DNA from: Phenylobacterium sp.
GTDB taxonomy: Bacteria > Pseudomonadota > Alphaproteobacteria > Caulobacterales > Caulobacteraceae
Direction: 5' to 3'
Assembly (NCBI RefSeq): GCF_016793285.1
Contig: NZ_JAEUMO010000201.1
Span: forward strand, 1 to 33,772
Length of the DNA: 33,772 bases
A program made the translations under genes and the position numbers. The notes beneath the pieces were generated by a model. It was given only the letters and a program-made list of their open reading frames with translations. It was not told the origin of the DNA and made no database searches. Position 1 is the first letter of the stretch, and the number at the start of each line of letters is the position of its first letter. This document shows, piece after piece, positions 1 to 33,772 of this stretch.

Positions 1-128
1 ACGACGACGGGCCAGGGCGCGTTGACGATCGGCTCGGACGGCGGCCGGTAGCCGGGCTCCCCCGGCCGCGGCGAAGGCTGCGGTTTGCGGCCGCCGGGCG
101 CCGGCGCTTCGAAGTGGACGACGTGCAT
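1..128 (-). CDS. N-terminus of a probable rhomboid-family intramembrane protease (partial)
   Basis: The frame opens with ATG at 128 and runs off the left edge, leaving 42 codons. The visible protein has a proline- and arginine-rich N-terminal tail and then a stretch reading SEPIVNAPWPVV. A short EPI-NAPWP segment just before the first membrane helix is common at the N-terminus of alphaproteobacterial rhomboid serine proteases, and that resemblance is the only basis for the name. The catalytic Ser and His lie outside the window. A GGGGAG stretch sits very close upstream of the ATG. It is divergent from the M16 peptidase gene, with about 130 bp between the two starts. Confidence 0.5.
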   Translation of the reverse strand, partial: MHVVHFEAPAPGGRKPQPSPRPGEPGYRPPSEPIVNAPWPVV

Positions 129-257
129 CGCTCCCCATGTAGGCCGGATCGCGCCGGGGCCCAAGCGCGCCGCCTGAAGTCGCCGTGAAGCAGCCTTGCC
201 GCCGCCATCAGGCTTGGCGATGGTGCGCGGCTGTTTCGCGGTTTCCAGGCAGACTTG

Positions 258-3119
258 ATGATCCGTACCCTCGGGCAAGGCGCGGCCCTCCTCGCGGCGT
301 TCTCCCTCGCCTTCGCCCCCGCGGCCTGGAGTCAGGCTGCGCCGGCGCCGACGCCGGCCAGGCTGGCGCCCGGCGAATGGCCGCAGTCCCGATCCGACCT
401 GAAGCCCGATCCCGCGATCCGGTTCGGCGCCCTGCCCAACGGCATGCGCTATGCGCTGCGCAAGCAGACCATCCCGCCCGGCCAGGCGGCCTTCCGCCTC
501 TGGTTCGGCACAGGCTCGATGATGGAAGCCGACGATCAGGCGGGCCTCGCCCACTTCCTCGAGCACATGGCCTTCAACGGCTCGAAGAAGGTCAAGGAAG
601 GCGAGATGATCCGCATCCTCGAGCGCCTGGGCCTGGCGTTCGGCGCCGACACCAACGCCTCGACCGGCTTTTCCGAGACGATCTACAAGCTGGACCTGCC
701 GAAGACCGACGCCGAGACCGTCGACACCTCGCTGATGCTGCTCTCCGAGGCGGCTTTCGACCTGACCCTCGACCAGGCGGCCATGGACCGCGAGCGCGGG
801 GTGGTGCTGTCGGAGGAGCGCGCCCGCGACACCCCGGGCTACCGCGTCGCCAAGGCGCGGACGACCTTCCTGCTGCAGGGGCAGCGCCTGCCGACGCGCT
901 GGCCGATCGGCACGGTGGAGGTGCTGAAGACCGCGCCGGTCGGCCGGATCGCCGACTACTACAGGCACTGGTATCGGCCGGACCGCGCCGTGTTCGTCGC
1001 CGTGGGCGACTTCGACCTCGACGTCATGGAAGCCAGGATCAGGTCGGCGTTCGGCGGCTGGACGGCCCAGGCCGCCGCCCTGCCCGACCCCGACCAGGGG
1101 CCGGTCGCCAGGCGCAGCGCCGAGGCCAGGCTGGTCGTGGACCCCGGCGTGACCCAGTCGCTGCAGGTCGCCTGGCTGTCGCCGCCCGATCTGTCGGCGG
1201 ACACTCTGGGCAAGCGCCAGCGCGACCTGATCGAGGGCCTGGCGCTCTCGGTCCTGAACCGCCGCTTCTCGGCGATCGCGCGGGGGGCCGACCCCGCCTT
1301 CCTGGGCGCCCAGGTCTACAAGGGCGAGCAGGACGACGCCGCGGAGGTCGCCACCCTGGTGGTCAGCGCCGAGACCGGCCGCTGGCGCGAGGCGCTGACC
1401 GCCGCCGAGCAGGAGCAGCGCCGGCTGGTGCAGTACGGCGTGCGCCAGGACGAGCTCGACCGCGAGATCGAGGAGATCCGCGCCGGCCTCAAGGCCGCCG
1501 TCGCCGGCGCGAACACCCGCCGCCCGGCGGACCTGGCCAACGAGATCGTCGGCTCGCTCGCCGACCACACCGTGGTGACGTCTCCGGCGGACGACCTCGC
1601 CGCGTTCGAGGCCGGCGTGAAGGGGCTGCAGGCCGAGACCGTCAACGGGGCGCTGAAGACCGTGTTCCGGGGCGAGGGCCCGCTGCTCTTCATGAGCTCG
1701 CCCACGCCGATCGAGGGCGGCGAGGCCACGCTGCTGGCGGCGCTGAAGGCCTCGCAGGCCGTGGCCGTGGCGCCGCCCGCCGCGACCTCGCAGGTCGCCT
1801 GGCCCTACGAGACGTTCGGGGCGCCGGGCAAGGTGGCCGAGCGGCGCGAGGTGAAGGACCTCGGCGTCACCTTCGTCCGCTTCGAGAACGGCGTCCGCCT
1901 GACCGTGAAGCCCACGGCCTTCCGCGACGACGAGGTGCTGGTGCGCGTCAACGCCGGAAGCGGGATGCTGTCGTTGCCCCGGGACAGGCAGAGCCCGTTC
2001 TGGGCCTCGAGCGCCATGATCGAAGGCGGCCTGAAGAAGATCGGCGTCGAAGACATGGAGCGGGTGCTCGCCTCCAAGGTCTACGGCGGTCGCTTCGGCA
2101 TCACCGACGACGCCTACACCCTGACTGGCGGCACGCGCACCGGCGACCTGCCCACGCAGTTGCAGGTGCTGGCGGCCTACCTGACCGAGCCAGCGTGGCG
2201 CGACGCGGCGTTCGCAAGGATCAAGGCGGCGTCCCGGACCATCCACGACCAGTTCGAGTCGACCGTGGGCGGCGTGCTGCAGCGCGACCTCTCGGGCCTC
2301 ACCCACTCCGGCGACCGGCGCTGGACCTTCCCCAGCCGCGACGAGATGGCGAACGCCAGGCTCGCGGACGTGGAGGCCGCCGTCATGCCGGACCTCTCCC
2401 GGGGGCCTGTCGAAGTGGTGATCGTGGGCGACGTGACGGTGGGCGCGGCGATCGCGGCGATGGCCCCGACCTTCGGCGCCCTGCCCCCGCGGCCCGATCC
2501 GACGCCGGTCCCGGCCGCCGCCCGCGCCGTCGCCTTCCCGAAAGGCAACGCCACGCCGCTGAAGCTGAAGCACAAGGGCCGCGCCGACCAGGCGATCGGC
2601 TACATCGCCTGGGGCACCACCGACTACTGGGCCAACCCGCAGCGGGCGCGCGACATCGCGGTGCTTCGCGAGATCATGAAGCTGCGGCTCACCGACGAAC
2701 TGCGGGAAGCGCAGGGCGTGACCTATTCGCCCGACGCCAGCTCGCAGCACAGCCTGGTCTGGACCGGCTGGGGCTACATCGCCGCCAACGTCGAGGCGCC
2801 GCCGGACAAGCTGCCGGGCTTCTTCAGCGACGTGGCGAAGATCGCCAGGGACCTCAGCGAGACGGAGGTCGGCGCCGACGAACTCGCGCGGGCCAAGAAG
2901 CCGCGGATCGAGGGCATCCAACGCACGATGCTGACCAATGGCTACTGGCTGGGCGAACTCTCGGGCGCGCAGGCCGACCCGCGCCGCCTGGACGTGACGC
3001 GCCAGATCCTGCCGGGCACCGAGCGCGTCACCGCCGCCGACGTGAAGCGCGCGGCGCAGGCGGTGCTGAAGCCCGGCGCGGCCTTCAAGCTGGAGGTCGT
3101 GCCCGCGTCCCTGCCCTGA
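258..3119 (+). CDS. Secreted M16 family zinc metallopeptidase (pitrilysin/insulinase type)
   Basis: The 953-residue product starts with a cleavable signal peptide: a basic start, a hydrophobic core rich in Ala and Leu, and an A-W-S-Q-A cleavage region near residue 26. It should act in the periplasm or be exported. The inverted zinc motif HxxEH is seen as HFLEH at about residues 99-103, with a candidate third ligand glutamate in the LSEE stretch near residue 186. The length fits a two-lobe M16 enzyme with four M16 folds, the C-terminal half being the usual non-catalytic partner. ATG at 258 was chosen; a TTG immediately precedes it in frame. The Shine-Dalgarno is weak. It ends 13 bp from the convergent GMC oxidoreductase gene. 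Substrate is unknown; the family degrades peptides. Confidence 0.93.
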   Translation: MIRTLGQGAALLAAFSLAFAPAAWSQAAPAPTPARLAPGEWPQSRSDLKPDPAIRFGALPNGMRYALRKQTIPPGQAAFRLWFGTGSMMEADDQAGLAHFLEHMAFNGSKKVKEGEMIRILERLGLAFGADTNASTGFSETIYKLDLPKTDAETVDTSLMLLSEAAFDLTLDQAAMDRERGVVLSEERARDTPGYRVAKARTTFLLQGQRLPTRWPIGTVEVLKTAPVGRIADYYRHWYRPDRAVFVAVGDFDLDVMEARIRSAFGGWTAQAAALPDPDQGPVARRSAEARLVVDPGVTQSLQVAWLSPPDLSADTLGKRQRDLIEGLALSVLNRRFSAIARGADPAFLGAQVYKGEQDDAAEVATLVVSAETGRWREALTAAEQEQRRLVQYGVRQDELDREIEEIRAGLKAAVAGANTRRPADLANEIVGSLADHTVVTSPADDLAAFEAGVKGLQAETVNGALKTVFRGEGPLLFMSSPTPIEGGEATLLAALKASQAVAVAPPAATSQVAWPYETFGAPGKVAERREVKDLGVTFVRFENGVRLTVKPTAFRDDEVLVRVNAGSGMLSLPRDRQSPFWASSAMIEGGLKKIGVEDMERVLASKVYGGRFGITDDAYTLTGGTRTGDLPTQLQVLAAYLTEPAWRDAAFARIKAASRTIHDQFESTVGGVLQRDLSGLTHSGDRRWTFPSRDEMANARLADVEAAVMPDLSRGPVEVVIVGDVTVGAAIAAMAPTFGALPPRPDPTPVPAAARAVAFPKGNATPLKLKHKGRADQAIGYIAWGTTDYWANPQRARDIAVLREIMKLRLTDELREAQGVTYSPDASSQHSLVWTGWGYIAANVEAPPDKLPGFFSDVAKIARDLSETEVGADELARAKKPRIEGIQRTMLTNGYWLGELSGAQADPRRLDVTRQILPGTERVTAADVKRAAQAVLKPGAAFKLEVVPASLP

Positions 3120-3132
3120 ACGGGAAGGGAAA

Positions 3133-4788
3133 TCAGGCCGCGGCCTTCTTGCCGGGCTCGTAGACCGGGGCGTCGTCGGCCGGGAGGAAGGCGCGGCCGC
3201 GGATGGCGTCCGAGACCTTCTCGGCGATCATGATCGTGGGGGCGTTGGTGTTGCCGCCCACCAGCGTCGGCATGACCGAGGCGTCGACCACGCGCAGGCC
3301 CTGGAGGCCCTGGACGCGGCACTCTGCGTCGACCACCGCCATCGGGTCGCCCGCCACGCCCATGCGGCAGGTGCCGACGGGATGGTAGATCGTCTCGGAC
3401 GAGCGGCGGATCCAGGCGTCGATGTCGGCGTCGGACTGCACCGCGGCGCCCGGCGAGAACTCTTCCTTGATGTAGGGCCTTAGCGCGGCCTGCCTGGCCA
3501 CCTCGCGCATCATCTTCACACCCTCGCGCAGCGCGCGTCGGTCCTCCTCGGTGGCCAGATAGTTGGCGAAGATGGCGGGATCGGCGGTCGGGTCGGCGCT
3601 CCGCAGGCCGACGCGGCCGCGGCTCTCCGGTCGCAACTGGCAGATGTGGAAGGTGAAGCCGTCCTTCTTCACCTGGACCTTGCCGTGGTCCTGCATGATC
3701 GCGAGCACGGTGTGGACCTGCAGGTCGGGCCGGTCGAGGTCGGGCCGCGAGCGCAGAAAGGCGCCCGATTCCAGCATGTTCTGCGCCCCGAGGCCCTTGC
3801 GCTGGAACAGGTACTCCAGCCCGATCGCCAGCGTCTTGAAGCCCTTGCGCAGCGAATGGATCGTGATCGGCTCGGGGCACTCCCACGACATGCAGACGTC
3901 GAGGTGATCCTGCAGGTTCTTGCCCACACCGGGCAGGTCGTGGACCACCTCGATCCCATGCCGGCGCAGGTCCTCCCCGGGCCCGATGCCCGAGAGCTGC
4001 AGGATGTGCGGCGACTGCACGGCGCCGGCCGACAGGATCACCTCGGCGTCGGCGTGGAAGGTCTGCTTCTGGCCCTTGTCGTCGAGCGTCTCGATGCCGG
4101 TGGCGCGGCCGTTCTCCACCACGATGCGCGTGGTGCGCAGGCCGGTCAGGCAGGTGAGGTTCGGACGGTCCAGCGCAGGGTAGAGGTAGGCGCGCGCGGC
4201 GCTCCAGCGCTCGCCCTTGTGGATGGTGAGCTGGTAGGGGCCCCAGCCCTCCTGCTGGAATCCGTTGAAGTCGCTGGTGCGCGCATGGCCGGCCTCGACG
4301 CCCGCCTCGATGGCGGCGCGGTAGATCGGATTCGGCGACTTCGCCTTGGAGACGTGCAGCGGCCCCTCGCCGCCGTGCCAGGCGTCGCCCCCGCCCTCCA
4401 GGCTCTCGGCGCGCTTGAAGTAGGGCAGCACGTCCGCATACCCCCAGCCGGAGAGGCCCATCTGGCGCCACTGGTCGTAGTCGCGGGCGTGGCCGCGGAT
4501 GTAGATCATGCCGTTGATCGAAGACGAGCCGCCCCAGCCCTTGCCCCGCGGCCACCAGAGCTTGCGCTCGTCGAGGTTCGGCTCGGCCTCGGTCCAGAAG
4601 CCCCAGTTGAACGCGCCCTGCTTGCTGATCAGGCCGCCCACGCCGGCCGGCATGGTGACCATCAGCGACTTGTCCTTGCCGCCCGCCTCGACCAGCAGGA
4701 CCGTCTTCGCGCCGTCCTCCGAGAGGCGGTTCGCGAGCACGCAGCCGGCCGAGCCGGCGCCGATGACGATGTAGTCGAAGCGGGTCAT
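3133..4788 (-). CDS. GMC family FAD-dependent oxidoreductase (choline dehydrogenase-like)
   Basis: The 551-residue protein begins with the FAD-binding Rossmann motif GAGSAG at residues 10-15. It carries the GMC signature regions, including the GGSSSINGMIYIRG block near residue 85 and the C-terminal HPVGTCRMG and GGNTNAPTIMIAEK blocks that bring the catalytic His and Asn to the flavin. No signal peptide is visible, so it is probably cytoplasmic. The family oxidises primary alcohols, choline or similar substrates to aldehydes. BetA and AlkJ are the closest named types, but there is no betaine or alkane gene nearby to support either. A TTGACG-like -35 lies at 4864-4869 on the minus strand, though I could not pick a convincing -10. 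Its exact substrate cannot be read from sequence. Confidence 0.94.
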   Translation of the reverse strand: MTRFDYIVIGAGSAGCVLANRLSEDGAKTVLLVEAGGKDKSLMVTMPAGVGGLISKQGAFNWGFWTEAEPNLDERKLWWPRGKGWGGSSSINGMIYIRGHARDYDQWRQMGLSGWGYADVLPYFKRAESLEGGGDAWHGGEGPLHVSKAKSPNPIYRAAIEAGVEAGHARTSDFNGFQQEGWGPYQLTIHKGERWSAARAYLYPALDRPNLTCLTGLRTTRIVVENGRATGIETLDDKGQKQTFHADAEVILSAGAVQSPHILQLSGIGPGEDLRRHGIEVVHDLPGVGKNLQDHLDVCMSWECPEPITIHSLRKGFKTLAIGLEYLFQRKGLGAQNMLESGAFLRSRPDLDRPDLQVHTVLAIMQDHGKVQVKKDGFTFHICQLRPESRGRVGLRSADPTADPAIFANYLATEEDRRALREGVKMMREVARQAALRPYIKEEFSPGAAVQSDADIDAWIRRSSETIYHPVGTCRMGVAGDPMAVVDAECRVQGLQGLRVVDASVMPTLVGGNTNAPTIMIAEKVSDAIRGRAFLPADDAPVYEPGKKAAA

Positions 4789-4884
4789 TGGGGGGACCTA
4801 AACAGCGTTCGGTTGGGGCGCGACCCTCGCCCAGCCCGCGGGCTTCCGCAAGATTGAACGCAGCGTCAACTTTGCGCGGCCGCC

Positions 4885-5958
4885 CTAGACGAGACCCAGC
4901 CAGAGGATGGCCAGCACAAAGAACGCCGCGGCGATCGAGGCGAAGACCAGCAGGAAGGCGCTGCGCCAGGCGGTGGAGAACCACCGCAGGCCATAGGCGC
5001 CCTGCAACTGGTAGAACATGTGCATGGGCAGGATGAAGACGGCCGCCGCGAACGCGAGCCCGCCCCACGGCTCGCCCACGCGCGCGAGGGCCGCCACCGC
5101 CATCACCAGCAAGGACACGAACGTCAGCGAATAGAGCACGAAGACCCCGTGGTCGTAGAGGGTGAAGCCCCGCTTCCACAGGAACAGCAGCGCCACGAAC
5201 GGGATCGAGATGGGCACGAGCAGGAACGAGAATTTGTAGAAGGTCTGCTGCAGCTTGTAGATGGCCAGTTCCGGGTTCTCGAGCTTGTGCTGGATCTTGG
5301 CATCCAGCTTCTTCGAGCCCGTGGAGATGCCGAGCTGGCTCCTGCCCTCCGCCTCGAGATCCTTGGCGATCTCGTCCAGCGGGACGCCGGCGCCCTTGCC
5401 GACCCGGCTCTTGGCGCGGTCCTGGTTCGCCTCGGCGACCTTGAGCGCGGCCTCGGCGGCGGCGCGGGCGGCGGGCGAGGCTTCGCGCAGCGCGGCGCGG
5501 GCGTTGGCCACGTCGGTGTTGCGGCGCGCCAGGTCTGCGGTCGCCACAGCCTGCGAGGCGACCTCGGAGTTCTCCTTCGGGGCCGGCGCGTAGCTCAACG
5601 CCATGAACATGACGAAGACCGTGAACAGGAAGATCGCCAGCGGCGAGACGTAGCGCGTGCGCTTGCCCAGGCACCATTCGCGGGTCAGGCGGCCCGGCCG
5701 GAAAACGAGCATCGGCAGGGTGCGCCATGTGCGGCTGTCGAAGTGCATCACCCCGTGCAGCAGCTCTTCGCCCAGGTGCAGCAGCGTGCGGTGGACGTGG
5801 CTGGCGTTGCCGCAGTTGTGGCAGAAGCGGCCGATCGTCTCCGTGCCGCAGTCGGCGCAGGCGCCGTGGGGCTCGCCGGCCTTGCCGGTCGGCGTCTCGA
5901 ACGTGGAGGCGATCAGCCCGCCCGTCGCCGTCCCGCCGACCGCCTCGAGGTCCACCAT
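4885..5958 (-). CDS. DUF3667 zinc-ribbon multipass membrane protein
   Basis: The product has 357 residues. A zinc ribbon is visible as two CxxC pairs (C34/C37 and C46/C49). It is followed by the RPGRLTREWCLGKRTRYVSP block that marks DUF3667 and a first membrane helix at about 108-129. A long Ala/Arg/Glu-rich helical segment at roughly 140-195 looks like a coiled coil or stalk. Four further hydrophobic helices follow, up to the C-terminus. The family's function is not established. The cytosolic zinc ribbon suggests a protein or nucleic-acid contact, which is inference only. The gene is 96 bp downstream of the GMC oxidoreductase start and on the same strand, so it sits upstream of that gene in transcription; co-transcription is possible but unproven. 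Confidence 0.85.
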   Translation of the reverse strand: MVDLEAVGGTATGGLIASTFETPTGKAGEPHGACADCGTETIGRFCHNCGNASHVHRTLLHLGEELLHGVMHFDSRTWRTLPMLVFRPGRLTREWCLGKRTRYVSPLAIFLFTVFVMFMALSYAPAPKENSEVASQAVATADLARRNTDVANARAALREASPAARAAAEAALKVAEANQDRAKSRVGKGAGVPLDEIAKDLEAEGRSQLGISTGSKKLDAKIQHKLENPELAIYKLQQTFYKFSFLLVPISIPFVALLFLWKRGFTLYDHGVFVLYSLTFVSLLVMAVAALARVGEPWGGLAFAAAVFILPMHMFYQLQGAYGLRWFSTAWRSAFLLVFASIAAAFFVLAILWLGLV

Positions 5959-6022
5959 TCGAAGCCCCCACCAAAAGCCGCGGAATTAGACGGCATCGGC
6001 GGGCGCGGACAAGCGCCTTGGC

Positions 6023-6478
6023 TTAGTCGAACACGTCCAGCGCCATGCGGCCCTTCGGATCGGCGCCGTAGCGGTTCGGCCCTGCGTTTCCGGCCACGAA
6101 GCCCAGGACCACGAGGCCCCCCAGCACGATGACGAACGTCGCGACCGAAACCCAGCCGAACAGCGTGTCGCGCCAACTCGGCGACAGCAGGTTGTAGATG
6201 ATGAGCGGCACGGCGAGCGGCAGGACGTAGAGCACGAGCAGCCACCAAGCCGACCGCCCAAGGTCGTGCAGGCGGCGCGCCGCCAAGGCGTAGTTCAGCA
6301 CGAACGCCACCACCCACACGACCAGGATCGACGTCGAAAGCGCGCCCGGCAACTGCGGAAATCGAGCGTACACCCAGAACGGAAAGGCCAACGCCAAGTT
6401 CACCGGGATCGCCACGCTCCAGTACTCCCGCCGTCGCGCGCGTCCGGTGAACCGGCGCAGCCTCAAGACGCGCCGCAA
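6023..6478 (-). CDS. DUF805 family inner-membrane protein
   Basis: The frame encodes a typical DUF805 protein. The N-terminal RFTGRARRREYW segment is the family's FSGRxxRxxFW signature, followed by hydrophobic helices and the internal RRLHDLGRSAWW motif that defines the family. Function is unknown. No ATG or GTG start exists close to the expected N-terminus. TTG at 6478 (151 residues) or TTG at 6466 are the plausible starts, so the 5' boundary is uncertain. The gene begins about 20 bp after the stop of the crotonase gene on the same strand and may be translated by coupling from it. Confidence 0.75.
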   Translation of the reverse strand: MRRVLRLRRFTGRARRREYWSVAIPVNLALAFPFWVYARFPQLPGALSTSILVVWVVAFVLNYALAARRLHDLGRSAWWLLVLYVLPLAVPLIIYNLLSPSWRDTLFGWVSVATFVIVLGGLVVLGFVAGNAGPNRYGADPKGRMALDVFD

Positions 6479-6498
6479 CAGTCCGGGGGTGATTTCGC

Positions 6499-7281
6499 TC
6501 AGCGGCCCTTCCAGTTCGGGGCGCGCTTCTGGGCGAAAGCGAGCGGGCCTTCCTTGAAGTCCTCGGAGGCGTAGAGGGCGGCGACGGCCGGGTACTTGTT
6601 CTGACCCTTGAGCGCGGCTTCCAGGCTGGGCTCGTCGAGGCCGGTCAGCACCGCCTGCTTCGAGGCGCGGATCGACATCGGGCCCAGCTCGCAGATGCCC
6701 GCGGCGATCTCGTGGGCGCGGCGGATCAGGTCCTGCGGCGCGGTCACCTCGTGGACGAAGCCCAGTTCCTTGCCCTCGGCGGCCGAGACGCGGCGCGCGG
6801 TCAGGATCATGCCCATGGCGCGCTTGGTCCCGATGGCGCGCGGCAGGCGGTGCAGCCCGCCGGCCAGGGCGGCCAGGCCCACGCGCGGTTCGGGCAGCGA
6901 GAACACCGCCGCCTCGGACGCCACGATGATGTCGCAGGCGAGCGCGATCTCGAACCCGCCGCCCATGGCCACGCCGTTCACGGCGGCGATCAGCGGCTTG
7001 GTCAGGTCGAAGCGCGAGGTGATGCCGGCGAAGCCCGACGGGGGCGACTTCATCTGGCCGCCGCCGGCCTGGTACTTGAGGTCGTTGCCGGCGGAAAAGG
7101 CGCGGTCGCCGGCCCCGGTGACGATGCCCACCCACTGCTCGGGATCGGCGGCGAACGCGTTCAGCGCGTCGTCCATCTCGAAGTGCGCCGGCGAGTGCAT
7201 GGCGTTCATCACTTCGGGGCGGTTCAGCGTGATCGTCGTGACCGGCCCAGCCCGGTCGACCTTGATGAATTCGTAGGCCAT
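6499..7281 (-). CDS. Enoyl-CoA hydratase/isomerase (crotonase) family protein
   Basis: The 260-residue product is a single-domain crotonase. The CoA/oxyanion region reads AFSAGNDLK at about 61-69 and the second oxyanion glycines are in NGVAMGGGFE at about 102-111. Two glutamates, E111 and E131, keep the 20-residue spacing of the catalytic pair E144/E164 of rat mitochondrial enoyl-CoA hydratase. This argues for a hydratase or dehydratase and against a decarboxylase. The ending AQKRAPNWKGR is usual for alphaproteobacterial members. ATG at 7281 was chosen because GGGAGAGG lies 5-8 bases upstream; an in-frame start further upstream at 7335 has no such support. The natural acyl-CoA substrate is not evident. 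DUF805 follows closely. Confidence 0.92.
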   Translation of the reverse strand: MAYEFIKVDRAGPVTTITLNRPEVMNAMHSPAHFEMDDALNAFAADPEQWVGIVTGAGDRAFSAGNDLKYQAGGGQMKSPPSGFAGITSRFDLTKPLIAAVNGVAMGGGFEIALACDIIVASEAAVFSLPEPRVGLAALAGGLHRLPRAIGTKRAMGMILTARRVSAAEGKELGFVHEVTAPQDLIRRAHEIAAGICELGPMSIRASKQAVLTGLDEPSLEAALKGQNKYPAVAALYASEDFKEGPLAFAQKRAPNWKGR

Positions 7282-7377
7282 GGCGTCCTCTCCCGTTTGA
7301 ACGTCACCGTCCGGGGCGGACGCTACGTCCGTCAACCCTGACCGGTCCCTTTCGGGGCGCGCCGCTCCATGCGATGA

Positions 7378-7395
7378 TGATTACACCTGACTACA
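7378..7395 (+). promoter_or_regulatory. Direct-repeat operator candidate for the ParD-like antitoxin
   Basis: Two 8-mers, TGATTACA at 7378-7385 and TGACTACA at 7388-7395, differ at one base and repeat with a 10-bp period. They end 11 bp before the antitoxin ATG. Ribbon-helix-helix antitoxins commonly bind short repeats spaced about one helical turn apart to autoregulate their operon. The assignment is inference from position and spacing. Confidence 0.45.
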
Positions 7396-7406
7396 AGCGA
7401 GGCTTC

Positions 7407-7655
7407 ATGACCGCGCGGCCCAGCGAACCGATCACCATCCGCACGTCCAGAGTCCAGGAGATCGACGCGCTCGCGGCCGCCACGGACCGCTCGCGGAACT
7501 ACATCGTCAACCAGGCCATCGAGCAGTACCTCGAAGCCAACGCCTGGCAGGTCGAGCGCATCCGCGAAGGCGTCGCCGCCGCGCGAGACGGGCGCGTGAC
7601 CCCCGCAGACGAGGTCTTCGACGCCATTGCCTCCAGGCACGGCTGGACTCGCTGA
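7407..7655 (+). CDS. ParD/CopG-like ribbon-helix-helix antitoxin
   Basis: The 82-residue protein has the ribbon-helix-helix pattern. A short strand reads ITIRTS near residues 8-13, followed by two helices containing RSRNYIVNQAIEQYL. The polar C-terminal tail (about residues 45-82) would wrap the toxin. ATG at 7407 was preferred over 7374 because AAGCGAGG sits a few bases upstream and it places the DNA-binding strand at the usual distance from the N-terminus. The stop codon TGA overlaps the presumed toxin start. The protein should neutralise the ParE-like toxin and repress the pair. The gene is 125 bp from the divergent crotonase start. Confidence 0.85.
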   Translation: MTARPSEPITIRTSRVQEIDALAAATDRSRNYIVNQAIEQYLEANAWQVERIREGVAAARDGRVTPADEVFDAIASRHGWTR

Positions 7656-7954
7656 AGAGAGTCGTCTTCGCCGAGCCCGCGGCGCGCGACCTCGAAAGCA
7701 TCATCGACTACATCGCCTTGGACAATCGTTCAGCGGCCGAGGGCGTCTACCGCGCCATCGTCGAAGCCGCCCAGAGGCTCGCGCAGTTTCCGGAACTCGG
7801 GCGGCCGGGTCGGCTGCCGGGCATGCGCGAACTCGCCGTGGCCCGCCTGCCCTACCTCATCGTCTACGAGGCGGATCGCCAGGCCGTCACCATCCTGGCG
7901 GCATTCCACACATCGCGCGATCTGGCGCGGGCGCTTCGCGAGCGCCGCCCCTGA
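7652..7954 (+). CDS. ParE/RelE-family toxin (CTG start inferred)
   Basis: The frame encodes a ParE-like toxin with PAARDLESIIDYIALDN near the N-terminus. A central FPELGRPGRLPGMREL block and a C-terminal LPYLIVYEADRQAVTILAAFH strand pair complete the RelE/ParE fold. ParE members poison DNA gyrase, whereas RelE members cut mRNA; the GRPGR...RE pattern favours the ParE side. No ATG, GTG or TTG lies at the family's normal N-terminus. The first ATG in frame (7718) would delete the first helix. A CTG at 7652 overlaps the antitoxin TGA as CTGA and gives a normal 100-residue protein beginning KRVVF after the start. The gene may be active with this rare start or may have been silenced by start-codon loss. 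Confidence 0.78.
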   Translation: MKRVVFAEPAARDLESIIDYIALDNRSAAEGVYRAIVEAAQRLAQFPELGRPGRLPGMRELAVARLPYLIVYEADRQAVTILAAFHTSRDLARALRERRP

Positions 7955-7967
7955 ACCCCGCCGCCGA

Positions 7968-8498
7968 TCAGCCGACCGCGACCAGCTCGCGCCGGTAGCG
8001 CTTCCAGTTCTCGACGTAGTGGGCCGAGCCCAGGGCCACGCGGGCCGCCTGTTCGGGCGAGAGTTCTCGGACGACCTTGCCGGGCGCGCCCATGACGAGC
8101 GAGTTGTCCGGGATCTCCTTGCCCTCGGTGATCAGGCAGTTGGCGCCGATCAGGCAGTTCTTCCCGATCTTGGCCCCGTTCAGCACGATCGAGCCGATGC
8201 CGATCAGCGAGCCGTCGCCGATCTCGCAGCCGTGAAGCATCACCATGTGGCCGATGGTGACGTTGGCGCCGATGGTCAGCGGCGAGCCGGTGTCGGTGTG
8301 GCAGACGCTGCCGTCCTGGATGTTCGAGCCCTCGCCCACGATGATCGGGTCATTGTCGCCACGAAGTGTCGCACCCCACCAGACCGACGCGTTCTTCTTC
8401 AGAATCACGCGCCCCATAACCGCGGCCGTGGGAGCAATCCAGTATTCGTCATCGTTCGGTAGCTCAGGTGTCACATTGCCTAAGTTGTAGACAGCCAA
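7968..8498 (-). CDS. Gamma carbonic anhydrase-like hexapeptide-repeat protein
   Basis: The 176-residue product is a left-handed beta-helix protein with repeated hexapeptide turns (for example [18 protein letters not shown]). Three histidines, H67, H84 and H89, match the metal-binding arrangement of gamma-class carbonic anhydrases, with the HxxxxH pair preserved. Related proteins YrdA, CaiE and PaaY share the fold and their activity is often weak or unproven, so carbonic anhydrase activity is an inference. Translation appears to start at TTG 8498, with AGAGGGA about 9-12 bases upstream. The gene is divergent from the PhoH leader and converges with the parE-like toxin, 13 bp away. Confidence 0.9.
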
Positions 8499-8531
8499 TT
8501 CCCGATCCCTCTTCTTTCCGCCAAGCCCCCT

Positions 8532-8558
8532 TTAACGACTCGTAAAGGACGCTACCCT
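8532..8558 (+). promoter_or_regulatory. Housekeeping-type promoter of the PhoH leader
   Basis: TTAACG at 8532-8537 and GCTACCCT at 8551-8558 are separated by 13 bp. This resembles the Caulobacter sigma-73 consensus TTGACGS, 10-14 bp, GCTANAWC. It would start RNA near 8565. Confidence 0.5.
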
Positions 8559-8564
8559 CATTCT

Positions 8565-8805
8565 AGTCGGGCGATTCGAGAGGGCGAAAGCCTTCCCGAA
8601 AGCCGCCGCGGAGGTTTCGCCTCCGCGTCTCGCGCTGGACGGGGCGGATGGCGCCGAGTTTGTTGTTCCACCGGGTCGTTTCGCCCGGAACCGCAGACGA
8701 AACCGGGCCCCCCGGCTTTTCTTCCGGGCGCTCGGCAAGCGGACTCCGCCACAACCGTTCTCTCCCACCATTCGAAGGGCGCTCCCACGCGGGACGCCCT
8801 TTTTT
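8565..8805 (+). ncRNA. Candidate structured leader RNA or sRNA upstream of the PhoH gene
   Basis: The 328-bp gap between 8498 and 8827 lacks a credible gene but is dense with paired segments. A hairpin GAGGGC/GCCTTC closes a GAAA tetraloop (8580-8595). An 8-bp stem CGCGGAGG/CCTCCGCG has a five-base loop (8607-8627). A long-range stem GGCGGA/TCCGCC (8643-8648 with 8745-8750) encloses GCCGAG/CTCGGC (8653-8658 with 8731-8736), which encloses CCGGG/CCCGG (8671-8675 with 8684-8688). The RNA would finish at the terminator at 8775-8805. It could be an attenuated leader of the downstream ATPase gene or a free-standing small RNA. I do not recognise a known class: the conserved cores of tmRNA, RNase P RNA and SRP RNA are not visible. 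6S RNA cannot be excluded by eye. Confidence 0.5.
8775..8805 (+). terminator. Rho-independent terminator just upstream of the PhoH start
   Basis: AAGGGCG (8775-8781) pairs perfectly with CGCCCTT (8795-8801). After one bulged C, TCCC (8783-8786) pairs with GGGA (8791-8794) around the loop ACGC. A run of six T follows (8800-8805). It works only in the plus direction and lies 21 bp before the PhoH ATG, where no plus-strand gene ends upstream. Confidence 0.85.
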
Positions 8806-8826
8806 CTTGCCCCCTGAGGAGGCCTT

Positions 8827-9591
8827 ATGAGCAAGCGGGCTCTGAAGCGACAAGTGCGCGAAGGCGCGTTCGACGCCGGTCAGTTCCAAGGGGACGACAA
8901 GATTCGCCGGTTGCCGGTGGATCGGGGCTGGTCGCCCCTGCAGCACCACAACGACGACCGTGAGCAGGGCTACCTCAAGACCATCAAGGCCAAGTCCGGG
9001 GGCCAGCAGCAGCTCCTGGACGCCATCGACGCCAAGAATCTCGTCCTGGCCCTGGGGCCGGCCGGCACCGGCAAGACCTACCTCGCCATCGCCAAGGCCG
9101 TGGAGGCCCTGGAGAGCGGCCGCGTGGGCCGGATCGTGCTGTCCCGCCCCGCGGTCGAAGCCGGCGAGTCCATCGGCTTCCTGCCCGGCGACGCCGAGGA
9201 CAAGCTCGCGCCCTACCTGCGCCCGCTCTACGACGCGCTGTCCGACCGCCTCTCCATGAAGCGGGTCCGCGCCCTGATGGCCGAGGGCGCCATCGAGATC
9301 GCGCCGGTGGGCTTCATGCGCGGCCGCACGCTGAACAACGCCTTCGTGGTGATCGACGAGGCCCAGAACTGCACCTACACCCAGATCAAGATGCTGCTGA
9401 CCCGCCTGGGCTGGCACTCGACGATGGTGGTGACGGGCGACCCCGACCAGTCGGACCTGCTGCCCGAGTTTTCGGGGCTGGGGCCGGTGGCGAACAGGCT
9501 GGAAGAGGTGAGCAACATCGCCGTCGTCCGCCTGGCCGACCGCGACATCGTCCGCCACCCGCTGGTGGCCGAGATGCTGGGCGTGCTCTGA
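8827..9591 (+). CDS. PhoH family P-loop ATPase
   Basis: The 254-residue protein carries a Walker A motif GPAGTGKT at residues 77-84 and a Walker B VVIDEAQN near 175-182. A later TGDPDQSD block is also present. Together these mark the PhoH helicase-like ATPase core. A basic N-terminal region of about 55 residues precedes the core. PhoH proteins are linked to RNA metabolism and phosphate or stress responses, but the role of stand-alone copies is unsettled. It is not next to ybeY here, so it is not the classic phoH-ybeY copy. A strong GAGGAGG lies 5 bases before the ATG, and the terminator above implies that expression requires readthrough or antitermination, or that the gene has a second promoter. 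Confidence 0.92.
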   Translation: MSKRALKRQVREGAFDAGQFQGDDKIRRLPVDRGWSPLQHHNDDREQGYLKTIKAKSGGQQQLLDAIDAKNLVLALGPAGTGKTYLAIAKAVEALESGRVGRIVLSRPAVEAGESIGFLPGDAEDKLAPYLRPLYDALSDRLSMKRVRALMAEGAIEIAPVGFMRGRTLNNAFVVIDEAQNCTYTQIKMLLTRLGWHSTMVVTGDPDQSDLLPEFSGLGPVANRLEEVSNIAVVRLADRDIVRHPLVAEMLGVL

Positions 9592-9599
9592 CCGACGCG

Positions 9600-9748
9600 C
9601 CCTCTCCCCTGCGGGAGAAGGTGTCAGCCGCAGGCTGACGGATAAGGGGTCGCACCGGAGACGGTTGCGGCCCCTCTCTACTTCCAGGGCTTGCGTGACC
9701 CCTCATCCGACCTGCTGCGCAGGCCACCTTCCCCGCAGGGAGAGAAGG
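9600..9748. repeat. Inverted-repeat element, copy A
   Basis: Two arms of about 53-56 bp (9600-9652 and 9693-9748) are imperfect reverse complements flanking a 40-bp core. Each arm has an outer palindrome built on CCCTGCGGG, an inner variable hairpin (GTCAGCC/GGCTGAC on the left, CCTGC/GCAGG on the right) and the block GGATRAGGGGTC. A second copy lies at 23479-23633. No coding capacity is seen. It resembles the non-autonomous MITE-like or REP-like palindromes common between alphaproteobacterial genes. It could also terminate phoH transcription. Confidence 0.8.
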
Positions 9749-9771
9749 CTTGAAGACCCGGCCTCATGGGC

Positions 9772-9796
9772 ATAGGTAGTTCATCTACCTAACTAT
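9772..9796 (+). promoter_or_regulatory. Palindromic MarR-type operator
   Basis: TAGGTAG (9773-9779) and CTACCTA (9785-9791) are a perfect inverted repeat around a 5-bp centre. An overlapping TAGTT/AACTA pair extends it. It ends about 12 bp before the MarR ATG and would cover the promoter, the normal arrangement for autorepression by a MarR dimer. Confidence 0.7.
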
Positions 9797-9807
9797 GTGC
9801 CGAGCCC

Positions 9808-10251
9808 ATGTCCCAGGCCCCCTCCGACACCGACATCGCCGCGCTCGCCGAGGCCCTGCGGCCGGCGATCCTGAAGGTGTCGCGCCGGCTTCGGCAGGAG
9901 GCGCAGAAGGTCGGGCTGTCGATCCAGGACGCCACGCTGCTGGCGCACATCCGCAAGAACCCCGGCGTGGGGGTCAGCGCGCTCGCCGAGGCGGAAGGCA
10001 CGTCGAAGCCGACGATGAGCGCGCACATCAAGCGCCTGGAGGCCGAGGGCCTGATCGCCCGGAGCGATCACGCGGAGGACGGCCGCCGCTCGGGCCTCAG
10101 CATCACAGTAGCCGGGGCGCGGAAGCTCGACGCGCTACGGCGCGGCCGCAACGACTGGCTGTTGCAGCACCTGGAAGGCCTGGCCGCCGCCGACCGCACC
10201 GCGCTCGCCGCGGCCGCTCCCGCCCTGCTCAGGCTGGTGGACGCCGGATGA
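9808..10251 (+). CDS. MarR family transcriptional regulator
   Basis: The 147-residue protein has the MarR layout: N-terminal dimer helices, a winged helix at about 45-100 (VSALAEAEGTSKPTMSAHIKRLEAEGLIARSDHAEDGRRSGLSIT), and C-terminal dimer helices. The DGRRSGLSIT segment is the wing. A palindrome directly upstream is its likely site. The start has no clear Shine-Dalgarno. The stop overlaps the MFS transporter start as ATGA, so the two genes are coupled. By analogy with EmrR, it probably represses the exporter and is released by a small-molecule ligand; the ligand is unknown. Confidence 0.93.
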   Translation: MSQAPSDTDIAALAEALRPAILKVSRRLRQEAQKVGLSIQDATLLAHIRKNPGVGVSALAEAEGTSKPTMSAHIKRLEAEGLIARSDHAEDGRRSGLSITVAGARKLDALRRGRNDWLLQHLEGLAAADRTALAAAAPALLRLVDAG

Positions 10252-11726
10252 CCCCGCCGAGCGACGAGACCCTCGACACCGCGCCGCCGGAGGCCGCCGC
10301 GCCGGGCGGCGCGACCGAGGCGCTGAAGCAGGCCGAGTTCAAGCGCGGCTGGCTGGTGCCGGCGATCATCGGCTCGGCGCTGCTGATGCAGACGCTGAAC
10401 GCGACGGTCATCACCAACGCGCTCCCCGCTATGGCGCACACCTTCCATGTCGAGCCGGTGCGGCTCAGCGTGGCGATCACCACCTACATGCTCTCGGCGG
10501 CGATCTTCCTGCCGCTGTCGGGCTGGCTCGCCGACCGCTTCGGCGCGCGGCGGGTCTTCATGTGCTCGATCGTGCTCTACGCCATCGGCTCGGCCGCCTG
10601 CGGCCTGGCCGGCTCGCTCTGGCAGTTGATCGCGGCGCGCTTCATCCAGGGCGCGGCCGGCGCAACGCTGATGCCGGTCGGCCGCCTGGTCCTGTTGCGC
10701 ACCACGCCGAAGAGCGAACTCGTCGGGGCCCTTTCTGTGGTGACCATGCCGGCCCTGCTCGGGCCGGTGGTCGGTCCGGTGATCGGTGGGGCGATCGTGA
10801 CGTTCGCCGACTGGCGCTGGATCTTCTTCATGAACCTGCCCATCGCCGTGATGGGCCTGATCCTCGTCTACCTGCACGTGCCCGAAGTGCGCGAGCAGGA
10901 CGCGCCGAAGGTCGACATCCTGGGCATGATCCTGACCGGCCTGGGACTGGCCGCCCTCATCGTCGGGTTCGAGAGCCTCGGGCGCGATACGCTGTCCCCG
11001 CTCGGGGTCGCCGGCCTCTTCGGCGCCGGCCTCGCCATGCTGGGCGTCTACGGCTGGCACGCGAACCACACGCCCCACGCGGTCGTGAACCTCACCATTT
11101 TCAAGCACCGCACCTTCTCGGCCTCGGTGATCGGCGGGGCGTGGATGCGCATCGCCATGGGCGCGAACCCCTTCCTGCTCGCCATGCTGCTGCAGGTGGC
11201 GTTCGGGCTCTCGGCGTTCGCGGCGGGCCTGATGACCTTCATCTCGGCGGTCGGCGCGCTGGTCATGAAGACGGCCGCGCCGCCGATCCTGCGCGCCTTC
11301 GGCTTCCGCACCACGCTGCTGGTCAACGCCGTGATCGTGGGCGTGAGCTTCATCGCCTACTCGTTCTTCCGCCCTTCCTGGCCGCACTGGGCGATCATGG
11401 CGGTTCTCGGCGTGGGCGGCTTCTTCCGCTCGCTGCAGTTCACGGCGCTGAACGGCATGGCCTACGCCGACATCGACCAGGACCAGATGAGCCGGGCCGC
11501 CACCACCTCCTCGATGGTGCAGCAACTGGTGCAGTCCATCGGCATCGGTCTCTCGGCCAGCCTGCTGCATCTGCTGATGATGCTGCACGGGGCGACGAAA
11601 CTCACGCCCGAGGTCGTCGCGCCGGCGTTCCTCATCGTCGGCCCGGTGACCATGATCTCGATGTGGTGGTTCTTCCGTCTGCCGGCGGACGCCGGGGACG
11701 AGATGAACGGTCGCAAGCCCGCCTAG
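10248..11726 (+). CDS. MFS transporter, DHA2 (EmrB/QacA-like) drug exporter
   Basis: The 492-residue multipass protein shows the DHA2 motifs. NATVITNALPAM in the first helix is motif D1-like. GWLADRFGARRVF is motif A in the loop between helices 2 and 3. GPVVGPVIGGAI is the antiporter motif C. About 14 hydrophobic helices can be traced, so it should sit in the inner membrane and export small molecules in exchange for protons. The start ATG overlaps the MarR stop codon, which places it in the same operon and suggests induction by its own substrates. It lacks a neighbouring membrane-fusion gene, so it may work alone, like MdtD. Confidence 0.93.
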   Translation: MTPPSDETLDTAPPEAAAPGGATEALKQAEFKRGWLVPAIIGSALLMQTLNATVITNALPAMAHTFHVEPVRLSVAITTYMLSAAIFLPLSGWLADRFGARRVFMCSIVLYAIGSAACGLAGSLWQLIAARFIQGAAGATLMPVGRLVLLRTTPKSELVGALSVVTMPALLGPVVGPVIGGAIVTFADWRWIFFMNLPIAVMGLILVYLHVPEVREQDAPKVDILGMILTGLGLAALIVGFESLGRDTLSPLGVAGLFGAGLAMLGVYGWHANHTPHAVVNLTIFKHRTFSASVIGGAWMRIAMGANPFLLAMLLQVAFGLSAFAAGLMTFISAVGALVMKTAAPPILRAFGFRTTLLVNAVIVGVSFIAYSFFRPSWPHWAIMAVLGVGGFFRSLQFTALNGMAYADIDQDQMSRAATTSSMVQQLVQSIGIGLSASLLHLLMMLHGATKLTPEVVAPAFLIVGPVTMISMWWFFRLPADAGDEMNGRKPA

Positions 11727-11786
11727 GATTGGCCTTGCTGCCCTTCTATGTTGCGCGCTTCTTTTTCCCCAGAAGCCCGTCGAACG

Positions 11787-14396
11787 ATGAAATTTCTTGC
11801 CGCTTTCGCCGCCGCGTTCCTCGCGGCGAGCTCGCCCGTCTGGGCCGCTCACGCCGCCCCGCCGACCGCCGCGAAGCGGGTGGTGCTGCCCACCGACGTC
11901 CGGCCTGACCGCTACGAGATCCACGTCGTCCCCGACGCCGCCAGGCTGACGTTCGACGGCCATGTGAAGATCGCGCTGACGGTGGTGCGCCCTACCGACC
12001 GCATCGTGCTGAACGCCGCGGACCTGACCCTCGGCAAGGCCCGCCTCTCCGGCGCCGAAGCCGCGCCGAGGGTGGTCTGGAACGAGCAGGAGCAGACCGC
12101 CGCCTTCGTCTTCCCCAAGACCCTGACGCCCGGGCGCTACACGCTCGACATCGACTACACGGGCAGGATCTTCCAGCAGCCCGCCGGCCTCTTCTATCTC
12201 GACTACACCGCGCCTGACGGATCGAAGCGCCGCGGCCTCTACACCCAGTTCGAGAACTCCGACGCGCGCCGCTTCGCGCCGATGTGGGACGAGCCGGGCG
12301 TGCGTTCGGTCTTCTCGCTCAGCGTCGAGACGCCCGCCGGCCAGATGGCCGTCTCGAACATGCCGGTCGCCGAGGACACGACGAACGCCACGGGTCGTCG
12401 GACCGTCCGCTTCGCCGACAGCCCGAAGATGAGTTCGTACCTGCTGTTCCTGGCGCTGGGCGACTTCGAGCGCGTTTCGACGATGGCCGGCCCGGTCGAC
12501 GTCGGCGTCGTGGTCCGCAAGGGCGACACGGCGAAGGCGCAGTTCGCGCTCGATGCGACCGTGAAGCTGCTCGGCTACTACAACGACTGGTTCGGAACGC
12601 CCTACCCGCTCCCGAAGCTGGACCTGATCGCCGGCCCCGGCCGCAGCCAGTTCTTCTCCGCGATGGAGAACTGGGGCGCCATCTTCTACTTCGACTACGC
12701 GATCCTCATCGATCCCAGGCTGTCGACGGAGAGCGACAGGCAGCAGGTTTTCGTGACGATCGCCCACGAGGTGGCCCACCAGTGGTTCGGCGATCTCGTC
12801 ACCATGTCGTGGTGGGACGACCTGTGGCTCAACGAGAGCTTCGCCTCCTGGATGGAGAACAAGGCCACCGACCACTTCCATCCCGAGTGGAACATCTGGC
12901 TGTCCACGCAGGGCGGCCAGCAGCGCGCGATGCGGCTCGACAGCCGCGCGGGAACGCACCCGGTGATCACCGACATCCCCGACGTCTTCGCCGCGGCCGG
13001 CGCCTTCGACGACATCACCTACCAGAAGGGCCAGGCGATGGTGCGGATGCTGGAGACCTACATCGGCGAGGACGCCTTCCGCGACGGCGTGCGCGCCTAC
13101 ATCAGGCAGCACGCCTACGGGAACACGGTCTCGAACGACCTCTGGGCCGCGCTCGACAAGGTCGCGCCCGGCAAGAACGTGAGCCAGGTGGCGCGCGACT
13201 TCCTGACCCGGCCGGGCGTGCCGCTGATCCGCGCGAAGGCCGGCGCGGGCGGAACCACGCTCACCCAGGATCGCGTCGCCGCCGACCCGACCCAGAGGAC
13301 GCCGCAGACCTGGCGCACGCCGGTGAGAGCCGCCGGCCTCGCGGGCGAAACCTGGCAGGGCGTCGTCAGCGCCGCGAAGCCGCAGGTGGCGCCGCTGACC
13401 GGCGCGGTCGTCGTGAATGCGGGCCAGACGGGCTACTTCCGCACGCTCTACGCGCCGGAGCTGTGGGCGAAACTGGCGCCGCGGTTCGCGACGCTGGCGC
13501 CCGCCGACCAACTCGGCCTGCTCTACGACAGCCGCGCCCTGGGCGAGGCCGGATACGCGCCGATGAGCGACTTCCTGGCGCTGGCCAGAAATGCGCCGGC
13601 GGGCGCCGACCCGGTGGTGCTCGACACGCTGGCGATGCAGCTCGCGGCGCTGGACGACCTCTATGAGGGCCGCCCGACGCAGGACGCCTACCGCGCCTTC
13701 GCCCGCGCCCGCCTCGCGCCCGCGGCGGCGCGCTTCGGCTGGGACCCCAAGGCCGGCGAGCCCGACAACGCCGCCATCGCGCGCCGCACTCTGCTCGGCG
13801 TCCTGGGCGACATGCGCGATCCCGCCGTGATCGCCGAAGCGAGGACCCGCTTTCAGCGCTGGCTGGCCGACCCCGCCAGCCTGGAGGGCGCGGGCCGCCG
13901 CACCGTGCTCGCCATCGCCGCGGCCAACGCCGACGAGGCGACCTGGGAGGCGCTGAAGCGGCAGGCGCTGGCCTCGAAGGACATCACCGATCGTTCGCGG
14001 CTGCTGAGCTACCTGGCGCTCAGCGACGATCCGAAGCTGATCGACAAGGCCCTTGCGCTGGCGCTCTCCGGCGAGATCAGCCCGACCGACGCCCCGACGA
14101 TCATCGCCGCGGTGGCCGGCGGCCATCCCGACAGGGCGTACGACTTCGCGATCGCGCACAGGGCCCAGGTCGACGAGTTCCTGGAGCCCGCCAGCCGCAC
14201 CTCGTACTATGCCGGGCTGGCCGCGGGCTCGCGCGACCCGGCCATGCTGCAGAAGCTCGCGAAGCTGAAGGCCACCGTGCCGGCCTCGGCGCGGGGCGAG
14301 GTGGAGAAGGCCGCAGGCTCGATCCGCTACCGCCTGGACGTCATCGCCAAACGGCTTCCCGAGGCGGACCGCTGGCTGGCGGCCGGCGGCCGCTAG
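11787..14396 (+). CDS. Secreted M1 family zinc aminopeptidase
   Basis: The 869-residue product begins with a clear signal peptide ending near AHA at residues 21-23, so it is periplasmic or exported. The substrate-binding motif AMEN is at about 292-295, preceded by Ser rather than Gly. The zinc site HEVAH is at 327-331, with the third ligand glutamate E350 in WLNESFASW. An ERAP-like C-terminal helical domain follows. The family removes N-terminal residues from peptides. ATG at 11787 was chosen over 11748 because it puts the signal peptide at the very N-terminus. It ends one base before the convergent cysA stop. A 60-bp gap separates it from the exporter gene, so co-transcription is possible. 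Confidence 0.94.
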   Translation: MKFLAAFAAAFLAASSPVWAAHAAPPTAAKRVVLPTDVRPDRYEIHVVPDAARLTFDGHVKIALTVVRPTDRIVLNAADLTLGKARLSGAEAAPRVVWNEQEQTAAFVFPKTLTPGRYTLDIDYTGRIFQQPAGLFYLDYTAPDGSKRRGLYTQFENSDARRFAPMWDEPGVRSVFSLSVETPAGQMAVSNMPVAEDTTNATGRRTVRFADSPKMSSYLLFLALGDFERVSTMAGPVDVGVVVRKGDTAKAQFALDATVKLLGYYNDWFGTPYPLPKLDLIAGPGRSQFFSAMENWGAIFYFDYAILIDPRLSTESDRQQVFVTIAHEVAHQWFGDLVTMSWWDDLWLNESFASWMENKATDHFHPEWNIWLSTQGGQQRAMRLDSRAGTHPVITDIPDVFAAAGAFDDITYQKGQAMVRMLETYIGEDAFRDGVRAYIRQHAYGNTVSNDLWAALDKVAPGKNVSQVARDFLTRPGVPLIRAKAGAGGTTLTQDRVAADPTQRTPQTWRTPVRAAGLAGETWQGVVSAAKPQVAPLTGAVVVNAGQTGYFRTLYAPELWAKLAPRFATLAPADQLGLLYDSRALGEAGYAPMSDFLALARNAPAGADPVVLDTLAMQLAALDDLYEGRPTQDAYRAFARARLAPAAARFGWDPKAGEPDNAAIARRTLLGVLGDMRDPAVIAEARTRFQRWLADPASLEGAGRRTVLAIAAANADEATWEALKRQALASKDITDRSRLLSYLALSDDPKLIDKALALALSGEISPTDAPTIIAAVAGGHPDRAYDFAIAHRAQVDEFLEPASRTSYYAGLAAGSRDPAMLQKLAKLKATVPASARGEVEKAAGSIRYRLDVIAKRLPEADRWLAAGGR

Positions 14397-14397
14397 A

Positions 14398-15507
14398 CTA
14401 GGTCGCGTAGACCTGGGGGCGAAGCGGCTTCACCCGCACCGACAGGCCCGGCGCGACGCCGGCCGGCAGGGTGGGACCATGGCCGATCAGCTCCATGAGC
14501 ACGCCTTCGATGCGGCAGTCGATGCGGACGTCGGGGCCGCGCTGGGCCACGGCCAGCACCTCGGCGGCGAGCCCCGCGCCGTCGGCGGGCGCGAAGGCGA
14601 TCTCGTCGGGGCGGAAGAACACCTGCACGGCGCCCTGCGGCGCGCCCTCCGGCGCAGCCGTCCCCCAGTCGGCGACCGTGAGGGTCCGGCCCTGCACGAT
14701 TCCCGGAAGCTGGCAGGCCTGGCCCAGGAAGTCGAAGACGAATGGCGTGGCCGGATGCTCGTAGACCGCGTTCGGCGCGCCGAGCTGGACGAGTTCGCCG
14801 TCCTTCAGGATCGCCACGCGGTCGGCGAGGTCGAGGGCCTCTTCCTGGTCGTGGGTGACGAACACCGTGGTGACGCCGGCCCGGTCGTGCAGTTCGCGCA
14901 GCCAGCGCCGCAGCTCGCGGCGGACCTGTGCGTCCAGCGCGCCGAACGGCTCGTCCAGCAACAGCATCCTGGGCTCGATGGCGAGGGCCCTGGCCAGCGC
15001 CACGCGCTGGCGCTGGCCGCCGGAGAGCTGGCTGGGGAAGCGCTTCTCCAGTCCCTGCAACTGCACCAGATCGAGGAGTTCGGTGACCCTCCGCTTGATC
15101 TCGGCCTTGCCGGGCCGTTCCCTGGCGGGGCGCACCGTCAGGCCGAAGGCGATGTTCTGCGCCACCGTCATGTGCCGGAAGAGCGCATAGTGCTGGAACA
15201 CCATGCCGACCTTGCGCTTGCGCACCGGCAGCGCCAGGAAATCCTCGCCGTCGAAGCGCACTTCGCCGGAGTCGGGCTCTTCGAGACCGGCGAGCACGCG
15301 CAGCAGCGTGGTCTTGCCCGAGCCGGACGGCCCGAGCAGCGCCAGGAACTCCTTGTCCCGCGCCTGCAGCGACACGTTCTTCAGCGCCGGGAAACGCCCG
15401 TAGGCCTTGGAGATCCCGCGGATCTCCAGCGCCAGGTGCTCGTCAGTGCTTTCGGCCAGCGGAGAGCTCCCCGGAATGGCGCCACTCGAGGACGGTCTTG
15501 AGGACAA
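14398..15507 (-). CDS. cysA: Sulfate/thiosulfate ABC transporter ATP-binding protein
   Basis: The nucleotide-binding domain has Walker [10 protein letters not shown]-loop FQHYALF, signature LSGGQRQR, Walker B MLLLDEP and H-loop VFVTHD, all intact. A TOBE-like C-terminal regulatory domain follows (from about 110 residues before the end). It should energise sulfate import with CysT and CysW. The start is uncertain. The conserved N-terminus [13 protein letters not shown] has no ATG or GTG next to it. TTG at 15507 gives 369 residues. A CTG at 15459, seven bases after GGGGAG, gives 353 residues, and an ATG at 15573 would overlap cysW by 131 bp. Every option overlaps the cysW end, implying translational coupling. 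Confidence 0.92.
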
Positions 15508-16303
15508 GGGTGACGATCCCGAGACCGGCGAGGAGCGACGCGGCGGCGAAGGCTCCAACGGAGTCATAGTCATTGTAAAGCACCTCGACGTGGAGCGGCA
15601 GGGTGTTGGTCAGGCCGCGGATGTGGCCCGAGACCACCGACACCGCGCCGAACTCGCCCATCGCGCGCGCATTGCAGAGCAGGACGCCGTAGAGCAGCGC
15701 CCACCGGATGTTGGGCAAGGTCACCCGCCGGAAGGTGGTGAAGCCGCTGGCGCCCAGCGTGAGGGCCGCGGCCTCCTCGTCGGCGCCCTGCTGCTGCATC
15801 AGCGGGATGAGTTCGCGGGCGACGAAGGGGAAGGTGACGAGGATCGTCGCCAGCACCAGGCCGGGGACGGCGAAGATGACCTTGAGATCGTGGTCCAGCA
15901 GCCACTGGCCGAACAGGCCCTGCGCGCCGAACAGCAGCACCCAGACCAGGCCCGAGACCACCGGCGAGATCGAGAACGGCAGGTCGATCAGCGTCAGCAG
16001 CACGCTCTTGCCGCGGAACTCGAACTTGCTGATCGCCCAGGCCGCCGCGACGCCGAAGACGGCGTTCAGCGGCACCGCGATCGCCGCGACCAGCAGCGTG
16101 AGCCTGATAGCCGAGATCGCATCCGGCTCCTTCAGCGCCTCGAGGTACTGCGGCAGGCCCTTCAGCAGCGCCTCGTGGAACACCACGTAGAGCGGCAGCA
16201 GGATCAGGCCCGCCATCACCAGGACGGAGACGGCGACCATGACGAGGGCCACCCCCGGCAGCCGGACGCGCACCATCGGTTCGGACGAGGTGGCGGCGGT
16301 CAT
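15443..16303 (-). CDS. cysW: Sulfate ABC transporter permease CysW
   Basis: The 286-residue inner-membrane protein has about six membrane helices. It has the EAA loop ([22 protein letters not shown]) that docks on the ATPase, and the VVSGHIRG...[13 protein letters not shown] region typical of CysW. With CysT it forms the membrane channel for sulfate or thiosulfate. ATG at 16303 directly abuts a 79-bp folded spacer that separates it from cysT. The end overlaps the cysA frame. Assignment as CysW rather than CysT rests on the sequence and on the standard order sbp-cysT-cysW-cysA. Confidence 0.93.
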
Positions 16304-16382
16304 CCTGCTTCGCTCCTGCCGGAGCTGCGCAGGATCGACCCTGCGCAGGCGCCGAGCCCTGCGTAGCCTCGGCGAAGCAGGG
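16304..16382 (-). repeat. Palindromic spacer between cysT and cysW
   Basis: The gap is bounded by a perfect 10-bp inverted repeat: CCTGCTTCGC at 16304-16313 and GCGAAGCAGG at 16372-16381. Inside it, GCGCAGG/CCTGCGC forms another hairpin. The structure touches the cysW ATG on one side and the cysT stop on the other, so it would fold in the mRNA over the cysW ribosome-binding region. It may be an inserted palindromic element. Confidence 0.7.
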
Positions 16383-17273
16383 TCATGCGCGACCCCGGCG
16401 CGAGAGGTAGATCTGCACCGCGTTCATCGCGACCAGCGCGCCGAAGGAGATGGCCAGCATCGCCAGGCCGATCGCGGCGGCGCCGGCGTAGTCGTACTGC
16501 TCCAGCTTGATGACGATCAGCAGCGGGGCGATCTCGGTCTTCAGCGGCATGTTGCCGGCGATGAAGATCACCGAGCCGTACTCGCCGACCGCCCGGGCAA
16601 ACGCCAGGCTCACGCCCGAGAGCAGCGCGGGCGCCAGCGCGGGCAGCACCACGCGGGTCACGCGCTGGATGTCGGTGGCGCCCAAGGTCTGGGCCGCCTC
16701 CTCCACGTCCTTGTCGAGGTCCTGCATCACCGGCTGCACGGAACGGACTACGAAGGGCAGGCCGATGAACACGAGCGCGATGAAGATGCCGATCGGCGAG
16801 TAGGCCGTCTTGATCCCGAACTGCGCGGCGAAGGCGCCGACGGGGCCGGTGGGCGAATAGATCGCCGTCAGCGCGATGCCGGCCACGGCGGTCGGCAGGG
16901 CGAACGGCAGGTCGACCAGGGCGTCGAGGATGCGCCGGCCGGGGAACTCGTAGCGGGTGAGCGTCCAGGCGATCAGCAGGCCCAGCGGGGCATTGGTCAG
17001 CGCCGCCAGCAGCGAGATGCCGAAACTGACCCGCAGCGCCGAGGCCACACGCGGATCGCTCAGCGTCCTGACCACGCCGTCCAGCCCGATCTCCCACGGC
17101 CGGACCGCCAGCGCCGCGAGCGGGAGCAGGACGATCAGCGTCAGGTAGACGAGCGTGATGCCCAGCGAGAGCTTCAGCCCCGGCAGGATCGAATGCTCGA
17201 CCAGCCGCGGGCGCCGCGGCCAGGCGTCGGTGACGGGCCGGGGAACCGGCGGGACGGAGAAGCGGTCGGTCAC
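16383..17273 (-). CDS. cysT: Sulfate ABC transporter permease CysT
   Basis: The 296-residue inner-membrane permease has about six hydrophobic helices, an EAA loop ([22 protein letters not shown]) and the [21 protein letters not shown] block characteristic of CysT/CysU. It pairs with CysW to form the sulfate channel. It starts with GTG at 17273, whose bases overlap the stop of the binding-protein gene as GTGA, so the two are translationally coupled. It lies between the binding-protein gene and cysW in the standard sulfate operon order. Confidence 0.93.
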
Positions 17274-18277
17274 GCGGGCTTGTAGATCTGGTCGAACAGG
17301 CCGCCGTCGGCGAAGTGGGCCTTCTGCGCCGCGGCCCAGCCGCCGAAGTCGGCGATGGTCGAGAGCGGCAGGGCCCTGAAGTCGGCCGCGTACTTCGCCG
17401 CCACCGCCGCGTCGCGCGGACGGAAGTGGTGCCGGGCGATGATCTCCTGGGCCTGCGGCGTGTAGAGGAAGTTGAGGTAGGCCTCAGCGGCGGCGCGCGT
17501 CTTGTGGCGGTCGACGTTGGCGTCCACCAGGGCCACGGGGGGCTCGGCGAGGACGGACGACGACGGATAGACGATGTCGAAGTTCGGGCCGAACTCGTCG
17601 AGGGTGAGGTAGGCCTCGTTCTCCCAGCTCAGCAGCACGTCGCCGATTCCGTTCTTGGCGAAGGTGGTGGTGGCGCCGCGCGCGCCGGTGTCGAGCACGG
17701 GCACGTTCTTGAACAGCTTGGCGATGTAGTCGCGGCCGCCCGCCTCGCCGCCCTGCTTCAGGCCGTGGCCGTAGGCCGCCAGATACGCCCAGCGCGCGCC
17801 GCCCGAGGTCTTCGGGTTCGGCGTGACGACGCCGATGCCCGGCTTGATGAGGTCCGCCCAGTCGCGGATGCCCTTCGGGTTGCCCTTGCGCACCAGGAAG
17901 ATGATCGTCGAGGTGTAGGGCGTCGAATTGTCCGGCAGGCGCGACTGCCAGTTCGCCGGCAGCAGTCGGGCGCGCGTCGCCAGCTCGTCGATGTCGGCGG
18001 CGAGCGCCAGGGTGACGACGTCGGCCTGCAGGCCGTCGATCACCGCGCGGGCCTGCTTGCCCGAGCCGCCGTGGCTCTGCTTGATGTCGAGCGGCGCGCC
18101 CTTCCAGCCGGCGAGGAACGCCTTGTTGATATCCTCGTAGAGTTCGCGGGTCGGGTCGTAGCTGACGTTCAGCAGGGTCAGCTTCCCGGCGCCCCCCGCG
18201 CCCTTGTTGTCGGAACAGGCGGCGAGCGGCAGCGCAGCGGCGCCAGCGGCGAGCACGAAGCGGCGGGTCAGGCTCAT
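17270..18277 (-). CDS. Sulfate-binding periplasmic (lipo)protein
   Basis: The 335-residue protein is a sulfate/thiosulfate-binding component of the Sbp/CysP family. The signal region [12 protein letters not shown] has a twin-arginine-like pair and ends in the lipobox LAAC (C21), suggesting a lipid-anchored protein, possibly Tat-exported. [24 protein letters not shown] and [17 protein letters not shown] are the family's sulfate-pocket blocks. ATG at 18277 was chosen because GGGAG lies about seven bases upstream and it places the signal peptide first. It is the first gene of the operon and delivers sulfate to CysTWA. I leave the symbol open because Sbp and CysP cannot be separated by eye. Confidence 0.94.
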
Positions 18278-18521
18278 GTGAACTCCCGGGCCTAGGGCCG
18301 TGGTCAGAACGAACACCGTCGCGGCGCGGGTCCCCTCGTCCCCAGCCGCTTCAAGCTAGCGCCATCATTCCCACTATCTAACTAGGAATGTGTGGACGTG
18401 CGGGCGAGTTTTTCTAACCCAATAATTCCTATGCAACAAGTAGGATTACAGGCATAGCGACGCGCGCCCGCGCCGCCTCGTCTCCGGGAGGGAAACCGCG
18501 CGCGGAAGCCGCGCCCGAAGG
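18278..18521 (-). promoter_or_regulatory. Regulatory region upstream of the sulfate operon
   Basis: This 244-bp gap has an AT-richer island (about 18360-18455) unlike its surroundings. TAGGAAT at 18383-18389 and ATTCCTA at 18425-18431 are perfect inverted copies 35 bp apart. CATTCC/GGAATG (18366-18371 and 18385-18390) and TCCTA/TAGGA (18427-18431 and 18441-18445) add further dyads. It should hold the sbp promoter and sites for a sulfur regulator such as a CysB-type LysR protein; the identity is inference. I see no riboswitch core. Confidence 0.5.
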
Positions 18522-19526
18522 CTACTCCGCCGCCAGGAGCGCCCGGCCTGCGGTGAAGGAGGTCTTGAGCGCGAGTTCGGCCTTGGCCGTCTCATACTCG
18601 TCGGACAGCCGCGCCACGAGTTCGGCGACGGTCGGCACGTGCTTCACGGCGCCGATCCCCTGGCCGCAGCCCCAGATGTCGCGCCAGGCCTTGGACTTCT
18701 GGTTGCCGCCCGACCCGAAGTTCATGGCCGACGGATCCGACTTCGGCAGGTCGTTGGGATCCAGACCGGCGGCGATGACCGACGGGGCAAGATAGTTGCC
18801 GTGTACGCCGGTGAAGAGGTTCGTGTAGACGATGTCCTCGCCGGTCGAGGCCACGATCATGTCCTTGTAGCCCTGCGCCGCGGCGGCCTCCTGGGTCGCG
18901 ATGAAGACCGAGCCGGCGTAGGCCAGGTCCGCGCCCATCGCCTGGGCGCCCAGGATCGAGTGGCCGTTGGCGATCGCGCCCGACAGCGCCACCGGGCCGT
19001 CGAACCACTCGCGGATGGAGTGGATCAGGGCGAAGGGCGAGAGCGTGCCGGCGTGGCCGCCGGCGCCGGCCGCGACGGGGATCAGGCCGTCGGCCCCCTT
19101 CTCCACCGCCTTGCGGGCGAACCTGTCGGTGATGACGTCGTGCAGGACGATGCCGCCGGAGTCATGCACGGCCTTGTTCACGTCCTCGCGGGCGCCCAGC
19201 GAGGTGATGACGATCGGCGCCTTCCACTTGGACGAGGCCTCCACGTCGTGCTCGAGGCGGTCGTTGGTCTTGTGGACGATGTGGTTCACCGCGAACGGCG
19301 CCGAGGGCGTGTCCGGATGGTCGCGATCCCAGATGGCCAGCTCTTCGGTGATCTGGTGCAGCCATTCGTGCAGCAGCGAGGCCGGCCGCGCGTTCAGCGC
19401 CGGGAATGAGCCCACGATGCCGGCCTTGCACTGGGCGATCACCAGTTCCGGGACCGAGATGATGAACAGCGGGCTGCCGATGACGGGCAGGCGCAGGCGG
19501 TCGCGGAGAACGGGCGGCAGGGCCAT
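18522..19526 (-). CDS. Nitronate monooxygenase family protein (2-nitropropane dioxygenase-like)
   Basis: The 334-residue protein is a TIM-barrel FMN enzyme. Recognisable blocks are RLPVIGSPLFIIS at the N-terminus, the phosphate-binding region VAAGAGGHAGTLSPFAL near 155, and SGAIANGHSILGAQAMGADLAYAGSVF near 185-210, which completes the FMN site. The family oxidises alkyl nitronates; many members act on other substrates, so the true reaction is open. A 16-bp perfect palindrome 30 bp upstream is a likely TetR-type operator. The gene is transcribed toward sbp on the same strand, with the 244-bp regulatory gap between them. Confidence 0.92.
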   Translation of the reverse strand: MALPPVLRDRLRLPVIGSPLFIISVPELVIAQCKAGIVGSFPALNARPASLLHEWLHQITEELAIWDRDHPDTPSAPFAVNHIVHKTNDRLEHDVEASSKWKAPIVITSLGAREDVNKAVHDSGGIVLHDVITDRFARKAVEKGADGLIPVAAGAGGHAGTLSPFALIHSIREWFDGPVALSGAIANGHSILGAQAMGADLAYAGSVFIATQEAAAAQGYKDMIVASTGEDIVYTNLFTGVHGNYLAPSVIAAGLDPNDLPKSDPSAMNFGSGGNQKSKAWRDIWGCGQGIGAVKHVPTVAELVARLSDEYETAKAELALKTSFTAGRALLAAE

Positions 19527-19555
19527 GGCGGATCCTCAAGAGCTGCTTATTAATT

Positions 19556-19571
19556 TACGATGTATATCGTA
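19556..19571 (-). promoter_or_regulatory. TetR-type palindromic operator upstream of the nitronate monooxygenase gene
   Basis: TACGAT (19556-19561), GTAT and ATCGTA (19566-19571) form a perfect inverted repeat in an AT-rich patch 30 bp before the start codon at 19526. The length and form match operators of TetR-family repressors. No such regulator gene is adjacent, so the controller is encoded elsewhere. Confidence 0.65.
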
Positions 19572-19634
19572 GAATAGCATGCGGCAAGCGGCCTTGTCGC
19601 CGGTGACGTCGGGTGACGGCTGCGCCGCAGGCGT

Positions 19635-20855
19635 TCAGCCGCCGAAGGTCGGGAAACGGTTCATCGCCGCGACGATGTCGCTGGTGAAGTCCTGCAGCCG
19701 GATCGAGTCGTGCGCCGCCTCGCCGACGACGACGTAACCTCGCCGCACGTCCGTCGGAGCCACGCCATCCGACCGGATGACGTGCGCCCCCGCCGGCAGG
19801 TTCATCCGCTCCAGCACATGGTCGGGGACGCCGTCCGCCACCACGATCTGGCTCGCGCCGCGCTGGGCGCACTCCGCCAGCGCCGTCTCGACCGCCGCCA
19901 GCCGCGCGATGTCGTCGGGCGGGACGGCCATGTCCAGCGGGACCTCATAGGCGTGGAGGCGGCGCAGGATCTGATAGGCGTTCGACCAGTTTCGGGCATG
20001 GACCTGGAGGCGGGCCGCCACCACCATGCGCTCGCACACGAAGCCGGTGATCGCGGCCCCCATGGTGATCGCGTCGGGCAGGACCCCGGGATTGGACTGC
20101 CGCGCGCACGACGTCAGCCACTCCAGCCCGCCGCGATAGACGTCCCATCCCTCCATGGCCTCGCTGTTACCGACGTGGGCGTTGGCGCCCTTGGCCACGG
20201 CGGTCGCGGCGATGTGCGGCTCGGGGCTGAAGAGCACGTCGCCCTGCCCCAGGGCGTTCGCCAGCAAGACGAAGTAGCTGTGCGCGAAGCGCGTCGTGGG
20301 TCCCACCAGGCTCGGCAGCGCCGAGCGGCGCGCGATCCAGCACTCGGGGAAGACGTGGTTCTCCAGCACGAAGGCGAGGCAGCGCGCGTACTGGTGGGCC
20401 CCGAACCGCTGCTCGCCCTCGAAGTCGTAGAACTTGCCGGTGATGGCGTCGTCCTGGGTCTCGTCGATCAGATACCAGGGCGCCTGGATCATCGCGAGCG
20501 CGGGATCGCCCGCCAGGGTCTCGACATAGGCCAGAAGCTGGTGCGGCACGGCCAGGTCGTCGTCGGAGATGCTGACCACGAACTCGCCCCGCGCCTCGCG
20601 CAGCGTCGTCAGGATGTTGGGATAGGCGCCGAGGTTGTGCGGCTGGCGCATCACCCGCATGCGCGGATACCGCTCGGCCCACGCCGCCAGGATCCCGGGC
20701 GTGTCGTCGCTCGAGGCGTTGTCGGAGACCACCACCTCGTAGTCGATCCCGGCGGTCTCGAACGCCGTCAGATGGTGGGTCAGGTAGCGCTCCAGGTAGT
20801 GGGCGCGGTTGCAGGTCGCGAGGCACAGGCTGAGGAGCGGCCGCGAGGCTGGCAT
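19635..20855 (-). CDS. Family 2 glycosyltransferase
   Basis: The 406-residue protein opens with a GT-A fold. LSLCLATCNRAHYLERYL is the first strand and nucleotide-binding loop, VVVSDNASSDDTPGIL follows, and SISDDDLAV near residues 95-103 supplies the DxD-type metal site. No signal peptide or membrane helix is evident, so it should act at the cytoplasmic face. The C-terminal third (after about residue 250) is not a recognised glycosyltransferase domain and looks like a helical plus Rossmann-like extension. No polysaccharide cluster surrounds it, so the acceptor is unknown. It is divergent from the DUF900 hydrolase gene. Confidence 0.9.
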   Translation of the reverse strand: MPASRPLLSLCLATCNRAHYLERYLTHHLTAFETAGIDYEVVVSDNASSDDTPGILAAWAERYPRMRVMRQPHNLGAYPNILTTLREARGEFVVSISDDDLAVPHQLLAYVETLAGDPALAMIQAPWYLIDETQDDAITGKFYDFEGEQRFGAHQYARCLAFVLENHVFPECWIARRSALPSLVGPTTRFAHSYFVLLANALGQGDVLFSPEPHIAATAVAKGANAHVGNSEAMEGWDVYRGGLEWLTSCARQSNPGVLPDAITMGAAITGFVCERMVVAARLQVHARNWSNAYQILRRLHAYEVPLDMAVPPDDIARLAAVETALAECAQRGASQIVVADGVPDHVLERMNLPAGAHVIRSDGVAPTDVRRGYVVVGEAAHDSIRLQDFTSDIVAAMNRFPTFGG

Positions 20856-21003
20856 AGGGCGGTCCCGGAAGTCGGCGATGAGCGGCTGAGTACGGGCCGC
20901 GTCGGTTAAGGAGATGTCAGCGACCCCCTATCCGAGGGTGGCATCCGCTTGTCGGGTCGCGCCTGAGTTGCCTAGAGTGCGCGTCTTCGGGGGAGGATCG
21001 CCA

Positions 21004-22008
21004 ATGGCCGGTGTCCGGGTCTTCTTCGCCACCAACCGCAACTACATGGAAGCCGATGGCCGGCCGACGTTCGGCCCCCGCTTCAACCCCGACGGCGTCG
21101 CCGCCCTGCGCTTCGGCCAGGCCGAGTTCGACGCCGGGCTGAAGCCCACGAAACTGGCCGTGTATCCGGACCAGCCGCCCGGCGGCAAGCCGGGATCGGT
21201 GAGGTTCCTGGACGACCTGCGCACCGCGATGGGCGACGGACGCAGCGACACACTGGTCTTCATCCACGGCTTCAATGTCACCTTCGAAGGCGCGCTCGCC
21301 GCGGGCGCGCGCCTGGCCGCCAGCCTCAGGATCGACCGGCGGCCGGTCAACATCGTCGTCTTCAGTTGGCCGTCCGACGGGCAGGCCGTGCCCTTCATGT
21401 CCTACTACAGCGACCGGGAAGACGCCCGCGCCTCCGGGCCGTCCGTCGCGCGCGCCTACCTGAAGCTGCTCGAGTATCTGACCAGGCTCAGCAAGGAGGA
21501 CTACTGCGACCGCTGCCTGCACCTCCTGGCCCACAGCATGGGGGCCTACGTCCTGCGGCAGGGCCTGCAAGCGGTGCTGAAGAAGGACCCGACGGCGCTG
21601 ACGCGGCTGTTCGACCAGATTCTCCTGGCCGCGCCGGACGAGGACGACGACGCCTTCGAGACCGACGAGAAACTGAGACTGCTGCCGCGGCTGGGGCGAC
21701 GCGTCACCGTCTACTTCAACGGTTCCGACCGCGCGCTGGTGATCTCGGACACGACCAAGGGAAACCCCGACCGGCTGGGCTCGGACGGCCCAAGGCTGAT
21801 CGACCTCATCCCGAAGAAGATCGTGCTGGTGGATTGCGTGAAGGTGGCCAAGGACGCCGACGTGGTGGTCGGCCACAGCTATTACATCAACAGCCCCGCC
21901 ATGGCCGCCGACCTGAGCGCGGTCCTCGCCGGCAGGGACGCCGAGACGATCCCCAACCGCAAGTTCATCACCGCCAAGCGGGTCTGGCGCATCGTGAAGG
22001 AAGGCTAG
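21004..22008 (+). CDS. Alpha/beta hydrolase of the DUF900 family
   Basis: The 334-residue protein has the DUF900 layout. FIHGFNVTFEGAL forms the oxyanion strand near 87-99 and AHSMGAY is the nucleophile elbow with Ser178. A candidate acid lies in APDEDDDAF near 212, and a histidine in VVGHSYY near the C-terminus completes the triad. It has no signal peptide. The substrate is unknown; members are serine esterases or lipases. ATG at 21004 was chosen because GGGGGAGG stands about seven bases upstream; the longer frame from 20914 has no such site. It is followed after 63 bp by mutA on the same strand. Confidence 0.88.
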   Translation: MAGVRVFFATNRNYMEADGRPTFGPRFNPDGVAALRFGQAEFDAGLKPTKLAVYPDQPPGGKPGSVRFLDDLRTAMGDGRSDTLVFIHGFNVTFEGALAAGARLAASLRIDRRPVNIVVFSWPSDGQAVPFMSYYSDREDARASGPSVARAYLKLLEYLTRLSKEDYCDRCLHLLAHSMGAYVLRQGLQAVLKKDPTALTRLFDQILLAAPDEDDDAFETDEKLRLLPRLGRRVTVYFNGSDRALVISDTTKGNPDRLGSDGPRLIDLIPKKIVLVDCVKVAKDADVVVGHSYYINSPAMAADLSAVLAGRDAETIPNRKFITAKRVWRIVKEG

Positions 22009-22071
22009 GCGCGGCCGAGGCCTAACCCCGCGTGAACTTGACGTTTGCGGGCGCCGAGGCGCAATTCGCCC

Positions 22072-23460
22072 ATGGCCGACGCAAGCGTACTCGATCCCGG
22101 ATTCCCGCCTGCGGGCGAGGCGGCCTGGCGTGCGCTGGTGGCCAAGACCCTCGGCGACAAGCCGTTCGAGAGCCTGAACAAGGCCACCGTCGAAGGCCTG
22201 CCCATCGCGCCCCTCTACGCCGCCAGCACGGCGCAAGCGCCCTTCCCCGCCCGCCCGTTCGACGCCGAGCGGCCTTGGGACCTGCGGGTGGCCTCGGCCC
22301 AGGCCGATCCGGCGAGAGCCAACGCCGAGTTGCTGGCCGACCTCGAAGGCGGCGCGGCCTCGGTGATCGTCGCCGGCCATGCGACGGCCGAGGGCCTGGC
22401 CGTGGCGCTGGACAACGTCGTCGTCGAGCTGGCGCCGGTCGGCCTGGATGCGGGCTTCGCAGGCGCGAAGGCGGCCGACGCGCTGCACGCGGTCGCGAAG
22501 TCGTCGCCGGCCGCGAAGCTCTGCTTCAACCTCGACCCGCTCAGCGCCTTCGCCGAGGCCGGCGCCTCGCCCGGGCCTGTCGAGAGCCACATCCTCAGCG
22601 CCGCGACGGTCGCCGCGCGCCACGCTCAGACTTATCCGCACGCCCAGCTCTTCCTGGCCTCGGGGCGCGTGGCCCACGAGGCCGGCGGCGGCGAGGCGCT
22701 GGAGGTCGCGGTGGCCGCGACCGCCGCGATCGCCTACGCCAGGGCGATGGTCCGCGCCGGCATGACGGCGGCCGACGCGTTCGCCCGCATCACGCTGGGG
22801 CTGGCGGCCGACGCCGACTACTTCCTGACCATCGCCAAGCTGCGCGCCGCCCGCGCCGTCTTCGCCCGCATCGCCACCGCCTCGGGCGGAGCGGCCCAGG
22901 CGCGGATCGAGGCGCGGACCTCGCGGCGGATGCTGACCGCGCAGGACCCCTGGACCAACATGATCCGGCTGACCGCCGCCGGCTTCGGCGCCGCCGCCGG
23001 CGGGGCCGATGCGGTGGTGCTGGGCGCCTTCACCGATGCGCTGGGCCTGCCCACCGCGTTCGGCCGCCGCCAGAGCCGCAACACCCAGTTGGTGCTGATG
23101 GAAGAGGCCGCCGTGGGCCGCGTCGCCGATCCGGCCGCAGGCTCTGGCTATCTCGACAGCCTCACCGACCAGATCGCGCGTGCGGCATGGGCCAGGCTGC
23201 AGGCGATCGAGGCGGCCGGCGGGCTGGTCGCGGCGCTCGAGCGCGGCCTCGTCGCCCGCGAGGTCGAGACGTCGGTCTCCGAGCGAGGCGACCCGAAGAT
23301 CCTGGGCGTGACGGCCTTTCCACCGACCGAGAAGACCCGGGTAGACGTCGATGCGGGCGCACCGGCCCGGGCCCCCGACGTGCGCCTGCCCGGTCCCGAC
23401 AGCGCGTGCCCCGCTCTGAAAGCTGTCCGCCTTTCGGAGAAGCATGAGGTTCTGGCGTGA
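22072..23460 (+). CDS. mutA: Methylmalonyl-CoA mutase small (beta) subunit
   Basis: The 462-residue product matches the TIM-barrel part of the small, non-catalytic subunit of methylmalonyl-CoA mutase. The blocks ARIEARTSRRMLTAQDPWTNMIRLTAAGFGAA and GRRQSRNTQLVLMEEAAVGRVADPAAGSGYLDSLTDQIA parallel those in the large subunit. It should dimerise with MutB, which binds cobalamin, in the succinyl-CoA/methylmalonyl-CoA step of propionate metabolism. The classic small subunit of Propionibacterium is about 640 residues and retains a degenerate B12 domain; this one ends before that region. ATG at 22072 was chosen over 22045. A TTGACG at 22038-22043 could be a -35 with a very short or no leader. Repeat copy B lies between this gene and mutB. 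Confidence 0.9.
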   Translation: MADASVLDPGFPPAGEAAWRALVAKTLGDKPFESLNKATVEGLPIAPLYAASTAQAPFPARPFDAERPWDLRVASAQADPARANAELLADLEGGAASVIVAGHATAEGLAVALDNVVVELAPVGLDAGFAGAKAADALHAVAKSSPAAKLCFNLDPLSAFAEAGASPGPVESHILSAATVAARHAQTYPHAQLFLASGRVAHEAGGGEALEVAVAATAAIAYARAMVRAGMTAADAFARITLGLAADADYFLTIAKLRAARAVFARIATASGGAAQARIEARTSRRMLTAQDPWTNMIRLTAAGFGAAAGGADAVVLGAFTDALGLPTAFGRRQSRNTQLVLMEEAAVGRVADPAAGSGYLDSLTDQIARAAWARLQAIEAAGGLVAALERGLVAREVETSVSERGDPKILGVTAFPPTEKTRVDVDAGAPARAPDVRLPGPDSACPALKAVRLSEKHEVLA

Positions 23461-23478
23461 TCTGTGACGTCCTCGCGT

Positions 23479-23633
23479 CCTTCTCCCCCTGCGGGAGGTG
23501 GTCCGCGCAAGCGGGCCGCATGAGGGGTCGCGCCGACCGAACCGCTGCAGCCCCGCGTGACGCCGACATGGCGGCGCGCGACCCCTCATCCGTCGGGCAT
23601 ACGCCCGACACCTTCTCCCGCAAGGGGAGAAGG
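23479..23633. repeat. Inverted-repeat element, copy B, inside the mut operon
   Basis: Arms at 23479-23532 and 23577-23633 are imperfect reverse complements and match copy A (9600-9748) in every block: CCTTCTCCC with TGCGGGAG, an arm-specific hairpin (GTCCGC/GCGGGC on the left, GTCGGG/CCCGAC on the right), and ATGAGGGGTCGCG. The core is 44 bp. The right arm runs into the AGGGGAG Shine-Dalgarno of mutB (23631-23637). Confidence 0.8.
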
Positions 23634-23644
23634 GGAGCGTTCGA

Positions 23645-25804
23645 ATGACCCACCTTCCCGACTTCGCCACCCTGCCCTACGACGGCCCCGCCGTCGGGTT
23701 CGCGCCGGCGGGCGGCGCCGCCTGGGATACGCCGGAAGGCATCGCCGTCTCTCCCGCCTACACCGCCGATGACGCCGAGGCTGTCACCGCGCTGGCGGGC
23801 TTCCCCGGGCTGGCCCCGTTCGTCCGCGGCCCCTATCCGACGATGTACGCCACCAACCCCTGGACGGTGCGCCAGTACGCGGGCTTCTCGACGGCCGAGG
23901 ATTCCAACGCCTTCTATCGCCGCAACCTCGCGGCCGGTCAGATGGGTCTCTCCATCGCCTTCGACCTCGCCACCCACCGCGGCTACGACAGCGACCACCC
24001 CCGCGTGACGGGCGACGTCGGCATGGCCGGCGTGGCGATCGACAGCATCCTCGACATGCGCACGCTGTTCGACGGCATCCCGCTCGACAAGATGAGCGTG
24101 TCGATGACGATGAACGGGGCGGTCCTGCCGATCCTGGCGCTCTACATCGTCGCCGCCGAGGAACAGGGCGTACCGCACGAGAAGCTGTCGGGCACGATCC
24201 AGAACGACATCCTGAAGGAGTTCCTGACCCGGAACACCTACATCTACCCGCCCGGCCCTTCGATGCGGATCATCGCGGACATCTTCGCCTACACCAGCAG
24301 GGAGATGCCGCGGTTCAACTCGATCTCGATCAGCGGCTACCACATGCAGGAAGCCGGGGCGACGCTGGACCTGGAGCTCGCCTACACCCTGGCCGACGGC
24401 GTCGAGTATGTCCGCGCGGGCGTCGCGGCCGGCATGACGGTGGACCAGTTCGCGCCGCGCCTGTCGTTCTTCTGGTGCGCCGGCATGAACATGTTCATGG
24501 AGGTGGCCAAGCAGCGCGCCAGCCGCCTCCTGTGGGCGAAGCTGATGAAGCAGCACTTCGACCCGAAGGACAGCCGTTCCCTCTCGCTCCGCGCCCACAC
24601 CCAGACCTCGGGCTGGTCGCTGGCGGCGCAGGACGTGTTCAACAACGTGCCGCGGACGGCCATCGAGGCCATGGGCGCGACCGGCGGCCAGACCCAGAGC
24701 CTGCACACCAACTCGCTGGACGAGGCGCTGGCGCTGCCGACGGACTTCTCGGCCCGCATCGCGCGCAACACCCAGCTCTTCCTGCAGATGGAGAGCGGCC
24801 AGAACCGGGTGATCGACCCCTGGGGCGGCAGCTTCTACGTCGAGAAGCTCACCGCCGACCTCGCCGCGCGCGCGCTGGAGCACATCGCCGAGGTGGAAGC
24901 CCTGGGCGGCATGGCTGCGGCGATCGAGGAGGGCCTGCCCAAGCGGCGGATCGAGGAGGCTTCGGCCCGCATCCAGGCCCGCATCGACTCGGGCAAGCAG
25001 AGCGTCGTCGGCGTGAACCGCTACAGGCCCGATGTGCCGGACGACATCCCGGTGCTCAAGGTCGACAACACCGCCGTGCGCAACGCCCAGCTCGAGAAGC
25101 TGCGCCGGCTGAAGGCCGAGCGTGACCCCGAGGCGGTCGCGGCCGCCCTCGACGCCCTGACCGCCGGCGCATCCGGCAAGGGCAACCTGCTGGAGCTGGC
25201 CGTCGAGGCGGCCCGCGCCAAGGCCACTGTGGGCGAAATCAGCTACGCGCTGGAGAAGGTGTTCGGCCGCCACAAGGCCCACGCCGACGCGGTCAAGGGC
25301 GTCTACCTGCGCGAGGCCGGCTCGACCGCCGCCTCCGAGCGCGCCAAGGCGATGACCGAAGCCTTCCGGCAGGCCGACGGCAGGAAGCCGCGCATCATGG
25401 TCGCCAAGATGGGCCAGGACGGCCACGACCGCGGCCAGAAGGTGATCGCCTCGGGCTTCGCCGACCTCGGCTTCGACGTCGAGATCGGCGACCTCTTCCA
25501 GACGCCGGCCGAGGCCGCGGCAGAGGCCGTCGAGACCGGCGTGCATGCGGTGGGCGCGAGTTCGCTGGCCGCCGGCCACCTGACCCTGGTGCCGGAACTG
25601 AAGGCCGAGCTCGCCAGGCTGGGCCGGCCCGATATCCTGGTGTTCGTCGGCGGCGTCATCCCGCCCGAGGACTTCAAGGCGCTGGAGGACATGGGCGTCG
25701 CGGCGATCTTCCCGCCCGGCACGGTCATCCCCGAGGCCGCCATCGAGGTGCTCGACCGCCTGAACGAGCAGCTCGGCTATGCGCAGGAGCAGGCCGCGCA
25801 GTAG
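23645..25804 (+). CDS. mutB: Methylmalonyl-CoA mutase large (alpha) subunit
   Basis: The 719-residue protein is a full-length adenosylcobalamin-dependent mutase. The N-terminal barrel carries the substrate-binding segment [20 protein letters not shown] and the [15 protein letters not shown] block. The C-terminal Rossmann domain has the base-off B12 motif DGHDRG, with D592, H594 and G597, plus [14 protein letters not shown]. It interconverts methylmalonyl-CoA and succinyl-CoA with MutA. ATG at 23645 has AGGGGAG seven bases upstream, at the edge of the repeat element. It ends at a strong hairpin that separates it from the convergent copper-enzyme gene. No MeaB chaperone gene is visible next to it. 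Confidence 0.96.
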
Positions 25805-25839
25805 ACCGCGCACATGCGCGCCGGCGCAGGATCCGGCCA

Positions 25840-25879
25840 GGCCGGGTCCTTCCGCCAGGCGTGGCGGAAGGACCGGGCC
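25840..25879. terminator. Bidirectional hairpin between mutB and the copper lipoprotein gene
   Basis: GGTCCTTCCGCC (25845-25856) pairs perfectly with GGCGGAAGGACC (25863-25874) around a six-base loop. After one G-G mismatch, GGCC (25840-25843) pairs with GGCC (25876-25879). There is no T run, so termination may depend on the stem or on Rho. Its position between converging genes fits a shared terminator. Confidence 0.7.
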
Positions 25880-25887
25880 GCGGAGCG

Positions 25888-27885
25888 TCAGCCCAGCGGC
25901 GTGTTCTCGTTGGGGCCGTCGGAACCGCGGCGGCGCTGGGGCATCATCTTCTGGGCGGCGGCGAGTTCGGCCTTGTCGAGCGAACCGTCGGCGTTCTTGT
26001 CGATGGCGCTCCAGAAGCGGCCGATCATCTGGCCCATCTGGCCCCGCAGTTCGGCCTTCTGCAGCTTGCCGTCGATATTGTCGTCCATCATCCCGAGCAT
26101 GCGGGTCGAGGCGAAGCGGGCGTCGGAGTCGATCTGCTTGGCGGCCGTCTCGTCGACCCAGCGGAACGCCACCGACGTGAACAGCATCTCCTCATGGCTC
26201 TGCTCGCCCCAGGACACCTTGATCGACGGGTCGGGGTTGGCCGGGTTCCGCTTGGAGTTGTCGTAGATGTAGTTGGCGATGAGCCTCGAGCCCGCCGGGA
26301 CCTTGATGGGCTCGGCGAAGGTGTAGCTGCGCTGCCAGTTGAAGTCGTAGCGCGGCAGGCTGAGCAGCAGGGTCTTCTTGCCGTCCGGCGTCTGGAGCCA
26401 CAGGTCCGACGCGTAGGCGCGGTAGTGCGCGTGCGGGAAGGCCGAGTAGAGCAGCGCGTCGTTCGGGAACTCGACGTAGGCCACTTCCTTGTGGCGCGGC
26501 GCGTTCGGGGCGATCTCGATCGTGGGGTCGATCACCACCACGTTGCGCATAATGTATTTCGGCATGTCGTTGCGGAAGTAGACGCCGATCTGGGTCTTAT
26601 CGACCGCTTCCTTGCCGTAGGGCGTGTAGTGCATCTGGAAGCCGACCGCCCCGCCGGCGGGCAGGAAGGTGCCGACGTCGCCGCCGAAGACATTGGACTC
26701 GGCGCCCACCGCGTAGCCGCCGACCGAGCCGCGCCAGCGGGTCTCCGACGCCACGCCGTTGGCCGGCGCTTCCTTCATCCAGCCGGTCAGGACGTGGTGG
26801 ACGGCCTGGCGGTCGCCGGGCTTCACCGTGGTCGCGCGGATCCAGCGGCCCTCGGTGGTCGGGTTCAGGGTGTAGGGACGCTGGTAGTCGACGATGCCCG
26901 AGGCCGGGACCTTGTACTCCGGCACGTTCAGGATCAGGTCCGGCTTGCCCAGCGGCCACTCGGCGGCGACGCGCTTCCTGGCCGAGAGCGGGTCGGCGCC
27001 CTCGCCGCGCGGCGCGCCGGCTTCCACCCAGTGGACCAGAGTCTTGATGTCGGCGGCGCTGAGGTTCTTCGTGTCCGAGAACTTCCCGACGTGGACGTCG
27101 GCGTTGTAGGGCGGCATCCGGTCGGTTCGGATCACCTCGCGGATCATCGGCGAGAAGCCCTTCACCATCTCGTAGCTGGTGAGCTGCATCGGGCCGATTC
27201 CGCCTTCCTGGTGGCAGGCGACGCAGTTCTTCTCGAGGATCGGGGCGACGTCCTTCACGTAGGTCAGCCTGGCGTTGGCCGCCGCGCCGCGTTCGGGGAA
27301 GGCGATCGTCGCGCCCGTCGAGGCCACGCCCGCCGGAACCGGCTTGCCGGCCAGGAACGCGTCCAGCGCCGCGCCGGCGCCGGCGATGCCGCCGCGGTAG
27401 ACGACCGTCCAGGTCTTCGGGTTGACGACGTAGACCTCGGCCGAGCGGGTGACGCCCAGGCCCTCGCCGATCAACTGGTTGTTGTCCATCAGGATGGGGA
27501 TCGCGTAGCCGGCCTTGCCGGCCTCGGCGAGGATCGCCTCGCGGGTGTCCTTCTGGGTCGAGTTGAGCATCCGGAACTCGACGCCCTTTTCGCCATAGGC
27601 CCTGGCGAGGTCGTTGAGCGCCCTGGCCTGGCCATGGAGCACCGCGTCGCCGTTGGCCTGGGTCACGATCACGAACGCCGGGGCGTCGGCGAAGCGGTAG
27701 AGTTCCGTCGCCTCGAGGTTGGCGTCGGCGAGCATGAAGTTGTCCACGCTGGCCGGGGTGGTCGCCGCCGCGTCGACCGCCGCGCCGGCGGCCATGGCGT
27801 TCGTCGCCGGGCGGTCCGTGGCGCAGCTCGAGACGAGGGCCGTTCCGGCCAGGAGGGCAGCGGCAAGGCCGAGGCGGTTGGTCAT
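25888..27885 (-). CDS. Lipoprotein fusion: redoxin-like, cytochrome c, PHM-like copper monooxygenase, EF-hands
   Basis: The 665-residue protein starts with a lipoprotein signal (VSSC, C21). Residues about 60-180 resemble a thioredoxin/AhpC fold but contain no cysteine. A c-type heme site CVACH (221-225) has a likely distal Met in TDRMPPY (257). From about 310 to 575 a copper type II monooxygenase domain is seen. HH at 363-364 and H419 match the CuH ligands of peptidylglycine alpha-hydroxylating monooxygenase (PHM), and H485, H487 and M567 match its CuM ligands. Two canonical EF-hand loops follow (601-612 and 629-640). It should sit in the periplasm on a lipid anchor, using the heme to pass electrons to copper. 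The substrate is unknown. Catalytic activity is inferred from the intact ligand set. Confidence 0.85.
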   Translation of the reverse strand: MTNRLGLAAALLAGTALVSSCATDRPATNAMAAGAAVDAAATTPASVDNFMLADANLEATELYRFADAPAFVIVTQANGDAVLHGQARALNDLARAYGEKGVEFRMLNSTQKDTREAILAEAGKAGYAIPILMDNNQLIGEGLGVTRSAEVYVVNPKTWTVVYRGGIAGAGAALDAFLAGKPVPAGVASTGATIAFPERGAAANARLTYVKDVAPILEKNCVACHQEGGIGPMQLTSYEMVKGFSPMIREVIRTDRMPPYNADVHVGKFSDTKNLSAADIKTLVHWVEAGAPRGEGADPLSARKRVAAEWPLGKPDLILNVPEYKVPASGIVDYQRPYTLNPTTEGRWIRATTVKPGDRQAVHHVLTGWMKEAPANGVASETRWRGSVGGYAVGAESNVFGGDVGTFLPAGGAVGFQMHYTPYGKEAVDKTQIGVYFRNDMPKYIMRNVVVIDPTIEIAPNAPRHKEVAYVEFPNDALLYSAFPHAHYRAYASDLWLQTPDGKKTLLLSLPRYDFNWQRSYTFAEPIKVPAGSRLIANYIYDNSKRNPANPDPSIKVSWGEQSHEEMLFTSVAFRWVDETAAKQIDSDARFASTRMLGMMDDNIDGKLQKAELRGQMGQMIGRFWSAIDKNADGSLDKAELAAAQKMMPQRRRGSDGPNENTPLG

Positions 27886-27981
27886 CGAGGCGTCCCCATT
27901 CCGATTCGCGTGCGAAACACCCCCGACAAACGCGAGGGCGCGTCCGCAATCTGCGTTATCTACGTTACACGAATGTTTCCC

Positions 27982-28001
27982 GCCAGACGGCGCCGTCTGG
28001 C
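27982..28001 (-). terminator. 20-bp perfect palindrome after the four-TM protein gene
   Basis: GCCAGACGGCGCCGTCTGGC is a perfect dyad beginning 4 bp beyond the stop of the 376-residue membrane protein gene. It can fold as a stem in RNA. There is no T run, and it also lies upstream of the copper lipoprotein gene, so an operator role is possible. Confidence 0.5.
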
Positions 28002-28005
28002 TCCG

Positions 28006-29136
28006 CTAGCGCGAACGCCAGTGGTTGCCCACGAACGCGCGCAGGTCGCGGTAGCAGACGACCTCCACGTCGCGCAGCGCGGCGAGCTTTTCGGCGAGGC
28101 CGCCGCGGTCGAAGCGGGCGCGCGCCCGGGATAGCGCCGTGAAGGAGGCCGCGTAACGGTCGGCGTCGCTGGCCAGCCGCCGGTCGTCGTTGGTCACGCC
28201 GAGAGCCATGGCCGCGACGAGGGCCCCGACCGCCACTTCGAGGGCCAGCTTCACGTCGGTGCTTCCGAGCGCGCGGCCCATGCCGAAGATCAGGACGCCG
28301 GCCATGACGCCCGTGACCGCGGCGGCCGCCAGCAGGAACCGGCCCAGCATCCGCACCACAGCCGCCCGCTGGCCCGGCGCGCCCAGCGACGCGCTGAGCT
28401 TGCGTTCCACATAGTCGATCTGGCTGTCCAGCCGCTGGCCGCACAGCAGCGAGAGGAGGAGGTCCAGGTCCTTCGACGGTTCCGGCGCCCTCGGCGACTG
28501 CGACCATCCCGCCACCACCCAGGCCTCGGTGTCGTCCTCGACGGGCCCGGCCAGCCTGGGAATCTGGCCCGGCAGGTCCCCGGGCTCGGGCAGGTCGCCG
28601 AGCATCCGCGTCCGCGCCGCCTTCCAGTCGTCGAGCGCCGCGTCGTCGGTCATGGCGCGGGCCGCGAGGTCCGGGTTGTTGACCACGGCCTGGAAATAGA
28701 GCGCCCTCGCCCGCTCGGCCCCGAAGCGACGGGCCAGGGTCCGCGCCCTCGATCCCGCGCCGAACCGGTGGAAGGCCATCATCGCCAGGCCCGCGACCAC
28801 CAGGACGGCCGCCACCACCTCGACGACGCGCTCGCCGCCCACGGCCAGTGGCGAGGCCAGCGCCAGCACGAGGCCCAGGGTCGCGAGCCCCACGGACCAG
28901 AGGCCGAAGCGACGGTCGCGCCGGCCGTCCCGGGTGGCCGGCGGATCGTACCTGTCGAACTGGGCCCGCAGTTCGGGCCAGTCCAGCACGCGAAGGGCCG
29001 CCGGGTGGCGGGCGCCCAGGGCCGTCCGCGCCGCGTCGGTCTGCAGAACGTCGTCGTTGGTCCAGTCGGCCAGCGCGTCGCTGAACAGGCCGTGCTCCTC
29101 GGCCCTGGGATCGGCGCGCCGGCCGCCAGTCGCCAT
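28006..29136 (-). CDS. Hypothetical four-TM membrane protein
   Basis: I do not recognise this 376-residue protein. It has two pairs of membrane helices, at about 78-98 with 104-122 and 268-288 with 296-316. A hydrophilic middle region of about 140 residues lies between them, and a 60-residue charged N-terminus and a basic C-terminus (ending NHWRSR) flank them. The paired helices followed by an amphipathic, charged tail recall two-TM SLATT-type domains, but the resemblance is too weak to name it. Codon use looks like its neighbours, so it is not obviously foreign. A palindrome lies just past its stop. No enzyme motif is visible. Confidence 0.75.
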   Translation of the reverse strand: MATGGRRADPRAEEHGLFSDALADWTNDDVLQTDAARTALGARHPAALRVLDWPELRAQFDRYDPPATRDGRRDRRFGLWSVGLATLGLVLALASPLAVGGERVVEVVAAVLVVAGLAMMAFHRFGAGSRARTLARRFGAERARALYFQAVVNNPDLAARAMTDDAALDDWKAARTRMLGDLPEPGDLPGQIPRLAGPVEDDTEAWVVAGWSQSPRAPEPSKDLDLLLSLLCGQRLDSQIDYVERKLSASLGAPGQRAAVVRMLGRFLLAAAAVTGVMAGVLIFGMGRALGSTDVKLALEVAVGALVAAMALGVTNDDRRLASDADRYAASFTALSRARARFDRGGLAEKLAALRDVEVVCYRDLRAFVGNHWRSR

Positions 29137-29412
29137 CGTTCTCGTCCCCCTCCGCGCGACGCGATCACGTCGGCCGGGAGTATAGCGCGGTTATCCCGGC
29201 GCTCCACGAACCCCTTCCGCAGCCCCGGTCGAGGGCCCTGACGCCGCTAGAGTCTGCACTCGATTCCCGCTCTTCCCGGATCGAAGGCGTGAGGGGTGGG
29301 TTGGATCGGCTCCGGAGTTCGTGGAGCCCGCCTGTGAGTCCATCTGCGTCCCGGCATTCGCCGGGATGAGTGGAAGTTATTGAATTTGTTGAGAGGAGAT
29401 CGATTCCGAACC
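29137..29412. other. Gap with REP-like hairpins after the Crp/Fnr gene
   Basis: The 276-bp gap has no credible gene. TCCCGGC (29349-29355), ATTC and GCCGGGA (29360-29366) form a 7-bp stem of the kind widely repeated in alphaproteobacterial spacers. It is 47 bp past the minus-strand Crp/Fnr stop and may serve as its terminator. GGCTCC/GGAGCC (29308-29313 and 29323-29328) is a second small dyad. Confidence 0.5.
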
Positions 29413-30150
29413 CTAGGGCTGGGCCGGCGCCGCGGCGGTCTGGCGGGGCGCACGGCCGGCGGCCAGGTCGAGGCGGTCGCGGTCGCGGACCAGGATCCCG
29501 TCTTCCTCGACCCGCAGGATGCCGTCGCTCTCCCAGGCGCGGAGCAGGCGGCTGACGGTGTCGCGCTGGAGGCCGGCGTGGGCTTCGAGCGTGCCGTCGG
29601 CGGGCCGGATCGGCAGGCGCAGACCGTCGTCCTCCTCGCGGCCGTGCTCGTCCGACAGGCGCCGCAGGGCCCGCGCCAGGCGGGTGCGCGCGTCGTGGAA
29701 GACGATCTCCTCGAGCATCTGGTTCGAGCTGCGCAGACGGCCGCACAGCAGGGTCACCACCTGGAGCATCGCATCGGGCGACGATTGCAGCACCGGCATC
29801 ACCGCCTCGCGCTCGAGCTGTAGCACCTGGGTCGGGCGCACGGTCACCGCGGTGGCGGTGCGCGGGCCCTCGTCGAGCAGCGCGATCTCGCCGAACAGAT
29901 GGCCGGGCCCAGAGATGCCCAGCACGATCTCACGCCCGTCCAGGGCGTGGACGCAGAGCTTCACCTGACCGCTCAGGACGACGAACAGCGAGGTCTCGTA
30001 GTCGCCTTCCAGGAAGAGGATGTGGTTGGGCTCCAGCGTGCGCGAGAGGCCCGCGGCCACCACCTTTTCCAGCGCCTCGGGCGGGAGCCCCGAGAACAGC
30101 GGCTGGCGCCGCAGCGCGGTGATCAGCGTGTCGTCCAGGACGTCTAGCAT
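29413..30150 (-). CDS. Crp/Fnr family transcriptional regulator
   Basis: The 245-residue product has an N-terminal cyclic-nucleotide-binding fold, with the PGHLFGEIALLDEGPRTATAV phosphate-cassette-like stretch near residues 75-95. A long dimer helix and a C-terminal helix-turn-helix (AHAGLQRDTVSRLLRAWESDGIL, about 185-215) follow. It lacks the N-terminal cysteine cluster of FNR, so it does not look like an iron-sulfur oxygen sensor. Whether it binds cAMP cannot be told. ATG at 30150 was preferred to the upstream start at 30216 because it matches the family's N-terminus. It may regulate distant genes; no target is evident beside it. Confidence 0.9.
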   Translation of the reverse strand: MLDVLDDTLITALRRQPLFSGLPPEALEKVVAAGLSRTLEPNHILFLEGDYETSLFVVLSGQVKLCVHALDGREIVLGISGPGHLFGEIALLDEGPRTATAVTVRPTQVLQLEREAVMPVLQSSPDAMLQVVTLLCGRLRSSNQMLEEIVFHDARTRLARALRRLSDEHGREEDDGLRLPIRPADGTLEAHAGLQRDTVSRLLRAWESDGILRVEEDGILVRDRDRLDLAAGRAPRQTAAAPAQP

Positions 30151-30358
30151 GCGGCCCACCGACCGGCGGGCGGCGATGCAGCGGCGGGCGCCCCTCCCGC
30201 AGCGAACACCTGACAAAGCAAAGCGAGCACGGCGACCCTGTCCGACGACGACGACTTTATGACTTTGCCGAGGCGCGCCGAATTTTCAACAGCGACGATG
30301 TCGTCGGCGCAACCTTGACCGTGCGACCAAGCAGCGCGACCGGCCCCGCTTGCGGCCG

Positions 30359-30583
30359 TCAGGCCGGCGGCGGGGGCGGCTCGAAGCCGTCCGGGAGGAA
30401 GCCGCGCAGCAGGGCCTCGACGGCCACGGTGAGCGGACCGCTGAGCTCGCGCTTGCCCTTCTCCATCTCCAGGATCCGGCTCGCGCCATGGTTCTCGTTG
30501 AACCGCAGGGCGCGGGCGAGGTCGGCCGGAGACCATCCCATGGCCTCGCGAGCCTGACGCAGGTGGTCGCCGGTGGTGATCAT
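30359..30583 (-). CDS. Small XRE-family helix-turn-helix protein
   Basis: The 74-residue protein is almost entirely one XRE/Cro-type helix-turn-helix: LRQAREAMGWSPADLARALRFNENHGASRILEMEKGKRELSG. It ends in a proline-rich tail. It resembles the small alphaproteobacterial regulators built on LSQAxLAxxL...IxxWExG. A perfect 11-bp-stem hairpin lies 11 bp upstream of its ATG. It lies 208 bp from the Crp/Fnr start and is on the same strand as that gene and the hydrolase pair. Its targets are unknown. Confidence 0.82.
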   Translation of the reverse strand: MITTGDHLRQAREAMGWSPADLARALRFNENHGASRILEMEKGKRELSGPLTVAVEALLRGFLPDGFEPPPPPA

Positions 30584-30593
30584 GAGGGAACTC

Positions 30594-30622
30594 GTATGGC
30601 GTGCGCGGGCCGCACGCCATAC
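30594..30622 (-). terminator. Strong hairpin between the hydrolase pair and the XRE gene
   Basis: GTATGGCGTGC (30594-30604) pairs perfectly with GCACGCCATAC (30612-30622) around a seven-base loop. It lies 52 bp past the hydrolase stop and 11 bp before the XRE start. It may end the hydrolase transcript or act as a control site of the XRE gene. No T run follows. Confidence 0.55.
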
Positions 30623-30673
30623 CGCCCCGCCGCGGGTTCCGAAAGGACCTCCGCGCGGGTCAAGGCGAGCTTG

Positions 30674-31711
30674 TCAGCTCCCCTGCGCCTTTCCGCCGGG
30701 CGCCGCCACGATCATCTTCACCAGGGCCTCGGCGACCTTGGGTTCGAGCCCCTCGGTATGACCCTTGTCCATCCGGACCACGTCGGCGACGACGCGGCCG
30801 CCGTTGCACTTGGGATAGACGAAGACCTCGGAGGTTCCCGGCCGCGCCTTCATGCCCCAGACCTTGTAGCCGGCGCGGGCGTAGTCCCAGACGTAGCCGG
30901 CCTTGGTGTCGACGATGTCCTTCTCCCGGGTGCGGGTGGCGCAGCCGTACTTGTCGGCCCAGGGCGAGGTCGCGGGCAGGCTGTCGATCTCCCACTGGCC
31001 GACTTCGAAGATGTGGCTGAAGTCGCAGGCCGGCGGGGTGTCGCCCATCATCGGGTTGGGACCCGCCGGGCGCGGATCGGGCGGCGAGCCGTCCGCCTTC
31101 GGCGGACCGAACTGGCGCACGAACGGCGCCTGGCCGATACGGCCGCCGGAGAGCGAGAGCCAGCCGTCGACCTTGCCCCTGAAGTAGTCGCTGCAGACGA
31201 TGCGGCGCGAGGTGAACCCGCCCTGGCTGTGCCCGGCCAGCCACATCGAGCGGATGTTCGACTTGCCGAAGCTGTCGAAGACGAAGTCGGTGATGTTCTG
31301 CAGGTGCGCGTCGTCGGCCGCGGCGTCCCAGCGGCGCACGCCGGGGCCGCTTCCCATCGAACCCAGCGTCGCCGCGCTCGGGGTCGCCACCACCAGCCGG
31401 TACTTCTGCACGTAGTCCGAGGCCGGGAAGTAGTGGCGCTGCCAGTTCGCGATGGAGCCGGCGCCGTGGATGTTGAGGATGAAGGTGACCTTCTCCCCCG
31501 GCTTCAGGTCGCAGGGGTAATCGAGGAAGAACTTGCGGCCGGTCTTGGCGTCGGTCGCGTTGCCGAGGTCGGCCAGCGCGGGCGCGCAGGCTTCGCCGTC
31601 GCAGCGCGCTGGCTGCGGCGCGGTGCAGGCGACCCCGCCGACGTCGCGGGCGAGCGCGGGGGCGGCGATCAGCGTCCCGAATGCGGCGATGGCCGCCAGT
31701 TGCAGCTTCAT
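30674..31711 (-). CDS. Secreted alpha/beta hydrolase, PHB-depolymerase/LpqC-like (second of a tandem pair)
   Basis: The 345-residue product has a Sec signal peptide ending near ALA at residues 19-21. It is a periplasmic or extracellular serine hydrolase. IHGAGS near 81-86 is the oxyanion strand, GHSQGG places the nucleophile at Ser162, and DKGHTEGLEP near the C-terminus supplies the likely His. Several cysteines in the mature N-terminus (VACTAPQPARCDGEAC) are shared with its paralogue and may form disulfides. ATG at 31711 was chosen because GGGAGGAG stands just upstream; the longer frame to 31999 has no support. It follows its paralogue after 14 bp, so the two are one operon. The substrate, perhaps a polyester or ester, is not established. 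Confidence 0.88.
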   Translation of the reverse strand: MKLQLAAIAAFGTLIAAPALARDVGGVACTAPQPARCDGEACAPALADLGNATDAKTGRKFFLDYPCDLKPGEKVTFILNIHGAGSIANWQRHYFPASDYVQKYRLVVATPSAATLGSMGSGPGVRRWDAAADDAHLQNITDFVFDSFGKSNIRSMWLAGHSQGGFTSRRIVCSDYFRGKVDGWLSLSGGRIGQAPFVRQFGPPKADGSPPDPRPAGPNPMMGDTPPACDFSHIFEVGQWEIDSLPATSPWADKYGCATRTREKDIVDTKAGYVWDYARAGYKVWGMKARPGTSEVFVYPKCNGGRVVADVVRMDKGHTEGLEPKVAEALVKMIVAAPGGKAQGS

Positions 31712-31725
31712 GATCTCCTCCCGGC

Positions 31726-32763
31726 TCATTTGGCGGCCAGCATCAGCTTGACGATGGCCTCTGTCACGTTGGGCTCCAGGCCCTCGGTGTGGCCCTTGTC
31801 GAGCCGCACCACGTCGGCGACCACGCGGCCGCCCTCGCACTTCGGATAGGCGTAGATCTTCGCCGAGCCCGGCCGCGCCGGGCCGCCCCAGACCTTGCTG
31901 GGGTTCGGCTGGGGCCGGGTGTCCTGGACGTAGCCGGCCTTGGCGTCGACCACCGTCGTGGGCCTGGCCTGCGCCTGGCACTCGAGTTTCTCGGCCCACT
32001 TCGAGTCGGCCGGCAGGCCCGCGGCGGTGAGCTCATGCTCGCCGGTCTCGTAGATGTGGCTGAACGGGAAGTCCGGCAGCACCGAGGCGTCGGCGGCGAG
32101 CCGCATCGGCCCGCCCGGCGTCGCGGGCGGCGGCGGGCCGCCGGGACCGCCCGAACCGGTGGGGATCGGCGCCCTCACCTCCTCGCGCTTGGAGCCCAGC
32201 CGCCCGCCCGAAAGGCTAACCCAGCCGGTCAGGCGGTTCCTGAAGAAGTCCGTCGTGAGGATGCGGTTCGAGGTCTGGCCGCCCAGCGAGTGGCCCGCGA
32301 GCCAGAAGGCCTTGATGTTGCGCTTGCCGACCGCGTCCTCGACCTCGGTGACGATGTCGCGGAGGTACTGGTCGTCGGCCTCGGCGACCCAGCCGTTGCG
32401 GGTGCCCGACGGCGTGGCGATGACGAGCCGGTACTTCTCCTTCAGGTCGATCAGCGGGAAGTAGTGGCGCTGCCAGTTGCCGATCGAGCCGCCGCCGTGC
32501 AGCGACAGGATGAAGGTGACCTTCTCGCCGGGCTTCAGGTCGCAGGGGTAGTCGAGGAAGAACTTCCGCCCGCTCTTCGTCTCCACCGCGTTGCCGAGGT
32601 TGGCGAGGTCCGCCTGGACGCATCCACTGTCGGCGCAGTGGACGGGCGCGGGCGTCGAGCAGGCCACGCCCATCAGGTCTTTCGCCGCCGCGGGCGCAGC
32701 CATCGTCAAGGCAAGGGGCGCCGCCCAGCCCATCGCCAGCCCCACCATCAGCGTGCGCCGCAT
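31726..32763 (-). CDS. Secreted alpha/beta hydrolase, PHB-depolymerase/LpqC-like (first of a tandem pair)
   Basis: This 345-residue paralogue shares with the downstream copy the blocks SGRKFFLDYPCDLKPGEKVTF, NWQRHYFP, GHS-GG (Ser159 here), GWVSLSGGR and the C-terminal GGRVVADVVRLDKGHTEGLEP. A signal peptide ends near AAA at residues 25-27. A Pro/Gly-rich insert around residue 205 is its main difference from the paralogue. ATG at 32763 has GGGAGGA about six bases upstream. It is divergent from a TetR-type regulator, with a tetO-like palindrome between the starts, so that regulator is the likely repressor of the pair. Esterase activity is inferred from the fold and the catalytic serine. Confidence 0.88.
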   Translation of the reverse strand: MRRTLMVGLAMGWAAPLALTMAAPAAAKDLMGVACSTPAPVHCADSGCVQADLANLGNAVETKSGRKFFLDYPCDLKPGEKVTFILSLHGGGSIGNWQRHYFPLIDLKEKYRLVIATPSGTRNGWVAEADDQYLRDIVTEVEDAVGKRNIKAFWLAGHSLGGQTSNRILTTDFFRNRLTGWVSLSGGRLGSKREEVRAPIPTGSGGPGGPPPPATPGGPMRLAADASVLPDFPFSHIYETGEHELTAAGLPADSKWAEKLECQAQARPTTVVDAKAGYVQDTRPQPNPSKVWGGPARPGSAKIYAYPKCEGGRVVADVVRLDKGHTEGLEPNVTEAIVKLMLAAK

Positions 32764-32809
32764 GGCCGTCCTCCCTGGTCCGCCCGGTCTGCCGCCGGTT
32801 CGTGGCCTT

Positions 32810-32828
32810 TGCCTAGCACTGGTAGGGA
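32810..32828. promoter_or_regulatory. tetO-like palindromic operator
   Basis: TGCCTAGCACTGGTAGGGA is a near-perfect 19-bp dyad with core CCTAgCA-C-TGgTAGG (32812-32826). From memory it agrees with Tn10 tetO2 (TCCCTATCAGTGATAGAGA) at 14 of 19 positions. It lies 46 bp before the hydrolase start and about 40 bp before the TetR start, ideal for repressing both. Confidence 0.72.
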
Positions 32829-32867
32829 ATCTTTGCAGGCATATTTCGGCGCGTGCTATCGGCGGGC

Positions 32868-33434
32868 GTGAGCATCGCCGAACACCGCCCGCCGCTCGAC
32901 AAGGCCGTCATCGTAGCCACGGCGCTCCGGCTGCTCGACGACGTGGGGCTGGACGAGCTCTCGACGCGCCGGCTGGCGGCCGAACTCGGCGTGAAGGGCC
33001 CCTCGCTCTACTGGCACTTCAAGAGCATGGGCGAGTTGCGCGACCACATGGCCGAGGCCCTGCTGAGCGCCGAGATCCCGCCGCCCGACCCCGACCCGCG
33101 GCCGGGCGACTGGCGCGACTGGATGGCCGAGGGCGCGCGCGGCATCCGGCGCGCGGCGCACTCACGGCGCGACGGCGGGCGGCTGCTGGTCGGCTGGCGG
33201 CCCACGCCCGAGCGGCGCGCCCGGCTCTATCCGGCGAACCGCGCACGGCTGGAGGCCTCCGGCTTCGGCGCCGACGACGCCCGTCTCGCCTTCCTGGCGG
33301 TCGGCCGCTACGCCATGGGATGGGCGCTCACCGAACAGGCCACCGACGGCCGCACGCCGCAGAGCGACGCCGACTTCGAGTCGGGCCTCTCCGCCATGCT
33401 GGACGGCTTCGCGCTGCGGCTGCGGCGCGGTTGA
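32868..33434 (+). CDS. TetR repressor of the true TetR (TetR_C) subfamily
   Basis: The 188-residue protein aligns with tetracycline repressor TetR(B) along its whole length. The helix-turn-helix ends in VKGPSLYWHFK, where TetR has VEQPTLYWHVK, and RRDGGRLLVGWRPT corresponds to HRDGAKVHLGTRPT. The residues that contact tetracycline and magnesium in TetR(B), H64, H100 and T103, appear here as Pro, Leu and Trp, so a different ligand is likely. GTG at 32868 was chosen because it matches the TetR N-terminus; GTG at 32853 is an alternative. It is divergent from the hydrolase pair and shares the tetO-like site with it. A short gap separates it from the amidase gene. Confidence 0.9.
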   Translation: MSIAEHRPPLDKAVIVATALRLLDDVGLDELSTRRLAAELGVKGPSLYWHFKSMGELRDHMAEALLSAEIPPPDPDPRPGDWRDWMAEGARGIRRAAHSRRDGGRLLVGWRPTPERRARLYPANRARLEASGFGADDARLAFLAVGRYAMGWALTEQATDGRTPQSDADFESGLSAMLDGFALRLRRG

Positions 33435-33481
33435 CGCGCCGCCTTCACGGTCCGCACGATGCGGGCCGAGGGGGAAGCGGC

Positions 33482-33772
33482 ATGGCATCCGAGATCTGGC
33501 AGTGGTCGGCGGTGGAGACGGCCAAGGCGATCCGCGAGCGGCGGGTGTCGGCGGTCGAGGTGACCGAGGCGCAGCTCGCGCACATGCAGGCGGCCAATCC
33601 CGCGATCAACGCGGTGGTCGTGGATCTGTCGGACGAGGCGATGGCGGCGGCGCGGGCCTGCGACGCCGCGCAGGCGGCGGGCGAGCCGCTGGGGCTGCTG
33701 CACGGCGTGCCGGTGACGACGAAGATCAACATCGACCTGGAGGGTCAGGCGAACTCGAACGGCGTGGTGGGC
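33482..33772 (+). CDS. Amidase signature family protein, N-terminus (partial)
   Basis: The gene opens at ATG 33482, with GGGGGAAG about five bases upstream, and runs off the right edge after 97 codons. The visible protein has the amidase-signature N-terminal helices (ELxxxQLAHMQAANPAINAVV pattern) and the GEPLGLLHGVPVTTKINID block, which carries the catalytic lysine of the Ser-Ser-Lys triad. The two serines lie beyond the window. The family hydrolyses amides; the substrate is unknown. It is co-directional with the TetR gene and about 47 bp after it, so it may be in the same transcript. Confidence 0.88.
   Translation, partial: MASEIWQWSAVETAKAIRERRVSAVEVTEAQLAHMQAANPAINAVVVDLSDEAMAAARACDAAQAAGEPLGLLHGVPVTTKINIDLEGQANSNGVVG

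Follow-up and report, generated by a model that had tools for sequence, protein, structure and literature searches.

A conserved reading frame across an intrinsic terminator suggests transcription attenuation ahead of phoH in Caulobacterales

The region directly upstream of phoH in the analysed stretch of Phenylobacterium DNA (the window, 33,772 nucleotides) is probably a leader-peptide transcription attenuator of this gene. Sequence comparison supports an upstream open reading frame (uORF), its openness across an intrinsic terminator in any phase, constraint on a Pro-Pro-Gly motif, a covarying terminator hairpin and linkage to phoH (Table 1). Judged in this way, a non-coding RNA is not the best reading of the interval, which holds an ORF that a preliminary description of the same DNA had missed. 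A purely functional RNA or a new riboswitch fits poorly with a stretch that, from 8648 onwards, reads as an ORF by its conserved start, its Pro-Pro codons and its openness.

Table 1 Features of the phoH leader and its surroundings, in window coordinates
Feature	Position	Strand	Basis
Gamma-carbonic-anhydrase-like gene, divergent	7971-8498	-	score under the family's curated cut-off
Promoter-like hexamers, -35 TTTAAC (8531-8536) and -10 GCTACC (8551-8556), 14-nt spacer	8531-8556	+	sequence; loose pattern in relatives
CGATTCG element with GANTC site, near position +9 of the expected transcript	8572-8578	+	kept in relatives
Hairpin with GAAA loop	8580-8595	+	fold; some pairs changed on both sides among 28 relatives
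GC-rich hairpin, 9-pair stem in the window fold	8607-8627	+	both-side changes, A2 columns 57-61 with 71-75 except column 58
Shine-Dalgarno-like GGACGGGG for the uORF, within a predicted hairpin loop	8637-8644	+	sequence, fold
uORF of 60 codons, from an ATG to a TGA that overlaps the phoH ATG, spanning the terminator	8648-8830	+	open frame, relatives
Codons for Pro21-Pro22-Gly23 in the uORF, a stall motif of the EF-P type	8708-8716	+	Pro-Pro-Gly counts in relatives
Intrinsic terminator within the uORF, stem 8777-8799 with bulged C, T6 8800-8805	8775-8805	+	sequence, covariation, folds
Shine-Dalgarno GAGGAGG of phoH	8816-8822	+	sequence
phoH, PhoH-family ATPase, 254 aa	8827-9591	+	PF02562 match

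The uORF and its Pro-Pro-Gly codons

We fetched 80 phoH loci with their flanks and used 76 of them together with the window (77 sequences); the other four (L058, L086, L093 and L097) were dropped because their upstream DNA was too short. The loci nearest to that of the window are from Phenylobacterium. An ORF could be named at the same place in all 77 sequences, with the start placed manually in 13. Midway along the leader, GGACGGAG or a similar stretch is followed by ATG (39 sequences) or GTG (38), and CGGAG, CGGGG or a close form precedes the uORF start in 75 out of 77 loci. As a side observation, two loci (L140 and L163) have, by eye, a Pro-rich leader frame upstream of phoH without a clear ATG or GTG, where ATC follows GGAG.

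Comparing reading frames, we found the uORF frame free of stop codons through the whole T-run in 73 out of 74 loci, as against 49 and 47 for the other two frames. After thinning to at most 75% identity, the uORF was open through the T-run in 40 out of 41 loci and the other frames in 29 and 24. The corresponding Fisher p values, 7e-10 and 2e-5, treat loci as independent, and GC-rich DNA often keeps frames open, as in 96 of the 148 control frames. Three loci (L108, L110 and L111) are absent from the 74-locus count because the T-run pattern failed there; they were restored in the 77-locus counts, which put the uORF open across the terminator in 76 out of 77. The one exception (L100) closes before the hairpin, 59 nt ahead of phoH.

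The T-run falls in phase 0, 1 or 2 of the uORF in 26, 27 and 24 of the 77 sequences, and on a quick phoH tree its phase changed at least 21 times. Because the phase varies, the terminator stretch is not conserved for a peptide; it is its readability by a ribosome that is kept. For the same reason, we dropped the idea that the T-run is conserved as Pro-Phe-Phe codons.

Upstream of the hairpin, the uORF carries a codon-position signal. In codons 14-25, mismatches at positions 1, 2 and 3 numbered 512, 633 and 1,120 (217 pairs, 60-97% identity), and 30 disjoint nearest pairs gave 118, 121 and 182 over codons 2-26 (p 9e-5). No third-position excess was seen in codons 2-13, in codons 27-46 or upstream. 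BLOSUM scores of changed residues (-0.75 in the uORF frame versus -1.20 and -1.24 in the others, with -0.85 in an upstream control frame) were weak and left unused. The uORF stop lies at -16 to +1 of the phoH ATG in 63 out of 77 sequences and the frame runs into phoH in 13; as stop and start overlap, translation is probably coupled too. In nine of the 77 (L067, L080, L081, L082, L087, L089, L103, L107 and L109) the uORF stays open and shares its reading frame with phoH, which could give a PhoH with an N-terminal extension.

The constraint on codons 14-25, together with a stop at or near the phoH start, would also suit a uORF whose product is a functional small protein, with its translation coupled to that of phoH and the hairpin as a side feature. 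We consider this very unlikely, because species differ in the phase of the C-terminal half, which may be any of the three, whereas compensatory changes preserve the hairpin.

Pro-Pro-Gly belongs to the stall motifs that EF-P relieves. EF-P acts at consecutive proline codons (PMC5021804). Within the first 40 codons, Pro-Pro-Gly occurs in 59 out of 77 uORFs and in only 6 and 8 of the other two frames; in the thinned set the counts are 31 out of 44 versus 2 and 4. For any Pro-Pro, they are 72 out of 77 versus 30 and 50. The control frames in these comparisons were counted uncut, past their first stop. Eighteen of the 77 uORFs have no Pro-Pro-Gly and five have no Pro-Pro in the first 40 codons, so a stall would not be needed everywhere.

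The terminator and the structured 5' part

By eye, all 80 fetched loci have a hairpin with a T-run no more than about 60 nt from the phoH ATG. In an alignment of 40 thinned loci (A1), 97.5% of the cells of the terminator hairpin are paired and 4 out of 10 pairs have changes on both sides. None of 500 shuffles reached this paired share or these both-side changes, and 56 reached the number of further pair types. A1 is without 4 of the 44 thinned rows (L039, L043, L044 and L098), whose hairpins differ in spacing or in having longer loops. The intrinsic terminator of the preliminary description is present in the window, with compensatory changes in relatives both in its hairpin and in the 5' part. 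That description had put it 21 bp before a Shine-Dalgarno sequence: the Shine-Dalgarno sequence is there, starting 10 nt after the T-run, and 21 is instead the distance from the T-run to the phoH ATG.

A terminator pattern scan did not list the 8775-8805 hairpin, in our opinion because of its bulge. The scan gave a single site, at 8703-8715, and this count of 1 does not exceed the shuffle mean of 1.2. A second terminator-like hairpin, with CTTTTCTTCC, lies in the uORF at 8703-8725 and is by eye not kept in relatives.

Folding free leaders, we obtained a terminator probability of at least 0.5 in 41 out of 43 thinned leaders and below 0.5 in two (one of the 44 thinned rows, L088, was left out). 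Accordingly, no competing antiterminator is predicted in these 43 folds, which leaves a ribosome on the hairpin itself as the plausible way to block termination. The earlier suggestion of a premature-termination switch controlling the ATPase fits.

The sign of such a switch could in principle be the opposite, with a ribosome stalled at Pro-Pro-Gly rearranging the RNA and causing read-through, as reported for the Salmonella mgtP and mgtL leaders; Pro-rich leader ORFs are described as acting in this way in mgtCBR and mgtA (PMC5021804). With a ribosome masked over Pro-Pro (assumed footprint), the terminator still had a probability of at least 0.5 in 37 out of 40 leaders, the masked edge lying 29 to 74 nt (median 38.5) from the hairpin, which makes read-through by rearrangement highly improbable in our view.

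At the 5' end, the preliminary description had named a Caulobacter-style promoter. Its hexamers are in the sequence and, presumably, follow the style of Caulobacter sigma-73; the loose promoter pattern occurs in 68 out of 77 aligned loci versus 13% of mononucleotide shuffles. A scan for E. coli sigma-70 promoters found none. The GANTC within CGATTCG, which we take to be a CcrM-type site, is present at this place in 76 out of 77 loci, the anchor of the place being itself defined mainly by the same motif, and a -10-like GNTA sits 21 nt ahead of the element in 63 out of 77. CGATTCG may belong to a cell-cycle promoter (GcrA/CcrM) or, alternatively, be a motif of the RNA. GATTCG is also seen in part of the class-level loci; by a hand tally uncorrected for kinship, it lies ahead of phoH in 9 out of 17 class-level genomes with full-length GcrA versus 1 out of 11 in which GcrA is split or absent. 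We made no use of a long-range pairing between GAUUCG and the uORF start, as no pair in it had changes on both sides.

The stems reported earlier, including one with a GAAA tetraloop, are likewise in the sequence and conserved. The RNA from 8560 to 8810 folds at -119.7 kcal/mol (z -2.71), and 2 out of 200 shuffles were equally good. In the 5' part, 10 out of 31 predicted pairs have changes on both sides in alignment A2, which comprises 28 close relatives picked for alignability and leaves out 11 of the 39 ATG-start rows. A single RNAalifold structure for all 77 sequences failed, with just the terminator and a handful of isolated pairs left in it; structures for sub-groups and for A2 were successful.

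Searching the RNA families of Rfam, we found none at its curated cut-off in the window or in eight relatives. An identity with 6S RNA, which had been raised as a check, was rejected: the only RF00013 match of the genome lies on another contig (C87). The covariance model built from A2 gave exactly one match in each of 61 out of 118 searched genomes, all of which share the genus code of the window; the filters of this search were stricter and lost weak matches. Among the fetched loci outside its build, the model matches the leaders of 41 out of 59 (E up to 1), with one stray match on the minus strand.

A stable fold and several covarying hairpins are what a non-coding structured leader would offer, that is, a riboswitch-like aptamer with a terminator, in which the uORF would be chance openness in GC-rich DNA. 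Against this stand the persistence of openness over at least 21 phase changes, the codon-position signal and the concentration of Pro-Pro-Gly in mainly one frame, as well as the lack of a predicted competing antiterminator and of an Rfam match at cut-off; we therefore regard a riboswitch-like leader as quite unlikely.

The leader might also yield a small RNA by termination, with phoH served by occasional read-through, as for UpsM (PMC5089854); its own promoter and terminator would speak for this. The 3' part has a weak match to the suhB/mmgR small RNA (RF00519; 25.6 bits, E 0.0036), which we rejected as an identification: the score is below the 41-bit cut-off, and the matched single-stranded part varies among relatives by eye. 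As a small RNA would also leave the uORF unexplained, we think it unlikely as the whole account. It and the attenuator are not mutually exclusive, and a released 5' fragment could act as a small RNA.

Genomic setting and reach of the leader

The leader is placed between the divergent gamma-carbonic-anhydrase-like gene and phoH. The earlier statement that no plus-strand gene ends upstream is true locally: the nearest plus-strand candidate, a ParE-like frame, ends at 7954, beyond the divergent gene. This frame (7652-7954, plus strand; PF05016, 62.6 bits) begins with CTG, is without an early ATG, GTG or TTG start, and comes after a gene for a ribbon-helix-helix protein (PF01402; 7374-7655, plus strand). 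The two are likely to be a parDE-type toxin-antitoxin pair. The plasmid collection gave no match.

With searches by leader DNA and the A2 model, phoH adjoined the leader in all 40 loci found (30 genomes including that of the window); the leader DNA query extended 4 bases into phoH. Beyond the family, we turned to 47 genomes that belong to other families of the order and took their best 30 phoH loci. By an eye tally, a hairpin with a T-run and a Shine-Dalgarno-led ORF open across it were present in 14 out of these 30 (L114, L117, L120-L126, L134, L135, L139, L141 and L142), and the ORF includes Pro-Pro in 9 out of the 14. The full layout was not found in the other 16: three (L119, L130 and L140) have the hairpin and no ORF by the rule of the script, one (L118) is listed with a short ORF only and was uncounted, and the remaining 12 are without one or both features. 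The class-level loci (L144-L172) are outside these counts.

PhoH proteins are widespread ATPases whose role is unclear. Two phoH matches occur in 39 out of 47 genomes of the order, one similar to that of the window and a second, more distant one, which may be of the ybeZ type. YbeZ, another PhoH type, binds YbeY and has a proposed role in 16S rRNA maturation (PMC5101352).

Proposed mechanism and known systems

Translation of the uORF, termination in vivo, the direction of the response and its dependence on EF-P are inferred in the mechanism that we propose. RNA polymerase would start near 8562, transcribe the structured 5' part and then the uORF, and meet the intrinsic terminator inside it. 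A ribosome on the uORF close behind the polymerase would cover the hairpin, so that transcription proceeds and phoH is made. If no ribosome starts, or if it is delayed at the Pro-Pro-Gly codons, some 60 nt before the hairpin, the hairpin would form and the transcript would end. That the terminator starts 127 nt into the uORF of the window counts against this explanation. More tentatively, we see it as a fair possibility, short of an even chance, that Caulobacterales phoH is under a natural EF-P-tuned attenuator: the leader ORF would be selected to be readable through the terminator in whichever frame indels leave, Pro-Pro-Gly would set the timely arrival of the ribosome, and PhoH output would report the clearance of polyproline stalls.

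Literature searches, which covered open-licence papers, brought up none that deals by title or abstract with a phoH leader ORF, and the main text of a Caulobacter genome-architecture paper (PMC4117421) has no mention of phoH. If a stall motif in the leader ties PhoH to ribosome progress, this would hint at a function of the protein in translation. The selection signature, a terminator crossed by a frame that is open whatever its phase, could guide searches for further attenuators of this kind.

In pyrBI-type attenuators, UTP is sensed through a U-rich tract that precedes the terminator and at which RNA polymerase pauses. As in E. coli pyrBI (pyrL leader), the ORF of the phoH leader overlaps an intrinsic terminator and ends at or after it. 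In pyrL, an intrinsic terminator lies inside the leader ORF, before the structural gene, and a close ribosome suppresses termination (PMC5021804, PMC4824070); at E. coli tR2, too, a close ribosome suppressed termination, which was maximal with the stop codon more than 27 nt away (PMC4824070). The gene itself is a different one, however, and the phoH leader has a covarying structured 5' part. Unlike pyrBI, it is also without a conserved U-rich pause tract, and Pro-Pro-Gly is conserved instead: by eye, CTTTTCTTCC at 8716-8725 of the window is not kept in aligned relatives. We therefore do not file the phoH leader as a member of the pyrBI type, although it would work like one.

Polyproline stall codons upstream of an intrinsic terminator in the same ORF also recall an E. 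coli reporter in which PPPPPP was placed before the pyrL intrinsic terminator and loss of EF-P raised termination (PMC5021804). The phoH leader would be the natural counterpart of this EF-P and intrinsic-termination construct, and a conserved one, with a presumed dependence on EF-P. In Salmonella mgtL and mgtP, proline codons of a leader ORF are likewise described as tuning downstream transcription (PMC5021804), and conserved Pro-Pro codons are found in the phoH leader as well (Pro-Pro in 72 and Pro-Pro-Gly in 59 of the 77). By contrast, those leaders use alternative RNA stems, mgtL acting via Rho, whereas no alternative stem is predicted in the phoH leader.

Two alphaproteobacterial systems are comparable. 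UpsM of Rhodobacter sphaeroides, a small RNA derived from a 5' UTR, shares the long leader with a Rho-independent terminator before protein genes; it is described as non-coding (PMC5089854), whereas the phoH leader has a conserved ORF across the terminator. In the DUF1127 attenuator of Sinorhizobium meliloti, translation of a uORF controls premature termination, as we propose for phoH, and that uORF is proposed to report translation efficiency (PMC12218461). Its translation is needed for down-regulation, and the gene, the codons and the site of action differ from those of the phoH leader.
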